A program made the position numbers and the translations under genes. Positions 1 through 64,000 of a DNA stretch of 64,000 bases are shown here, piece after piece. The notes under the pieces were generated by a model. It had not been told where the DNA came from. It was given only the letters and a program-made list of their open reading frames with translations, and did not search any database. Position 1 is the first letter of the stretch, and each line of letters opens with the position of its first letter. Origin of the DNA: Nocardioides sp. Kera G14 (GTDB taxonomy: Bacteria > Actinomycetota > Actinomycetes > Propionibacteriales > Nocardioidaceae); assembly GCF_020715565.1 (NCBI RefSeq), contig NZ_CP085839.1, forward strand, positions 1,612,001 to 1,676,000, given 5' to 3'.

Positions 1-603
1 ACCAACACCGTGGCCCGCCAGTTCGACCGGGTCTGCGACGTGCTCACCGCACTGGGCTACCTGACCGAGCGGACGGAGTCCGGCGACCAGGAGGTCACCG
101 AGCTCGGCATGCCGCTGATGCGGCTCTACTCCGAGCTCGACCTCGTCGCCGCCGAGGCGCTCCGCCACGGGCTCCTCGACGGGCTGCGACCCTCCGAGCT
201 CGCCGCCGTGCTGTCGATCCTCGTCTTCGAGGCCCGTCGTGCCGACGATGCCTCGTCGCCGCGCCTGCCCGGTGGACGGGCCAAGGACGCCATCGCCGCG
301 CTCGTGAAGGTGTGGGCGGAGCTCGACGCGCTCGAGCGCGAGCACAAGCTCGACTTCCTCCGCCCACCCGACCTCGGGTTCGCGTACGCCGCCTTCCGCT
401 GGGCCGAGGGTGACGACCTCGACGAGGTGCTCGGTGAGATCGAGCTCGCCGCCGGTGACTTCGTCCGTTGGATGAAGCAGCTCATCGATCTCTGCGGCCA
501 GGTCGCCAACGCGACGGTGGACAGCACCATCCGCCGCAACGCACGCGACGCGGTCGACCTGCTCAAGCGCGGGGTCGTGGCCTACAGCGGCCTCGAGGAC
601 TGA
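1..603 (+). CDS. helY: DEAD/DEAH-box RNA helicase, C-terminal part (HelY/Mtr4 type, DSHCT domain)
   Basis: Only the last 200 codons are in the window; the gene enters from the left edge in frame. The visible part is helical and matches the DSHCT domain that ends Ski2/Mtr4-type helicases: a short winged-helix-like stretch (FDRVCDVLTALGYL), then the typical LYSELDLVAAEALRHGLL and LRPSELAAVLSILVFEARR segments. The ATPase motor lies outside the window. In actinobacteria HelY is thought to act on structured RNA or DNA; substrate unknown here. It ends convergently with the MarR gene. The two stop codons are 3 nt apart inside a perfect palindrome, GACTGAC-T-GTCAGTC (598-612). Confidence 0.85.
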   Translation, partial: TNTVARQFDRVCDVLTALGYLTERTESGDQEVTELGMPLMRLYSELDLVAAEALRHGLLDGLRPSELAAVLSILVFEARRADDASSPRLPGGRAKDAIAALVKVWAELDALEREHKLDFLRPPDLGFAYAAFRWAEGDDLDEVLGEIELAAGDFVRWMKQLIDLCGQVANATVDSTIRRNARDAVDLLKRGVVAYSGLED

Positions 604-606
604 CTG

Positions 607-1062
607 TCAGTCGAAGAGGTGCGGGATCAGCCGGAGCTCTGCGGCCAGCGCCTCGTAGCGCTCGTGACCGAGGCCGTCCGCAAGGGCCGTCTCGATCGAC
701 TGCTCGACCTCGCTCAGGCGCCGGGCGAGGCTCGCACCTCGCGGTGACAACGCGGCGACGACGCGGCGCTTGTCGTCGGGGTCGATCCGCCGGACGACGA
801 TGGCGCGCTCGACGAGCTTGTCCATATGGCGGGTGAGGGTCGCGGGAGGCACGACGGCCGCGTCGGCGATCTCGCTCATCCGCAGCCCGGGACGCGCCAA
901 AAGCACGGCCATGATCTGCCACTGTTCGAGCAGGAGACCCTCGCCGTCGAGCGTGGCCTGGAGGCGTCGGTGCAGGGCGTCCTCGGAGCGCTTGAGCAGC
1001 AGTGTCAGGCTCGCCGGCTCGCCGGTCGTGACCCCGACGTCGCTGACCGTGCTCTCACTCAT
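607..1062 (-). CDS. MarR-family transcriptional regulator
   Basis: A 151-residue winged-helix protein. The helix-turn-helix is visible as LRMSEIADAAVVPPATLTRH and the wing as RRIDPDDKRRVVAALS, the usual DxRxxxxxLT-like MarR signature. Flanking helices fit the dimerisation regions. ATG at 1062 is chosen because GGGAGG lies 6 nt upstream; the longer open frame further upstream is only the antisense of the neighbouring gene. It is divergent from the AmiC-like gene at 1213 and shares a 150-bp gap with it, so it may control that gene and possibly the urea operon behind it. The ligand cannot be read from sequence. Confidence 0.88.
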   Translation of the reverse strand: MSESTVSDVGVTTGEPASLTLLLKRSEDALHRRLQATLDGEGLLLEQWQIMAVLLARPGLRMSEIADAAVVPPATLTRHMDKLVERAIVVRRIDPDDKRRVVAALSPRGASLARRLSEVEQSIETALADGLGHERYEALAAELRLIPHLFD

Positions 1063-1212
1063 GAGTTCGCCTCCCAAGCGGCGGATTACGCCGGTGTTTC
1101 GGTCATGTTCCAACCAGAATTGATGCTCCCACTCGGAACTAATGCAGCCTAAGCTCGGTGCACCCACCGATTCAAGGCCGAGTTTTCGGCCCGTCCAGCA
1201 GGGGAGGTGCCG

Positions 1213-2274
1213 ATGCCGGAGACGCTGCCGATCGCGTTCGTCGTGCCGCTCCAGGGGCCGACCGGCATCTACGGTCCCTCGTGCCTGGCCTGCGGCGAGC
1301 TCGCGGTCGAACAGCTCAATTCCGCGTCCGGGATCCTGGGGAAGCGGGTCGAGCTCGTCGTCGTCGACGGCGGGCGCGAGCCCGACGTCGTCGCCGCCGA
1401 GGTCGGCGCGCTGGTCGACTCGGGGCGCGTCCACGCCGTCGCCGGCTGGCACATCTCGGCGGTGCGGCAGGCGATCACACGGCGGATCGGCGGAAAGGTC
1501 GTCTACGCCTACGCGGCGATGCACGAGGGCCGCGACGACACCCCCGGTGTCTTCATGCTCGGGGAACGGCCGATCAATCAACTGCTCCCGGCGGCGCACT
1601 GGATGCGCGAGCAGCTCGGCGTGGGACGCTGGGCCGTCGTCGGCAACGACTACGTCTTCCCGCGGGTCACCGGCGCGACCGCGAGGGTCGCCCTCCAGGA
1701 CGGCCCGTCCAGCGTGGTGAGCGAGACCTACGTCCCGCTCGGCACCACGAACTTCTCGCGGGTGCTCACCGAGCTCGATTCCGCCGGCGCCGACGGCGTC
1801 ATCATGCTGCTGATGGGCCAGGACGCCGTGCACTTCAACCGGCAGTTCTCCCGCTTCGGGCTCTCCGACCGCCTGGCCCGCCTCAGTCCCGCTGTCGAGG
1901 AGAACACCCTGCTCGGCGGTGGTGCCGGCGCCCACGAGAACCTCTACGCCGCCGCGGCCTACTTCGACGGTCTCGACACGGTCGAGAGCAGCGCGCTGTC
2001 CGAGGCGTACTACGCGCGCTACGGCCGCTGGGCACCGGCACTCAACGCGGTCGGTGAGTCCTGCTACGAGGCGATCCTCTTCCTCGCCCGGCTGGGCAAG
2101 ACGTGCGGCTCCGTGGCTGTCGCGGACGTGGGCGCGATGTCGTCGGGCACCTTCTACGACGGCCCGCGAGGGCTCGTCCGGCTCGACGGCAACCTGCTCA
2201 ACCAGGACGTCTACCTCGCCGCAGCCCGCGGGCTCGAGTTCGAGGTGCAGGAGCAGATCGCCCGGGCCGTCTGA
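1213..2274 (+). CDS. AmiC/UrtA-like substrate-binding protein without signal peptide
   Basis: A 353-residue periplasmic-binding-protein fold of the branched-chain amino acid/amide/urea family (Peripla_BP_5/AmiC). It begins directly with the first beta strand (LPIAFVVPLQGPTGIYGPS), with neither a signal peptide nor a lipobox, so it should be cytosolic like AmiC. The core GNDYVFPR closely resembles GSDYVFPR of UrtA in the same window, so a urea- or amide-type ligand is plausible. ATG at 1213 has GGGGAGG 5 nt upstream; an in-frame GTG at 1207 overlaps that ribosome site and is less likely. No ANTAR antiterminator (AmiR partner) is nearby; the divergent MarR gene is the obvious candidate partner. 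Confidence 0.8.
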   Translation: MPETLPIAFVVPLQGPTGIYGPSCLACGELAVEQLNSASGILGKRVELVVVDGGREPDVVAAEVGALVDSGRVHAVAGWHISAVRQAITRRIGGKVVYAYAAMHEGRDDTPGVFMLGERPINQLLPAAHWMREQLGVGRWAVVGNDYVFPRVTGATARVALQDGPSSVVSETYVPLGTTNFSRVLTELDSAGADGVIMLLMGQDAVHFNRQFSRFGLSDRLARLSPAVEENTLLGGGAGAHENLYAAAAYFDGLDTVESSALSEAYYARYGRWAPALNAVGESCYEAILFLARLGKTCGSVAVADVGAMSSGTFYDGPRGLVRLDGNLLNQDVYLAAARGLEFEVQEQIARAV

Positions 2275-2283
2275 GGCCCCGCC

Positions 2284-2368
2284 GCAAAGGGTCACCGTGA
2301 CCTTTTGGGGTGTGAGTGACCGTTCAGAAGGGTCACCGACCACGCGAAAGGTCACGGTGACGCTTTGC
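2284..2368. repeat. 22-bp inverted repeat between convergent genes
   Basis: Arms 2284-2305 and 2347-2368 are inverted copies with one mismatch, around a 41-nt centre. Each arm is itself nearly palindromic (GGTCACCGTGACC). The right arm includes the last codons and stop of ureD. A third related half (GGGTCACCGACC) lies in the centre. It could act as a two-way terminator between the AmiC-like gene and ureD, or as a protein site; there is no U-rich tail. Confidence 0.7.
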
Positions 2369-3113
2369 GCAGGGTGGCCGCAACGGCCGCCTGCCACGGG
2401 GAGCGCAGCTCGGCGGTGTGCGCCTCGCCGGTGAGTGAGCGGACGAGCATGCCGCCTGCCTCGAGCTCGAACCGCGTCCCGCCGACCGTCTCCTCGAGGT
2501 CGGCACCGAGCATCAGCACGGAGGTCATCGCGCGGTGGTCGCCCCACGCGAGCGGGTGGCCGGTCGTGTCGAGCGCGTCCACGAGCAGCGGCTGGCCGCC
2601 CTCGGTCACCACCTCGAGGCGCTGGTCCACCCTGCCACCGGTCTCGTCGTGGCGGCCGAGGACGAGCGTCTCCCGGAGTGCGAGACGGGCGGACTGGCCG
2701 AGCGTGACGGTCGTGTGTCGGCGTACGACGGCACCGGAGGCGACGACGAACGGCTCACCGTGCCAGACCAGGCGACCGGCCGAAGCGATGTGGATGTGCA
2801 CGTCCCACGAGGCCGAGCCGCCGCGCATGTCGTAGGCGACGGTGCCGGCCGGCTCCATGAGCTCGAGTGTCGCACCCGGGCCCACCTCGATGTCGAGGCG
2901 GACCACGTCGCCGGCGAGGAGCAGGGCACCCTCCGGCACGAGCGAGACTCGGGCGCCGTCGGTGTCGCTGGTGAGCACGACGGGCCGGATGACCGGGCGG
3001 TCGGGGCCGCCCAGCGCGCGGTGGACCACGCTGACCCGGCCGCCCTCCTCGGGGCGCGTGACGGAGATCGAGGTCGCCGTCACCACCTGCTCAGTGGCTG
3101 TGCTCGTGGGCAT
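2352..3113 (-). CDS. ureD: Urease accessory protein UreD (UreH)
   Basis: 253 residues, last gene of the urt-ure operon. UreD with UreF and UreG forms the complex that delivers nickel to apo-urease. Family marks: the [22 protein letters not shown] strand region and the later [19 protein letters not shown] segment, matching the conserved RE..vLGR..E.G block of UreD. ATG 3113 overlaps the end of ureG by 23 nt, so translation is probably coupled. Placing ureD at the end of the cluster, after ureG, is the common actinobacterial order. Confidence 0.92.
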
Positions 3114-3825
3114 GGGTGACGCCGTCCTCCGCGTGGAAATGAGGCGCCATCGGGCCCGGGTCGAGCGGGATCAGGTCACCGTCGAGGTGACGCTTGAGCT
3201 GCGCGAGCACCCAGCCCACCAGCTCGGCGACCGAGGCCGGGTCCGTGCGCGACAACGCGATCACGGGGCCGCCGGCGCGGGCCTGTGTGGCGTCGACGAC
3301 CATCTGGTCACGGTCGACGCCGACGTACGGCGCCAGGTCGGTCTTGTTGACCACGAGGAGGTCGGCCCGGCTGATACCGGGACCGCCCTTGCGGGCGACG
3401 TCGCCACCACCGGCCACGTCGATCAGGAAGATCTGGACGTCGACGAGCGCGGGGGAGAAGGTCGCGGTGAGGTTGTCCCCACCTGACTCGATCAACACGA
3501 GGTCGAGCGGGTCGAAGTCGGCCTCGAGCTCCTCGACCGCCATCAGGTTGGCGGTGATGTCGTCGCGGATGGCGGTGTGGGGACAGGCGCCGGTCTCGAC
3601 GGCGCGGATGCGCTCAGGGTCGAGCACGCCGGCCGAGCGGAGGAAGCGGGCGTCCTCGTCGGTGTAGATGTCGTTGGTGACGACACCCATCCGCAGCTCG
3701 GCCGCCAGCTCGCGGCAGAGCATGGCGATGAGCGAGCTCTTGCCGGTGCCGACCGGGCCGCAGACCCCCAGGCGGAGGGCGCGGATCGGGTGGAGCGGAT
3801 GCGGGGTGTGCGCGTGGTCAAGCAC
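3091..3825 (-). CDS. ureG: Urease accessory GTPase UreG
   Basis: 244 residues; SIMIBI GTPase that powers nickel insertion into urease. P-loop GPVGTGKSS at residues 23-31; the nickel-binding Cys-Pro-His is in [14 protein letters not shown] (C81, H83); [10 protein letters not shown] carries the base-recognition motif. GTG at 3825 is preceded by AGGAGG and overlaps the ureF stop by 8 nt; upstream extensions lack a ribosome site. Unusual: besides the His-containing N-terminus ([10 protein letters not shown]) it has a His-rich tail, with six His in the last 16 residues. As no ureE is present, these tails may hold the nickel that UreE would normally supply. Confidence 0.95.
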
Positions 3826-4492
3826 TGAAGAGCCTCCTCGTGGCGGTGGCATGGGCCTGCGCCCATGCCTCGAACTGGGGTGCACCGGACGCCGGGATGT
3901 CCCCGGGCTCGGTCAGCGCGGCGACGTCGGCCGCGAGGTCCTCGATCAGCGGAAGGGCGTCGAGCACCCACCCGGTCGCGTCGGCCGGGTCCATCGGCAA
4001 CAGCTTCAGCGCAGCCGCCGCGACCGTCTGCGCGTCGTCGTAGCCGACCAGCCGCGCCAGCGCGGCCGGGCTGAGCCCTGCTGCATCGGCTGCCGCCGCC
4101 AGTACGACGGCCCGCGGAGCAGTCGCGCCACCGACCGCGACCACGGCCGGATGCTCGGGCCACAGTCGGCGCAGCAGTCGGTGCAGCGCGCGCCCCTGCG
4201 TGCGCGAGACGTGGCGCAGCGCCTGGCTGGGCGTACGCGCCGCCCACGCGGCGGTGACCGGCTCGAGCGAGATCGCTTGACGGAGGTGGTGGAGCGCCAC
4301 GACCGCAGTCGCGGCCTCCACGCGGGTGACGGTGTCCAGCCGGGCCCCGAGATAGAGGGGCACGCCCGCTGACGTCAGACCGCCGAGCACCGCCGGCTCC
4401 AGCCCGGCGGACTGCGTGTGGCCGGCGACCGGCAGGCGCGCGTCCGCGAGGAGCATGAGGAGGAGGTCGGCCGCCATGGTGGGTCCCGGCAC
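3818..4492 (-). CDS. ureF: Urease accessory protein UreF
   Basis: 224 residues, all-alpha. UreF acts as the GTPase-gating partner of UreG on the urease apo-complex. Recognisable by the N-terminal [21 protein letters not shown] segment (the family's sDs.lPvGgfaySgGLE) and by its position between ureC and ureG. Two starts are possible: GTG 4492, one base after the ureC stop, or ATG 4477; neither has a clear ribosome site, so coupling to ureC is likely. Actinobacterial UreF proteins are often this divergent. Confidence 0.9.
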
Positions 4493-4493
4493 G

Positions 4494-6209
<1,716 letters not shown>

Positions 6210-6212
6210 GGC

Positions 6213-6527
6213 TCAGACCTCCGGCCGGATCTGGATGCCGGGGACGACCCCGCGCCCACCGAGGCGGACGATCGTCACCTCGCGCGAAGCTCCGGGCTCG
6301 AACCGTCGCGACGTGCCCGACGGGATGTCCAGGCGGAACCCGGCCGCGAGGTCACGGTCGAACGCGAGCCCGGCGTTGACGTCCGGGAGATGGATGTGCG
6401 AGCCGATCTGCACCGGACGGTCGCCGGTGTTGACGATGACGATCTGCCTGGACTCGCGACCGGCGTTGAGCACCAGCGTCCCCTCGGCGGTGCGGACGGC
6501 CCCCGGCCCCTGCGACTGTGTCGACAC
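6213..6527 (-). CDS. ureB: Urease beta subunit UreB
   Basis: 104 residues, the usual length for a separate beta subunit. Typical features: the start of the beta barrel (LVLNAGRESRQIVIVNTGDRPVQIG split around the conserved NTGDRP..IGSHIHL), FDRDLAAGFRLDIPSGTSRRFEPG and the C-terminal RLGGRGVVPG. GTG 6527 has TAGGAGC about 6 nt upstream and follows the ureA stop by 8 nt; the open frame continues upstream only as the antisense/other frame of ureA. Builds the (alpha-beta-gamma)3 trimer with UreA and UreC. Confidence 0.96.
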   Translation of the reverse strand: MSTQSQGPGAVRTAEGTLVLNAGRESRQIVIVNTGDRPVQIGSHIHLPDVNAGLAFDRDLAAGFRLDIPSGTSRRFEPGASREVTIVRLGGRGVVPGIQIRPEV

Positions 6528-6535
6528 CTGTGCTC

Positions 6536-6838
6536 CTAGGCGATCGGTTGATGGATGGTGACGAGCTTCCGCCCGTCCGGGAACGTCGCCTCGACCTGGA
6601 CGTCCACGAGCATGTCGACGACGTCGGGCATGACCTGTTCGCGGGTGAGGACCTCGCGTCCTGCCGTCATGAGGTCGCCGACGGTGCGGCCCTCGCGGGC
6701 CCGCTCGATGACCCACGTGGAGAGCAGCGCGACCGACTCGGGGTAGTTGAGTCGGACGCCGCGGGCCAACCGGTCGCGGGCGACCATGCCGGCGACGGCG
6801 AGGAGCAGCTTCTCGGTGTCAGCTGGGGTCAGATGCAT
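6536..6838 (-). CDS. ureA: Urease gamma subunit UreA
   Basis: 100 residues, exactly the family length. It begins [17 protein letters not shown], the canonical N-terminus, and has [21 protein letters not shown] and the C-terminal [23 protein letters not shown] 6838 follows the urtE stop by 13 nt, with GGGGGAA upstream. First of the three structural genes; directly behind the urea transporter genes, so uptake and hydrolysis are probably on one transcript. Confidence 0.97.
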
Positions 6839-6851
6839 GTCACGTTCCCCC

Positions 6852-7532
6852 TCAGACGGCCATCGCCGCACGGACGGCGTCGACGGCCGCAGGGCCACCC
6901 TCGCCCTCCGAGGTGATCCGACCGGACTCGAGCACGTAGTAGTGCTTCGTCGCGCGCAGGGCGAACCCGACGTGCTGCTCGACAAGGAGGAGGGAGAGGT
7001 CACCGCGCGCGGCGAGCGCCGCGATCGTGGATTCGATCTCCGCGACGACGTTGGGCTGGATCCCCTCGGTGGGCTCGTCGAGGATGAGCATCCGCGGCTT
7101 GGTCAGCAGGGTGCGTGCGATCGCCAGCTGCTGGCGCTGGCCGCCGGAGAGCAGGCCGGCCTTGCGGCTGAGCAGTCCGCGCAGTGCGGGGAAGGTATCG
7201 AGCACCTCGTCGGTCGAAGCCTTGTCGGTGGTGACCAGCTGGAGGTTCTCCAGCGTTGTCATCTGCGGGAAGCAGAGCTGCCCCTGGGGCACGTACCCGA
7301 GGCCGCGACGCACCCGGGCGTTCGGCCGCAGACGGGTGACGTCCTCGCCGTCGAGCAGGATCTTCCCCTGCCTGACGGGAAGGAGGCCGACGGCTGCCCG
7401 CAACAGGGTCGTCTTCCCGGCTCCGTTGTGGCCCATGATCGCCACGGCGCCGGAGGTCGGCACCTCGACATGGACGTCATGGAGCACCATGCTGCGGCCG
7501 TAGCCGGCGGTGACACCGATGAGCTCGAGCAT
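6852..7532 (-). CDS. urtE: Urea ABC transporter ATP-binding protein UrtE
   Basis: 226 residues, LivF-type ATPase. Walker [10 protein letters not shown], signature [13 protein letters not shown], Walker [15 protein letters not shown], and the late His switch (EQHVGF). The phrase [16 protein letters not shown] is characteristic of UrtE as opposed to amino-acid LivF. ATG 7532 overlaps the urtD stop as TGATG, with GAGAGGAGG in front; an upstream in-frame GTG is less likely. Pairs with UrtD to drive the UrtBC permease. Confidence 0.95.
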
Positions 7533-8341
7533 CACGCCTCCTCTCCAGCAGCCTCGGCCGCGACGGCCTCGGGAGCGACATTGACCGCATCGGCGGTCCG
7601 GCCGAGGTAGACCTCCTGGACCCGCTCGTCGGCCTGGACCTGGGCGACGGTCCCCTCGGTGAGCACCTTCCCGGCGTGCATCACGGTCACCGTGTCGGCG
7701 TACCTGCGCACGAACTCCATGTCGTGCTCGATCACGACGATCGTGCGGTCGCGGCCGATGCGACGCAGCAGCTCACCGGTCTCGTCGCGCTCCTCGGCAC
7801 TCATGCCTGCCACGGTCTCGTCCAGGAACATCACCTTCGCGTCCTGGACGAGGAGCATCCCGATCTCGAGCCACTGCTTCTGGCCGTGCGCGAGGATGCC
7901 GGCCGGTCGGTCGGCGAGGTGGGTGAGGCCGATCGTGTCCAATGCTTCCGCCACCCGGTCCGACATCCGACGTCTCGGCAGGGCGAGCTGCCACGCCCGG
8001 CGGTGGATGCCGGCGGCGATGTCGAGGTTCTGCGCGACGCTGAGCTGCTCGAAGACCGTCGCGGTCTGGAAGGTGCGGCCGACGCCGGCACGCACGATCT
8101 GGTGCGACTTCAGCTTGAGCAGGTCCTTGTTCCGGTAGCGGGCGAAGCCGGTGCCGCGGACCAGGCCGGTCAGCGCATCCACGAGTGTCGTCTTGCCGGC
8201 ACCGTTCGGGCCGATCAGGAAGTGGAGCCGCCCCTGGAGCAGCGTGAGGTCCACGCCGTCGACCGCCTTGAAGCCGTCGAAACTCACCGTGAGCCCCTGC
8301 ACCTCGAGGTAGTCGAGGCCCTGGGCTTCGGGCGTGCTCAT
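7532..8341 (-). CDS. urtD: Urea ABC transporter ATP-binding protein UrtD
   Basis: 269 residues, LivG-type ATPase. Walker A GPNGAGKTT near residue 47; GVGRTFQTATVFEQLSVAQN is typical of the LivG/UrtD family; the signature region is ILAHGQKQWLEIGMLL, the degenerate LSHGQ form usual for UrtD; Walker B VMFLDETVAGMSAEE (ETVAGM is the UrtD hallmark). ATG 8341 overlaps the urtC stop by 4 nt (ATGA), preceded by GGAGG. Longer upstream reading is out of context. Confidence 0.95.
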   Translation of the reverse strand: MSTPEAQGLDYLEVQGLTVSFDGFKAVDGVDLTLLQGRLHFLIGPNGAGKTTLVDALTGLVRGTGFARYRNKDLLKLKSHQIVRAGVGRTFQTATVFEQLSVAQNLDIAAGIHRRAWQLALPRRRMSDRVAEALDTIGLTHLADRPAGILAHGQKQWLEIGMLLVQDAKVMFLDETVAGMSAEERDETGELLRRIGRDRTIVVIEHDMEFVRRYADTVTVMHAGKVLTEGTVAQVQADERVQEVYLGRTADAVNVAPEAVAAEAAGEEA

Positions 8342-9411
8342 GCGGTCGCCTCCTTGGAGCGGACGAAGCGGTTGAACAGCTTGGGGAGTGAGGCGATCCC
8401 GCCGGGCAGGAAGAGCGTCACGACGATGAAGAGCCCGCCGAGGAAGTAGATCCACAGGTCCGGCCACCGCTCGGAGAGGGTCGACTGCCCGTAGCCGACG
8501 GCGATGGCGCCGAGGGCCGGCCCGAAGAGGGCCGCCCGGCCACCGAGCGCCGCCCCGGCGATCATCAGGATCGAGGCGGCGGCGTCGATGTCCTTCGGGG
8601 AGATGATCCCGGCGATCGGGACGAACATGGCGCCACCGAGGCTCGCCATCACGGCGGCCACGACGAACGCGACGAGCTTGATGTTGGAGGGGTCGTAGCC
8701 CAGGAAGCGCACCCGCTCCTCCGCGTCCCGGGTCGCGACGAGGAGCTCACCGAAGCGGCTGCGGTAGAGCTGCCACGCGACGACGAGGCAGGCGATCAGC
8801 AACCCGGCGGTGATGGTGTAGATGAACTGCCTGTTGGCCGGGTCGTCGAGCTTGTAGCCGAAGAACGAGGTGAAGCCGGACAGGCCCGTGTCGCCACCGG
8901 TCAGCTTGATCGTCGAGGTGATCAGCGTGGCCAATGCCACCGCGAGTGCCTGGGTGAGGATGGCGAAGTAGGCGCCCTTCACCCGTCGCTTGAAGATCGC
9001 ATAGCCCAGGATCGAGGCCACGATGATCGGCGCGACGACGATGGCCACGATCGTGAAGAGGCCGCTCTTGAAGGGCTCCCAGAACGACGGGAGGGGCGCG
9101 AGGGGGTCGTACAGGATCATGAAGGAGGGCACCGCGCCGCCGGAGGCCTCCAGCTGCATGTGCATGCCCATGGCGTAGGCGCCGAGACCGAAGAACACGC
9201 CCTGGCCCATCACGAGCATGCCGCCGCGACCCCAGGCGAGACCGATGCCGACGGCCACCATCGCCCACGCGCAGTACTTGGCGAGGTTGTTGAGCCGGAA
9301 CTCGCTGAGCACGCCCGGAGCGACGACGAGGAGCAGGAGCGCCACGACGGCGATGCCGAGCAGGGAGCCCCACGGCCCGCGCAGCATGCGGATGGCCTTC
9401 GACGTGTTCAT
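8338..9411 (-). CDS. urtC: Urea ABC transporter permease UrtC
   Basis: 357 residues, LivM-type inner-membrane permease with roughly 10 hydrophobic segments. The AWGRGGMLVMGQGVFFGLGAYAMGMHMQ region (continuing to the loop with PSFWEPF) is typical of UrtC. ATG 9411 overlaps the urtB stop by 4 nt. The C-terminal loop LGYDPSNIKLVAFVVAA is the conserved EAA-like coupling region for the ATPases. Forms the translocation path with UrtB. Confidence 0.94.
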   Translation of the reverse strand: MNTSKAIRMLRGPWGSLLGIAVVALLLLVVAPGVLSEFRLNNLAKYCAWAMVAVGIGLAWGRGGMLVMGQGVFFGLGAYAMGMHMQLEASGGAVPSFMILYDPLAPLPSFWEPFKSGLFTIVAIVVAPIIVASILGYAIFKRRVKGAYFAILTQALAVALATLITSTIKLTGGDTGLSGFTSFFGYKLDDPANRQFIYTITAGLLIACLVVAWQLYRSRFGELLVATRDAEERVRFLGYDPSNIKLVAFVVAAVMASLGGAMFVPIAGIISPKDIDAAASILMIAGAALGGRAALFGPALGAIAVGYGQSTLSERWPDLWIYFLGGLFIVVTLFLPGGIASLPKLFNRFVRSKEATA

Positions 9412-10292
9412 GCGAGCCCCCTCGTGCGGACGGTGAAGAGTCCCTGCGGCTTGGCCTGGAGGAAGATCACGACCAGGACGAACGCGACCACCTGGGCGAG
9501 GCTGCCCGTCGTCCAGTCGGCGAGGAAGGCCATCGACACACCGACCGCCCACGCCGCGATGATCGTCCCCTTCAGCTGGCCCAGCCCGCCTGCGACCACG
9601 ACCAGGAACGCGGGAATGATGTATTTCGTGCCGAGGGTGGCGTTGGTGCCACCGATCAGCGAGACCGCGACCCCGCCGACGCCGGCCAGTCCAGAGCCGA
9701 TGAAGAAGGTCAGGCGGTCGACGACGCGGGTGGAGACGCCGAGGGTCTCGGCCAGCGCTCGGTTCTGCACCGTCGCCCGGATCTGGCGTCCGAAGACGCT
9801 GTACTTGAGCAGGGCCGCCAGGCCCGCGAGGCAGACGACCGCGAGGACGATGGTGAAGAGCTGGCGCAGTGGCCAGTGGTAGCCGAAGATGTCGAGCTGG
9901 CCGTCGAGCCAGTCCGGCTTCTCCACCGGCACGCCCTGGGCGGGGAAGATCTGCAGCGCCGCCTGCCGGAGCACGAGGCTGACACCGACCGTGACGAGGA
10001 GCGTGTCCAACGGTCGGTCGTACATCCAGCGGATGATGGCGAACTCCAGGATCAGGCCGAGCACACCGGCGATCGCGAAGGCCACCGGGAGGGCGATCAG
10101 GATCGAGATGTTGGTGCTGCTCACCACCTGTTGGGTGAGGTACGCCGCGTAGGCGCCGGCCATGAGGAACTCGCCGTGGGCCATGTTGATCACGCCCATC
10201 TGACCGAACGTCAGGGCCAGGCCCAGAGCGGCGATCAGGAGCAGGGCACCGTCGGCGGTGCCGTTGAGCAGGGGTGGGATCAATGAGTCCAC
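9408..10292 (-). CDS. urtB: Urea ABC transporter permease UrtB
   Basis: 294 residues, LivH-type permease with about 8 membrane segments. It starts at the conserved core (NGTADGALLLIAALGLALTFGQ, then GVINMAHGEFLMAGAY), so it lacks the long extracytoplasmic N-terminal domain seen in some proteobacterial UrtB. GTG 10292 has GAGGAAC upstream. It lies 45 nt behind urtA; that gap holds a run of TGA triplets every 8 nt. Confidence 0.94.
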   Translation of the reverse strand: MDSLIPPLLNGTADGALLLIAALGLALTFGQMGVINMAHGEFLMAGAYAAYLTQQVVSSTNISILIALPVAFAIAGVLGLILEFAIIRWMYDRPLDTLLVTVGVSLVLRQAALQIFPAQGVPVEKPDWLDGQLDIFGYHWPLRQLFTIVLAVVCLAGLAALLKYSVFGRQIRATVQNRALAETLGVSTRVVDRLTFFIGSGLAGVGGVAVSLIGGTNATLGTKYIIPAFLVVVAGGLGQLKGTIIAAWAVGVSMAFLADWTTGSLAQVVAFVLVVIFLQAKPQGLFTVRTRGLA

Positions 10293-10313
10293 GGCGAGTT
10301 CCTCGTTGTCGGT

Positions 10314-10340
10314 TCAGCAGGTCAGCACGTCAACAGGTCA
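10314..10340 (-). repeat. TGA array with 8-nt period after urtA
   Basis: On the urtA strand the stop TGA (10340-10338) is followed by three more TGA triplets, at 10332, 10324 and 10316, each exactly 8 nt apart. The units are TGACCTGT, TGACGTGC, TGACCTGC, TGAACC. Because 8 is not a multiple of 3, the array gives stops in all three frames. Confidence 0.75.
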
Positions 10341-11630
10341 GCCGGCGGCCTTGACCAGCGCGTCACGCGTGGCGGCCGGGAACCAGCTGTAGCCCTCGAG
10401 GTACGGGTCGGGCTGGATCGGGCCGTCGGAGTGCCAGACCACGTCGAACTGGTTGTCCTTGTTGATCTGGCCGATCAGGCCCGGCTTGCTGATGTGGTGG
10501 TTCTTGCCGTTGACCACGACGGTGCCCTCGGGGGCGTCGAACGAGACGCCGTCGGAGACCGCGTTGATCTTGTCGACGTCGAACGAGCCGGCCTTCTCCA
10601 CCATCGCCTTGTAGAGGAACAGCGAGTCGTACGCCGCCTCCATCGGGTCGGACGTGACACCGCTGGAGCCAGGGTAGGCCTTCCAGTCGGCGATGAACTT
10701 CGCGTTGGCCGGCGACTGCACCGACTCGAAGTAGTTCCACGCGGCGTACTGGCCCTCGACGGAGGCCCCCATGTTCGGCGCCTCCTCCTCGGCGATCGAC
10801 ACCGAGATGATCGGCGTCGTGGCCGCCTTGAGGCCGGCGTCCGTGTAGGCCTTGATGAAGCCGACGTTGGAGGAGCCGTTGATGGTGTTGAAGATGAAGT
10901 CAGGCTTCGCCTTGACGATCTTCGCGACCTGCGTGGTCCAGTCGTCCTTGTCGAGCGGGACGTACTCCTCGCCGACGATCTTGATGCCGAGCTGCTTGGC
11001 GTAGAGCTTGATGATCGCGTTGGCCGTGCGGGGGAAGACGTAGTCCGAACCCGCGAGGAAGAGCGTCTTCACGCCCTTGGACTTGAGGAAGTCCATCGCC
11101 GGCAGGATCTGCTGGTTGGTCGTCGCACCCGTGTAGTAGATGTTCTTCGAGGACTCCAGACCCTCGTACTGCACCGGGTAGAAGAGGAGGCCGTTGTCCT
11201 TCTCGACGACCGGCTTCATCGCCTTGCGGGACGACGACGTCCAGCCGCCGAAGATCGCGGCGACGCAGTCGGAGGTGAGGAGCTTCTCGGTCTTCTCGGC
11301 GAACGTGGGCCAGTCGGTGGCGCCGTCCTCCTGGACGGGCTCGATCTTCTTGCCCAGGATGCCGCCGGCGGCGTTGATCTGGTCCGCGGCCATGTGCAGG
11401 ACGTTCGAGACGGTCTTCTCCGAGATCGCCATGGAGCCGGTCAGGGAGTTGATGAAGCCGAGCTTGACGGTGTCACCCGAGGTGTCGACACACGACTTTG
11501 CGGCGGCCGCGCTGGTGGTGGGCGATCCAGCCGAGTCGCTGGTCTTGGCGCCCCCACAGGCGGTCAGGGCGAGGCTCGCAGCGAGCACCGAGGCGGTGCC
11601 GGCCAGGAGTCGAGCGCGATTCTTTGTCAC
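10338..11630 (-). CDS. urtA: Urea ABC transporter substrate-binding lipoprotein UrtA
   Basis: 430 residues. N-terminal signal with lipobox LALTACGG (lipidated Cys25), then a Ser/Thr/Ala linker and the Peripla_BP_5 domain beginning VKLGFINSLTG. UrtA marks: GGWTSSSRKAMKPVVE, YPVQYEGLESSKNIYYTGA and the acidic/aromatic SIAEEEAPNMG, and the C-terminal DGPIQPDPYL. GTG 11630 is chosen as the signal peptide start, with AGAGG upstream. First gene of the operon; the 111-nt leader region upstream (11631-11741) should hold the promoter. An imperfect hairpin (11657-11685, arms CCCAA..CACG / CGTG..TTGGG) is present there. Confidence 0.95.
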   Translation of the reverse strand: MTKNRARLLAGTASVLAASLALTACGGAKTSDSAGSPTTSAAAAKSCVDTSGDTVKLGFINSLTGSMAISEKTVSNVLHMAADQINAAGGILGKKIEPVQEDGATDWPTFAEKTEKLLTSDCVAAIFGGWTSSSRKAMKPVVEKDNGLLFYPVQYEGLESSKNIYYTGATTNQQILPAMDFLKSKGVKTLFLAGSDYVFPRTANAIIKLYAKQLGIKIVGEEYVPLDKDDWTTQVAKIVKAKPDFIFNTINGSSNVGFIKAYTDAGLKAATTPIISVSIAEEEAPNMGASVEGQYAAWNYFESVQSPANAKFIADWKAYPGSSGVTSDPMEAAYDSLFLYKAMVEKAGSFDVDKINAVSDGVSFDAPEGTVVVNGKNHHISKPGLIGQINKDNQFDVVWHSDGPIQPDPYLEGYSWFPAATRDALVKAAG

Positions 11631-11741
11631 TTCGGATACCTCTTCGGTTCGTGCCACCCAAGGCACGTCGTCGTGCCGTCTTGGGCGATGAACCTAGGAA
11701 GCACCCATTTCCGATTCCTACCGAATGGAATTAAATCCGTG

Positions 11742-12668
11742 TTACGGCCGCGCGGAAGCCAGCGCGGTGATGAGCCGGGTGACGGAGCCGGTGAGGTTCC
11801 AGCGTTGCGCGAGCTCGACAAGCCGCTCCGGATCCGCCGGTGCGTACGGCGTCGCCAGGCCGCTCCGGTCGACGTCGACGTCCCGGGCGACGGCCACGAC
11901 CTTCGGCGCGACGGTCAGGTAGTCGGCGGCCGCGAGGATCCTCGCCCGCGGGCTCGGGCCCATCTCCGCCCGGGGATCGGCGGCGGCCGCGACGATCGCG
12001 TCGAGGTCACCGAAACGCTGGAGCAGGGTCGCGGCCGTCTTATCGCCGATGCCGGAGACACCGGGCAGGCCGTCGGAGGCGTCACCGCGAAGGGTCGCGA
12101 AGTCGGCGTACTGATGCGGCTTGACGGCGTACTTCGCCTCGACCCACGCCTCGTCGACCCGCTCGTGCTTGGAGACGCCCCGAGCGATGTAGAGCACGCG
12201 GACAGGCCCACCGGGGGCAGAGTCCGAGACGAGCTGGAAGAGGTCGCGGTCACCGGTGACGACGTCGACGGCGAGGCCGGCGTCGGTGGACAGCGTGCCG
12301 ATGATGTCGTCGGCCTCGTAGTGCGCGGCGCCACGCACCGCGATCCCGAACGCGTCGAGCACCTCGCGGATGAGCGGGACCTGGACCTGGAGCGGGTCGG
12401 GCACCTCCTCGATATCCGTCCCTGCTGGCCCCGCATCCTCGGCGACGACCCGGTGCGCCTTGTAGGACGGCAGCAGGTCCACGCGCCACTGGGGACGCCA
12501 GTCGTCGTCCCAGCAGCAGACCAGCTCGGTGGGGGAGTACTCGCCCACGAGACGGGCCATGAAGTCGAGCAGCCCGCGCACGGCGTTGACCGGCGTGCCG
12601 TCGTCGGCGAGCACCTCCGGTACGCCGAAGAACGCCCGGAAGTAGAGACTGGCCGTGTCCAGCAGCAT
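11742..12668 (-). CDS. 5'-3' exonuclease (PolA N-terminal/FEN family)
   Basis: 308 residues; stand-alone homologue of the 5' nuclease domain of DNA polymerase I. Metal-binding acidic residues appear in MLLDTASLYFRAFFG, CCWDDDWRPQWR, HYEADDIIGTL and VVTGDRDLFQLV. The helix-hairpin-helix is at GDASDGLPGVSGIGDKTAATLL. These are the hallmarks of the FEN fold that removes RNA primers or 5' flaps. ATG 12668 is used; GTG 12680 would add four residues. It is divergent from the Lnt-like gene 41 nt away. Confidence 0.92.
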   Translation of the reverse strand: MLLDTASLYFRAFFGVPEVLADDGTPVNAVRGLLDFMARLVGEYSPTELVCCWDDDWRPQWRVDLLPSYKAHRVVAEDAGPAGTDIEEVPDPLQVQVPLIREVLDAFGIAVRGAAHYEADDIIGTLSTDAGLAVDVVTGDRDLFQLVSDSAPGGPVRVLYIARGVSKHERVDEAWVEAKYAVKPHQYADFATLRGDASDGLPGVSGIGDKTAATLLQRFGDLDAIVAAAADPRAEMGPSPRARILAAADYLTVAPKVVAVARDVDVDRSGLATPYAPADPERLVELAQRWNLTGSVTRLITALASARP

Positions 12669-12709
12669 GCGCGACGTCACGTCACGATCCAACCAGTAGC
12701 GTCGGGCGC

Positions 12710-13534
12710 GTGGTAGCACTGGTCCGCCTGGCCCTGGGCGTCGGCGGGGGCCTGGCGCTCGCGCTGGCGTACCCGCCCTACGGGCAGCCGTGGGTCGCGC
12801 CGCTCGCCGTGGCGGTGTTCCTCGTGGCGGTGGCCGGTGCGCGAACACGCCCGGCGCTCGTCGTCGGGCTGCTCTTCGGCCTCGCCTTCGTCGGACTCCA
12901 CGCCGAGTGGATGCGACAGGTGAGCGACGGCGCCTGGATCGGTCTGACCGTCGCACTCGCGCTCTTCTACGCCCTCATCGGACTGGTCGCCAGTTGGCTG
13001 TGGCGGCTGCCGGTCGCGCCGTTCTGGATCGCCTGTGCATGGACCGCGATCGAAGGGCTGCGCAGCACCTGGCCGTTCGGCGGCATGCCGTGGGGTCAGC
13101 TCGCCTTCGCGGTGGTCGACACGCCCCTGATGCACTCCCTCCCGTACGTCGGCACCACCGGCGTCACGTTCGCGCTGGCGTTCGTCGGGGCGCTCCTGGC
13201 CAGGCTCGTCGTGGGTCCACACCGACTGCGGGCCGTCGAGTGGCTCGTGGTGGTGGCCGTGCTCGCTGCGATCCCCGTGGTCCGGCCATGGCACATCCCG
13301 TCGGTCAACGGCGTCAGCGGCGTGATCCGGCCCGACGGGTCGATCCAGGCCCAGGAGACCGGCTCCCGGGCGCGCGGCCTCGAGGAGGAGGTTCCGCTGG
13401 TGTCGGGGCGGACCCCGGCGGACCTCGCCGGATCGTGGCCGTGGCGGGGAACCATCCTGATCACCGTTGGTGGCGTGTTGGTCATGTCGTTGTCATCCTT
13501 GCGCCGCCGGCGCCGACGTACGGTTGAGGAATGA
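12710..13534 (+). CDS. Lnt-like apolipoprotein N-acyltransferase homologue lacking the nitrilase catalytic domain
   Basis: 274 residues against about 500 for Lnt. Residues 1-195 give the Lnt membrane region: six hydrophobic segments with the family phrases LALAYPPYG, LFGLAFVGLHAEWM, WIACAWTAIEGLR and GGMPWGQLAF. At about residue 200 (nt 13300-13325) the protein jumps to the very end of the nitrilase fold (VSGVIRPDGSIQ..., as in Lnt STSGVSAVIRPDG) and the last membrane helix. The whole centre with the Glu-Lys-Cys triad is gone, in frame. GGCGT occurs on both sides of the joint. It overlaps the next gene, Ppm synthase, by 4 nt (ATGA). In mycobacteria an Lnt domain is fused to or binds Ppm1. A scaffold role is inference; it may instead be a decaying gene. 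Confidence 0.8.
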   Translation: MVALVRLALGVGGGLALALAYPPYGQPWVAPLAVAVFLVAVAGARTRPALVVGLLFGLAFVGLHAEWMRQVSDGAWIGLTVALALFYALIGLVASWLWRLPVAPFWIACAWTAIEGLRSTWPFGGMPWGQLAFAVVDTPLMHSLPYVGTTGVTFALAFVGALLARLVVGPHRLRAVEWLVVVAVLAAIPVVRPWHIPSVNGVSGVIRPDGSIQAQETGSRARGLEEEVPLVSGRTPADLAGSWPWRGTILITVGGVLVMSLSSLRRRRRRTVEE

Positions 13535-14301
13535 GCACTTTCGACCCCGTCCTCGGACGGGCCGTCATGGTCATGCCGACCTACAACGAGGCCGACAACA
13601 TCGGATGGATCGTCGGACGGCTCCGCGCTGCCCAGCCGGGCGTCGACGTCCTGATCGTCGATGACGGTTCGCCCGACGGCACCGGCCGGATCGCGGACGA
13701 GCTGGCCGCGGCCGATGACGGGATCCATGTGTTGCACCGCACGGAGAAGGCCGGGCTGGGGGCGGCGTACCTCCACGGCTTCCGCTGGGCGCTGGACGCC
13801 GGCTACGACGTGATCGGCGAGATGGATGCCGACGGCTCGCACCAGCCCGAGGAGCTCCACCTGCTCCTCGAGGCCCTGCACGATGCCGACCTCGTGATCG
13901 GCTCGCGCTGGGTGCCCGGCGGCTCGGTGCTCAACTGGCCGCTGCGCCGTGAGGCGCTCTCCCGCGGCGGGAACGCCTATGTGCGCCTGCTCCTGGGCAT
14001 CAAGGTCCGGGACGCGACAGCCGGTTTCCGGCTCTTCCGCAGGACGACGCTCGAGAAGATCAACATCGACTCCGTGCAGTCGACAGGCTACGTCTTCCAG
14101 ACCGACATGGTCACCCGCGCCCTCAACGCGGGACTGACCGTGAGCGAGGTGCCGATCCAGTTCATCGAGCGCGTCCGCGGCCACTCGAAGATGAGCGGCG
14201 CGGTCGCCGCCGAGTCGATGCGCCGTGTGACCGCCTGGGGGATCCAGGAGCGCCGCGCGCAGCTGCGCCGGGCATGGGAACGGGCCCGCACCCCTCAGTG
14301 A
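13531..14301 (+). CDS. ppm1: Polyprenol monophosphomannose synthase (GT2 family)
   Basis: 256 residues, soluble GT-A glycosyltransferase that moves mannose from GDP-mannose to polyprenyl phosphate for lipoglycan and protein mannosylation. Motifs: MPTYNEADNI, the nucleotide-binding LIVDDGSPDGTG, metal-site EMDADGSHQPEEL, GSRWVPGG, and the family-typical FIERVRGHSKMS near the end. No membrane helices, so it would need a membrane partner; the co-translated Lnt-like protein immediately upstream is the natural anchor. An inverted repeat covers its stop codon. Confidence 0.93.
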   Translation: MSTFDPVLGRAVMVMPTYNEADNIGWIVGRLRAAQPGVDVLIVDDGSPDGTGRIADELAAADDGIHVLHRTEKAGLGAAYLHGFRWALDAGYDVIGEMDADGSHQPEELHLLLEALHDADLVIGSRWVPGGSVLNWPLRREALSRGGNAYVRLLLGIKVRDATAGFRLFRRTTLEKINIDSVQSTGYVFQTDMVTRALNAGLTVSEVPIQFIERVRGHSKMSGAVAAESMRRVTAWGIQERRAQLRRAWERARTPQ

Positions 14302-14314
14302 GGTACGGGCCCGT
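14280..14314. terminator. Inverted repeat over the ppm stop codon
   Basis: ACGGGCCCG (14280-14288) pairs with CGGGCCCGT (14306-14314), extended by CTCA/TGAG near the loop, where the TGA is the ppm stop. GC-rich stem without a T-run; lies between the convergent ppm and rbpA genes and could stop transcription from both sides. Confidence 0.55.
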
Positions 14315-14343
14315 CTGGTTCAGTCCAGAGCCGGATCAGGCGA

Positions 14344-14736
14344 TCAGGCCGTGGTTGCCTTCTTGCGCTTCGAGGCGTTCGCCCGGTGCAGGTGCGCCGG
14401 ACCGATCTCGCCGTCGCGGAGGAGCTCAAGGCGCTCCTTGAGGATCTCCTCGAGCTCCTTCTCGGAGCGGCGCTCGAGCAGCATGTCCCAGTGTGTGCGT
14501 GCAGGCTTCTCGACCTTCTCCTCCACCGGGTTACCGGCGACGTTGAGGGCCTCCTGGCCGCAGCGCGGGCACTCCCACTGCGTGGGAATCTCCGCCTCGT
14601 CGGACATCGTGATCTCGAACTCGTGGCCCTGCGGACAGCGGTAGCCGACCTGCTGACGACCGGCGAACTCGATGCCGCGCTCGTCCTCGAAGCTCTGACC
14701 CCCCAGTCGGGCCCCTCGTAGTGTGCGCTCTGCCAT
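14344..14736 (-). CDS. rbpA: RNA polymerase-binding protein RbpA
   Basis: 130 residues. RbpA binds RNA polymerase and group 1/2 sigma factors and stabilises open complexes; it occurs only in actinobacteria. Seen here: the N-terminal MAERTLRGARLGGQSFEDERG, a zinc-ribbon-like core (YRCPQGHEF and WECPRCGQ), and the basic-linker/sigma-interaction part THWDMLLERRSEKELEEILKERL. ATG 14736 begins at the conserved MAERTLRG. A SigR/SigH-type promoter lies 27 nt upstream. The stop is followed by a second TGA 8 nt downstream (TGATCGCC-TGATCCGG). Confidence 0.97.
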   Translation of the reverse strand: MAERTLRGARLGGQSFEDERGIEFAGRQQVGYRCPQGHEFEITMSDEAEIPTQWECPRCGQEALNVAGNPVEEKVEKPARTHWDMLLERRSEKELEEILKERLELLRDGEIGPAHLHRANASKRKKATTA

Positions 14737-14762
14737 GTGCCACACCCCCTTCAGGTTCTTTC

Positions 14763-14788
14763 AACGGTACAGAGCCGTCCAAGATTCC
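14763..14788 (-). promoter_or_regulatory. SigR/SigH-type promoter of rbpA
   Basis: On the rbpA strand GGAAT (14788-14784) is followed after exactly 18 nt by GTT (14765-14763), as CCGTTG. This is the GGAAT-N18-GTT consensus of the thiol-oxidative-stress sigma factor SigR (Streptomyces) / SigH (mycobacteria). rbpA is an established SigR target in Streptomyces coelicolor. The predicted transcript would start about 20 nt before the ATG. Confidence 0.75.
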
Positions 14789-14814
14789 GATAGGTCGTAC
14801 GCCGACCGCGTGGC

Positions 14815-16185
14815 CTACACCACGGCGGGAGCGGTGTTCCCGGCCTCCTTGATGCCGCGCACGGGGTCGAGCCGGAGCAGGAAGATCAGCCCGAGCACGA
14901 AGAAGATCACGAGCGACACGATGGCCGGTCGGTAGGAGCCGCTCAGCTGGAACACGAGGCCGAAGAGCAGCGTGCCGAACCACGACGTGCCGCGCTCACA
15001 GGCGTTGTAGAGCGCGAAGTACTCGCCCTCGCGGCCCTTCGGGATGAAGAGGCTGAAGAACGAACGCGAGAGCGCCTGCGTGCCGCCCATGACGAGGGCG
15101 ATCGCGACGCCGATCGCGAGGAAGGGGACGATCTGCTTGTTGGGCAGGAACATCGCCGCGAGGACGATGACCATCCAGGCGACCGTGCCCCACACCAGGC
15201 ACTTGTAGGCACCATGGGTGCGTGCGATGCGGGCGAAGAGCAGCGCGCCGCCGAAGGCGACGAACTGGATCAGCAGGATCGCGGCGATGAGCACCGACTG
15301 GCCGAAGTGGAGTTGCTTGCTGCCGTAGATCGACGCGCTGTAGATGACGGTCTGGATGCCGTCGTTGTAGAAGAGATAGGCGAGCAGGAACGTCAACGTC
15401 ATCGGGTAGTTGCGCAGGTCCTTGAGCGTCGCCCAGAGCTGGCCGAAGCTGCGCCGCATCAGGCCGCCGGTCTCCGGCACCACCGACGTCGCGGGGTGGT
15501 TGCGCAGCCGGGTCAGGGGGATGAGCGTGAACGCCGCCCACCAGACCGCCGCGCTGAGCAGCGAGATCCGCACGGCCATCTCCTTGCCGAGCCCGAAGGT
15601 GTCGTGCCCCTGCACCAGGACGAGGTTGACCACGAGCAGGAGTCCGCCACCGAGGTAGCCCCAGGCCCAGCCGCGGGCGGAGACGGCGTCACGCTCCCAC
15701 TCCTCGGAGATGTCGACCATGATCGCGTAGTAGCTCACGAGCGAGCAGCCGCCGAGGACACTCGCGATCACGACGGAGACCGCGCCGAGCTGCCAGTGGT
15801 CCCCGTTGAGGAAGAAGAGCAGGGCCGCGAAGAAGGAGCCCGCGAAGGCGAACCACGCCATGTGCCACTTCTTGCGGGCGCTGCGGTCCACGAGCGCGCC
15901 CACGATCGGCAGGATGAAGGCCGAGAGGATCGTCGCGAAGGAGGTCAGGTACGACGGCAGCGACCCGGCCGCGAGGTGCAGGCCGAGGACGTCGACCGCC
16001 TTCTTGCAGGTGTCGTCGGCGTCGTCACCACAACCGGCCGCCCGGCCGGCGACGGTGATCATCAGCGGTCCGAAGAGGACCGTGAGCACGGTCGTGTAGA
16101 ACGCCGAGTTCGCCCAGTCGTACCAGTTCCAGGCCTTCTGCTCGGCCCGTCGGCGTACCGGCGCCAGGTCCGCGATCGTGCTCAT
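14815..16185 (-). CDS. MFS transporter of the Atg22/UMF1 family
   Basis: 456 residues with about 12 hydrophobic segments. The N-terminal KAWNWYDWANSAFYTTVLTVLFGP (conserved WYDWANSAF) and the C-terminal GGTQALSRSFFSLFIPKGREGEYFALY block identify the Atg22-like family, sometimes annotated as amino-acid effluxers; the bacterial substrate is not established. ATG 16185 overlaps the glycerophosphodiesterase stop by 4 nt (ATGA), so the two are probably co-translated and may act on a common phospholipid-turnover product. That link is inference. Confidence 0.88.
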   Translation of the reverse strand: MSTIADLAPVRRRAEQKAWNWYDWANSAFYTTVLTVLFGPLMITVAGRAAGCGDDADDTCKKAVDVLGLHLAAGSLPSYLTSFATILSAFILPIVGALVDRSARKKWHMAWFAFAGSFFAALLFFLNGDHWQLGAVSVVIASVLGGCSLVSYYAIMVDISEEWERDAVSARGWAWGYLGGGLLLVVNLVLVQGHDTFGLGKEMAVRISLLSAAVWWAAFTLIPLTRLRNHPATSVVPETGGLMRRSFGQLWATLKDLRNYPMTLTFLLAYLFYNDGIQTVIYSASIYGSKQLHFGQSVLIAAILLIQFVAFGGALLFARIARTHGAYKCLVWGTVAWMVIVLAAMFLPNKQIVPFLAIGVAIALVMGGTQALSRSFFSLFIPKGREGEYFALYNACERGTSWFGTLLFGLVFQLSGSYRPAIVSLVIFFVLGLIFLLRLDPVRGIKEAGNTAPAVV

Positions 16186-16943
16186 GAGCCCTCCCAGTCT
16201 CGATGCCACTCGCCGCGCGAGATCAGCACATCCCGAAGGATGTCGGTCCGATCGGTGAAGATGCCGTCGACACCCCGGTCGAGCAGCAGGTTGATCTCGT
16301 CGGCGTCGTCGATGGTCCACGCGTGCACCTCGAGGCCGTTGGCATGCGCGCGGCGGACCACACCGCTGCTGCAGATGGTGACGCCCTTGCGGCGGTGGGG
16401 GATCTGCAGCACGCTCGCACCCAGCCGGCGCAGCGGGAAGGCCAGGGGAGAGGCGAGGTAGGCCGCCACCTCACCCGGGGTGGCACTCGTCGCCACGCGG
16501 CCCTCGGTGATCCTGCGGAAGCGGGCCATCTCCGCGGTGGAGAAGGAGCCGATGATGACGCGCTTCTCCAGGTCCCGCTCGCGCAGGAACGTCGCGAGGG
16601 CCTCCGCGGTGCCCGGGGCCTTGAGGTCGATGTTCATGCCGACGTACGCCGGCAGCGACTCGACCAGCTCCTCGAGGGTCGGGATCGGCTCGCTGCCGCC
16701 GATCCGGGCGGTCGCGATCTCGGCATAGGGCAGGTCGGAGATCGCGCCGGTGCGGTCGGTCACCCGGTCGAGGACGGCGTCGTGGAACGCCACGAGGACG
16801 CCGTCATGGGTCAGGTGCACGTCGGTCTCGATGTCGCGGTAGCCGAGCGCCACCGCGTGCTGGAAGGCGCGCAGCGTGTTCTCGTGCCCGAGCAGGTCGG
16901 GGTGCATCGCCCCGCCGCGGTGGGCGAAGGCGCGGATCGGCAT
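16182..16943 (-). CDS. Glycerophosphodiester phosphodiesterase
   Basis: 253 residues, GDPD TIM-barrel. Catalytic and metal residues are seen in AFAHRGG (catalytic His), ENTLRAFQHAVALG, DIETDVHLTHDGVLVAFHD (Glu, Asp and second His) and the C-terminal VHAWTIDDADEINLLLDRG with VDGIFTDRTD. No signal peptide, so cytosolic hydrolysis of glycerophosphodiesters to glycerol-3-phosphate plus alcohol. Follows the HTH-MurA gene by 12 nt and overlaps the MFS gene: three-gene leftward operon. Confidence 0.93.
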   Translation of the reverse strand: MPIRAFAHRGGAMHPDLLGHENTLRAFQHAVALGYRDIETDVHLTHDGVLVAFHDAVLDRVTDRTGAISDLPYAEIATARIGGSEPIPTLEELVESLPAYVGMNIDLKAPGTAEALATFLRERDLEKRVIIGSFSTAEMARFRRITEGRVATSATPGEVAAYLASPLAFPLRRLGASVLQIPHRRKGVTICSSGVVRRAHANGLEVHAWTIDDADEINLLLDRGVDGIFTDRTDILRDVLISRGEWHRDWEGS

Positions 16944-16955
16944 TGGCCGCGCGGC

Positions 16956-18488
16956 TCAGTTGGAGATGTCGCGGAACGGCTCGATCATCGCGCCGAGCTC
17001 GTTGAGCCGCTCGGCGAGATCCTCATAACCGCGCGCGATCACATACGTGCCGCGCAGGACGCTCGTGCCCTTGGCGGCCAGCATCGCGAGCAGGATCACG
17101 ACCGCCGGGCGCAGCGCCGGCGGGCAGACGATCTCGGCACCGCTGAAGTGCGTCGGGCCCGCGACCATGACGCGGTGCGGGTCGAGGAGCTTGACGTTGC
17201 CCCCGAGCTTGCTGAGCTCGGTGAGGTAGATCGCGCGGTTCTCGTAGACCCAGTCGTGCAGGAGGGTCTGGCCGGTCGCGACGGCCGCGATCACCGCGAA
17301 GAACGGCAGGTTGTCGATGTTGAGGCCGGGGAAGGGCATCGGGTGGATCTTGTCGTGCGGCGCGTGCAGCACCGAGTGACGAGTCGTGATGTCGACAAGT
17401 CGGGTCTGGCCGTTGGAGGCGACGTACTCCTCGGAGCGCTCGTAGCGAAAACCCATCTCCTCCAGCGTCGCGAGCTCGATCTCCAGGAACTCGATCGGCA
17501 CGCGGCGGATGGTGATCTCGGAGTCGGTCACGATCGCGGCGGCCAGGAGGCTCATCGCCTCGATCGGGTCCTCGGACGGGGCATAGTCGACGTCCACGTC
17601 GATGTCCTCGACGCCCGTGACGGTGAGGGTCGTCGTACCGATGCCGTCGACCTGCACGCCGAGGCGCTGCAGGTAGAAGCACAGATCCTGGACCATGTAG
17701 TTGGAGCTGGCGTTGCGGATGATCGTGGTGCCGGGGTGGAGGGCGGCGGCCATGAGGGCGTTCTCGGTGACGGTGTCGCCCCGCTCGGTGAGCACGATCG
17801 GGCGACCGGGGACGATCTTCCGGTCGACGCTGGCGTGGTACGCACCTTCGTTGGCCTTGACCTCCAGGCCGAAGGAGCGCAGCGCGGTCATGTGCGGCTC
17901 GACGGTCCGCTCGCCGAGGTTGCAGCCGCCGGCATAGGGCAGGTCGAAGTTCTCGGCGCGGTGGAGCAGCGGTCCGAGGAACATGATGACCGAGCGGGTG
18001 CGGCGGGCCGCCTCCTCGTCCACGTTGTCGAGCTTGAGCTCGCGCGGCGGGACGATCTCGAGGTCGTTGTCCTCGTTGAGCCAGCGCGTCTGGACGCCGA
18101 GGCTGTTGAGCACCTCGATCAGGCGGTTGACCTCCTCGATGCGCGCCACACGGCGCAGCACGGTGCGGCCCTTGTTGAGCAGGCTCGCGCAGAGCAGCGC
18201 GACGCCGGCGTTCTTCGAGGTCTTCACATCGATGCTGCCCGACAGCGTCGTCGGGCCCGTGATCCGGAGGTGGACGGGGCCTGCCGCCAGCGACACGATC
18301 TCGGAGTCGACCGCCGCGCCGATGCGGGCGATCATCTCGAGGGTGAGGTTCTGCTGACCCTTCTCGATCCGGTTGATGGCACTCTGGGAAGTGCCCAGGC
18401 GCTCGGCCAACTGGGCCTGCGTCAGGCCCCGGTGGGTGCGCGCGTCACGGATCAGGTTGCCGATCCGGTCCTTGTAGCCATCGCTCAT
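16956..18488 (-). CDS. XRE helix-turn-helix fused to a MurA-type UDP-GlcNAc enolpyruvyl transferase
   Basis: 510 residues: an XRE DNA-binding domain (about 4-65, LTQAQLAERLGTSQSAINRIEKG) joined to a complete enolpyruvyl-transferase fold (about 75-505). MurA residues are kept: Lys-Asn (SKNAGVALL, K92/N93) and the phosphoenolpyruvate-binding Cys189 in AGGCNLGERTVEPH. MurA makes the first committed precursor of peptidoglycan. The fusion suggests either an enzyme that senses its substrate and binds DNA, or a regulator built from MurA. ATG 18488 used; GTG 18497 would add three residues. A CTCA-N4-TGAG palindrome in the 38-nt divergent gap to the alcohol dehydrogenase is its likely site. Such fusions are annotated in other actinobacteria, but I know of no defined role. 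Confidence 0.88.
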   Translation of the reverse strand: MSDGYKDRIGNLIRDARTHRGLTQAQLAERLGTSQSAINRIEKGQQNLTLEMIARIGAAVDSEIVSLAAGPVHLRITGPTTLSGSIDVKTSKNAGVALLCASLLNKGRTVLRRVARIEEVNRLIEVLNSLGVQTRWLNEDNDLEIVPPRELKLDNVDEEAARRTRSVIMFLGPLLHRAENFDLPYAGGCNLGERTVEPHMTALRSFGLEVKANEGAYHASVDRKIVPGRPIVLTERGDTVTENALMAAALHPGTTIIRNASSNYMVQDLCFYLQRLGVQVDGIGTTTLTVTGVEDIDVDVDYAPSEDPIEAMSLLAAAIVTDSEITIRRVPIEFLEIELATLEEMGFRYERSEEYVASNGQTRLVDITTRHSVLHAPHDKIHPMPFPGLNIDNLPFFAVIAAVATGQTLLHDWVYENRAIYLTELSKLGGNVKLLDPHRVMVAGPTHFSGAEIVCPPALRPAVVILLAMLAAKGTSVLRGTYVIARGYEDLAERLNELGAMIEPFRDISN

Positions 18489-18499
18489 GCGATCCACGG

Positions 18500-18517
18500 T
18501 AACTCACATATGAGATA
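18500..18517. promoter_or_regulatory. Candidate operator between HTH-MurA and the alcohol dehydrogenase
   Basis: TAACTCA (18500-18506), CATA, TGAGATA (18511-18517): inverted arms with one mismatch, in the 38-bp gap between two divergent starts. Its position and XRE-like symmetry suggest binding by the HTH-MurA protein. ATATGAGATA could also serve as a -10 region. Confidence 0.5.
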
Positions 18518-18526
18518 GTCCCTAAC

Positions 18527-19549
18527 ATGCTTGCGACGACTCTCGAGGACATCCGCAGGATCACGTTCAGGGAGATGCCGGATCCCGTGATCCAGCACCC
18601 CACCGACGCGATCGTGAAGGTCATCGCCTCCTGCATCTGCGGTTCGGACCTGTGGCCCTACCGCGGCGACAACGGTCCCGTGGCCCAGCCGCGCACCATC
18701 GGGCACGAGTGCCTCGGCGAGATCGTCGAGGTCGGGCCCGAGGTGCGCGACTTCCGCGTCGGGGACACGGTCGTCGTGCCGTTCGACCACTGCGACAACA
18801 CCTGCGCACACTGCCTGGCCGGCAACCAGCAGGCCTGCGTCAACTACGACATGACGACCAGCGGACAGGGGGAGCTGAGTCGCGTGGCGCAGGCGGACGG
18901 CTCGCTCGTGCGGATCGAGAAGCCTGCCGCCTCCGAGCTTCCGGACCTGCTCGCCCTGTCCGACGTGTTCCCAACCGGCTACCACGCGGCCTACAGCGCC
19001 GGCGTCACGCGCGGCTCCACGGCCGTCGTCGTCGGGGACGGAGCCGTCGGGCTCCTGGGCGTGCTCTCGGCGAAGATCCTCGGCGCCGAGCGGATCATCG
19101 CCATGTCACGGCACGAGTCGCGGCAGAAGCTCGCGCGCACCTTCGGTGCCACCGACATCGTCGCCGCCCGCGGCGAGGAGGGCGAGGCGGCCGTGCTCGA
19201 CATGACCGAGGGCATCGGCGCGGACGCCGTACTCGAGTGTGTGGGCACCGGGGCTGCCATGGTGACCGCGTTCAATGTCGTCCGGCCGGGCGCGACCGTC
19301 GGCTTCGTCGGCGTACCGCATGGGGTGGAGCTGCCCGTCGGGACGATGTTCAAGAAGAACGCCCGTCTCGCCGGGGGTCTGGCGCCCGTACGTCGTCACC
19401 TGCCCGACTTGCTGCCGCTGGTGCTCGACGGCACGGTCAACCCGGGCCTGGTCTTCGACTCGACGCTGCCGATGTCGCAGTCGGCCGAGGGCTACCGTCA
19501 GATGGACGAGCGCGAGGCGATCAAGGTCTTCCTCACGCCCGGCGCCTGA
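18527..19549 (+). CDS. Zinc-dependent alcohol dehydrogenase (MDR superfamily)
   Basis: 340 residues. Catalytic-zinc motif GHECLGEIVEVG and Cys (CICGSDLWPY); structural zinc cysteines in HCDNTCAHCLAGNQQAC; nucleotide-binding VVVGDGAVGLLGV. The Gly-Asp-Gly pattern is the usual variant of GxGxxG in this family. Resembles the Zn-alcohol/threonine dehydrogenase-like group of unknown substrate. Divergent from HTH-MurA across a palindromic gap. The stop abuts that of the small zinc-ribbon gene on the other strand (CTGATCAG). Confidence 0.92.
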   Translation: MLATTLEDIRRITFREMPDPVIQHPTDAIVKVIASCICGSDLWPYRGDNGPVAQPRTIGHECLGEIVEVGPEVRDFRVGDTVVVPFDHCDNTCAHCLAGNQQACVNYDMTTSGQGELSRVAQADGSLVRIEKPAASELPDLLALSDVFPTGYHAAYSAGVTRGSTAVVVGDGAVGLLGVLSAKILGAERIIAMSRHESRQKLARTFGATDIVAARGEEGEAAVLDMTEGIGADAVLECVGTGAAMVTAFNVVRPGATVGFVGVPHGVELPVGTMFKKNARLAGGLAPVRRHLPDLLPLVLDGTVNPGLVFDSTLPMSQSAEGYRQMDEREAIKVFLTPGA

Positions 19550-19711
19550 TCAGCCCCTGCGGGGCGCAGGGACCGCGCCGGGGAACGGCTGGGCCTCGCA
19601 GGTGCAGGTGCCCATGTCGCAGGGCAGGAAGACGTGGCCCTCGTGCCCGCACCGGGGGCAGTTGAGTGTGCGGGAGAGGTGCTCCGCCCCGACGTCGATC
19701 GTGTCCCACAT
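19550..19711 (-). CDS. Small zinc-ribbon-like protein (53 aa), unrecognised
   Basis: A 53-codon frame, MWDTIDVGAEHLSRTL then NCPRCGHEGHVFLPCDMGTCTCE. Cysteines in CPRC and CxxxxCxC spacing look like a metal-binding ribbon. It fills the 255-nt gap between the dehydrogenase and the GGDEF-EAL gene; its stop is directly adjacent to the dehydrogenase stop. No strong ribosome site. I do not recognise the family; conservation in relatives would decide if it is real. Confidence 0.5.
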   Translation of the reverse strand: MWDTIDVGAEHLSRTLNCPRCGHEGHVFLPCDMGTCTCEAQPFPGAVPAPRRG

Positions 19712-19804
19712 AACACACCCATCGGACCACGGGCTCCCGGTGTGAGGAATCAGCCGCCCGGGTACACCGAATAGTCAGATCACCCCACGAACACGGAGAC
19801 CTTT

Positions 19805-22123
19805 GTGCCGTCCATGGTTCAGCCCGGAGAGTCGCTTCGGCGCTATTACCACGCTGCGACCTTCGCGGTCGGGCTCGCCGTCTTCGCGGCGGCTGCCGCA
19901 CAGGTCCTGACCGACGGGCTCGGCCCGAAGCTGTGGCTCGGGGTGTTCCTCGGGGCCCCACTGATCGCGCTCATCGCGCGCTTCCCGATGGTCCTCGACC
20001 GGGGCGAGGGCGGCATCGAGGTCGGCTTCGAGTCGAGCATCCTGCTCTTCCTCGTGTGCACGATGCCGACCGATCAGGCGCTGGTGATCTGGTCCCTGGG
20101 CGTCATGCTCACCCAGGCACTCTCGGGGAAGCTCCTGTCGGTTCGCCTCGTCAACATCGGCATCGGCATCATCGCCGGTGCGCTCGCCGCACTCATCGTC
20201 ACGACACTCCCGGACCGGGACGTCGTCTCCCCGCGCGGCCTGATCGTCGTGGCCTGCGCGGCCGCGGTGTACTTCCTCACCGACTATGTCGGCTCCGGCC
20301 TCTCGCTCTTCCTGGCCGGCCAGACGACCCTGGGCGCTGAGCTCCTGCAGTCCGAGACGCTCTGGGCGATCGCCTGCTTCGTGCCGCTGGACTCGCTCGG
20401 CTACCTCGGCGCCGTCGTGGAGCGGTCGGCCCCCTGGTGGACGCTCGGCCTGCTCGTCGTCCCGCTGACGACGCTCCTGATCGCCACCCGTGCCGTCACG
20501 CGAGGGCGTGAGAACGCCCGGCGTCTCACGGTGCTGTTCGGGGCGGCCGTGCGGGCACAGACGCTGACCGACCGTGACGCCGTGCTCACCTCCCTGGTGA
20601 GTGACGCACGGGAACTGTTGCTGCTGCGCACGGTGGAGCTGCGGCCGGAGGCCCCGGACCTCGGAGAGGTCGGCGTACGGGTCCAGCTCGGGGAGGAGGT
20701 GTGCTGGCTGACCGCCCGGGCGGCGAACCGGGCGCGCTCCACGACCGCAAGCGACGAGCAGGCGCTGCGGGCGCTCGCGGCCGTCGCCTCCGACGCCATC
20801 GGGCGCCTGGAGCTCACCACCGAGATGGTCCACGTCGCACGCCACGATCCGCTCACGGACCTGCCCAACCGCGGGATCCTGATCGACCAGATCACCCAGG
20901 CCTTGGAAGCCTCCGACCGCGGACCGGTCACGCTCTTCTTCCTCGACCTGGACGGCTTCAAGCCGATCAACGACCGCTTCGGACACGGTGCGGGGGACCG
21001 GGTCCTCGTCGAGCTCGCCAGGCGACTCCGCCAGTGCGCGCCGGACGGCGCGACCATCGCCCGCGTCGGCGGCGACGAGTTCGCGATCCTCTGCACGGGA
21101 CTTCCCCCGCAGGAGGCCGGCCCCTTGTGCGAGCGGTTGGTCGCCGCCTTCGAGACCGGCGTCGACGTCGCAGGCCAGCGTGTCCAGATCAGCGTCAGCA
21201 TCGGCATCGCGCACGCCACCCGCGACGAGACGGCCGCCAGCCTGCTGCGCAACGCCGACGTCGCGATGTACGAGGCCAAGACGCAGGGCAAGGGCAGGTA
21301 CGCCGTCTACGAGCCCTCCATGGGGCGCTCGCGCCTCGACCGGCTCGAACTGGTCGACGAGCTCCGTCGTGCGATCCATCGCCGGGAGATCGCACTCGTC
21401 TACCAGCCGGTCGTCTCGCTGGCGACGGGACGCATCGTCGGCGCCGAGGCGTTGGCGCGGTGGCAGCGCAACGGGTCTCCGGTCCGTCCGGACATCTTCA
21501 TCAGCGCGGCCGAGGAGAGTGGACTCATCGTCGGTCTCGGCGACGTCGTACTCGGCCAGGCGGCGTCGGACGCGGCGGCCATGCGCGAGGCCTTCGGCGG
21601 ATCGCACTCGCTGAGCGTCAACATCTCCGCCGCGCAGCTGCGCGATCCGGACTTCCTCGAGACGGTCGAGCGTACGGCCCGGACCATGTCCGGCTCACGC
21701 CTCGTCCTCGAGATCACTGAACGTCAGGGCGTCGACCTCGATGCGGAGGTCCTCGCCGCCATGCGGACCATCACCGACATGGGCGTGGCCTTCGCGATCG
21801 ACGACTTCGGGGTGGGCTTCTCCTCGATCAGCTACCTGCACGACCTGCCCGCACAGATCCTCAAGGCGGATGCGGCGTTGTCGGCCGGGATCGACCGGGA
21901 CGATCGGGCCCGCACGCTGCTGCGCTCGGTCGCCTTCATGGGCCGTGGCCTTGGCTTCGACGTGGTGATCGAGGGCATCGAGCGCGAGTCGCAGCTCGAC
22001 ATCATCCGCTCGGAGATGCCGGGCGCGTTCGCGCAGGGCTACTTCCTGCACCGGCCGATGCCACTGGATCGTCTGCTGCAGACCGTGCGCTCCGAGCGCT
22101 CGGGCGTGGCGTCAGGCGACTAG
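19805..22123 (+). CDS. Membrane GGDEF-EAL cyclic-di-GMP protein
   Basis: 772 residues. Residues 15-230 hold six to eight membrane segments of a MASE-like sensor; a short linker domain (240-340) follows; GGDEF (422-426, in RVGGDEF) and EAL (548-550, in GAEALARW) are intact, as is DDFGVGFSS of the EAL loop 6. The product-inhibition RxxD site is absent at the expected place. Both synthesis and breakdown of c-di-GMP are thus possible. GTG 19805 has GGAG 6 nt upstream. Ends convergently with the P1 peptidase across a triplicated 13-bp repeat. Confidence 0.92.
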   Translation: MPSMVQPGESLRRYYHAATFAVGLAVFAAAAAQVLTDGLGPKLWLGVFLGAPLIALIARFPMVLDRGEGGIEVGFESSILLFLVCTMPTDQALVIWSLGVMLTQALSGKLLSVRLVNIGIGIIAGALAALIVTTLPDRDVVSPRGLIVVACAAAVYFLTDYVGSGLSLFLAGQTTLGAELLQSETLWAIACFVPLDSLGYLGAVVERSAPWWTLGLLVVPLTTLLIATRAVTRGRENARRLTVLFGAAVRAQTLTDRDAVLTSLVSDARELLLLRTVELRPEAPDLGEVGVRVQLGEEVCWLTARAANRARSTTASDEQALRALAAVASDAIGRLELTTEMVHVARHDPLTDLPNRGILIDQITQALEASDRGPVTLFFLDLDGFKPINDRFGHGAGDRVLVELARRLRQCAPDGATIARVGGDEFAILCTGLPPQEAGPLCERLVAAFETGVDVAGQRVQISVSIGIAHATRDETAASLLRNADVAMYEAKTQGKGRYAVYEPSMGRSRLDRLELVDELRRAIHRREIALVYQPVVSLATGRIVGAEALARWQRNGSPVRPDIFISAAEESGLIVGLGDVVLGQAASDAAAMREAFGGSHSLSVNISAAQLRDPDFLETVERTARTMSGSRLVLEITERQGVDLDAEVLAAMRTITDMGVAFAIDDFGVGFSSISYLHDLPAQILKADAALSAGIDRDDRARTLLRSVAFMGRGLGFDVVIEGIERESQLDIIRSEMPGAFAQGYFLHRPMPLDRLLQTVRSERSGVASGD

Positions 22124-22160
22124 CTCAGGCGATCAGCTCAGGCGATCAGCTCAGGCGAAC
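22122..22160. repeat. Three tandem 13-bp repeats at convergent gene ends
   Basis: AGCTCAGGCGATC occurs three times end to end (22122-22134, 22135-22147, 22148-22160; the last ends GAAC). On the minus strand each copy places TGA, spaced 8 and 5 nt alternately; the third gives the stop of the P1 peptidase. The first copy begins inside the TAG stop of the GGDEF-EAL gene. Confidence 0.9.
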
Positions 22161-23242
22161 AGCGCGGCGAGCTGGTCGTGGGGCAGCTTCACCGACTGGT
22201 GGCTGTCCCGACCGGTCATGTCCTCCGCCGCGACCAGCGCGTTGACGATCGCCTCCTCCACGGCGTGGGCGGCCGCTTCGTAGAACGGGTCCATGAAGCC
22301 CCACGGGATGAGTCGCAGCTCGCGGTAGTCGGGCTGCGGTATGAGCGGCATCCTCGAGGCGAGCGCGTCGGGATTCCCGGTCGAGAGGGCGAGGACGAGG
22401 TCGCCGGAGAAGTGCGAGCCGGTCGTGCCGGTGCGCGCGATGCCCATCGGAGCGCGCCGCGCAAGCGCCTGGCACTGGCCGGGGAGCAGGGGAGCGTTCG
22501 TGGCGATCACGACGATGATCGATCCGGCACCCGGCGGGATGAGCCACGACGGATCGCCGTCCTCCATCGGATTGGGTGCGTCGATCTCACGTCCGACCGC
22601 GCGACCGGCGATGGTGAGCTCGTGGCGTGAGCCGAAGTTGGCCTGGACGAACGCGGCGACGACGTACTCGTCCCCGGCGTGGCTCACCAGGCGGCTGGAG
22701 GTGCCCGAGCCGCCCTTGAAGCCGTAGCAGTTCATCGCGGTGCCGCCGCCGACGTTGCCCTCCTCGGGGATGACTCCGCCGCGGGCGCTGTCGATCGCGT
22801 CCCGGGCGTGCGTGGCGGTGACGTGGTTCCCGAAGATGTCGTTGAGGTAGCCGTCCCAGGTCTCGCCCACGACAGGAAGCAGCCACGCCGTGGTGAGGGA
22901 CGGGACGTGGTCCCCGACCCAGCCGATCACGCCCTCGTGACACGGCCCGACGCTGTGCGTGTTGGTGATGAGCACCGGCAGGTTGAGGGCGCCGGTCTCC
23001 TGGATCCAGCTGACGCCGGTCATCTCGCCGTTGCCGTTCTGGTTGTGGAACCCGGCGACGGCCGTGGTGCCCACGCCTGCTCGGCCGAACGGGAGGATCG
23101 CCGTGACGCCGGTGTTGACCCTCGGGTCATCGCCCGTGAGGGTGGTGTATCCGATCTCGAGGCCCGGCACGTCGGTGATCGCGTTGAGCGGGCCGGGGGA
23201 GCCGGGGAACGGGATGCCGAGATCGCGGGCGCGTGCCTTCAT
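22151..23242 (-). CDS. P1 family peptidase (DmpA/L-aminopeptidase-D-esterase like)
   Basis: 363 residues. DmpA-fold N-terminal-nucleophile hydrolase: INAITDVPGLEIGYTTL-like opening (LNAITDVPGLEIG), GNVGGGTAMNCYGFKGG and GTSSRL, where self-cleavage before the Ser/Thr of the GTSS segment generates the nucleophile. No signal peptide is visible. It would remove N-terminal residues from peptides or amides. ATG 23242 matches the family start (KARARDLGIPFPG). The 3' end lies in the 13-bp repeats. Confidence 0.9.
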   Translation of the reverse strand: MKARARDLGIPFPGSPGPLNAITDVPGLEIGYTTLTGDDPRVNTGVTAILPFGRAGVGTTAVAGFHNQNGNGEMTGVSWIQETGALNLPVLITNTHSVGPCHEGVIGWVGDHVPSLTTAWLLPVVGETWDGYLNDIFGNHVTATHARDAIDSARGGVIPEEGNVGGGTAMNCYGFKGGSGTSSRLVSHAGDEYVVAAFVQANFGSRHELTIAGRAVGREIDAPNPMEDGDPSWLIPPGAGSIIVVIATNAPLLPGQCQALARRAPMGIARTGTTGSHFSGDLVLALSTGNPDALASRMPLIPQPDYRELRLIPWGFMDPFYEAAAHAVEEAIVNALVAAEDMTGRDSHQSVKLPHDQLAALFA

Positions 23243-23284
23243 GGCGGCAGGCTGACAGCCGGGGATTTCGCTACTGTTTCGGCC

Positions 23285-23665
23285 ATGCCGGTCGCCGATG
23301 TCCACGCCGACTTCCTCGCCTCCATCGAGGACCCCGAGCACCGCGAGAAGCTGACCTCGATCCTGTCGTGGGTCTCGGAGACCTGGCCCGAACTCGAGGC
23401 CGTGGTCAAGTGGAAGCAGCCGATGTTCACCCACCATGGCACCTACATCATCGGCTTCTCGGTCTTCGCGAAGAACATCGCCGTCGGGCCGGAGGATGCG
23501 CTGATGGAGCGCTTCCGCTCAGACATCGAGGCGGCGGGCTACACGACCACCATGCGACTCTTCCGGATCCGGTGGGACGACCAGGTCGACCATGGCCTGC
23601 TCCGCCTGTTGATCGACACGCAGATCGAGGAGAAGGCCGCCATCACCGGTTTCTGGCGCAGCTAG
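23285..23665 (+). CDS. DUF1801/YdhG-like small protein
   Basis: 126 residues. Typical DUF1801 layout: helical N-terminus, WPELEAVVKWKQPMFTHHG (the conserved KW.qPmf), YIIGFSVFAKNIAVGPE, and a C-terminal R-x-x-W helix pair (FRIRWDDQVDHGLLRLLI). Sometimes called an iron-chaperone-like fold; activity not established. ATG 23285. Its last 147 nt overlap the 3' end of the convergent EamA gene. Confidence 0.82.
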   Translation: MPVADVHADFLASIEDPEHREKLTSILSWVSETWPELEAVVKWKQPMFTHHGTYIIGFSVFAKNIAVGPEDALMERFRSDIEAAGYTTTMRLFRIRWDDQVDHGLLRLLIDTQIEEKAAITGFWRS

Positions 23666-24523
23666 CGCTGCGGGCGCACGCCGCGCTGACGACTGACCCG
23701 CGACCACGCCGCCGAGTACGAGCACCATGCCGAGCATCTGCGTCCAGGTCACCGCGTCGTGGGCCAGGGTGACGCCGACGACAGCGCCGGCGACCGGGTT
23801 GAGCAGTCCCACCAGCGATACGGCGGCAGCCGGCGCCCTACGGAGGCCCTGGAACCAGACGACGTACGCGATCACCGTGCCGACGAGGCCGAGGTACGCG
23901 AAGCCGACGACGGCGCGCGCGTCGAGCGCCGGGGGAGCGCCTTCGACGAGGAGCGCCACCGGCATGAGTGCGAGTCCTCCGAAGACCAGCTGCCAGGCGG
24001 TGAAGGTGAGCAGCGGGACGGGTGGACGCCATGACCTGACCAGGACGAAGCCCAGTGACGAGCACAGGACGGCGGCGAGCGACGCCAGAACGCCAGTGGG
24101 GTCGAGTGAGATGCCGCCCCTGAGCACGAGTACACCGACACCGACGATTCCGACGGCCGCGGCGATGACCGCGGCGCGGACCGGCCGCTCGCCCAGGATG
24201 AGCCACGCCAGGAGCATGACGACGATGGGCGAGGTGGCGGTCAGCGTCGCGGCGACACCGCCTGGCAGCCGGTAGGCGGCGATGAAGATGAGCACGAAGA
24301 AGGCCGCGAAGTTCAGGACGCCGAGGACGGCCGTCCGCCACCACCAGGATCCGCGCAGGGGAGCGGGGCGGAGGGCGAGCAGCAGGAGGCCGAACGGCAG
24401 CGCCCGGACGGCCGCGCCGAAGAGCGGGCGATCCGGCGGGAGGTAGGCATCGGTGACGTAGTACCCGGTGCCCCAAGCGATCGGTGCGAGCGACGCCAGG
24501 GCCAGAGCCTTGCTACTTTCCAC
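23519..24523 (-). CDS. EamA/DMT-family transporter
   Basis: 334 residues with two EamA repeats, ten hydrophobic segments. Features: LAPIAWGTGYYVTDAYLP, the first-repeat end LLAWLILGERPVRAAVIAA, and the second-repeat GLLNPVAGAVVGVTL. GTG 24523 touches a perfect palindrome directly upstream, so the transcript may be leaderless. The reading frame runs past the last helix (about residue 285) for some 45 residues encoded opposite the DUF1801 gene, with no earlier stop. Probably exports a metabolite or drug sensed by the divergent MarR protein. Confidence 0.88.
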   Translation of the reverse strand: MESSKALALASLAPIAWGTGYYVTDAYLPPDRPLFGAAVRALPFGLLLLALRPAPLRGSWWWRTAVLGVLNFAAFFVLIFIAAYRLPGGVAATLTATSPIVVMLLAWLILGERPVRAAVIAAAVGIVGVGVLVLRGGISLDPTGVLASLAAVLCSSLGFVLVRSWRPPVPLLTFTAWQLVFGGLALMPVALLVEGAPPALDARAVVGFAYLGLVGTVIAYVVWFQGLRRAPAAAVSLVGLLNPVAGAVVGVTLAHDAVTWTQMLGMVLVLGGVVAGQSSARRAPAALAAPETGDGGLLLDLRVDQQAEQAMVDLVVPPDPEESHGGRVARRLDV

Positions 24524-24542
24524 GGAAACTATAGTAGTTTCC
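24524..24542. promoter_or_regulatory. Perfect palindromic operator between EamA and MarR genes
   Basis: GGAAACTA-TAG-TAGTTTCC: perfect 8-bp arms with a 3-nt centre, abutting the EamA start and 21 nt before the MarR ATG. Size and place are those of a MarR dimer site controlling both genes. It contains TATAGT, a possible -10. Confidence 0.8.
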
Positions 24543-24563
24543 GAGTAAGATATATTCCAGTCC

Positions 24564-25052
24564 ATGGCCGACCACGTGAGCCGCGTCATCGCCCAGTGGC
24601 GACAGGAGCGCCCCGACCTCGACCCGTCACCCCAGGGCATCATCGGGCGGTTGCACCGCATCGCCCTGCGGCTCACCGACGAGCTGGTGGCGACGTACGC
24701 CGATCACGGACTCGGCGAAGGCGAGTTCGACATCCTGGCGACACTGCGGCGCAGCGGCCCGCCGTACGCGCTGACACCTACCGAACTGGCGGCGCAGACG
24801 ATGGTGACGTCGGGAGCGATCACCAAGCGGGTCGACCGGTGCGTCACCCAAGGCTGGGTCACCAAGGAACGCGCCGACGATGACGGCCGCGGACGAGTCG
24901 TCGCCCTGACCTCGCAGGGTCGCGAGCTGATCGACGACGCGTTCACCGCGCACCTGGCCAACGAGGCCCGGCTGCTCGAGGGGTTCAACTCCGCCGAGCG
25001 CGCCGAGCTGGAGCGAATGCTGGAGAGATGGTCGTCCCGCCTCGGCCTCTGA
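24564..25052 (+). CDS. MarR-family transcriptional regulator
   Basis: 162 residues. Winged helix: GEFDILATLRRSGPPYALTPTELA, recognition helix VTSGAITKRVDRCVTQG, wing RADDDGRGRVVALTSQG. Divergent from the EamA transporter with a perfect palindrome between them, the standard arrangement of a MarR repressor, its own promoter and an efflux gene. ATG 24564 follows AT-rich TAAGATATATT. Ligand unknown. Confidence 0.92.
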   Translation: MADHVSRVIAQWRQERPDLDPSPQGIIGRLHRIALRLTDELVATYADHGLGEGEFDILATLRRSGPPYALTPTELAAQTMVTSGAITKRVDRCVTQGWVTKERADDDGRGRVVALTSQGRELIDDAFTAHLANEARLLEGFNSAERAELERMLERWSSRLGL

Positions 25053-25218
25053 CCTCGCCTAGGGTATCGCCGATAAGCGACATTATGTCAAGCCACGGCC
25101 GTGTCCGCTTCTCCGACTGCGCGCCAAGATCGGCGGACCGCCGACCCATTCATGATTCAATCTGCCCGTCCGCACTCCTTCAGGAGCGCATGTGTGGTGC
25201 TCGGCGTGAGGAGGCGTG

Positions 25219-26835
25219 ATGGCGAAACTCCTCGGCACCGAATCACCCGGGTCGGCGCCGGCGCGCCGTTGGCCACACCGATCGGCCATGACCGTCCTGA
25301 TCGTGGGCCTTGCCGTGACCGCCGCTCTCTTCGTCGCGTCGCGGGTGAACTACCTGCGCAACGAACACGATCAGCTCTCGACCCAGACGCAACTGGCCGC
25401 GGCCAGCCTCGCCGTGGGACCGGTCGATCTCCAACGTCTCCTGGGCCGCGCCGCCACCCTTGTCTCCGCGACCGGGGACGTGCAGATGTTCGAGGACGCA
25501 CTGACCCCGTCCCTCCCGACGCCGTTCGCCAGTGTCCGGCTCTTCAAGGTGACCTCCGGTACGCCGACCCTCGTGGACTCGCTGGGCGGCGCGAGCATGA
25601 CGACTCCGACGTCCCCCGAGTCGGCAGATCTGATCCGTCGAGCGGTGCAGGACAGCGGCTCCCTCGCGGTCACCTGGTTGGCGACCTCGACGGCGCAGCG
25701 CTGCGGCTACGCGTTCTCGGCCACCACACACGGGCAGAGCTATGTGGCCTACGCCGAGCAGGTGCTTCCGGGCGACCGACGCGTCGAGATCCCGGCGTCG
25801 TCTCCCCTGTCGAACATGGTCTTCGCCATCTACTACGGGAAGACCCACGACACGAGTGCACTGCTGGAGACCAACGCCTCTGACCTTCCGATCACCGGCG
25901 ACGTGGCTCGCACCACCATCCCGTTCGGCGACGCCGTGCTCAGCGCAGTCGTCACCCCCCGCTCGCCGCTACTGGGCACCTTCGCGGCGTCCATCGCCTG
26001 GGTGACCGCCGGGGCCGGGACTCTCCTGACCGCGCTGATGGCACTGCTCACGGATCGTCTGCAACGGCGCCGTTCCGTGGCCGAACAGCTCGCCCTCGTG
26101 ACCGCCGAGCTCTACCGGACCCAGCGGGGTGTCTCCGAAACACTCCAGACGGCCCTGCTGCCCGACAGCCTGCCCGAGCCGCCGGAACTGGCTGTCGCCA
26201 CCCGGTACCTGGCCGGCACCGAGGGCATCGACGTCGGCGGCGACTGGTATGACCTGGTCAGGCTGCCGGACAGCCGTCTTTTCTTCACCGTCGGCGACGT
26301 GTCGGGACGCGGCCTGAGCGCAGCGACGGTGATGTCCCGCCTGCGGCACAGCATCACCGCCTATGCCGTTGAGGGTGACGACCCGGCAACCGTGCTGGCC
26401 AAGGTGAGCAGGTTGATCGACGTGGTTCGCGACGGGCACTTCGCCACGGCCCTGTGCGGAATCGTGGATCTGCACAGCGGGGACGTCACTGTCGCCAATG
26501 CCGGCCATCCTCCGTTGGTCCTGCTCGGCCACGACGCCGGCGAACCGGTCGCGGCTCCCGTCGGGCCACCGCTCGGCGTGGGCTCCGACTATGAGACCGC
26601 CGCCCTCAGCCTGCCGCGCGGAGCCGTTCTTCTCGCCTACACCGACGGGCTCGTCGAACGCCGCGACCGGGCCGCAGAGGACGGCATCACGCAGCTCTGC
26701 GAGGTGAGGACCGCGCCCGGCACCGGGCTGGAAGGTCTGCTCGACATCGTCCTGGCCGCGCTCAACCCGCTGGACGATTCCAAGGACGATACGGCTATCT
26801 TGGCGATGCAATGGACTCCCCAGACACCGGCCTGA
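25219..26835 (+). CDS. Membrane PP2C/SpoIIE serine phosphatase
   Basis: 538 residues: membrane helix (about 25-42), an extracytoplasmic sensor domain (45-250), a second helix (255-275), a short coiled-coil linker, then the SpoIIE/RsbU phosphatase (315-535). Metal-site motifs: GIDVGGDWYDLV, FFTVGDVSGRGLSAA, NAGHPPLVLL and YTDGLVERR, DDTAILAM. It would dephosphorylate the STAS protein encoded next, in answer to an outside signal. ATG 25219 has GAGGAGG upstream; GTG 25216 is an alternative. The last 25 nt overlap the STAS gene. The 166-nt gap upstream holds no gene that I can see. Confidence 0.92.
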   Translation: MAKLLGTESPGSAPARRWPHRSAMTVLIVGLAVTAALFVASRVNYLRNEHDQLSTQTQLAAASLAVGPVDLQRLLGRAATLVSATGDVQMFEDALTPSLPTPFASVRLFKVTSGTPTLVDSLGGASMTTPTSPESADLIRRAVQDSGSLAVTWLATSTAQRCGYAFSATTHGQSYVAYAEQVLPGDRRVEIPASSPLSNMVFAIYYGKTHDTSALLETNASDLPITGDVARTTIPFGDAVLSAVVTPRSPLLGTFAASIAWVTAGAGTLLTALMALLTDRLQRRRSVAEQLALVTAELYRTQRGVSETLQTALLPDSLPEPPELAVATRYLAGTEGIDVGGDWYDLVRLPDSRLFFTVGDVSGRGLSAATVMSRLRHSITAYAVEGDDPATVLAKVSRLIDVVRDGHFATALCGIVDLHSGDVTVANAGHPPLVLLGHDAGEPVAAPVGPPLGVGSDYETAALSLPRGAVLLAYTDGLVERRDRAAEDGITQLCEVRTAPGTGLEGLLDIVLAALNPLDDSKDDTAILAMQWTPQTPA

Positions 26836-27152
26836 CCGCGACCGTCGGGCAAGACCCCGACGGCACTCCTGTCGTGGCGCTGAGCGGCGAGCTGGATCTC
26901 ACCACCAGTCCGATCGCGACCAGGGCCTTCGAGGCACTCCCCTCGCCCGAAGCTCTCGCGCGTGAGAACGGCGCGCCGCGCGTCGTTGTGGACGTCACCC
27001 ACCTGCGGTTCATGGACAGCTCCGGCATCACAGTGTTCCTGACCGCGACACGTCGGGGATACCACGTCCGGCTGCGTCAGCCGAACGACTTCCTCCGGAG
27101 CGTCATCGCCGCCACCGGCCTGGCGGCGACGCTCCCCCCGGAGGATCCGTGA
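26811..27152 (+). CDS. STAS-domain anti-sigma factor antagonist
   Basis: 113 residues, RsbV/SpoIIAA type. GELDLTTSPIATRAF and RVVVDVTHLRFMDSSGITVFL are the STAS hallmarks; the Ser after Asp in MDSSG is the phosphorylation site. Unphosphorylated, it should bind the kinase next to it and release that kinase's client, often a sigma factor. Overlaps both neighbours (25 nt before, 4 nt after), so the three proteins are made together. Confidence 0.93.
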   Translation: MDSPDTGLTATVGQDPDGTPVVALSGELDLTTSPIATRAFEALPSPEALARENGAPRVVVDVTHLRFMDSSGITVFLTATRRGYHVRLRQPNDFLRSVIAATGLAATLPPEDP

Positions 27153-27523
27153 GCAGCGCGCACTATCCCGAGACTCCGGCGTCCGTCGGTGCTGCCCGCG
27201 CCTTCATCGCCCGCACCTTGGTCCACGTACCCGACGAGATCCGCGAACGCGCGCTGCTGCTGACCAGCGAGTTGGCGACCAACGCCATCAGGCACGCCCA
27301 CAGTCCGTTCACCGTCACCGCCACGATGACTCCGGACGAGGTCCATATCGCGGTCTCTGACACCCGTGGTGGAGTGCCGGTCCCCCGACGCAGTGAAGCG
27401 ACCGAGACCTCAGGTCGAGGCCTGATGATCGTCAACGCCTTCGCCGACCGCTGGGGGACCGACATCCGGCACGACTGCACCACGGTCTGGTTCGTGCTCG
27501 CCCTCGCGCCGCACCTCATGTAG
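27149..27523 (+). CDS. RsbW-like serine kinase / anti-sigma factor (HATPase_c)
   Basis: 124 residues, GHKL ATPase. N box LTSELATNAIRHA, G1 box SDTRGG, G2 box GRGLMIVNAFADRWG. Expected to phosphorylate the STAS protein and to bind a target when the STAS protein is phosphorylated. GTG 27149 overlaps the STAS stop (GTGA). No sigma factor gene lies nearby, so the client must be elsewhere or be another type of protein. Confidence 0.9.
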   Translation: MSSAHYPETPASVGAARAFIARTLVHVPDEIRERALLLTSELATNAIRHAHSPFTVTATMTPDEVHIAVSDTRGGVPVPRRSEATETSGRGLMIVNAFADRWGTDIRHDCTTVWFVLALAPHLM

Positions 27524-27532
27524 CGGCGCGCC

Positions 27533-27552
27533 CCTCAGCGGAGCCGCTCAGG
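27533..27552. terminator. Hairpin between convergent genes
   Basis: CCTCAGCGG-AG-CCGCTCAGG, 9-bp arms with one mismatch, 10 nt after the kinase stop and covering the stop of the MHYT protein. No T-run; likely a two-way terminator. Confidence 0.5.
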
Positions 27553-29584
27553 CGGTGAGCTGGCGGAGCTGGCCCGCACGGATCAGCTCGTCGATCGGCG
27601 TGGGACGGCCGAACAGGAAGCCCTGCGCCTCGTCGCAGCCGGTGGCGCTGATCAGGGCCAGCTGCTCGTCGGTCTCGATGCCCTCGGCGAGGACCGACAT
27701 GCCGAAGGTCCGGCCCAGGGACAACACCGTCCGGACCAGCTCGACGGTCTGCTCCGGCGTGCCGGCGCCGGAGAAGAACGACCGGTCGATCTTGATCCGG
27801 TCGAACGGGAACGACCGCAGCGCGTCGAGCGACGAGTAGCCGACGCCGAAGTCGTCGAGCGCGATGCCGACGCCGAGCTCCTTGATCTCGTGCAGGGCCT
27901 GCAGCGCGCGTTCGCGGTCGGTGAAGACGGCCGTCTCGGTGAGCTCCAGCTCGAGCCGCTCCGGTGACAGACCGGAGTCGGCCAGCGCCTCCCGGACGGT
28001 CGTCACGAGGTTGGGCTGGGCGAGCTGCACCGCCGAGACGTTGACGGCGACACGGTACGGCGGCTCCCAGCGCACGGCCTCCCGGCAGGCGGTGCGCAGC
28101 ACCCACTCCCCGACCTGCACGATCAACCCGGTCTCCTCGGCGAGCGGGATGAAGTCGGCCGGCGAGACGACGCCGAGCTGCGGATGCTGCCAGCGCACCA
28201 GCGCCTCGAAACCGCGGATCCCGCCGGTCGAGACGGACGTCTGCACCTGGTAGTGCAGGAACAGTTCGTCCCGGGCGACAGCCTCACGAAGGTACGCGGA
28301 GAGGCCGCGGCGCAGACGGGTCCGCTCGTCCACCGCCACGTCGTAGAAGCACATCTGCTGGACTGCATCGTTCTTCGCGCGATACATCGCGAGGTCCGCG
28401 TTGGTGACCAGGTTCTCGGCGTCGGCGGCGTCCTCCGGGAAGATCGCAACTCCGAGGCTGGCGCGCGACACGATCACGTCGGGCGCGAGACCGACGAGGG
28501 GGCCGTTGAGCGCGTGGGCGAGACTGGCGAGGAAGTCGTCGAGCACCCGACGCTCCCCCAACGGGAAGAGCGCGACGAACTCGTCACCGCCGATCCGCGC
28601 GATGAAGCTGCCCTCGTGTGCGTCCGCAAGACGGTGCATCCGTTGGCCGAGCTCACGGAGTACGCCGTCGCCGACGCTGTGCCCGCGCGCGTCGTTGATC
28701 TCCTTGAAGTTGTCGACGTCGACCACGACCATCGCGAGCCGGGTGCCGCGCGTGCCGGCGTGCGCGATCTCGGCGGCGAGCCGCTCGTTGAAGCTCGCGC
28801 GGTTCGGCAGGCCGGTCAGGACGTCGTACATGGCGAGTCGCCGGAAGCGCTCCACCGCGGACGCTCGCGTGTGGTCGTCGATCAGGTAGCCGGCTGCGCC
28901 CGCGCCGATGGTCACGAACGAGAGCGTCGCGATCGCGACGGCAAGGACGTTGAGCGAGTTGGGCTGGACCTGGTCCATGCCCGGCATCGAACTGCTCATC
29001 CGCATCGCACCCATGCCCGTGAAATGGAGGCAGAGCACGCAGAGCGCGAAGAGGACCCACATCAGGTCCGCTCCCCTGCGCTGGGGCATCCGCCCGGCGT
29101 ACGTCGCCAACGGAGCCAGCACCACGGCGAGGGCGACCGACAGGGCGACCAGGGGCGCGCTCCAGGCGATGTCGCCGTCGATTTCGAGCGCGGCCATGCC
29201 GAGGTAGTGCATCGACGCGACGGCGAGGCCGACGATGACTCCGCCGGCGACCGCCTGCCACCGACTGCCTGATCCTCGACCGGCGACCCAGAAGCCGATC
29301 GCGCTTCCGGCCACCGCCACGACCAGTGACGACGCCGTGCGCAGGTGGTCGAAGTCCACGACCATCCCGGCGTGGAAGCCGAGCATGGCGATGAAGTGGG
29401 TGCACCAGATCGTGACGCCGCTCGCGAGGGCCGTGAGGAAGAGCCACGCCTGTCGCTGGACGCCGTCGACCTCGGTCATGCGCCGGAAGAAGCGTGAGGT
29501 CGCCCAGGCGCCGGCGACGCAGAGGAGGGCCGAGAGGGCGAGGAGGGCAGGGTCGTGATGCCAGAGCTCGTGGGGGTGCGTCAC
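27548..29584 (-). CDS. MHYT-GGDEF-EAL cyclic-di-GMP protein
   Basis: 678 residues. The N-terminal seven-helix MHYT sensor carries its three motif copies as WCTHFIAMLGFH, SMHYLGMAAL and CLHFTGMGAM, predicted to bind copper and sense oxygen, CO or NO. GGDEF follows (ARIGGDEF) and then EAL (GFEALVRW) with DDFGVGYSS and the final AEGIET...QGFLFGRP. Catalytic motifs of both domains are intact; no RxxD inhibition site. GTG 29584. Convergent with the partner-switching operon. Confidence 0.95.
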   Translation of the reverse strand: MTHPHELWHHDPALLALSALLCVAGAWATSRFFRRMTEVDGVQRQAWLFLTALASGVTIWCTHFIAMLGFHAGMVVDFDHLRTASSLVVAVAGSAIGFWVAGRGSGSRWQAVAGGVIVGLAVASMHYLGMAALEIDGDIAWSAPLVALSVALAVVLAPLATYAGRMPQRRGADLMWVLFALCVLCLHFTGMGAMRMSSSMPGMDQVQPNSLNVLAVAIATLSFVTIGAGAAGYLIDDHTRASAVERFRRLAMYDVLTGLPNRASFNERLAAEIAHAGTRGTRLAMVVVDVDNFKEINDARGHSVGDGVLRELGQRMHRLADAHEGSFIARIGGDEFVALFPLGERRVLDDFLASLAHALNGPLVGLAPDVIVSRASLGVAIFPEDAADAENLVTNADLAMYRAKNDAVQQMCFYDVAVDERTRLRRGLSAYLREAVARDELFLHYQVQTSVSTGGIRGFEALVRWQHPQLGVVSPADFIPLAEETGLIVQVGEWVLRTACREAVRWEPPYRVAVNVSAVQLAQPNLVTTVREALADSGLSPERLELELTETAVFTDRERALQALHEIKELGVGIALDDFGVGYSSLDALRSFPFDRIKIDRSFFSGAGTPEQTVELVRTVLSLGRTFGMSVLAEGIETDEQLALISATGCDEAQGFLFGRPTPIDELIRAGQLRQLTA

Positions 29585-29636
29585 TGCCGCAGACTAGGTG
29601 CGCACTGCGCGGATTACCCAGTTGTCACCAGCCCGT

Positions 29637-30212
29637 TCACGAGCCCGCGGTGGTCACCCGGTCCCGGATCACGCAGGTCTCAACGTGGTCGTTGACGAGC
29701 CCCATCGCCTGCATGAAGGCGTACGACGTCGTCGGACCGACGAAGCGCCAGCCGCGGCGCTTGAGGTCCTTGCTCATGGCCACCGACTCCGGCGAGGTCG
29801 CACGGACGACAGGGGGCGCCGGGTCGACGGCGTACGACCACACATAGTCGCTGATCGAGCCCTCGGCGTCGATCAGCTCGAGTGCGCGAGCGGCGTTGTT
29901 GATCGTCGCCTCGATCTTGCCGCGGTGGCGGATGATGCCGGCGTCGCCCAGCAGACGCTGGATGTCGGGCTCGCCGAAGGTGGCGACACGTTCCAGGTCC
30001 CACTGCTCGAAGGCGGCACGGAAGTTCTCCCGTTTACGCAGGATCGTGATCCACGACAGTCCGGACTGGAAGCCCTCGAGGCAGAGTTTCTCGAAGAGCC
30101 GTGTGTCGTCGTGGACGGGGAAACCCCACTCGGTGTCGTGGTACTCGAGGTAGTCAGGCGCGGAGCCGGCCCAGGCACAGCGCGACTCGCCGTCGGGAGC
30201 GAGGAAGGTCAC
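29637..30212 (-). CDS. tag: DNA-3-methyladenine glycosylase I
   Basis: 191 residues, family length. Removes 3-methyladenine from alkylated DNA. Motifs: CAWAGSAPDYLEYHDTEWG in two parts (zinc ligands Cys and His), FEKLCLEGFQSGLSWITIL, and the C-terminal His/Cys zinc ligands in NDHVETCVIRDR; FVGPTTSYAFMQAMG is the family core. GTG 30212 overlaps the sortase stop by 4 nt; upstream reading would enter the sortase gene. Confidence 0.95.
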   Translation of the reverse strand: MTFLAPDGESRCAWAGSAPDYLEYHDTEWGFPVHDDTRLFEKLCLEGFQSGLSWITILRKRENFRAAFEQWDLERVATFGEPDIQRLLGDAGIIRHRGKIEATINNAARALELIDAEGSISDYVWSYAVDPAPPVVRATSPESVAMSKDLKRRGWRFVGPTTSYAFMQAMGLVNDHVETCVIRDRVTTAGS

Positions 30213-30874
30213 GAGTGGTGACGGTACCTCCGCGGCACGTGCACGCGCCGGACGAGGACGCCGATCTTGTCGATCCGGTGCTCGGGGTTGCCGTAGCGGT
30301 CCGTCCAGTAGTTGCCGCGGGCGTGGTCCTCGGGCGTCGCGCAGGTGGAGATGGTGATGTAGGCCTGCGTCGGAGTGGCCCCCGGCTTCCCCGGGACGGC
30401 GGCACGTTGGGCCCGCAACGAGGCCGGCGAACGGAAGGAGACCCAGCGGGTCTTGACGATTTTGTAGATGTAGCGCCAGCCACCCATGTCGACGAAGACG
30501 CGGCTGCCCTTGTGGAGACTCGGCACACGACGGAAGACCCCGCCGTGAGAGACGCGGTGGCCGGTGACCTGGTAGTTGCCGATGCCACCCGGCCCCACGC
30601 CGCCCTGCGGTCCGTTCGGACTCGCCGCGATCCCCCGGTTCTGGATCTTCGTGCCGGGTCCGTCGTCGGTCTTCCCGGTGTAGGCGACGACCTTCAGGCG
30701 TCGGATGCCGAGGTGCGGAATGGTGAGGCGGGCGTTGTGCGGCCGTCCGTCACTCGCACTCGACGGCGAAGGAGAGGCAGCGGCGGAGGCGGACGGGGCG
30801 GTGCCGAGGTCGACGAGAGCGGCTCCCGGAAGGAGCCCGGCGGCCAGGGAGAGGGCAGCGATGCGGCGAATCAT
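30209..30874 (-). CDS. Sortase (class E/F-like)
   Basis: 221 residues. N-terminal signal/anchor (MIRRIAALSLAAGLLPGAAL), a Ser/Pro-rich spacer, and the sortase barrel with catalytic His106 (VTGHRVS), Cys178 (TISTCAT) and Arg200 (PEHRIDKIGV). In actinobacteria such housekeeping-type sortases attach LPxTG/LAxTG proteins or pili. No sorting-signal substrate is encoded in this window. ATG 30874 chosen as it starts the signal peptide. Confidence 0.9.
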   Translation of the reverse strand: MIRRIAALSLAAGLLPGAALVDLGTAPSASAAASPSPSSASDGRPHNARLTIPHLGIRRLKVVAYTGKTDDGPGTKIQNRGIAASPNGPQGGVGPGGIGNYQVTGHRVSHGGVFRRVPSLHKGSRVFVDMGGWRYIYKIVKTRWVSFRSPASLRAQRAAVPGKPGATPTQAYITISTCATPEDHARGNYWTDRYGNPEHRIDKIGVLVRRVHVPRRYRHHS

Positions 30875-30918
30875 GTGCCGCCTGTACCCCGGCGCGCCGG
30901 TTTGTTGCAGCCGGTGTC

Positions 30919-31797
30919 TCAGATCTGCTTGAGCCGCGGCAGCACGTTCGTCGTGAACGTCTCCGCCCACGCCGCCGGGTCACCGTTCTTCTGCGGCGAG
31001 GTGGTGACCAGCGTGACGCCGAGCTTGGCGTACTCCTCCATCTCGGCGAGCCACTCGTCGGGCGACTCCACGGGGTCGAGCCCGCCACCGCCGCCGATGG
31101 TCTTCTCGATCGCGTCGTAGTCGCGGCCGAGCTTGTCGCAGTGCTCGCGCAGGACGTCGAGCTTGTGCTTGACACCCTCGACACCCTCGCGGGCGAAGAG
31201 GTGGGTGGCGTCGGCGTACTGCGCGACGAGGCGGAGGGTCTTCCGCTCTCCCCCGCCGCCGATCATGATCGGGAGCCGCCCGCGCGGCGGCTGCGGGAGG
31301 TTGATCGTCTCCTTGAGGTGGAAGTGCGTGCCGTCGTAGGCACCGTCGTCATCGGACCACATCTGGTTGACGATCTGCAGCGTCTCCTCGAGTCGCTCGA
31401 ACCGCTCGGACGTCGAGGGGAACGGGACGCCGAGGCCCTCGTGCTCACGGTCGTACCAAGCAGCTCCGATGCCGAGCCACGCACGCCCGCGGGAGAGCAC
31501 GTCGATGGTCGTGGCGATCTTCGCGAGCAGCCCCGGGTGGCGGTAGGTCACGCCGGTGACGAGCAGGCCGAGCTCGAGCTGCTCGGTGATGCCTGCGAGG
31601 TAGCCGAGCGTCGTGTAGCCCTCGAGCATCGGCTCGAACGGACCACCGGCCGGGATCATCTGGTAGTAGTGATCCATCACCGTGAAGAGCCGGAAACCGC
31701 CCTCGTCGGCGATCTTCGCGGTCTCGGTGAGGCGGTCGGTGAGGTTGGTCTCCCAGCCCTCGTGCGTGAAGGTGAAGTAGTGAAGTCCGGCATCCAT
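30919..31797 (-). CDS. LLM-class F420-dependent oxidoreductase
   Basis: 292 residues, luciferase-like TIM barrel. MDAGLHYFTFTHEGW, HPGLLAKIATTIDVLSRGR, LGIGAAWYDREHEGLGVPFPS and the PIMIGGGGERKTLRLVAQYAD block are typical of the F420-dependent group (phosphate-binding GGGGE). Substrate unknown. ATG 31797 is only 9 nt from the start of the divergent cyclophilin, so its promoter must lie in that gene's 5' end. Confidence 0.9.
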   Translation of the reverse strand: MDAGLHYFTFTHEGWETNLTDRLTETAKIADEGGFRLFTVMDHYYQMIPAGGPFEPMLEGYTTLGYLAGITEQLELGLLVTGVTYRHPGLLAKIATTIDVLSRGRAWLGIGAAWYDREHEGLGVPFPSTSERFERLEETLQIVNQMWSDDDGAYDGTHFHLKETINLPQPPRGRLPIMIGGGGERKTLRLVAQYADATHLFAREGVEGVKHKLDVLREHCDKLGRDYDAIEKTIGGGGGLDPVESPDEWLAEMEEYAKLGVTLVTTSPQKNGDPAAWAETFTTNVLPRLKQI

Positions 31798-31806
31798 GCT
31801 TCTACG

Positions 31807-32502
31807 ATGCCACCCGTGCTGAAGCGTCTGCCTGCCGTCCTCGCCCTCCTCCTCGCCGCCTCCTCGTTGGTGGCGTGCGGCTCGGACTCCGGCAAGGCGT
31901 CCGACAGCGGAGCGGAGTGCCGCTACCCCTCCGACGGCAGCAGTACGTCGACCACGACTCCCCCCGCCACGCCGGTCTCCAGCGCCGACTCGACGGCGAC
32001 CCTCCAGCTCAGTGTCGGCGCCGTGCCGATCACCCTCCACGGCGGCGCCGCACCGTGCACGGTCAACTCCTTCGTCGCCCTGGCCAAGGCCGGTTACTTC
32101 GACGGGACGCCCTGCCACCGCCTGACGACCGCAGGCATCCTCGTCCTCCAGTGCGGCGACCCGACGGGCTCCGGCCAGGGCGGTCCGGGCTACTCCTTCG
32201 ACGACGAGCTCACAGCCGCCAAGGCGTTCGCGCCCGGCGAGACCTGGTCCGACGGCACCAAGACCGTCGTCTACCCGGCCGGCACGCTGGCGATGGCCAA
32301 CGCGGGCGCGGACACCAACGGCTCGCAGTTCTTCCTCGTCTACGGAGACAGCTCACTGCCGCCGGCCTACACGGCCTTCGGCACCGTCGGAAGCGCCGGG
32401 CTGGCGGTCCTGCAGCAGGTCGCGAAGGACGGAACGGCCGACGGCAGCCAGGACGGTCCGCCGAAGGACGGCGTGAAGATCAGCTCAGTCAAGCTCTCCT
32501 GA
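31807..32502 (+). CDS. Cyclophilin-type peptidyl-prolyl isomerase lipoprotein
   Basis: 231 residues. Lipobox SLVACGS (Cys24), Ser/Thr-rich spacer, then a cyclophilin fold: PCTVNSFVALAKAGYFDGTPCHRL, GTLAMANAGADTNGSQFFLVYGDS (the FFxxxxG-like core) and YTAFGTV. The usual FHR..MiQgGD is altered to CHRL..LVLQCGD. Probably a folding helper on the outer face of the membrane. ATG 31807; GTG 31816 is an alternative. The 3' end overlaps the OsmC gene by 18 nt. Confidence 0.9.
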   Translation: MPPVLKRLPAVLALLLAASSLVACGSDSGKASDSGAECRYPSDGSSTSTTTPPATPVSSADSTATLQLSVGAVPITLHGGAAPCTVNSFVALAKAGYFDGTPCHRLTTAGILVLQCGDPTGSGQGGPGYSFDDELTAAKAFAPGETWSDGTKTVVYPAGTLAMANAGADTNGSQFFLVYGDSSLPPAYTAFGTVGSAGLAVLQQVAKDGTADGSQDGPPKDGVKISSVKLS

Positions 32503-32901
32503 GCGGTAGGTCACCGGCGCGCTGAGCGCGACGGTCCGACCGACCGTGCACAGCCGGTCCTGCGACTTCCGGATCGCCGACTCCAGCACCGCCCGCGCGG
32601 CGTCGCCGGCCTCCCCCTCCGGGAAGGTGATGTCGAAGGTGACGGTCACGCCGTCGAGGTGGTTGCCCTGCTCGTCGCGGAGCTTGGTGCCTTCCGAACG
32701 CGCCCGAAAGGTCTCGAAGGGCGCGCGCTTACCGGTGATGAAGTCGACGTCGAGTGCGCTGCATCCCGCGACCGCGGCGAGCAGCAGCTCGACGGGCGTG
32801 AAGTCCGGGTCGTCGCCATGGCCGAGAGCGACGATCCCGCCACGGGAGTTGGTCGCCTTGAAGCGGTGCTCGCCCATCTGGGTCAGTTCCACGGTGGTCA
32901 T
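32485..32901 (-). CDS. OsmC/Ohr-family protein
   Basis: 138 residues. Family marks: FTPVELLLAAVAGCSALDVDFITGKR with the first redox Cys, and IRKSQDRLCTVGRTV with the second. This is the OsmC-like branch thought to detoxify organic hydroperoxides. ATG 32901; 23 nt from the divergent pepN start. Convergent 18-nt overlap with the cyclophilin gene. Confidence 0.9.
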   Translation of the reverse strand: MTTVELTQMGEHRFKATNSRGGIVALGHGDDPDFTPVELLLAAVAGCSALDVDFITGKRAPFETFRARSEGTKLRDEQGNHLDGVTVTFDITFPEGEAGDAARAVLESAIRKSQDRLCTVGRTVALSAPVTYRSGELD

Positions 32902-32924
32902 GTGGGACAGATTAGGGTCTGCGC

Positions 32925-35369
<2,445 letters not shown>

Positions 35370-35372
<3 letters not shown>

Positions 35373-35391
35373 TCGCCTCCTGATCGCCTCC
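35370..35391 (+). repeat. 11-bp tandem duplication carrying the pepN stop
   Basis: TGATCGCCTCC twice in a row (35370-35380, 35381-35391). The first TGA is the pepN stop, the second falls in another frame. The TGATCGCC core also occurs after rbpA and in the 22.1-kb repeats. Confidence 0.8.
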
Positions 35392-35453
35392 GGACCGACC
35401 CGCCTCGGCGTGGGACGACGGTTCTGTCGGCCGCCGCTGCGAGACTTCGGCAC

Positions 35454-36935
35454 ATGGTGTTCCTTTACCTTCTGCTCGGTGTCGTGCTCGGGGCGGCACT
35501 CGGTGCTGCGGTCGTGACGCAGCGCCTGCGCACACAGCACGCGGCTGAGCTCGCCGCCGAGTTGGCCGGCGCCCGCGAGCAGACCGAAGCGGTGGTGCGC
35601 GAGGCCGTCGCGAAGGCCGGTGCGGACGCGGAGTCGCGGCTCGCCCACATGGAGTCGATGCTCCACGCGGAGCACGGGACGCTGCTGGCCCAGCTCCGCC
35701 AGCAGGAGGCCGAGCAGCGCGCCGAGACCGAGGCGGCGCTCGCCGCCGCGAAGGCCCGCGTCGCCTCGCTCGAGGAGGCCCTCGACGAGGCACGGCGTGC
35801 CCAGCGCGACCTCGCCGAGCAGCACCGGCGTCAGGCCGCCGAGCGCGAGGCCGCGGCGGGCCGCGAGAGCCAGGTCGTCAAGGTGATCGCACCCGTCGCC
35901 GCCCAGATCGAGAAGATGCAGCACCAGCTCCTCACGCTCGAGACCAAGACGGCCAAACAGCAGGGCGAGCTCGCTGAGCAGATCCGAGCCACCCAGGCCG
36001 GCGTCGCCGAGTCGCGTCGCGCCTCCACCGATCTCGCCAACGTGCTGCGCAACAACAACGCCGTCCGCGGCGCTTGGGGTGAGACCCAGCTGCGCAACCT
36101 CGTCGAGTCGGCCGGGCTGCTCAACCGCGTCGATTTCGAGCTGCAGCACTCGATGACCGCCGACTCCGGTGCTCGCCGGCCCGACATGGTGCTGAACCTG
36201 CCCGGCGGCAAGCAGATGGCGATCGACGCGAAGGTGCCCTACAACGACTTCATGGATGCTCAGCGCGAGGGCCTCGCGCCCGAGGCGCGCGAGCAGCACC
36301 TGCGCAACCACGCCGCCAAGGTGCGCGGCCACGTCGACACGCTGGCCGCGAAGGGCTACTGGACGGGACTCGCGGTCAGTCCGGAGTTCACGGTCGCCTT
36401 CATCCCGAACGACCAGATCCTCAACGCGGCCCTCGACATCGACCCCAGCCTGCTCGACCACTCGTTCAAGCAGAACGTCCTGCTCGCGACGCCGACCAAC
36501 CTCTACTCCATGCTGAAGACGATCGCGTTCACCTGGAAGCAGGAGGCGCTCACCGAGGACGCGCTCGCACTCTTCACACTGGGCCAGGACCTCTACCGCC
36601 GGATCACGACGATGGCGAGCCACGTGGAGAAGCTCGGACGATCGCTGACCACGAGCGTCAAGGACTACAACAAGTTCGTCGGCTCCCTCGAGCGGCAGGT
36701 CCTCCCGGCCGCCCGCAAGATCAACGCCGTCGACGGCGCCTCCCTCATCCCCGCACCTCCGGAGATCGAGGAGCCCGTCCGCGCCCTCACCGCCGGTGAC
36801 CTCACGGCCGAGCTGGCCACGCAGGAGGCCGACGAGGTCGACCTCTTCGCCGACCTCGCCCGTCCCGAGTTCCCGGACGGGATCGACCAGGTCGTCGACG
36901 CCGAGCTCGTGGAGCCCGACGCCGACGCTGTCTGA
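35454..36935 (+). CDS. rmuC: DNA recombination protein RmuC
   Basis: 493 residues. One membrane helix at the N-terminus (FLYLLLGVVLGAALGAAVV), a long Ala/Glu/Arg-rich coiled coil (30-185), and the RmuC nuclease-like domain: NNNAVRGAWGETQLRNLVE, GKQMAIDAKVPYNDF (Asp and Lys of a PD-(D/E)XK-type core) and IPNDQIL. Limits inversions at short inverted repeats in E. coli. A perfect 7-bp hairpin 80 nt after the stop may terminate it. Confidence 0.94.
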   Translation: MVFLYLLLGVVLGAALGAAVVTQRLRTQHAAELAAELAGAREQTEAVVREAVAKAGADAESRLAHMESMLHAEHGTLLAQLRQQEAEQRAETEAALAAAKARVASLEEALDEARRAQRDLAEQHRRQAAEREAAAGRESQVVKVIAPVAAQIEKMQHQLLTLETKTAKQQGELAEQIRATQAGVAESRRASTDLANVLRNNNAVRGAWGETQLRNLVESAGLLNRVDFELQHSMTADSGARRPDMVLNLPGGKQMAIDAKVPYNDFMDAQREGLAPEAREQHLRNHAAKVRGHVDTLAAKGYWTGLAVSPEFTVAFIPNDQILNAALDIDPSLLDHSFKQNVLLATPTNLYSMLKTIAFTWKQEALTEDALALFTLGQDLYRRITTMASHVEKLGRSLTTSVKDYNKFVGSLERQVLPAARKINAVDGASLIPAPPEIEEPVRALTAGDLTAELATQEADEVDLFADLARPEFPDGIDQVVDAELVEPDADAV

Positions 36936-37012
36936 TCAGTCCCGCCGACCGACACGCGTGCGGCCGCAAGGCGCCGACGCGAAGGCGACCTTCGAGCGAA
37001 GCGGGTCGTCGA

Positions 37013-37029
37013 GCGGCGTGCAACGCCGC
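37013..37029. terminator. Short perfect hairpin between rmuC and gcvP
   Basis: GCGGCGT-GCA-ACGCCGC, 7-bp perfect stem and 3-nt loop, 13 nt beyond the end of gcvP and 78 nt beyond rmuC. GC-rich, without a T-run. It is the only clear structure in the 106-nt convergent gap. Confidence 0.5.
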
Positions 37030-37041
37030 GGACGCTCCGTG

Positions 37042-39924
<2,883 letters not shown>

Positions 39925-39953
39925 GGAGCGACTCCTGGGGGCAACGATCGGAC

Positions 39954-39976
39954 GTGACGTCCTCCCCCTCTGTCAC
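39954..39976 (-). promoter_or_regulatory. Leader hairpin between the glycine aptamer and gcvP
   Basis: GTGAC (39976-39972) and GTCAC (39958-39954) enclose a purine-rich loop AGAGGGGGAGGAC; an alternative smaller hairpin GGACG-TCA-CGTCC overlaps it (39950-39962). Mutually exclusive structures of this kind fit an expression platform, but the mechanism cannot be told from sequence. Confidence 0.4.
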
Positions 39977-39984
39977 CGCGCCGA

Positions 39985-40086
39985 TGCCGCTTCAGAGTCG
40001 CCGCGCCCGCACGGTCGTGGTGCCTGAGAGATTCCGGGGAGGAATTGCCCCTTCGGCGCCCGCCATCAGGAGGGACTCTCCCGCGC
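39985..40086 (-). ncRNA. Glycine riboswitch aptamer upstream of gcvP
   Basis: Read on the minus strand the leader contains, in order, GCGGGAGAG, GGCGCCGAAGGGGCAA, CCCCGGAATCTCTCAGGCA, ACCGTGCGG and CGACTCTGAAGC. These are the conserved core and P1 strands of the glycine aptamer (gcvT motif). Only one aptamer fits; the remaining 60 nt before gcvP are too short for a second. Expected to turn on gcvP when glycine is plentiful. Confidence 0.93.
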
Positions 40087-40120
40087 GGCCTTGGTAGCTG
40101 GCCGCAACGATACCGGAGGT

Positions 40121-40726
40121 CTAGCCGATCTTGCGCGCGGCACGGCGCGCGGCCAGCTCGTCGCCGGCGACACCGTCAGCCTCGGCAGCGTCATCAGCGG
40201 TGCGCTCGCTGGGCAGCGCCGAGAGTGTGCCCTCGATCTCGCGCCAGACGCCACCGATCGCGATGCCGAAGACACCCTGACCGCCCTGGAGCAGGTCGAT
40301 GACCTCGTCATTGCTGGTGCACTCGTAGACCGAGGCCCCGTCGCTCATCAGCGTCACGCGGGTGAGGTCCTCGGTGCCGCGCTCACGCAGGTGCGTGACC
40401 GCCGTGCGGATCTGCTGCAGTGAGATGCCGGCGTCGAGAAGTCGCTTGATGATCTTGAGGATCAGGATGTCGCGGAAGGAGTAGAGCCGCTGGGTACCCG
40501 AGCCCGAGGCGCCACGCACGCTCGGCTCGATCAGACCGGTGCGGGCCCAGTAGTCCAGCTGGCGGTACGTGATGCCGGCGGCGTTGCAGGCCGTCGGGCC
40601 GCGGTAGCCCAGGTCGTCGGGCAGGGGCGACACGTCGTCGGTGAACAAGAGGCCCTGCTCGTCAGCCTGCTCGGCTGCGGCAAGCACCTCGGCGGTCGCG
40701 CCGATCTCCTGCTCGTGCTCGTTCAC
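40121..40726 (-). CDS. MerR-family regulator (Rv1830-like)
   Basis: 201 residues. DNA-binding domain at about 41-110: YRGPTACNAAGITYRQLDYWARTGLIEPS, then RLYSFRDILILKIIKRLLDAGISLQQI. The C-terminal region is short and of unknown ligand; the tail is acidic then basic (AARRAARKIG). Position between gcvP and the bifunctional nuclease matches Rv1830 of M. tuberculosis. GTG 40726 has GGAGGA upstream. The 190-nt region in front holds a spaced inverted repeat. Confidence 0.9.
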   Translation of the reverse strand: MNEHEQEIGATAEVLAAAEQADEQGLLFTDDVSPLPDDLGYRGPTACNAAGITYRQLDYWARTGLIEPSVRGASGSGTQRLYSFRDILILKIIKRLLDAGISLQQIRTAVTHLRERGTEDLTRVTLMSDGASVYECTSNDEVIDLLQGGQGVFGIAIGGVWREIEGTLSALPSERTADDAAEADGVAGDELAARRAARKIG

Positions 40727-40758
40727 GTGCGTCCTCCGTGAGGTCTACTCCGTTGAGC

Positions 40759-40818
40759 GTAACTCCCAAGCTGGGGAAGTCCATGGAATTCGGATGCGAA
40801 TCTCACGGCTGGAGTTAC
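40759..40818. promoter_or_regulatory. Spaced inverted repeat upstream of the MerR gene
   Basis: GTAACTCC (40759-40766) and GGAGTTAC (40811-40818) are perfect inverted copies, 52 bp centre to centre, about five helical turns. The outer flanks also resemble each other (GTTGAGC / ACAACAG). Could be paired half-sites for looping or flank the promoter. Otherwise the 190-nt gap shows no gene. Confidence 0.45.
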
Positions 40819-40885
40819 AACAGAGACAGTTCAACGTAGGACGCCGCAGAGCATCGGTCAAAGACCCGCCCGGCGTGTCGGAACT

Positions 40886-40908
40886 CTCAACCTCATCTTG
40901 AGGGTGAG
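40886..40908 (-). terminator. Hairpin after the bifunctional nuclease gene
   Basis: CTCACCCTCA-AGA-TGAGGTTGAG on the minus strand: 10-bp stem with one G-T pair, 9 nt beyond the stop. Weak T content after it. Likely terminator separating the FtsR/nuclease transcript from the MerR gene. Confidence 0.55.
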
Positions 40909-40916
40909 ACCACCGC

Positions 40917-41393
40917 TCATTCGGTCGAGAAGTCGTCCGGGGTGACCTGGTCGAGGAACTCGCGGAACTTCTCGACCTCCTCGGCGGCGTCGGCGTCCTC
41001 GCCGGGGACGATCACGCCGGCCTCCGCCAGGACCGAGTCGTCGCAGAGGATCCGCGCGCCCGTGCGCAGTGCGAGCGCGATCGAGTCCGACGGACGTGCG
41101 CTCACCTCCACGCCGTTGTCGAAGACGAGGGAGGCGTAGAAGACGCCATCACGCACCTCGGTGATCTGGACCTCGGTCAGTTCGGCGCCCAGCGCCTCGA
41201 CCACGCCTTTGAGCAGGTCGTGGGTCAGCGGGCGGGGTGGGACCACGCCCTGCTGCGCGAACGCGATCGCCGTGGCCTCGACCGCGCCGATCCAGATCGT
41301 CAGATAGCGCTCCCCGTCGACCTCGCGCAGCAGGACCAGCGGCTGGTTGGAGGGGACCTCCACCCGCACGCCCATCACGTCGACTTCTCGCAC
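40917..41393 (-). CDS. Bifunctional nuclease family protein (DUF151)
   Basis: 158 residues. DUF151 core: LVLLREVDGERYLTIWIGAVEATAIAFAQ (conserved GxxEAxAI), TYDLL-like RPLTHDLLKGVVEALGA, and SARPSDSIALALRTGARI (conserved RPSDAlAlA). C-terminal acidic tail. Plant and bacterial members have RNase/DNase activity. Lies in the conserved block next to FtsR, Rv1829 position. GTG 41393. Confidence 0.93.
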   Translation of the reverse strand: MREVDVMGVRVEVPSNQPLVLLREVDGERYLTIWIGAVEATAIAFAQQGVVPPRPLTHDLLKGVVEALGAELTEVQITEVRDGVFYASLVFDNGVEVSARPSDSIALALRTGARILCDDSVLAEAGVIVPGEDADAAEEVEKFREFLDQVTPDDFSTE

Positions 41394-41417
41394 GTCGTTC
41401 AGCCTACGTCGGCGGGA

Positions 41418-42134
41418 TCAACCACGGAGCGAGGACTTGAGCAGGAGCCCGTGCAGCTGTGCGGCCAGGGCCGCCACCCCCGGCTCGACCTCGTCGGCGT
41501 CGCGGCGCCCACTCATCGCCTGGCGAACGAGGTCGGCCTCGCGGTCGGCGGCGTTGCGGAAGACGCGGAAGGCGGCGGCGTGGAAGCCGTAGTTCGACAA
41601 CTGCTGCGCGGCCCGGACCAGGGCGAGGTCGTCGGTCGTGTAGTGACCGGAACGGGACGGCGAGACCACGCGCGCGTCCTCGAGTCCGGCGAGGAACTCC
41701 TCACTCACCTCGGCCACCTTGAGGACCTCCTTGCGGGAGAGCCGCAGGTTGTCGCGTCGCTCGAAGAGCTCCGCGGTCGGCAGGCCCTCGTCGCCCAGTG
41801 CGAAGTCGGGAACCGTCGGCGTCGTGGGCATGATCGCGGGCGGCTGCAGCCCGCGGTCGATCGCGTCGAGGTGCTCGGCGATGACCTTCTTCGGCAGGTG
41901 GTGGTCACGCTGCATCGTCAGGATGTAGCGGATCCGCTCGACGTCGGCGTCGGAGAACTTGCGGTACCCCGCCGGAGTCCGCTCGGGATTGATCAGCCCG
42001 TCGTCCTCGAGGAGACGGATCTTCGGGATGCTGATGCGTCCGGGGAACTCCGGGGCGAGGAGGTCGAGCACGCGCCCGATGTTGAACCTCTCCCCCGAAT
42101 CACCCGCGTGGGCGTGGGCGGCGGTGGCCGCCAT
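41418..42134 (-). CDS. ftsR: MerR-like transcriptional regulator FtsR
   Basis: 238 residues. FNIGRVLDLLAPEFPGRISIPKIRLLEDDGLINPERTPAGYR in pieces gives a MerR DNA-binding domain with the unusual longer N-terminal helix of the FtsR (Rv1828) group; the C-terminal half (EVLKVAEVSEEFLAGLEDARVV) resembles a second winged helix. FtsR activates ftsZ in Corynebacterium. ATG 42134 overlaps the garA stop as TGATG, so made together with GarA. Confidence 0.92.
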   Translation of the reverse strand: MAATAAHAHAGDSGERFNIGRVLDLLAPEFPGRISIPKIRLLEDDGLINPERTPAGYRKFSDADVERIRYILTMQRDHHLPKKVIAEHLDAIDRGLQPPAIMPTTPTVPDFALGDEGLPTAELFERRDNLRLSRKEVLKVAEVSEEFLAGLEDARVVSPSRSGHYTTDDLALVRAAQQLSNYGFHAAAFRVFRNAADREADLVRQAMSGRRDADEVEPGVAALAAQLHGLLLKSSLRG

Positions 42135-42619
42135 CAGCCTGCGTGGCCGGCGTAGAAGACGAGCCGGAACTTGCCGATCTGGACCTCGTCCCCGTCCTTG
42201 AGGGTGACGTGGTCGATCCGGTCGCGGTTGACGTAGGTGCCGTTGAGGCTGCCCGCGTCCTTCACGCCCCACGACTCACCGTCGCGCGCGAACTCCGCGT
42301 GACGCCGCGAGACCGTCACGTCGTCGAGGAAGATGTCGCTGTCGGGATGGCGGCCGGCCTGGACGGTCGGCTTGTCGAGGAGGAAGCGGCTTCCCGAGCC
42401 CGGCCCGCGCTGGACGAGGAGCAGGGCGGAGCCGGCCGGAAGTGCGTCCACGGCGGCCGCGTCGACCGGCGCAAGGAGCCGGTCGGAGGTCTCGGCACGG
42501 GCATCGGAGACCTGGATCGACGTGGTGGCGTCCACCGGCTCAGGCAGCCGCGCTCCGCACTGCGAGCAGAAGCGCGCACCGTCGGTGTACTCGGTGCCAC
42601 AGGTCGCGCAGACCGGCAT
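42134..42619 (-). CDS. garA: GarA, FHA-domain regulator with N-terminal zinc ribbon
   Basis: 161 residues. C-terminal FHA domain (about 62-155) with the phosphothreonine-binding R90 (QAGRHPDSDI), S104 (VSRRHAEF) and N126 (GSLNGTYVN). The TT phospho-acceptor site is ATTSIQ (T32/T33). Phosphorylation by Ser/Thr kinases makes GarA bind itself and frees 2-oxoglutarate dehydrogenase and glutamate dehydrogenase. Here the site is preceded by a C4 zinc ribbon (C4, C7, C18, C21) absent from the mycobacterial protein as I know it. ATG 42619. Confidence 0.94.
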   Translation of the reverse strand: MPVCATCGTEYTDGARFCSQCGARLPEPVDATTSIQVSDARAETSDRLLAPVDAAAVDALPAGSALLLVQRGPGSGSRFLLDKPTVQAGRHPDSDIFLDDVTVSRRHAEFARDGESWGVKDAGSLNGTYVNRDRIDHVTLKDGDEVQIGKFRLVFYAGHAG

Positions 42620-42681
42620 TGTGGACCCCTTCCCTGACCCTCAGGTTCACCCTGATGCTTGAACTACGAACCTACCAGCCC

Positions 42682-43071
42682 TCAGGCGTCGAGCGTGGCC
42701 TGATAGGCAGCAGCATCGAGAAGCTCGTCCACGTGGCCCGCGTCGGTGGGGACGAGCTCGAAGAGCCAGCCGGCGCCGTACGGGTCGGTGTTGACCTGCT
42801 CCGGGGCGGCGTCGAGGCCCTCGTTGACCGCCACGACCTCGCCGGCCAGCGGGGCGTAGACATCGCTGACCGACTTCGTCGACTCGAGCTCGCCGACCGC
42901 CGCACCGGCTGCGACGGTGGCTCCCACCTCGGGGAGTGAGACGTAGACGATGTCGCCGAGCGCGTCCTGGGCGTAGTCGGTGATGCCGATCCGGACGGAG
43001 CCCGCGGTCTCGCCGGGCGTCCGGACCCATTCGTGCTCGACGGTGTAGCGAAGGTCCGCGGGAGTCGTCAT
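42682..43071 (-). CDS. gcvH: Glycine cleavage system H protein
   Basis: 129 residues. Lipoyl-acceptor Lys66 in GELESTKSVSDVYAP; N-terminal RYTVEHEWVR and C-terminal PYGAGWLFEL are conserved. Carries the aminomethyl group from GcvP to GcvT. ATG 43071. Part of the garA block, apart from gcvP and its riboswitch, so the two are likely controlled separately. Confidence 0.97.
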   Translation of the reverse strand: MTTPADLRYTVEHEWVRTPGETAGSVRIGITDYAQDALGDIVYVSLPEVGATVAAGAAVGELESTKSVSDVYAPLAGEVVAVNEGLDAAPEQVNTDPYGAGWLFELVPTDAGHVDELLDAAAYQATLDA

Positions 43072-43081
43072 GGGACAGACC

Positions 43082-43783
43082 CTACTGGGGCCGCACGGAG
43101 GTGATGTCAAGAGAGGTCAGCTGGGTGTGGTGCACCTCGGCACCGTCCTCCTCGAACTCGTCCTCCGGGCCGCCGGGGAAGGTGAGGGCGCCGACGAGAT
43201 TCGTCGGTTCGCCGATGGCCTCGACGACGTACGGCGGCTCGAGGGTCTTGCCGTCGACGACGAGCCCGTCGGTCGCCTGGTCGAAGGAGGACTGGGCCAC
43301 CAGCCGGACCTTGTCGTTGATCTCGATCGCCTCCGCGCCCACCGAGCGCAGCTCCTGGACCAGGTCGAGGAAGCTGTCGACGCTGACCTCGCCCACCTCT
43401 TCGGTGATGGTCAGGCGGATCCCGGGGCCGGTGACGGGCACGGTGCCGGCGAGGATGCTGAGGGTCTGGACCTGGCCCTTGGCCTCGTCGAGGGCGGTCT
43501 GCCGCCGCGAGGTCGTGTCACGGAGGTCGTCGCGGGACTTCTCCAGGCGGGTGATCTCGGACTGCGCACGCTGGCTGGTGCCCGCGAGGCCGTTGAGCAC
43601 GTCGATCAGGTCCTGCTCGCGGTACCCCGAGAACGAGCTGTCGGCGTCACTCGTGCGGACCTGGGTGACCGCGCCGAAGCCGAGGAGTGCGAGGAGGATC
43701 GCCGCGACGATCTGGGACCGTCGCGGTGCCCGGAGGGCGTGCAGCAGCCGGGCGCGACCGGTGCGGTGGGTGGGCTCAGGCAT
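43082..43783 (-). CDS. DUF881 membrane protein (Rv1825-like)
   Basis: 233 residues. One N-terminal membrane helix (SQIVAAILLALLGFGAVTQ), a coiled-coil stretch (LAGTSQRAQSEITRLEKSRDDL), and the DUF881 domain: GPGIRLTITE, VQELRSVGAEAIEINDKVRL and PPYVVEAIGEPTNL. An outside-facing protein of unknown function. ATG 43783 lies within a 13-bp repeat array that offers ATG codons in other frames (43796, 43809), each followed by a six-residue frame and TGA. Confidence 0.9.
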   Translation of the reverse strand: MPEPTHRTGRARLLHALRAPRRSQIVAAILLALLGFGAVTQVRTSDADSSFSGYREQDLIDVLNGLAGTSQRAQSEITRLEKSRDDLRDTTSRRQTALDEAKGQVQTLSILAGTVPVTGPGIRLTITEEVGEVSVDSFLDLVQELRSVGAEAIEINDKVRLVAQSSFDQATDGLVVDGKTLEPPYVVEAIGEPTNLVGALTFPGGPEDEFEEDGAEVHHTQLTSLDITSVRPQ

Positions 43784-43824
43784 GGCACTCAGACATGGCA
43801 CTCAGACATGGCACTCACGCATGG
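43776..43824 (-). repeat. 13-bp tandem repeat spanning SBP stop and DUF881 start
   Basis: CATGGCACTCAGA on the plus strand at 43781, 43794 and 43807 (last copy ends CG), with partial copies on both sides. On the coding strand TGA recurs at exact 13-nt spacing (43817, 43804, 43791, 43778) and ATG likewise. The first TGA is the stop of the SBP gene; one ATG starts the DUF881 gene. Confidence 0.9.
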
Positions 43825-44147
43825 AAGATGTGGCGCCGGATGGCCGCGACGTTGGAGAAGATCCGGATGCCGAGCACGACGATGACGCCCGTCGAGAGCT
43901 GCCCGCCGACGCCGAGCTTGTCGCCCATGAAGACGATGCCGGCGGCGATGACGACGTTACTGAGGAAGGAGACGACGAACACCTTGTCGTCGAAGATGCC
44001 GTCGAGGAAGGCGCGCAGGCCACCGAAGACGGCGTCGAGCGCGGCAACGACCGCGATGGGCAGGTAGGGCTCGAGGCCGACCGGCACGTCGGGCCGGAAG
44101 ATCAGCCCGAGCACGACCCCGGCCACGAGACCGAGGGCGGCGATCAC
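43815..44147 (-). CDS. sbp: Small basic protein SBP (DUF1290)
   Basis: 110 residues, three membrane helices. VIAALGLVAGVVLGLIF, the loop PVGLEPYLPIAVVAALDAVFGGLRA and VVSFLSNVVIAAGIVFMGDKLGVGG are nearly invariant in this family, encoded between two DUF881 genes in actinobacteria and near division genes in firmicutes. Function unknown. GTG 44147 overlaps the upstream DUF881 stop (GTGA). Confidence 0.94.
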   Translation of the reverse strand: MIAALGLVAGVVLGLIFRPDVPVGLEPYLPIAVVAALDAVFGGLRAFLDGIFDDKVFVVSFLSNVVIAAGIVFMGDKLGVGGQLSTGVIVVLGIRIFSNVAAIRRHIFHA

Positions 44148-45016
44148 TGGTTCTCCTGGGGGTCGGTCGACTTGGGCCGGCGGGACAACGGCTGGGCGTC
44201 GTGCACGACCAGCCGGGATTCTGCGGCAGCGGGAATGCGCAGACGGCTCACATTCTGCACGGTCAGGCCGAGTCCGACGCCACCGACCACGGCTTGGAAG
44301 GCGGCACCTGCGGTCGAGTCCTCGAGTCGGGCCCTGAGCGTGGCTGCGTTGCCGATCGCCTGGACGACGTACGGAGGCGAGAGGGACACCCCGTAGGACA
44401 GCTCGGCACCGTAGAAGCGGACGACGTCTGCGGAGTTGCGGAAGGCGCTCAGGGCGGTCAGACGCTGGCCGTTGACGTCGATGGCGGTGGCGCCACCGCG
44501 CCACAACGCCGTCGTCAGCAGCGCCAGGTCGTCGTCGCGGACGAGGCCGCCGGATCCCGCGTCCGGGTTGTACTTGACGGTGATGCGGACTCCGGCGCCG
44601 GTGGCCGGGGACCACCCTGCGGAGGCGGCCAGAGGGGCACGCCGCGCCTGCACCTGGGTCAGCTGGGTACCGAGTGCACGTAGCGCGGTGTCACCGGCGG
44701 CGATGGCGCTGCGGAGCTGTGCGATCCGCTCCTGCTGGTCTGCGACGACTTCCCGGCGCTGGTTGATCCGCGAGATCAGCTGCTCGCGACCGGCTGAGGT
44801 GACGTCGGCGTTGCGGGCGGTCTGGACCGCGGCCACCGCAAGCAGCAGTCCGAAGGCGATGATCGCCGCGCCGGTCGCAAGGTGGCGACTCCCCTCGTGG
44901 ACGGGGCGGCTGCCCTCGGCGCGCTGGCGGGCGACCAGCTGATAGTCCTCGTCGAGCGACTGCTGGGTGATCAGTGCCAGGAGGGGGGTCGTGACCCGCA
45001 CGGGCAGCTCGGTCAC
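44144..45016 (-). CDS. DUF881 membrane protein (Rv1823-like)
   Basis: 290 residues. Cytosolic N-terminus (LALITQQSLDEDYQLVARQRA), one helix (LATGAAIIAFGLLLAVAAV), coiled coil (QLISRINQRREVVADQQERIAQL) and the DUF881 domain (GAGVRITVKYNP, ALWRGGATAIDVNGQRL, PPYVVQAIGN). Paralogue of the second DUF881 protein; the two flank SBP and may form one complex. GTG 45016 overlaps the stop of the PgsA-like gene by 4 nt. Confidence 0.9.
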   Translation of the reverse strand: MTELPVRVTTPLLALITQQSLDEDYQLVARQRAEGSRPVHEGSRHLATGAAIIAFGLLLAVAAVQTARNADVTSAGREQLISRINQRREVVADQQERIAQLRSAIAAGDTALRALGTQLTQVQARRAPLAASAGWSPATGAGVRITVKYNPDAGSGGLVRDDDLALLTTALWRGGATAIDVNGQRLTALSAFRNSADVVRFYGAELSYGVSLSPPYVVQAIGNAATLRARLEDSTAGAAFQAVVGGVGLGLTVQNVSRLRIPAAAESRLVVHDAQPLSRRPKSTDPQENQ

Positions 45017-45408
45017 ACCGCGCCCGCCCGGTCCCGACGGGGTGCGATCAACCGCTGCAGGTCGCGGGTGTGGCCGGCCAGGCTCGCCCACGACAGGCCG
45101 AGTCCCCACCACGCGGCGGCCCAGCCGAAGACCCGGGCCAGTACCGCTACGGCACCGTCTCCGGTGGCGGGGGCGATGAGTGCCAGGCCCACCAGGAGGA
45201 GGCCGCCGGCGACCGGCGCCACCGGGTCGTGCCGCACCGGCTCGTCGGTGCGCAGCCTGCGGAGTGCGATGACCCCGCCCATGGCGAGATCACGAGCGAC
45301 GATGAGCGCGGTGAACCACCATGGGAGCCGGTCGGTCGCGCTCATGATCACGGCCGCGAGGATCAGCAGGACACGAAGGCCCACGAGCCAGCTCAACGAT
45401 CGCGTCAT
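45013..45408 (-). CDS. Truncated CDP-alcohol phosphatidyltransferase-like protein
   Basis: 131 residues, three to four membrane helices. RLPWWFTALIVARDLAMGGVIAL matches the middle of PgsA-type enzymes (IPWWxxxLLxxRDxxL), and the gene holds the place of Rv1822 (pgsA2) in the conserved block. The signature D-x2-DG-x2-AR-x8-G-x3-D-x3-D, which binds metal and CDP-lipid, should come before this segment but is absent: the protein starts about 20 residues ahead of it, at an ATG overlapping the CNNM stop by 4 nt. So the catalytic half is missing. Either a degenerate remnant or a non-enzymatic membrane protein; the family assignment itself is moderate. Confidence 0.55.
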   Translation of the reverse strand: MTRSLSWLVGLRVLLILAAVIMSATDRLPWWFTALIVARDLAMGGVIALRRLRTDEPVRHDPVAPVAGGLLLVGLALIAPATGDGAVAVLARVFGWAAAWWGLGLSWASLAGHTRDLQRLIAPRRDRAGAV

Positions 45409-46457
45409 GGCGTCAGCGTAGTGTCGCCGTGCGCTGCGTCGCGGATCTCACCCACGAGCTCCTCGATGACGTCCTCGAGGGTCGCGACGCCGAGCGTGCG
45501 GCCCTCGTGGTCGACGACGCGGGCCATGTGGGCGCCCCGTCGCTGGAGCGTCTCGAGGGCCTCGTGCAGCGAGTCGTCGGGGTGCACGGAGGCGAGCGGC
45601 CGGATCCACTTGGGGTCGATCGGACGGGCACGGCGTTCTGCGTCGGGCTCGAGCACGTCCTTGATGTGCAGGTAACCGACGAGGTCGCCGCCCTCGAGGA
45701 CGGGAAAGCGACTGAAACCGGTCGCGCCGCAGCGTTCCTCGACCTCGGCGCCGGAGGCACCGCGCGGGACGGTCGTCAGCCGGTCGATCGGCAGCACGAT
45801 CGCGCTCACGCTCTTCTCGGTGAAGCCGAGGGCGCCGGAGAGGCGGTCGTACTCGTCGGCCTCGAGCAGGCCCTCGCCATGGGACTCCTCGACCAGCACC
45901 GCCACCTGCTCGAGGGTGTACGTCGACTCCAACTCCTCCTTGCGCTCGATGCGCAGGAGCCGGAGCGTGAGCGACGCGATCGCGTCGAGCGCCACGATGA
46001 GCGGCCGGAGGACGCGGACGATCTGGAGCATCGCCGGGCCGAGGATGAGCACCGCACGCTCCGGCCCGGCGAGGGTGACGTTCTTCGGGACCATCTCGCC
46101 CAGCACCACGTGGAAGAAGGCCACCACCGCAAGGGCCACCACGAAGGAGATCGGGTGGAGCAGCCCGTGCGGTGCATGCACGGCGTCGAGCACGGGCTCC
46201 ACGAGCTTGGAGACCGAGGGCTCTGCCACGGCACCCAGCAGGACCGAGCAGACCGTCACTCCGAGCTGGATGCCGGCGACCATGGACGAGATCTGCTCCA
46301 TCGCCTGCAGCGTGAGCCTCGCCAGCGCGGAGCCCTCCTGGGCGAGCGGCTCGATCTGGCTGCGGCGCGAGGAGATCAGCGCGAACTCGGTGGCCACGAA
46401 GAAGGCGTTGCCGAGCAGGAGCAGGACGGTCAGGAGGAGACCCACGGGCGCGCTCAT
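45405..46457 (-). CDS. CNNM/HlyC/CorC transporter protein (DUF21 + CBS)
   Basis: 350 residues. DUF21 membrane domain (1-190: GNAFFVATEFALISSRRSQIEPLA, HVVLGEMVPKNVTLAGPE), then a CBS pair (205-345: GFSRFPVLEGGDLVGYLHIKDVL and TLGVATLEDVIEELVGEI). No C-terminal CorC_HlyC domain, unlike its neighbour. Family members handle magnesium or cobalt efflux; no direct proof here. ATG 46457 overlaps the upstream paralogue's stop (ATGA), so the two may form a heterodimer. Confidence 0.92.
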   Translation of the reverse strand: MSAPVGLLLTVLLLLGNAFFVATEFALISSRRSQIEPLAQEGSALARLTLQAMEQISSMVAGIQLGVTVCSVLLGAVAEPSVSKLVEPVLDAVHAPHGLLHPISFVVALAVVAFFHVVLGEMVPKNVTLAGPERAVLILGPAMLQIVRVLRPLIVALDAIASLTLRLLRIERKEELESTYTLEQVAVLVEESHGEGLLEADEYDRLSGALGFTEKSVSAIVLPIDRLTTVPRGASGAEVEERCGATGFSRFPVLEGGDLVGYLHIKDVLEPDAERRARPIDPKWIRPLASVHPDDSLHEALETLQRRGAHMARVVDHEGRTLGVATLEDVIEELVGEIRDAAHGDTTLTP

Positions 46458-47788
46458 CGCTGCCCCTCCTCGCCGGACTCGTCGGACTCCTCGGCGACGG
46501 GGAGGCGCAGCGCGACCCGGTCGACGCGGAGGCCGTCCATGTGCTCGACCGTGAGGGTGGCCAGACGTTCGCGCGGCGTGTCGGGGTCGGAGCGGTCCGG
46601 GACCGCCACCTCGGCGACCTCACCCTTGACCGGGACCTTGCCGAGTATCCGCATGACCAGACCACCCACCGTGTCGTAGTCGTCGCCCTCGGGGAGTGCG
46701 ACACCTGTGAGGTCCTCGACCTCGTCGGGACGGAGGAGGCCGCTCAACGACCAGGAGCCATCGCGACGCAGCCGGGCCTGGGCGCTGATCGAGTCGTGCT
46801 CGTCGGCGATGTCACCGACGATCTCCTCGATCACGTCCTCGAGGGTGACGATCCCGGCCTGGCCGCCGTACTCGTCGAGGACGACCGCCAGCTGGAAGCC
46901 CTCGCTGCGCAGCAGCGCGAGCAGCGGGTCGAGCCGGAGCGAGTCGGGCACGACGACCGGCTTCGCCATCAGGTGCTTGACCCGGACCGTCGAGCGCTCA
47001 TGCACCGGCAGCGCCACCGCGTTCTTGACGTGGACGGTCCCGACGACGGTGTCGTGCTCGTCGAGCACCGGGAATCGCGAGTGCCCGGTGCGGCGCGTGA
47101 GGTCGATGATCGCCTCTGCCCGGTCACCCTCCTCGAGGCTGTGCGTCCGCATGCGCGGCGTCATGATCTCGCCTGCCGTGCGGGTGCCGAACTCCACGGC
47201 GCGCTCCATGAGCTCGGCCGCATCGGCGTCGAGGACACCCTCGTCGGCGCTCCGCTGGATCAGGCTCGCAAGCTCGGTGGAGCTGCGTGCCGATCGCAGC
47301 TCCTCCTGCGGTTCGACCCCCAGTCGACGTACGAGGGCGTTGGCGGAACCGTTGAGCAGGCGGATCGGCAGGACGTTGACGGCGGTGAAGATCCGCAGGA
47401 ACCGCTGGGTCGCGGTCGCGGTGCGCAGCGGGAGCGAGAGGGCGATGTTCTTGGGCACGAGTTCGCCGAAGACCATCGTCAGGACGGTCGACACGACGAG
47501 GCCGAGGAGCACCGCGAGGGCCGGGTTGGGGATGAAGCCGGCGACGGCGGGTTCGGCCAAGAAGCCGATGCCGAGGTTGGTGAGCGTGATGCCCAGCTGC
47601 GCGCCCGAGAGGTGGGTCGAGAGGCGTGTGAGTGCGACCTTGACGCCGGCGGCGCCGCGATCGCCGGACGCCGCGCCAGCGTCGACCGCTCCGCGGTCCA
47701 CGGTCACGAGTGCGAACTCGGCCGCCACGAAGATGCCGCACAGGGCGATCAGGGCCAGCGCGAGCAGGAGGAGCAGGACGTCGGTCAT
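46454..47788 (-). CDS. CNNM/HlyC/CorC transporter protein (DUF21 + CBS + CorC_HlyC)
   Basis: 444 residues, full architecture: DUF21 (VAAEFALVTVDRGAVD, VFGELVPKNIALSLP), CBS pair (SRFPVLDEHDTVVGTVHVKNA; FQLAVVLDEYGGQAGIVTLEDVIEE in parts) and a C-terminal CorC_HlyC domain (GLLRPDEVEDLTGVALPEGDDYDTVGG in parts). ATG 47788 chosen at MTDVLLLLLA; GTG 47800 would add four residues. First gene of a run of overlapping genes down to the DUF881 pair. Confidence 0.93.
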   Translation of the reverse strand: MTDVLLLLLALALIALCGIFVAAEFALVTVDRGAVDAGAASGDRGAAGVKVALTRLSTHLSGAQLGITLTNLGIGFLAEPAVAGFIPNPALAVLLGLVVSTVLTMVFGELVPKNIALSLPLRTATATQRFLRIFTAVNVLPIRLLNGSANALVRRLGVEPQEELRSARSSTELASLIQRSADEGVLDADAAELMERAVEFGTRTAGEIMTPRMRTHSLEEGDRAEAIIDLTRRTGHSRFPVLDEHDTVVGTVHVKNAVALPVHERSTVRVKHLMAKPVVVPDSLRLDPLLALLRSEGFQLAVVLDEYGGQAGIVTLEDVIEEIVGDIADEHDSISAQARLRRDGSWSLSGLLRPDEVEDLTGVALPEGDDYDTVGGLVMRILGKVPVKGEVAEVAVPDRSDPDTPRERLATLTVEHMDGLRVDRVALRLPVAEESDESGEEGQR

Positions 47789-47836
47789 GGGTGGGGCCAC
47801 TCTAGTGCCCGGCGCTCGACGCGCCCGCCGACCGGC

Positions 47837-48988
47837 TCAGTCGCGGATCGGGTCACACTCCGCGGTCGGGAGGCCCTGGCGTCGACGTACCTCCTCGAAA
47901 GCGGTCAGGTACTCGTCGTAGAGGGACTCCCCCTCGAGGCCGAGAACGGCCTCGTCGTCGGTCGTCCCCTGTGAGGTCCAGTTGTCCGACCCCAACCACG
48001 TCCACCAGGTACGCCGACCGTGATCGATCCACGTCGCCGCCATGTCCTTGGCGTGGGTGTAGGTGTGGTCGGCGAAGCAGGCCGACTGCAGCCGGACGCC
48101 GGCGGCCGCCATCGCTGGCTGGATGAGCGGGTCGACCCAGGGGCCGGTGAGCAGGGTGATCCGAGTTCCGGCGGCGGCCATGGTGGCGAGGCGTCTCGCG
48201 ATCCATTCGCCGCGCGGTCCCCACATCGAGTACATCTCGATGGAGATCGTGGTGGACGGCCCTGTGGGGATGGCCGCGAGACGCTTCATCGCCGGATCGC
48301 GCCCGAGGGTCGGGTTGTCGAACGGCATGAAGTACGCCTCCCAGTCCGAACCCTGCATCTCCACGAGCGGCTCGACCGGCGTCCGTTGCGCATGCTGGGC
48401 GGCGAAGACGGTGCTGAAGGCGCTCCACAGCTCCGCGTCCCCGCTGATCTCCCACATGTGCGCGTAGGCATAGCGGTCCGAGCGCTCGGAGGTGTTGTAG
48501 GAGCCGGTGAGGATCACCCACTGCCGTCCACCCGATCTGCTGAACCGCCACGTCTTCTGGTGCGTGAGACCCGCATCACCGCGAGCGGCACCGACCGAGC
48601 GCTGGCCCCAACTGCCCTCCTCACCGTGGTGCTCGAGGAAGCTGATCAGGCCGTTGCCCGACTGCCGCGCGAGACCGTTGCCGGCGAGCAGGACGTGCAC
48701 GCGCACGCCCCGACGTACGGCGTAGCTGAGCGCATCGGCCACACGCGAGCTGGCGATGAAGTAGGTGACGACGTCGATCTCCTCGCCCTCCGGAGTGCCG
48801 TCGATGAGTTCGACGAGGCGGTCGGAGATCCAATGCGGGGCCCGGATCGGATCGCTCGTCAGGAGCTCGACCGTCCGCTGCGGATGGTCCCGGCTGTCCG
48901 GGTCGTTCATCAGGTACGCGTGTGCGGGAGGTGTCGTCAGCATGCCGACCACGAGGGCCAGCCCGAGGATGCGGTGTGAGAATCGCAT
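47837..48988 (-). CDS. Secreted phospholipase D-like protein
   Basis: 383 residues. Signal peptide MRFSHRILGLALVVGMLTTPPAHA split at AHA. Two PLD half-sites: LTHQKTWRFS (HxK) with downstream GSYNTSERSD, and YTHAKDMAATWID (HxKxxxxxxxD-like) with LGSDNWTSQG. The SDNWT/GSYNT partners are the usual Gly-Ser-x-Asn/Asp of HKD enzymes. Phosphodiesterase acting outside the cell; substrate not evident. ATG 48988 starts the signal peptide. Same strand as the tyrosine phosphatase 97 nt upstream. Confidence 0.85.
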   Translation of the reverse strand: MRFSHRILGLALVVGMLTTPPAHAYLMNDPDSRDHPQRTVELLTSDPIRAPHWISDRLVELIDGTPEGEEIDVVTYFIASSRVADALSYAVRRGVRVHVLLAGNGLARQSGNGLISFLEHHGEEGSWGQRSVGAARGDAGLTHQKTWRFSRSGGRQWVILTGSYNTSERSDRYAYAHMWEISGDAELWSAFSTVFAAQHAQRTPVEPLVEMQGSDWEAYFMPFDNPTLGRDPAMKRLAAIPTGPSTTISIEMYSMWGPRGEWIARRLATMAAAGTRITLLTGPWVDPLIQPAMAAAGVRLQSACFADHTYTHAKDMAATWIDHGRRTWWTWLGSDNWTSQGTTDDEAVLGLEGESLYDEYLTAFEEVRRRQGLPTAECDPIRD

Positions 48989-49085
48989 GGCGTCTGTGAC
49001 GCTAGGGCTCACATTCCGCCGGTACGTGAGGCGCGTGGAACGCGTCGTACGACGTCAGGTGAACACTCCGACATGCGGGAGAGGG

Positions 49086-50552
49086 TCAGCGGGCGATCCG
49101 GACCGATCTGCTGGTCGCGCTCGCCGAGACCGCGCCGGCCGTGGCCGCGGTGATGCGCAGCGCGACCTTCTTGCCCTTGAGCGACTTCGTGACCCGGAGG
49201 CGCGCCTTGGTCGCGCCCCGGATGGCACGCCCGTTGGCGAGCCACTGGTAGCTGAGCGTCGCCCCCGCCGGGCGCGTGGCCAGGCCGCTGAGCGTCGAGC
49301 CGACCTTGCCCTTCCCCTTGATCCTCGGCGCCCCGACGACGAGGTGCGGCGAGACCGACCCGCCGGCGGACGGGATCGGCGACCCCGTGAGGAGCTTGGC
49401 CCGCAGGGCGGCGATGTCCGAGGCGGTGAAGCCGAGGCCCTTGGTGAAGTAGCCCTCGATGGTGCCGTACTCCTGCGCGACGCGGTCGAGTCCGGCCTGG
49501 AGGTACTCCGCGCGGACCTCCATCATCGGGGTGTAGATGGCCTTGGCGGCGTCGGCGGCCGCGGTGGCCGCGGCCTCGGTCGCACCCTGGGCGAGGTAGC
49601 CGTCGTGGGTCTGCTGCCAGACGTAGTTGAGGGTGGCGGTGCCGGTGGTCTTGAAGTAGTACTCGTTGCTGAGCAGGTAGTCCTTCATGACCGTGTCGGC
49701 GGGAACTCCCAGCAGCGTGAGCAGCGCGGCCGAGGCCCAGCCGGTGCGGTCCTTGCCGGCGGTGCAGTGGTAGAGGCTCGGCCCCGCTGCGCTCTGGATG
49801 CCGTGGAACAGGGTCTGGTACGACGTCACCGCGGACGGCGCGTCGACCATCATGATCTCCGCCTGCTTCATCAGCTCGACCGCATCAGCGGGCGAGGTCA
49901 GGTTCGACGTCGTGACGCTCGTCCCGTCACCGAGAACGTTGACCGACACCCGCGTGGCGCCTGCCGGGACGTAGTCGGGCTTACTGGTGACCTCCGCCGT
50001 GGTGCGGAAGTCGTAGACCGTCGTGAGACCGAGACCGTCCAATGCCGCCTTCGTCGCGCTGCTGAGGCTGGTGGACATCTCCTGGCCTCGCAGGACGACG
50101 CCCTCCTTGACCCACTGTCCGGTGACGGTGCGGTAGCCGCCCGCGTCACGGAGGTTGGGGTCTTCGGCGAGGTCGAGGCTGCGCGCGGTCAGCACGAGTG
50201 GGGCGCCGTACGACGGGACGAGCTTGATCCAGGGGCGGCTGGCGCTCGTGATCGTCACCGCGCCGGTGGCATGGCTGTCCGTCACCGTGGCTTGGGCCGG
50301 AAAGGTGTCAGGGGCACTGCCGACGTACACCTGCACCGAGGTGACACCTGCAGGGGCGGCCCAGGAGACCGTCCAGTCCGAGCCGCCGATCCTGGTGACG
50401 TCGGCGGCGGTGAAGGGAATGACTCCGGCGTTCGCGGCGCTCGTTGCGAAAGGCGCCGCGGCATCGGCGGGAGCAGCGAGCGGGGCCGCCAAGACGGCGG
50501 CTGTGGCGAGGGACGCGAGGAGTGCGCGCGTGCGCGGCGGGGAGATGATCAC
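49086..50552 (-). CDS. Secreted tyrosine-protein phosphatase with C-terminal Ig-like domain
   Basis: 488 residues. Signal peptide (ALLASLATAAVLAAPLAAPADA), an N-terminal beta domain (40-130), then the phosphatase: NLRDAGGYRTVTGQWVKEG and the P-loop YHCTAGKDRTGWASA (Cys-x5-Arg), as in the LipA/PtpB-like lipid or tyrosine phosphatases. A tail of about 85 residues (LSYQWLANGRAIRGATK) is a bacterial Ig-like/adhesion repeat. Acts outside the cell; PtpB-type enzymes dephosphorylate phosphoinositides or tyrosine. GTG 50552 starts the signal; the longer open frame upstream is not coding. Confidence 0.9.
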   Translation of the reverse strand: MIISPPRTRALLASLATAAVLAAPLAAPADAAAPFATSAANAGVIPFTAADVTRIGGSDWTVSWAAPAGVTSVQVYVGSAPDTFPAQATVTDSHATGAVTITSASRPWIKLVPSYGAPLVLTARSLDLAEDPNLRDAGGYRTVTGQWVKEGVVLRGQEMSTSLSSATKAALDGLGLTTVYDFRTTAEVTSKPDYVPAGATRVSVNVLGDGTSVTTSNLTSPADAVELMKQAEIMMVDAPSAVTSYQTLFHGIQSAAGPSLYHCTAGKDRTGWASAALLTLLGVPADTVMKDYLLSNEYYFKTTGTATLNYVWQQTHDGYLAQGATEAAATAAADAAKAIYTPMMEVRAEYLQAGLDRVAQEYGTIEGYFTKGLGFTASDIAALRAKLLTGSPIPSAGGSVSPHLVVGAPRIKGKGKVGSTLSGLATRPAGATLSYQWLANGRAIRGATKARLRVTKSLKGKKVALRITAATAGAVSASATSRSVRIAR

Positions 50553-50638
50553 GCCGCGCGACTCTGGACCGGTCCGCCCTACGGCAGGTGAACGCCCGGC
50601 GCGGCCGGCTCGAACAATCTGGCAACGTCTGCCGTAAG

Positions 50639-51412
50639 TCAGCCCGCGGACTCGGCAGCAGCGCTCCCCACGAACTCCGCCAGGCGTGCCACCCGGAATT
50701 CTGCGTAGGCAGACAGGCGAAGCTCCTGGAGGCCGCCGACCGAGCGACTCGGGATCAGGTACATCCCGAGGTCGCCGTCGATGACGAAGAAGTGGTCGAT
50801 CTCGTCCGGGTCGTACGTGAGGTTCGAACGTTCGGCTGTGGAGAGCCGCACGACCCACGAGCCGTCGACGGCGTACGTCGTCGTCTTGACCTGCACGCGA
50901 AGCAGCCGCTCTCCCACGCCGAGGAGAAGGTCATACCGCGCCGGCTCGAGCGGCCACGAGACCGCACATCCGCGGAGCGAGAACCACGCCGCAGCCAGCA
51001 TCGGCCCCGAGCGCGACAGATGCGCCTTGTCCGCAACGAGGTCCAACGGTTCGGCACCGTCGGGAGCGACTCGGCCGAAGTGCTCCATCGGGAGGCCGAG
51101 TCGCAGCGCATGGCCCTTGATCGTCGACGTGCTGGAGCCGCCCGCGAGGCCGAGATGCGCGGCGACCTCCGACCAGTTGCCGCTCGATGCCACGGCCTCT
51201 CGGAGCTGAGCATCGGACCATCGACGCTGGCCGGTGAAGTGGTCGTAGTCCAGTCCCAGCTCATCGGCCGTCCGGCGTACCGACCGCATCTGGGCCGCGG
51301 AAGTGGCGGCCAGGCCGAGCTCCCGAAGAACGCCGCGCCACGACCGGGCAACTGCGACGGCAGCAGCGAGCTCGGAGTCCGTATAACGGCGAACGCGCGA
51401 CATCTGCGGCAT
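50639..51412 (-). CDS. PD-(D/E)XK homing-endonuclease-like protein with tandem HTH repeats
   Basis: 257 residues. Two related helical repeats at the N-terminus (YTDSELAAAVAVARSWRGVL, 10-45; WSDAQLREAVASSGNWSEVA, 65-100) look like HTH DNA-binding units. C-terminal nuclease core: D161 (ARYDLLLGVGERLLRVQVKTT) and Q174-x-K176, the Gln variant of ExK seen in group I intron-associated endonucleases (PDDEXK_5). No intron is near, but tRNA-Pro is 40 nt upstream. ATG 51412 lies in the loop and ATG 51403 in the stem of a 16-bp inverted repeat, so the true start is uncertain. Confidence 0.75.
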   Translation of the reverse strand: MPQMSRVRRYTDSELAAAVAVARSWRGVLRELGLAATSAAQMRSVRRTADELGLDYDHFTGQRRWSDAQLREAVASSGNWSEVAAHLGLAGGSSTSTIKGHALRLGLPMEHFGRVAPDGAEPLDLVADKAHLSRSGPMLAAAWFSLRGCAVSWPLEPARYDLLLGVGERLLRVQVKTTTYAVDGSWVVRLSTAERSNLTYDPDEIDHFFVIDGDLGMYLIPSRSVGGLQELRLSAYAEFRVARLAEFVGSAAAESAG

Positions 51413-51438
51413 TCTACCGCTTGATGTCGCGCGTTTGC
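51389..51438. repeat. 16-bp inverted repeat over the endonuclease start
   Basis: GCGAACGCGCGACATC (51389-51404) and GATGTCGCGCGTTTGC (51423-51438), 15 of 16 pairing, 18-nt centre. One arm lies in the coding start of the PD-(D/E)XK gene, the other just before tRNA-Pro. Possible autoregulatory operator, translation-blocking hairpin or cleavage target. Confidence 0.8.
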
Positions 51439-51451
51439 GCTCGGATTCCGG

Positions 51452-51525
51452 TCGGGCTGACAGGATTTGAACCTGCGGCCCCTAGACCCCCAGTCTAGTG
51501 CGCTACCAAACTGCGCCACAGCCCG
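51452..51525 (-). tRNA. tRNA-Pro (anticodon GGG)
   Basis: On the minus strand a complete cloverleaf: acceptor CGGGCTG/CAGCCCG, D arm GCGC...GCGC, anticodon stem CTAGA-CTGGGGG-TCTAG with GGG at 34-36, T arm GCAGG-TTCAAAT-CCTGT, discriminator A. CCA is not encoded. Confidence 0.97.
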
Positions 51526-51593
51526 CCGTTCAGACGCGTACGTCTGAGCGAGATGGAACATTAGCGCACCGTTTCCGAGCGCGCCGAATCGGG

Positions 51594-52985
51594 TCAGCGC
51601 CTGCGCTTCTCGCGCACGCGCTGCTCGAGGACGATCGGCGTGCCGACGAAGCCGAAGGTCTCCCGCAGGCGCCGCTCGATGAACCGCTCGTAGGAGGCGT
51701 CGAGCTTGCCGGAGGTGAAGAGCACGAAGGTAGGAGGGGCGGCCGAGACCTGGGTGCCGAAGAGGACCTTGGGCTGCTTGCCGCTGCGGACCGGGTGCGG
51801 GTGCTCGGCGACGAGACGGCCGAGGAACGTGTTGAGTGCACCGGTGCCGACGCGCGTCTCCCACCCCTCGAGTGCCTTGTCGAGGGCCGGGACGAGCCGG
51901 TCGATGTGCCAGCCGGTGCGCGCGGTGATGTTGATCCGCGGCGCCCACTGCACCTGCACCAGGTCGCGCTCGATCTCGCGCTCGATGAAGTGGCGGCGCT
52001 CCTCGTCGACGAGGTCCCACTTGTTGAAGGCGATGACGAGCGCACGACCGGCCTCGCGGACGGTCTGGAGGATGCGGACGTCCTGCTCGGCGAGCGGCTG
52101 GGAGGCGTCGAGGACGAGCACGGCCACCTCGGCGCGGTCGATGGCCGTGGTGGTGCGCAGCGAGGCGTAGTACTCGTGGCCGCTGGCCTCCTTGACTCGC
52201 TTGCGGATGCCGGCGGTATCGATGAAGCGCCAGGTGCGGCCGCCGAAGTCGATCAACTCGTCCACGGGGTCGACGGTCGTGCCGGCGACGTTGTCGACGA
52301 CGACGCGCTCCTCCCGCGCGAGCTTGTTGAGCAGGGAGGACTTGCCGACGTTGGGCCGGCCGACGAGGGCGATCCGGCGTGGACCGCCGAGTGGGTTGCC
52401 CTCGAGGACCGGCGGCGGCTCGGGCAGGGCCTTGAGTACGGCGTCGAGCAGGTCACCCGTGCCACGACCGTGCATCGCGGAGATCGGCATCGGCTCACCC
52501 AGGCCGAGGTTCCACAGCAGCAGCGCCTCGGCCTCGCCACGCTCGTCGTCGACCTTGTTGGCCGCGAGCACGACCGGCTTGCCCGACTTGCGCAGCACGC
52601 GGACGACGCCCTCGTCGGCGTCCGTGATGCCGACCTTGGCATCGACGACGAAGAGGACGGCGTCGGCGAGCGAGATCGCGATCTCGGCCTGCTGCGCGAT
52701 GCGTGCGGCCATGCCCTTGGCGTCGAGGTCCCAGCCGCCGGTGTCCACGACGGTGAAGGCGCGACCGTTCCACTCGGCGTCGTACGAGACGCGGTCGCGG
52801 GTCACGCCGGGGACGTCCTCGACGACGGCTTCACGTCGGCCGATGATCCGGTTGACGAGGCTGGACTTGCCGACGTTGGGCCGGCCGACGACGGCCAGCA
52901 CTGGCACGGGGCCGCGGGGTACGTCCTCGCCGAAGTCACCGAAGTCGTTCAGGTCGGTGAAGTCGCCCTTGTAGTCGTCGCTCAT
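51594..52985 (-). CDS. der: Ribosome-assembly GTPase Der (EngA)
   Basis: 463 residues. Two GTPase domains in tandem: G1 GRPNVGKSS at 34 and 209; switch motifs GVTRDR and AGTTVDP; G3 DTGGW and DTAGI; G4 NKVD and NKWD; then the KH-like C-terminal domain ([15 protein letters not shown]). Needed for 50S subunit maturation. ATG 52985 overlaps the plsC stop as TGATG. Last gene of the long parA-to-der run. Confidence 0.98.
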
Positions 52986-53674
52986 CAGTCCTCCGGAACA
53001 GGCAGTGGCCCGGGCAGCGTGAGCCCGGTGGCGGCCATCGTGGCCGCGAGGTGGGCCAGCAGGTGCTTGTGCACGTGATCGGTGGCCTCACGGACATTCT
53101 CCCGCGTCCGGGGCCAATTCACCTGATCGAGGACGAGCGGCGCCCCGAAGACCATGTCGATCCGCGTGCCGCGGGGCGGCACCCAGTTGCTGCCCTTGCC
53201 CGGCGCGCGGGTCCCGAAGAAGAGCAGCGGCACGATCGGTGCACCGGTCACGAGGCCGAGGTAGGCGGCCCCGTTGTAGAAGGTCGTCAGCCCCCCGGCA
53301 CCGCGCGTGCCCTCGGGGAAGATGCCCACGGCACGCCCCGCTTCGAGCGTCGCGAGGCTCGCGCGTACGGCAGCGCGGTCCGGATGGAAACGGTCCAGGC
53401 GGATCTGGCCGGTCTGCGTCAGGAACGCACCACCGACGCCGTGGAACATCTCCTCCTTGGTCAGCGCATGCACCGGCCGGGGCGACATGATCGCCATGAG
53501 CGGGCCGTCCATCACCCCGATGTGGTTGGCCGCCACGATCACCGGCCCGGTCGCGGGGAATCCGCCCGGCTCGACGTGGAGGTCCCAGTAGTGCCGCAGC
53601 AGCGACCGTGCCGACGGCCGCAGCGGCGAGTCGAGCAGATAGCGACGCGGAGGGCCCGCGACCCGTCCGCTCAC
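52985..53674 (-). CDS. plsC: 1-acyl-glycerol-3-phosphate acyltransferase (PlsC-like)
   Basis: 229 residues. Acyltransferase motif I N-H51-IGVM-D56, motif [12 protein letters not shown], and IVPLLFFGT as motif IV. Likely adds the second acyl chain to lysophosphatidic acid, at the inner face of the membrane. GTG 53674 overlaps the cmk stop (GTGA). The cmk-plsC-der order is common in actinobacteria. Confidence 0.92.
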
Positions 53675-54360
53675 GCCTGGCTGGTCAGCTCGACGGCGAG
53701 CTGGACGACCTGGTCGATCGCCTGCTCCAGCGTGATGTGGGTCGTGTCGAGGTGGACCGCGCCGTCGGCCTGCACCAGCGGGGCCGTCGTACGACCGGAG
53801 TCGATGACGTCGCGGGCCTCCAGCGACGCCTTGGTGGCTGCGATGCTGGCGTCGTCCGATGAGCCGACTTCGGCGGCGCGGCGCGTGGCACGGGCCGAGG
53901 GGTCGGCTGAGACGTAGAGCTTGAGGTCGGCCTCGGGCCAGACGACCGAGCCGATGTCGCGGCCCTCGACCACGATGCCGGGGCCGGTGAGCGCCTCGCG
54001 GATGATGCCGCGCTGCAGCTCGAGCAGGCGTGCACGTACGGCGGGCACGGCGCTGACGGGAGAGACCGAGCCGTTCACCTCGTCGGTCCGGATCTCACGC
54101 GAGACGTCGGTGCCGTCGAGCGTGATCGTCGGGCCGTTGGGATCGGTGCCCGACATGATGACGGGCTTGTCCGCAGCGGCCGCCACGGCGTCCGCGTCGT
54201 GTACGTCGACGTCGTTGCTGAGCATCCACCAGGTCATGGCCCGGAACTGTGCGCCGGTGTCGAGGTAGCGCAGGCCGAGGCGGTCGGCGACTCCCCGCGA
54301 CGTGCTCGACTTGCCGGATCCGGACGTGCCGTCGACGGCGACAACGAGGGGCGTACTCAC
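53671..54360 (-). CDS. cmk: Cytidylate kinase
   Basis: 229 residues. P-loop DGTSGSGKSSTSR (Lys17), RYLDTGAQFRAMTW (family YLDTGAMYRA), VEGRDIGSVVWPEADLKLYV (conserved GRDIGTVVfPdA) and DVIDSGRTTAPL. Phosphorylates CMP and dCMP. GTG 54360 gives the normal start; a TTG at 54369 is possible. Confidence 0.97.
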   Translation of the reverse strand: MSTPLVVAVDGTSGSGKSSTSRGVADRLGLRYLDTGAQFRAMTWWMLSNDVDVHDADAVAAAADKPVIMSGTDPNGPTITLDGTDVSREIRTDEVNGSVSPVSAVPAVRARLLELQRGIIREALTGPGIVVEGRDIGSVVWPEADLKLYVSADPSARATRRAAEVGSSDDASIAATKASLEARDVIDSGRTTAPLVQADGAVHLDTTHITLEQAIDQVVQLAVELTSQA

Positions 54361-54380
54361 GGGCCGCAAGCCTAATGGTG

Positions 54381-55442
54381 CTAGCGGTGCGAGACCCAGC
54401 CGCGGGATTCCAGTGCGGGCAGGAGGTCGTCGGCAAGGGCGTCGTCGACGACGAGCTCGACCACACCGACCGGACGGCCGGGGTCGTGGTCGATCCGCAC
54501 GTCCTCGATGTTGACGCCGATCTCGCCGGCGTCGGCGAAGAGCCGGGCGAGGCTGCCGGGCTCGTCGGGCACGGCGACGAAGAGTGAGCGCATCGCGCGG
54601 GCGGGACCACCGTGCTTGGCGGGGATCGCGCGGGTCCCGTCGTTGCCGGTCGCGAGGATGCTCTGGAGGGTGGCACGATCCCCCCGCGTGACGGCGGCGA
54701 TGAGGGTGTCGAGCTGGTCGCGTACTTCGGTCAGCAGCTCAGTGACCGCGTCCGCGTTTCCACCGACGATCTGGCTGTAGAGCGCAGGGTCGCCGCCGGC
54801 GACCCGCGTGACATCACGGACACCCTGACCGGACAGCGCCAGGTGGCCGTCCGGTGCCTCGGCCAGACGGCCCGCGGTGAGTGCGGCCATCAGGTGCGGG
54901 ACGTGGCTGATCCGGGCGACCGCCCGGTCATGCTCGGCGGGCGTCAGCTCGACCACCACTCCCCCGCAGAGCTCGGCGAGCTCACGGACGAGCGCGACGG
55001 CGGCCGGGTCCGAGCCGGCGTGCGGGGTGATCGCCCAAGGGCGACCGTCGAAGAGCGCGTCACTCGCGGCCAGCGGGCCGGAGCGCTCGTTGCCGGCCAT
55101 CGGGTGACTGCCGACGTACCGGCCGGCGTCGGGGCGGGACGCGAGGGAGGCGAGCGGTGCCGCCTTGACGCTGCCCACATCGGTGACGACGGCGTCGCTG
55201 CCGTCGAGGGCGGAGGCGATCACGCCGCCCAGGTGGTCAGGGGGCACGGCCACGACGACGAGCTGCGGACGGTCGGCGGCGCTGCGGGCGCGGCCGGCCC
55301 CGAGGCCCGACGCCGTACGGACGTGGTCGGCGTCGACGTCGGTGAGGAGCACGTCGATCCCGGCACGGCGGCACGCGAGCGCGACCGACGTGCCGAGGAG
55401 CCCGACGCCGATGATCTCGACGGGCCCCACCAACCGGCTCAT
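54381..55442 (-). CDS. tyrA: Prephenate dehydrogenase
   Basis: 353 residues. NAD site IIGVGLLGTSVALACRR; VTDVGSVKAAP; catalytic region YVGSHPMAGNERSGP; ISHVPHLMAALTAG; C-terminal ACT domain (RSLFVAVPDEPGSLARLFADAG in parts) for tyrosine feedback. ATG 55442 overlaps the aroH stop (ATGA), so chorismate mutase and prephenate dehydrogenase, consecutive steps to tyrosine, are made together. Confidence 0.96.
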   Translation of the reverse strand: MSRLVGPVEIIGVGLLGTSVALACRRAGIDVLLTDVDADHVRTASGLGAGRARSAADRPQLVVVAVPPDHLGGVIASALDGSDAVVTDVGSVKAAPLASLASRPDAGRYVGSHPMAGNERSGPLAASDALFDGRPWAITPHAGSDPAAVALVRELAELCGGVVVELTPAEHDRAVARISHVPHLMAALTAGRLAEAPDGHLALSGQGVRDVTRVAGGDPALYSQIVGGNADAVTELLTEVRDQLDTLIAAVTRGDRATLQSILATGNDGTRAIPAKHGGPARAMRSLFVAVPDEPGSLARLFADAGEIGVNIEDVRIDHDPGRPVGVVELVVDDALADDLLPALESRGWVSHR

Positions 55443-55816
55443 TGCGCCGAGGTCAGGTCGGGACGCAGCACGGTCGCGCCGTGGAGGTAGACGTGGGTGA
55501 CGTCGGCCTTGCTCATGTCGGTCTCGACGTGCGCCATCAGTCGCACGGCTCGGGGCAGGCTGCCCTCGATCTCGAGCTCGCGCGCGCAGATCAGGGGTAC
55601 GTCGGTCCACCCCAACGACCGCGCGGCGACGGCGGGAAAGGCCGAGTGCAGGTCGGCGGTCGCGGTGAAGAGGACCGAGACCACGTCGTCCTTGGTGAGC
55701 CCGTTGGCCTCCATCACGGCACTGAGCAGCTCGACGACGCGCTCATGCATGTGGGTCGACTCGTCGACATCGAGCTGGGTGGCACCACGGATCGCACGTA
55801 CGGACACGGCGCTCAC
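55439..55816 (-). CDS. aroH: Chorismate mutase (AroH class)
   Basis: 125 residues, AroH-type trimeric barrel. VRAIRGATQLDVDESTHM (catalytic Arg), FTATADLHSAFPAVAAR, PLICARELEIEGSLPRAVRLM (Arg-Glu and Arg of the active site) and the C-terminal YLHGATVLRPDL. Converts chorismate to prephenate for the next gene product. GTG 55816, 16 nt after rluB. Confidence 0.96.
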   Translation of the reverse strand: MSAVSVRAIRGATQLDVDESTHMHERVVELLSAVMEANGLTKDDVVSVLFTATADLHSAFPAVAARSLGWTDVPLICARELEIEGSLPRAVRLMAHVETDMSKADVTHVYLHGATVLRPDLTSAQ

Positions 55817-55832
55817 CTTAACGGGCGGCGGA

Positions 55833-56582
55833 TCAGAGGGCGGCGCTGTCCAGCAGCGTGCCGAGCTCGTCCTGGGTGAGCTCGCGCATCTCCCCCGACT
55901 TCAGCCGGCCGAGCTTCACCGGACCGACCTGGATCCGGCTGAGCTGCGTCACGGGATGGCCGGTCTCGGCCAGGAGTCGGCGTACGACGTGCTTGCGACC
56001 GTCGTGGATGGTCAGCTCGACGATGGACTTGGCCGGGGTCGCCTCGATGATGCGGGCGCGGTGGACCTCGACCGGCCCGTCCTCGAGGACGACGCCCTCA
56101 CGCAACTGCTTGATGATCCGCGGGAAGAGCTGACCTTCGACCTGTGCCACGTAGGTCTTCTCCACCTCGAAGGACGGGTGCGCGACCTTCTGTGCGAAGT
56201 CGCCGTCGTTGGTGAGCAGCAGGAGACCGGTGGTGTCGGTGTCGAGGCGGCCGACGTTGAAGAGCCGCTCCGGACGGACCCGGACGAACTCCTCGAGCGT
56301 GCGGGCGGCATGGGGGTCGCTCATCGTCGACGTCACTCCGCGCGGCTTGTGGAAGGCGAAGTAGACCTTGCCGCTCACCGGCGGGAGGCGCTTGCCAGCG
56401 ACCCGGATCCTGTCCACGGCCGGGTCGATCTTGGTCCCGAGGCGGGTGACGACCTCGCCATTGACCTCGACCTCGCCGTCGAGCATCAGCTCCTCGCACT
56501 TCCGTCGGGACGCCACCCCCGACAGGGCTAGGAACTTCTGGAGGCGGATCAGGCCCTCGTCGTCCAGGGGCAGATCAGTCAC
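55833..56582 (-). CDS. rluB: 23S rRNA pseudouridine synthase RluB
   Basis: 249 residues. N-terminal S4 domain (RLQKFLALSGVASRRKCEELM) and RsuA-family catalytic domain with nucleophilic Asp in NVGRLDTDTTGLLLLTNDG; ending GRKHVVRRLLAETGHPV. Modifies the peptidyl-transferase region of 23S rRNA. GTG 56582 overlaps scpB by 8 nt. Its place after scpB is conserved in many bacteria. Confidence 0.96.
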   Translation of the reverse strand: MTDLPLDDEGLIRLQKFLALSGVASRRKCEELMLDGEVEVNGEVVTRLGTKIDPAVDRIRVAGKRLPPVSGKVYFAFHKPRGVTSTMSDPHAARTLEEFVRVRPERLFNVGRLDTDTTGLLLLTNDGDFAQKVAHPSFEVEKTYVAQVEGQLFPRIIKQLREGVVLEDGPVEVHRARIIEATPAKSIVELTIHDGRKHVVRRLLAETGHPVTQLSRIQVGPVKLGRLKSGEMRELTQDELGTLLDSAAL

Positions 56583-57198
56583 CGGGAGCCTCCTCGGGCT
56601 GTGCGGGGCCGGCGGACATCTGGGCCAGCTCGTCCTCGAGGTCGTCCATCTCGGGCAGGTACGGCGCCAGCTCGGGCAGTTCGTCGAGGCTGGTGACCCC
56701 GATCCGCTCGAGGAAGTAGCTCGTGGTGCGGTAGAGGTGGGCGCCGGTCTCCTTGTCGGTGCCGGCCTCCTCGACCAGCCCGCGCGTGAGCAGCGTGCGC
56801 ATCACGCCGTCGACGTTGACGCCTCGGATCGCGCTCACCCGGGCGCGGGACACGGGCTGGCGGTAGGCGACGACGGCGAGCGTCTCGAGCGCGGCCTGCG
56901 TGAGCCGCGCCTGCTGGCCCTCGAGCACGAAGCCCTCGACGACGTGGGCGAACTCGTCGCGGGTGTAGAACCGCCAGCCGCCCGCGACGTTGCGCAGGTC
57001 GAAGCCACGACCCTGGTCGGCGTACTCCTGCGAGAGGGCGGCGAGCGCGCCGGCGACCTCGTCGGCGGGATGGCCGACGGCCGTGGCGAGCGTGGCGACG
57101 TCGAGCGGCTGGTCGGCGACCATGAGCACCGCCTCGAGCGCGGGGCGAAGGTCGGCCAGCGGGATGGCGAGGGACTCCCCTTCCACCTGGTCAGTCAT
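56575..57198 (-). CDS. scpB: Segregation and condensation protein ScpB
   Basis: 207 residues, two winged helices. LRPALEAVLMVADQPLDVATLA and ALETLAVVAYRQPVSRARVSAIRGVNVDGVMRTLLTRGLV (in parts) are family hallmarks; YLERIG-like SYFLERIGVTSLDELPELAPYLP ends the core. Kite protein of the SMC-ScpAB condensin. ATG 57198 overlaps scpA by 8 nt. Confidence 0.96.
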   Translation of the reverse strand: MTDQVEGESLAIPLADLRPALEAVLMVADQPLDVATLATAVGHPADEVAGALAALSQEYADQGRGFDLRNVAGGWRFYTRDEFAHVVEGFVLEGQQARLTQAALETLAVVAYRQPVSRARVSAIRGVNVDGVMRTLLTRGLVEEAGTDKETGAHLYRTTSYFLERIGVTSLDELPELAPYLPEMDDLEDELAQMSAGPAQPEEAPGD

Positions 57199-58090
57199 CG
57201 TTCTCCTCGTGGGTGGTCGGCTCGGGCAGTGGTGGGGCGCCGTCGAACTCGTCGATGACCACGGCGTCGAGGGCGACCTCAGCAGTCTCGTCGTCCCCGG
57301 TCCACCGGACGGTGAGCTCGCCGAGTGGGGACACCTGGTCGAACCCGACCACACCCTCCCGGAAGAGCTCGAGCAGGCTGAGGAACCTCGCGACGGTCGT
57401 GAGCGTGTCCGGCGAGTCGCCGACGAGCGCACGGAAGGTGAGCGTGCCCGAGCGGCGGAGCCGGTCCACGACGATGCCGGCCTGCTCGCGCACGCTCACG
57501 GCCGGAGCGTGGATGTGGTGGAGGGTCAGCTCGGGCGGACCGGGCTTGGGCGCGAGGGCCTTGGCCGCCAGCTCGGCGAACTGTTCGAGCCCGATGCCGA
57601 TGAGCACCTCGGGCAGCAGGGTCGCGAAACGCTCCTCGAGCCCGACCGCCCGCGGGAACCTCCGGGACTCCGCGGCCAGGCGCTGGTCGAGCACCGTCGC
57701 CACCTGCTTGAAGGCCTTGTACTGCAGCAGTCGCGCGAAGAGTAGGTCCCGCGCCTCCAGCAGGGCGAGGTCCTCCTCGTCCTCCACGTCGCCACTGGGA
57801 AGGAGTCGCGCGGCCTTGAGGTCGAGCAGGGTGGCGGCCACGAGGAGGAAGGACGACGTCTTCTCCAGGTCCCACTGGGCCGGGTTGTCGGCCGAGCCGC
57901 CTGCCTTGACGTGGGCGATGAACTCGTCGGTGACCGTGGCGAGCGAGACCTCGGTGATGTCGAGCTTGTGCTTGGAGATCAGGCTGAGCAGCAGGTCGAA
58001 CGGGCCCTCGAAGTTCGAGAGCCGGACCTCGAAGCCGTGCTCGGGGGTGGCCCCTGGCTCAGCAGCGTCGACAGTCACGTCAACGGTCAC
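57191..58090 (-). CDS. scpA: Segregation and condensation protein ScpA
   Basis: 299 residues, kleisin of the SMC complex. N-terminal VRLSNFEGPFDLLLSLISKHKLDITEVSL in parts (conserved F.GPlDLLL.Li...k.dI..i.i), EKTSSFLLVAATLLDLKAARLLP, and a C-terminal winged helix (TTVARFLSLLELFREGVVGFDQ). GTG 58090 overlaps the small RHH gene by 4 nt. Confidence 0.96.
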   Translation of the reverse strand: MTVDVTVDAAEPGATPEHGFEVRLSNFEGPFDLLLSLISKHKLDITEVSLATVTDEFIAHVKAGGSADNPAQWDLEKTSSFLLVAATLLDLKAARLLPSGDVEDEEDLALLEARDLLFARLLQYKAFKQVATVLDQRLAAESRRFPRAVGLEERFATLLPEVLIGIGLEQFAELAAKALAPKPGPPELTLHHIHAPAVSVREQAGIVVDRLRRSGTLTFRALVGDSPDTLTTVARFLSLLELFREGVVGFDQVSPLGELTVRWTGDDETAEVALDAVVIDEFDGAPPLPEPTTHEENDD

Positions 58091-58386
58091 GACTCGCGCA
58101 GGCGCTTCACGAGGGCGCTCTTGTCGCCCTTCGCGGCGAGCTCGGCGAGGACGATCGACACGGCCTCGCGGACGAGCCTCCCGCGGTCGACGGCGATCCC
58201 CTGCGAGCGGCGCAGTCCGATCCGGGCCTGCTCGATCTCGAGCAGCTCGTCGTCGGTGATGTAGACGGTCATCTTCGCGTCGTGCTTGACCCGACCGGAC
58301 GGCTTCCTGTCGTCGGGAGCAGCCTCCTCCGGGGCAGGAGGCGCGGCGGTCGGACGGAAGAGGTCATCGGCCTTCGGCATACTCAC
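58087..58386 (-). CDS. Small ribbon-helix-helix-like protein beside ParA
   Basis: 99 residues. Disordered acidic/Pro-rich N-terminus (FRPTAAPPAPEEAAPDD), then a RHH-like region: strand HDAKMTVYITDDEL, helix LLEIEQARIGLRRSQG, helix GRLVREAVSIVLAELA, basic tail. Three starts possible: ATG 58401, GTG 58386 (GTGA overlap with parA, used here) and ATG 58380. Encoded between parA and scpA; plausible DNA-binding partner of the orphan ParA. No characterised homologue known to me. Confidence 0.75.
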   Translation of the reverse strand: MSMPKADDLFRPTAAPPAPEEAAPDDRKPSGRVKHDAKMTVYITDDELLEIEQARIGLRRSQGIAVDRGRLVREAVSIVLAELAAKGDKSALVKRLRES

Positions 58387-59243
58387 GCGACGTGCTGCCA
58401 TCGGGCGAGCACCTCCTTGGCGAGCTGGCGGTAGGCGGTGGCACCGGTGGAGTCGGAGGCGAACTCGGTGATCGGCTCGCCGGCGACGGTCGCGTCGGAG
58501 AACTTCACGGTGCGACGGATGACGGTGTGGAAGACGGTGTCGCCCCACGCCTGGACGAGCGTCGCCATGACCTCGCGGCTGTGCAGGGTGCGGCCGTCGA
58601 ACATGGTGCCGAGCAGTCCGTCGATGACCAGTTTGGGGTTGAGCCGCTTACGCACCCGTTCGATCGTGTCGGTGAGCAGCGCGACGCCTCGCAGCGCGAA
58701 GTACTCGGTCTCCAGCGGCACGATGACCGAGTCCGACGCGGTGAGGGCGTTGACCGTGAGGAGGCCGAGCGAGGGCTGGCAGTCGATCAGGATGACGTCG
58801 TACTCGGGCAGTGCCTCGGTGAGCTTGTCCTTGAGCACCTGCTCGCGCCCGACCTCGGTGACGAGCTGGATCTCCGCGCCGGCCAGGTCGATCACCGCGG
58901 GGAGGATGTCCATCCCGTCGATCGACGTGGGGCGGACGATGTCCTTCCAGGTCACGTCGGAGTCCATCAGCATGTCGTACGTCGACACCTCGATCTCGTT
59001 CGGATCGAGCCCCACGCCGACCGACAGCGAGCCCTGCGGGTCGAGGTCGACCAGGAGGACGCGGCGACCGAACTCGACGAGCGAGGCACCGAGGTTGATG
59101 GTCGTCGTGGTCTTGCCGACGCCGCCCTTCTGGTTGCACATGGCGACGACGCGGGCCGGGCCGTGACTGGTGAGCGGGGTCGGCTCCGGGATGTTCGGCA
59201 TCGGCCGTCCGGTGGGACCAAGCTCGGTCAAGGCAGCACTCAC
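58383..59243 (-). CDS. parA: ParA-family ATPase
   Basis: 286 residues. Deviant Walker A CNQKGGVGKTTT (Lys39 signature lysine, 39-45), LLVDLDPQGSLSVG, and DVILIDCQPSLGLLTVNAL; a Pro-rich leader of about 30 residues precedes. Rv1708-type orphan ParA encoded with scpA/scpB rather than with parB. Possibly helps position condensin or chromosome loci. GTG 59243. Confidence 0.94.
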   Translation of the reverse strand: MSAALTELGPTGRPMPNIPEPTPLTSHGPARVVAMCNQKGGVGKTTTTINLGASLVEFGRRVLLVDLDPQGSLSVGVGLDPNEIEVSTYDMLMDSDVTWKDIVRPTSIDGMDILPAVIDLAGAEIQLVTEVGREQVLKDKLTEALPEYDVILIDCQPSLGLLTVNALTASDSVIVPLETEYFALRGVALLTDTIERVRKRLNPKLVIDGLLGTMFDGRTLHSREVMATLVQAWGDTVFHTVIRRTVKFSDATVAGEPITEFASDSTGATAYRQLAKEVLARWQHVA

Positions 59244-59266
59244 TTCTCTTGTCTGGTGGGCGGGAG

Positions 59267-59294
59267 ACCTCGGGCGAGACTAGAACCCCGAGGT
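59267..59294. terminator. Hairpin between the Ski2-like helicase and parA
   Basis: ACCTCGGG (59267-59274) and CCCGAGGT (59287-59294), perfect 8-bp stem with a 12-nt loop, 9 nt after the helicase stop. Likely ends the pyrG-to-helicase transcript; the parA promoter would then lie in the 60-nt gap. Confidence 0.55.
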
Positions 59295-59303
59295 GAACGA
59301 AGA

Positions 59304-61904
59304 CTAGTCGAGACGGCGCATCGCCTCGACGGTGAGGACCGGCTCCCCGAGCTCGTCGGTCAGGTCCAGGTCGGCGACCGCGTCGATCACCCAGTCGTGG
59401 TGGCCCGCCGGGTCGGCGAGGGTCTGGCGGAAGCGCCGCAGCCGCTGTCCGTCCTCGACGACGTCCTCCCACGTCAGGAAGCGCGGGCCGCGAGCGTCGC
59501 CGTCGAGGATGACGTCGTCGTGGTCCTCGAAGTAGGCCTCGAGCGCCCGGTCCCAGTCGCGGTGGGTCATGACAGGCTCACGCGGAGGGTCGAAGCGCAC
59601 GGCGTCGACGCCGTCGAGCTCGGCCAGGGCGGCGACCTTGTCGTAGGCGACGAGCTCGACCCGGCGCCACAGCGCGTTGCGCACCATGACGGCGAAGGCC
59701 GGCTGGGCACTGAGAGGACGGGGTGGCGGAGGTGGGGCGTGATGCGCGACGGCCTCGGGCGCGTGGGCGGGATCGGCCAACGCCTGCCACTCGTCGAGCA
59801 GTGAGGAGTCGACCTGGTGGATCGTCTCCCCCAGCCACTCCACCAGCTCGTCGAGCTGGTCGGAGTGGTGTGCCTGCGGGACGGTGTGGACGAGCGCCTT
59901 GTAGGCATCGGTCAGGTAGCGGAGCACCAGGCCCTCGGAGCGAGCGAGACCGAAGCGTGCGACGAAGTCGTTGAACCCCATCCCCTGCTCCCACATCATC
60001 CGCACGATCGACTTGGGCTCCAACGCGTCGTCGGGCAGCCAGGGATGCGGGGCACGGTAGAGCTCGAAGAGCGGCTCGAGGTGCTCGGCGAGCGGTCGCG
60101 GCCACGTCACCTGGTCGGCCAACGCCATCCGCTCCTCGTACTCCACGCCGTCGGCCTTGAGGTTGGCGATCAGCTCGCCCCGGGCCGCGTGCTGCTGCGC
60201 GAAGAGGATCTGCCGCGGCCCCTCCAGGGTCGCCTCGATCACGGACAGCACATCCAAGTGATACGTCGGGACCGCTGGATCCTCCGGGTCCAGCGTCTCC
60301 AGCACCTCCAGCGCGAAGTGGGACAACGGCTGGTTGAGCGCGAAGTCCGGCGGCAGCGCATCGGTGACGACGTAGCGACGCCCGAACTCGTCGAGCTCGT
60401 CGAGCCGCTGCACCACGCCGGAGGCCACCAGCGAGCGGGTCAGTCGGAGCGCGCGGCGGGCGAGGCGGAGCTGCGTCCGGCGTGGCTCATGGTTCTCCAT
60501 GAGCAGCCGCCGCATCACGGCGAAGGCGTCCTCCTCCCGGGAGAGGACGTTGAGCAGCATGGCGTGGTCGACCTTCATCCGGCTGACCAGCGGCTCGGGC
60601 TCTCCCGCTACGAGCTTGTCGAAGGTCGCCTCGGTCCACACGACCGAGCCCTCGGGTGCCTTCTTGAGGTGCGCCTTCGAGCTGCGACCCCTCGCCCGCT
60701 GGGAATCGGTCAAGGCGGCGTTCTTCGCGGCCGCCTTCGCCTTGGCCTTCTTGTTCTCGATGACGTGCTCGGGTGCCTGCACCACGACCGAGCCGACGGT
60801 GTCGAAGCCCGCCCGGCCGGCACGTCCTGCGATCTGGAGGAACTCACGGGTCCGCAGTGTGCGCATCCGGCTGCCGTCGTACTTGGCGAGGGCGGTGAAG
60901 AGGACGGTACGGATCGGGACGTTGATGCCGACGCCGAGGGTGTCCGTGCCACAGACCACGCGGAGCAGACCCGCCTGTGCGAGCTGCTCGACCAGCCGGC
61001 GATAGCGCGGCAGCATGCCGGCGTGGTGGACGCCGATGCCCGCACGGAGCAGCTTCGAGAGGGTCTTCCCGAAGCCGGCACCGAAGTGCACCGGCACGAG
61101 GCGGGCCTTGAGCTCCGCGATCCGCTCGGCGGTCGCGCCGGCCGACACCCATGCGGCGCCGAGGAGCGACGTGGCATGTTCGACGGCGGCGGCCTGGGTG
61201 AAGTGGACGACGTAGACCGGCCCTTGGCCCGTCGTGACCAACTCCTCAAGCGTGTCTGCGAGCGGCTCGAGGGACCAGGAGAACGTCAGCGGCACCGGAC
61301 GCTCAGCGTCGTCGACCAGTTGGACGTCGCGCCCGGTCCGCGCCGTCAGATCAGAAGCGATCGCCGACGTGTCGCCGAGGGTGGCGGACATGAGCAGGAA
61401 CTGCGCCTGCGGCAGTTCGAGCAGCGGCACCTGCCACGCCCAGCCCCGATCGGGCTCGCCGTAGTAGTGGAACTCGTCCATCACGACGAGCCCCACATCG
61501 GCATGACGACCCTCGCGGAGGGCGAGGTTGGCCAGCACCTCCGCGGTGCAGCAGATGATCGGCGCGTCCGCGTTGACCGATGCGTCGCCGGTCAGCATGC
61601 CGACGTTGTCGGCTCCGAAGGTGTCGCAGAGGTCGAAGAACTTCTCACTGACAAGCGCCTTGATGGGCGCGGTGTAGAAGCTGACCCGATCGGTCGCGAG
61701 CGCAGCCGCGTGGGCCGCGATGGCGACGAGCGACTTCCCCGATCCGGTCGGCGTCGCGAGGATGACATGGTCACCAGAGAGGAGCGCCAGTGTGGCCTCC
61801 TCCTGGTGCGGGTAGAGACTCAGCCCGCGGGCGGAGGCGAAGGCGGTGACGGAGTCGAGCACGGCCTCGGGGCTGGCGCCCGCGGCGGGCCAGGCGTGCG
61901 TCAT
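59304..61904 (-). CDS. Ski2-like DEAD/DEAH helicase with DUF3516
   Basis: 866 residues. Walker A ATPTGSGKS (50-58), TAPIKALVSEKF (Ia), DEFH (143-146), LLMSATLGD (III), HHAGMLPRYRRLVE (V region), QIAGRAGRAGFD (VI). The C-terminal half carries DUF3516, an actinobacterial addition (for example SHFALEVLETLDPEDP and WEDVVEDGQRLRRFR). Probably an RNA helicase. ATG 61904 overlaps the xerD stop. It is distinct from the HelY-type helicase at the other end of the window. Confidence 0.93.
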   Translation of the reverse strand: MTHAWPAAGASPEAVLDSVTAFASARGLSLYPHQEEATLALLSGDHVILATPTGSGKSLVAIAAHAAALATDRVSFYTAPIKALVSEKFFDLCDTFGADNVGMLTGDASVNADAPIICCTAEVLANLALREGRHADVGLVVMDEFHYYGEPDRGWAWQVPLLELPQAQFLLMSATLGDTSAIASDLTARTGRDVQLVDDAERPVPLTFSWSLEPLADTLEELVTTGQGPVYVVHFTQAAAVEHATSLLGAAWVSAGATAERIAELKARLVPVHFGAGFGKTLSKLLRAGIGVHHAGMLPRYRRLVEQLAQAGLLRVVCGTDTLGVGINVPIRTVLFTALAKYDGSRMRTLRTREFLQIAGRAGRAGFDTVGSVVVQAPEHVIENKKAKAKAAAKNAALTDSQRARGRSSKAHLKKAPEGSVVWTEATFDKLVAGEPEPLVSRMKVDHAMLLNVLSREEDAFAVMRRLLMENHEPRRTQLRLARRALRLTRSLVASGVVQRLDELDEFGRRYVVTDALPPDFALNQPLSHFALEVLETLDPEDPAVPTYHLDVLSVIEATLEGPRQILFAQQHAARGELIANLKADGVEYEERMALADQVTWPRPLAEHLEPLFELYRAPHPWLPDDALEPKSIVRMMWEQGMGFNDFVARFGLARSEGLVLRYLTDAYKALVHTVPQAHHSDQLDELVEWLGETIHQVDSSLLDEWQALADPAHAPEAVAHHAPPPPPRPLSAQPAFAVMVRNALWRRVELVAYDKVAALAELDGVDAVRFDPPREPVMTHRDWDRALEAYFEDHDDVILDGDARGPRFLTWEDVVEDGQRLRRFRQTLADPAGHHDWVIDAVADLDLTDELGEPVLTVEAMRRLD

Positions 61905-62830
61905 CAGCGTGCCCTCGGGTGCGCGGTCGCGAAGACCTCGCGGAGGTTGTCGACGGTGACCATCGTGTAGATCTGGGTCGTCGTCACCGACGCGTGACCG
62001 AGCAGCTCCTGGACGACGCGCACATCCGCGCCACCGTCGAGCAGGTGCGTGGCGAACGAGTGCCGCATGGTGTGCGGCGAGACGTCACGCGTGACGCCGG
62101 CACGTTCGGCCGTGCGGGTGAGGACCGTCCACGCGGACTGGCGCGAGAGCCGACCGCCGCGGGCGTTGAGGAAGAGCGCTCCCCCACTGCCCCGTCGATC
62201 CGTCGCGCCGGCGGCGAGCTCGGGTCGACCGCGTACGAGCCAGGCATCGAGCGCCGCGCTGGCGAAGGAGCCCAACGGCACCAGCCGCTCCTTGCCGCCC
62301 TTGCCGCGCAGCAGCACGGTGCCGTCGACGAGATCCAGGTCATCCACATCGAGACCGACGGCCTCGGAGATCCGGGCGCCGGTGCCGTAGAGGACCTCGA
62401 GCAGCGCCTTGTCCCGCAGTCCGAGCGTCGTCTCCACGTCCACCGCCCCGAGGATCGCCTCCACGTCGGAGAGCGGCAGCGCCTTCGGCAACCGCTTGGC
62501 CGGCCGCGGAGGACGTACGCCGGCGGCGGGGTCACTCGTCGCGAGGCCGTCGGCCAGCGCGAACTTGTGGAAGCCGCGCACCGCGACGATCATTCGCGCG
62601 GTCGAGGTGGTGCTGAGCGGCGGGTGATCGGCATCGCCCTCGCGCAGCCGCACCTGGTAGTCGGTGAGGGTCGACTCGGAGATCGTGTCGAGGTCATCGA
62701 TGCCGGCCCCCGCGAGGAAGTCCAGGTAGCGGCCGACATCGCGGCGGTATGCCGCCAGCGTGTTCGCCGACAGGCCACGCTCGACCGTGAGGTGGTCCAG
62801 CCACACGCGGACCGCCTTGGACGGCACCAT
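61904..62830 (-). CDS. xerD: Site-specific tyrosine recombinase XerD
   Basis: 308 residues. N-terminal SAM-like domain ([22 protein letters not shown]) and catalytic domain with R153 ([12 protein letters not shown]), Lys in [11 protein letters not shown]253-xx-R256 ([10 protein letters not shown]), H279 ([13 protein letters not shown]) and nucleophile Y288. Resolves chromosome dimers at dif with XerC. Position between the NUDIX gene and the helicase agrees with the mycobacterial order. ATG 62830. Confidence 0.97.
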
Positions 62831-62837
62831 CAGACGC

Positions 62838-63416
62838 TCACACCACGCCGCGCCTGGACATCACGTTGTAGGCGAGGACACCCGTGATGAGCGCGCCGTC
62901 ATTCACCCGCCCCGAGACGACGTCATCGAGGAGTTCGGTGAACTGCACCCACTCCGTCGTGAGGTCGGCCTCCTCGTGCAGCATCTCGAAGTCGCCGCGC
63001 GGCGCCGGCGAGAGCCCTCTCGCGAGGTAGATGTGGAAGCGCTCGTCAGTGAGCCCCGGTGAGGTGTTGTAGCTGACGAGGTGGTCCCAGCGCTCGGCGG
63101 CGTACTCCGCCTCCTCCTGCAGCTCCCGTTTCGCCGTGTCGAGCGGGTCCTCGCCCTCGTGGTCGATGACCCCGGCGGGGAGCTGGATCATCCGTTTGCC
63201 GACGGCGTGGCGGTACTGCGAGATCACGAGCACCCGGTGCTCATCGTCAACCGCCAGCACCATCGCGGCGCCGGGGTGGGTGACGATCAGGCGCTCGAAC
63301 GGGTCGCCGCCCTCGGGCCGGGTGATCTCGTCCTTGCGTACGCCGACGACCCAGTCGTCCTTATGGATCGTGGTGGTGCCGAGCACCGGCCAGGACTCGT
63401 CGCGATCGCTGACCAT
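62838..63416 (-). CDS. NUDIX hydrolase (ADP-ribose pyrophosphatase type)
   Basis: 192 residues. NUDIX box [18 protein letters not shown], with Glu in place of the last Gly of REUxEExGU; preceded by [13 protein letters not shown], the ADP-ribose pyrophosphatase signature, and followed by the Pro about 15 residues on ([10 protein letters not shown]). Likely splits ADP-ribose. ATG 63416 overlaps the pyrG stop (TGATG). Confidence 0.92.
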
Positions 63417-64000
63417 CAGGCGACCGGAGCCTCAAGCGGCTCGTCGGCCTCCGGCTCACGGTAGAGACTCGGGTCGTCGATGAGGCGCTGCTCCTTCTGT
63501 CGGGCGATCGCGGCCCCCACCAATCCCTTGAAGAGCGGGTGCGGGCGGGTCGGGCGCGACTTGAGCTCCGGATGGGCCTGGGTCGAGACGTAATAGGGGT
63601 GCACCTGCCGGGGCAGCTCGACGAACTCGACGAGGTTGTTGTCCGGGCTGGTGCCTGAGAAGACCAGGCCGGCCTCCTCGAGCTGGTTACGGTAGGAGTT
63701 GTTGACCTCGTAGCGATGACGGTGCCGCTCCTGGATCAGCGCCTCGCCGTCGTACGTCGCACGCACGACGCTGCCCTCCTTGAGCGCGGCCGGGTAGGCG
63801 CCGAGGCGCATCGTGCCGCCGAGGTCACCCGCACCCTCGACGAAGGCGAGCTGCTCGGCGATCGTCGCGATGACCGGCTCGGGCGTCTCCGGGTCGAACT
63901 CCGTCGAACCGGCCTTCTCCAGGCCGAGGACCTCACGGGAGTACTCGATCACCATGCACTGCAGCCCGAGGCAGATGCCGAGCGTCGGGATGCCGTGGGT
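63416..64000 (-). CDS. pyrG: CTP synthase, C-terminal part
   Basis: The last 194 codons; the 5' part lies beyond the right edge. This is the class I glutaminase domain: nucleophile Cys in [39 protein letters not shown], and catalytic His-Glu in [18 protein letters not shown]. It feeds ammonia to the amination of UTP. First gene of a run of overlapping genes through NUDIX, xerD and the helicase. Confidence 0.97.

Follow-up and report, generated by a model that had tools for sequence, protein, structure and literature searches.

The strain has probably lost the catalytic function of Lnt through an in-frame deletion, in a family in which the loss of Lnt is tolerated, and it has been left with a membrane remnant of uncertain use; we give this reading a probability of about 80%. 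One internal deletion that preserved the frame would have removed the catalytic domain of the only detectable Lnt, and this would have been tolerated because Lnt would be dispensable here, the gene being absent outright from several relatives. The loss would be domain-wise, with an Lnt-like membrane domain and the last TM helix apparently still encoded and the stop codon still overlapping the ppm start, and the strain would then make diacylated lipoproteins.

The Lnt-like ORF occupies positions 12710-13534 (+) of the window (the whole stretch of DNA analysed, 64,000 nucleotides) and encodes 274 aa. Its membrane part, residues 1-194 (12710..13291, +), is retained: the Pfam analysis placed LNT_N (PF20154) at residues 14-162 with an E-value of 1e-29 and 104 bits, above the cut-off of 27.1 bits, and the profile was matched at positions 2-159 of 159. 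The extracytoplasmic CN_hydrolase (nitrilase) domain PF00795 was absent from the protein at E<=1 in Pfam, and the genome search found none at the locus. Against the lnt model TIGR00546, the protein matched only profile positions 1-142 of 395 with 40.3 bits, below the cut-off of 132.9, compared with 218.5 bits for the full-length Lnt of the relative L119. The motifs WPE[NST] and YxK (around Glu and Lys) were present in 40 of the 41 aligned sequences and [IVL]C[FYW][DE] (around Cys) in 39, while none of these patterns, which were derived from the alignment of relatives, occurs in the 274-aa protein; we take Glu-Lys-Cys to be the catalytic triad of Lnt. The original prediction of an Lnt-like protein without its catalytic domain is thus borne out by the complete LNT_N, the absent CN_hydrolase, the three missing motifs and the TIGR00546 score below the cut-off.

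The alignment with relatives (55 loci, with L039 and L059 from one and the same contig) and with L119, together with motif counts, placed the deletion joint at codons 195-196 (13292..13297, +). Residues 1-194 and the last approximately 79 residues are colinear with the 526-aa frame of L119, the nearest relative, in which residues ~201-427 (227 aa, ~680 nt) have no counterpart in the strain, and the gap is in frame. Colinearity ends at ...VRPW (residue 194) and is restored with (I)PSVNGVSGVIRPDG, the counterpart of L119 from residue 428 onwards. The retained C-terminal stub (13298..13531, +), recognised by BLASTP, consists of the motif NGVSGVIRPDG, a low-confidence linker, the last predicted TM helix and an Arg-rich tail, and aligns with the C-terminus of L119 at an E-value of 2e-12 without gaps across 67 columns. 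The in-frame deletion of the catalytic domain is therefore confirmed as present in the assembly of this one genome. About 230 residues had been predicted to be missing without a frameshift, which holds; the position, given as about codon 200, is corrected to 194-196.

The two GGCGT copies that had been proposed to flank the joint, and hence to have mediated a deletion by short homology, lie at 13310 and 13319 (13310..13323, +), both on its 3' side. Both encode NG-V-SG-V within the conserved NGxSG motif, which is found in 39 of 40 relatives and is retained in the 274-aa protein, and GGCGT occurs 214 times on the + strand of the window, seven of them within the truncated lnt. Since the two copies belong to conserved family sequence downstream of the joint, deletion by short homology was rejected.

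The phylogenetic analysis was based on five flanking proteins and covered 53 of 61 taxa (60 loci and the strain); an MFS gene and marker proteins with an abnormal length were excluded, and L123 entered the analysis with no ppm. L136 and L116 were left out, as were L103, L115, L117, L121, L122 and L126, for each of which ppm, rbpA or any third marker was missing from the stretch fetched. The strain is sister to L119 (genome G297) and L127 (G319) with an ultrafast bootstrap value of 98, and the sister lnt frames are full length, at 526 aa and 520 aa, respectively. Open lnt frames of 501-534 aa were found in 39 of the 40 fetched relatives, these sisters included, so that the locus is full length in close relatives, a situation that the original prediction had named, together with other decay in the gene, as speaking against it; the signs of such decay are ambiguous. 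The fortieth relative, L136, has a frame of 459 aa in which the NG and Cys motifs are missing, and this frame seems to be disturbed.

A clean nitrilase-less Lnt appears to be rare. The protein is matched in 204 of 215 same-genus genomes, the strain included; best matches were used for 148 of them, the remaining 56 were re-searched with PF20154, and the nitrilase domain was seen directly in aligned proteins and judged elsewhere from the length of the open frame. Among the 148, the sole open frame shorter than 490 aa is the gene described here (314, stop to stop). Among the 56, short frames occur in G154 (251), G175 (322 and 229), G273 (422) and G296 (177). The frames of G154 and of two of the three G175 copies were rejected as membrane-only Lnts, the nitrilase DNA being kept in another frame. 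G175 carries three lnt-like genes (L169, L170 and L171), two of them frame-broken, and the copy adjoining ppm is intact. The matches in G296, G273, G345, G055 and G047 run into contig ends, which puts their nitrilase part beyond judgement. One in-frame TAG was found in a second lnt copy of G020.

In a class-wide sample of 118 genomes, open frames below 440 aa were restricted to this gene and G345 (302, contig end). Four further short proteins, 31-38% identical and with LNT_N as the sole entry in their precomputed Pfam list, came from the best 7999 candidates of suitable length among 5.8 billion proteins; they were rejected as membrane-only Lnts, because their ends, judged by eye, make them look like fragments or frame-disturbed products. 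The strain is thus the only demonstrated nitrilase deletion among the 204 same-genus genomes with a match, two others ending at contig ends, and it is on this one case in the material that the rarity rests. Among the open-licence PubMed Central papers listed, titles and opening lines of abstracts showed none that deals with a nitrilase-less Lnt or with Lnt in Nocardioides. The component parts are already known; the domain-wise loss of Lnt appears to be a new variation on them.

The genome comprises 3.47 Mb in one contig with a completeness of 99.49, and the profile search revealed no second LNT_N in it, the truncated gene being the single match. A second full-length lnt, which the original prediction had suggested looking for, was likewise not found. 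Five CN_hydrolase matches are present, all away from the lnt locus; in NCBIfam, the matched stretches alone scored best as soluble amidases or as NAD synthase, none of them reaching the cut-offs of those models, since only stretches were scored. Two of these stretches touch the lnt model with 63 and 65 bits against the cut-off of 132.9. With a single LNT_N and no CN_hydrolase stretch passing the lnt cut-off, the possibility of a further lnt, or of a nitrilase domain transposed elsewhere in this genome, was rejected. Lgt, LspA and a PMT_4TMC protein are encoded in the genome, so lipoproteins and mannosyl transfer are expected. Because the catalytic domain of the only detectable Lnt is deleted, the strain most likely makes diacylated rather than N-acylated lipoproteins; judged from gene content, lipoprotein N-acylation has most likely been lost.

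Some relatives have no Lnt at all. No LNT_N was found in 11 of the 215 same-genus genomes, ten of which have a completeness of 97% or more. The domain was also missing from 9 of the 10 genomes tested in genus g5 and from one genome of a third genus, G009 (82% complete). Lnt-less genomes that could be placed on the tree occupy three or more positions (the G205 clade, G162 and genus g5) with Lnt-bearing taxa between them; some deeper nodes are weak, with a value of 64 for the placing of the G205 clade. In G162, the exonuclease gene and ppm are directly adjacent and lnt is gone. All Lnt-less genomes tested from the same genus, g5 and G009 contain a relative of ppm. The identity is 71-81% for the ten near-complete genomes of the same genus, 64-73% for eight of the nine Lnt-less g5 genomes (the G060 copy with one internal stop) and 50% for the g5 genome G078; in G009 the match is only weak. 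PMT and Lgt were present in all three Lnt-less genomes tested for them, and LspA in all five. The retention of ppm in these relatives means that its persistence does not require Lnt. The family tolerates the loss of Lnt. Like the strain, these relatives are expected to have no Lnt activity and have a ppm relative; unlike the strain, which keeps the membrane part, they have no LNT_N in their genomes.

The gene directly downstream of the remnant (13531-14301, +) encodes a GT2 enzyme of the polyprenol-phosphate-mannose synthase (Ppm) type of 256 aa, identified by its PF00535 match in Pfam and by a PDB match to the dolichol monophosphate mannose synthase 5mlz (E 3.5e-31); no NCBIfam equivalog exceeded its cut-off. 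The hydropathy analysis found no TM segment in it, and a clear TM segment was absent from Ppm in all 14 sequences examined in this way, 11 of them from Lnt-less genomes. Weak hydropathic stretches were seen in 6 of these 11, the highest (1.51, in L114) near the level of the Lnt helices. The Ppm proteins of L099, L100, L106 and L107, which belong to the Lnt-less clade of the same genus, are extended at the C-terminus by a longer tail rich in Leu and Arg, which may be an amphipathic helix that binds the membrane.

The predicted coupling of the two genes by ATGA is present as a 4-base stretch shared by the lnt stop codon and the start codon of ppm at 13531..13534 (+), as given by the ORF coordinates. 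Both sisters likewise have a start codon at -4, as do 21 of the 39 relatives with ppm at the locus, so the overlap is probably older than the deletion and is, by itself, no proof of selection on the remnant. By synteny, the pair is flanked upstream by a divergent gene at 11742..12680 (-), which we take to be 5'-3' exonuclease-like, and downstream by a presumably rbpA-like gene at 14344..14733 (-). The order exonuclease(-) lnt(+) ppm(+) rbpA(-) gdpd(-) murA(-) is kept wholly or partly around the 40 Lnt-bearing loci fetched; the exonuclease neighbour was found in part of the relatives, and in the remainder the flank was too short or the neighbour different.

Three further observations concern this neighbourhood. 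L123 (G298) has a full-length lnt at the locus with no ppm beside it, and G298 carries two ppm relatives elsewhere (G298:C1:227972-228712 and 312452-313189, 71 and 73% identical). The MFS-type gene next to rbpA (window 14815-16190, -) occurs in two divergent forms, also in L119, L127, L123 and others; L119 and L127 are 60% identical in this gene and the window and L119 83%, a distribution that contradicts the other flanking genes and suggests xenologous replacement. The product of window 16956-18497 (-), well conserved in synteny, has what we take to be an XRE-like helix-turn-helix segment at the N-terminus of a presumably MurA-like protein.

The AlphaFold model of the remnant has a mean pLDDT of 82.7. 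Residues 1-190 are mostly high (blocks of ten largely 85-98, with 68 at residues 121-130), residues 220-247 are low, and a helix was modelled at residues 245-273; the other rows of the input alignment covered N-terminal parts only, so the stub was modelled without related rows. All 24 PDB matches obtained with Foldseek at E<=1e-3 are Lnt, and the remnant is predicted to have an Lnt-like membrane fold closed by the last TM helix. The protein thus resembles E. coli Lnt and the TIGR00546 family in its whole N-terminal membrane domain, its last TM helix and, by Foldseek, the Lnt fold, but differs from them in lacking the nitrilase domain and all three catalytic motifs.

The remnant keeps 45 of the 52 membrane-part positions that are conserved in at least 90% of relatives, and its seven changes are the second highest number among 41 sequences. 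Evolutionary rates were obtained with the topology fixed to the five-protein tree, and 33 of 37 tips were ranked, marker branches <=0.04 being dropped. The rate of the membrane part was 1.93 times that of the markers (rank 6 of 33); relative to the median of the other tips it was 0.89-2.05 (95%, 100 bootstraps), and on this comparison the membrane part appears not clearly accelerated. The C-terminal stub evolved at 4.00 times the markers (rank 2 of 33; 1.53-4.54 times the others' median); as three full-length relatives have rates close to it (4.34, 3.73 and 3.50), its speed lies within the full-length range. The stub-to-membrane rate ratio of the gene, 2.07, is the sixth of 33. Pairwise dN relative to ppm was 2.4-2.9 in the two pairs that include the strain versus 0.8-1.8 in eight control pairs, a comparison of 10 of 13 pairs in which the three with L123 were left out (ppm missing at the locus) and dS is probably saturated. 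The truncated gene also keeps coding-type GC by codon position. Taken as sequence signals, these values give no appearance of a pseudogene-like collapse, and some relaxation of the remnant is possible.

As to what the remnant now is, the alternative that holds up best is a recent deletion that left a functionless protein, intact merely for lack of time; we regard this as a tentative possibility, somewhat below even odds. It agrees with the strain being the only demonstrated case among the 204 same-genus genomes with a match, with the tolerance of Lnt loss in the family and with the raised dN ratio to ppm. The open frame says little in this respect, since an overlapping ORF in the wrong frame reaches 245 aa and a long open frame is therefore weak evidence here. 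The kept conserved positions and the coding-type GC would seem to speak for continued use, but a young relic would show both too, and the fast stub hints at some age, yet stays inside the full-length range.

A second alternative holds that the remnant is a pseudoenzyme, outliving its catalytic domain and kept by selection because it docks the soluble Ppm, and perhaps the protein mannosyltransferase, at the membrane; we consider this unlikely, though of some weight. In arrangement, the locus is like the ppm operon of mycobacteria and corynebacteria (Ppm2/Lnt and Ppm1) and the fused Ppm1 D1-D2 of M. tuberculosis, with lnt directly upstream of the Ppm synthase and overlapping frames; it is unlike them in that Lnt acylates there, according to PMC3460810, while the strain has the membrane part and a stub only. 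The same paper describes that, in C. glutamicum without Lnt, domain D1 of M. tuberculosis restored glycosylation and not acylation, which parts the support of glycosylation from acylation. As one possible explanation of the effect of D1, its authors suggest that Ppm1 is anchored; they also note a polar effect on ppm1 and cite a two-hybrid interaction in M. smegmatis.

A docking role would further suit a Ppm without a hydropathic TM segment next to a PMT_4TMC gene in the genome, a membrane part of predicted Lnt-like fold that is not clearly accelerated, and a remnant that adjoins and overlaps ppm through ATGA. It is opposed by the ppm relatives that exist without any Lnt in 10 near-complete same-genus genomes and in 9 of the 10 tested g5 genomes, by the PMT found in every one of the Lnt-less genomes tested for it, and by the dN comparison and conserved-site count, which suggest some relaxation. 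Moreover, according to PMC3485146, M. smegmatis can do without its Lnt homologue but not without Ppm1, and Ppm1 alone is reported to suffice for activity. The fuller form of the proposal, in which a membrane-only Lnt has shed acyltransferase catalysis to become a dedicated scaffold coupling Ppm to the membrane, possibly with the protein mannosyltransferase, we judge to be slightly less likely still.

It is more doubtful that the remnant matters as a translated leader, its protein irrelevant and the ribosomes that end at ATGA feeding the translation of ppm. Selection of this kind would permit an in-frame deletion, and the ATGA overlap is kept and probably old; but it predicts unconstrained amino acids in the membrane part, most of whose conserved positions are kept, and ppm is found without lnt in other genomes. 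Least probable is an assembly artefact or a deletion acquired in culture, with a full-length lnt in the wild strain: the deletion is known from one genome assembly and the sisters are full length, but the genome is a single contig, no GGCGT repeat flanks the joint and the join is exactly in frame. The loss of Lnt catalysis by an in-frame deletion, leaving a membrane remnant of uncertain use, remains the preferred reading.

If the remnant did serve as a scaffold for Ppm, the non-catalytic role proposed for the corynebacterial Ppm2/Lnt would be selectable on its own. Whether catalysis or membrane partnering of the actinobacterial Lnt matters in lipoprotein mannosylation is a question posed in PMC3460810. 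The strain provides a natural separation of the membrane and catalytic parts of Lnt, and among its relatives there are genomes that naturally lack Lnt but retain ppm. That several lineages of the Nocardioidaceae do without Lnt also suggests that triacylated lipoproteins are dispensable there.
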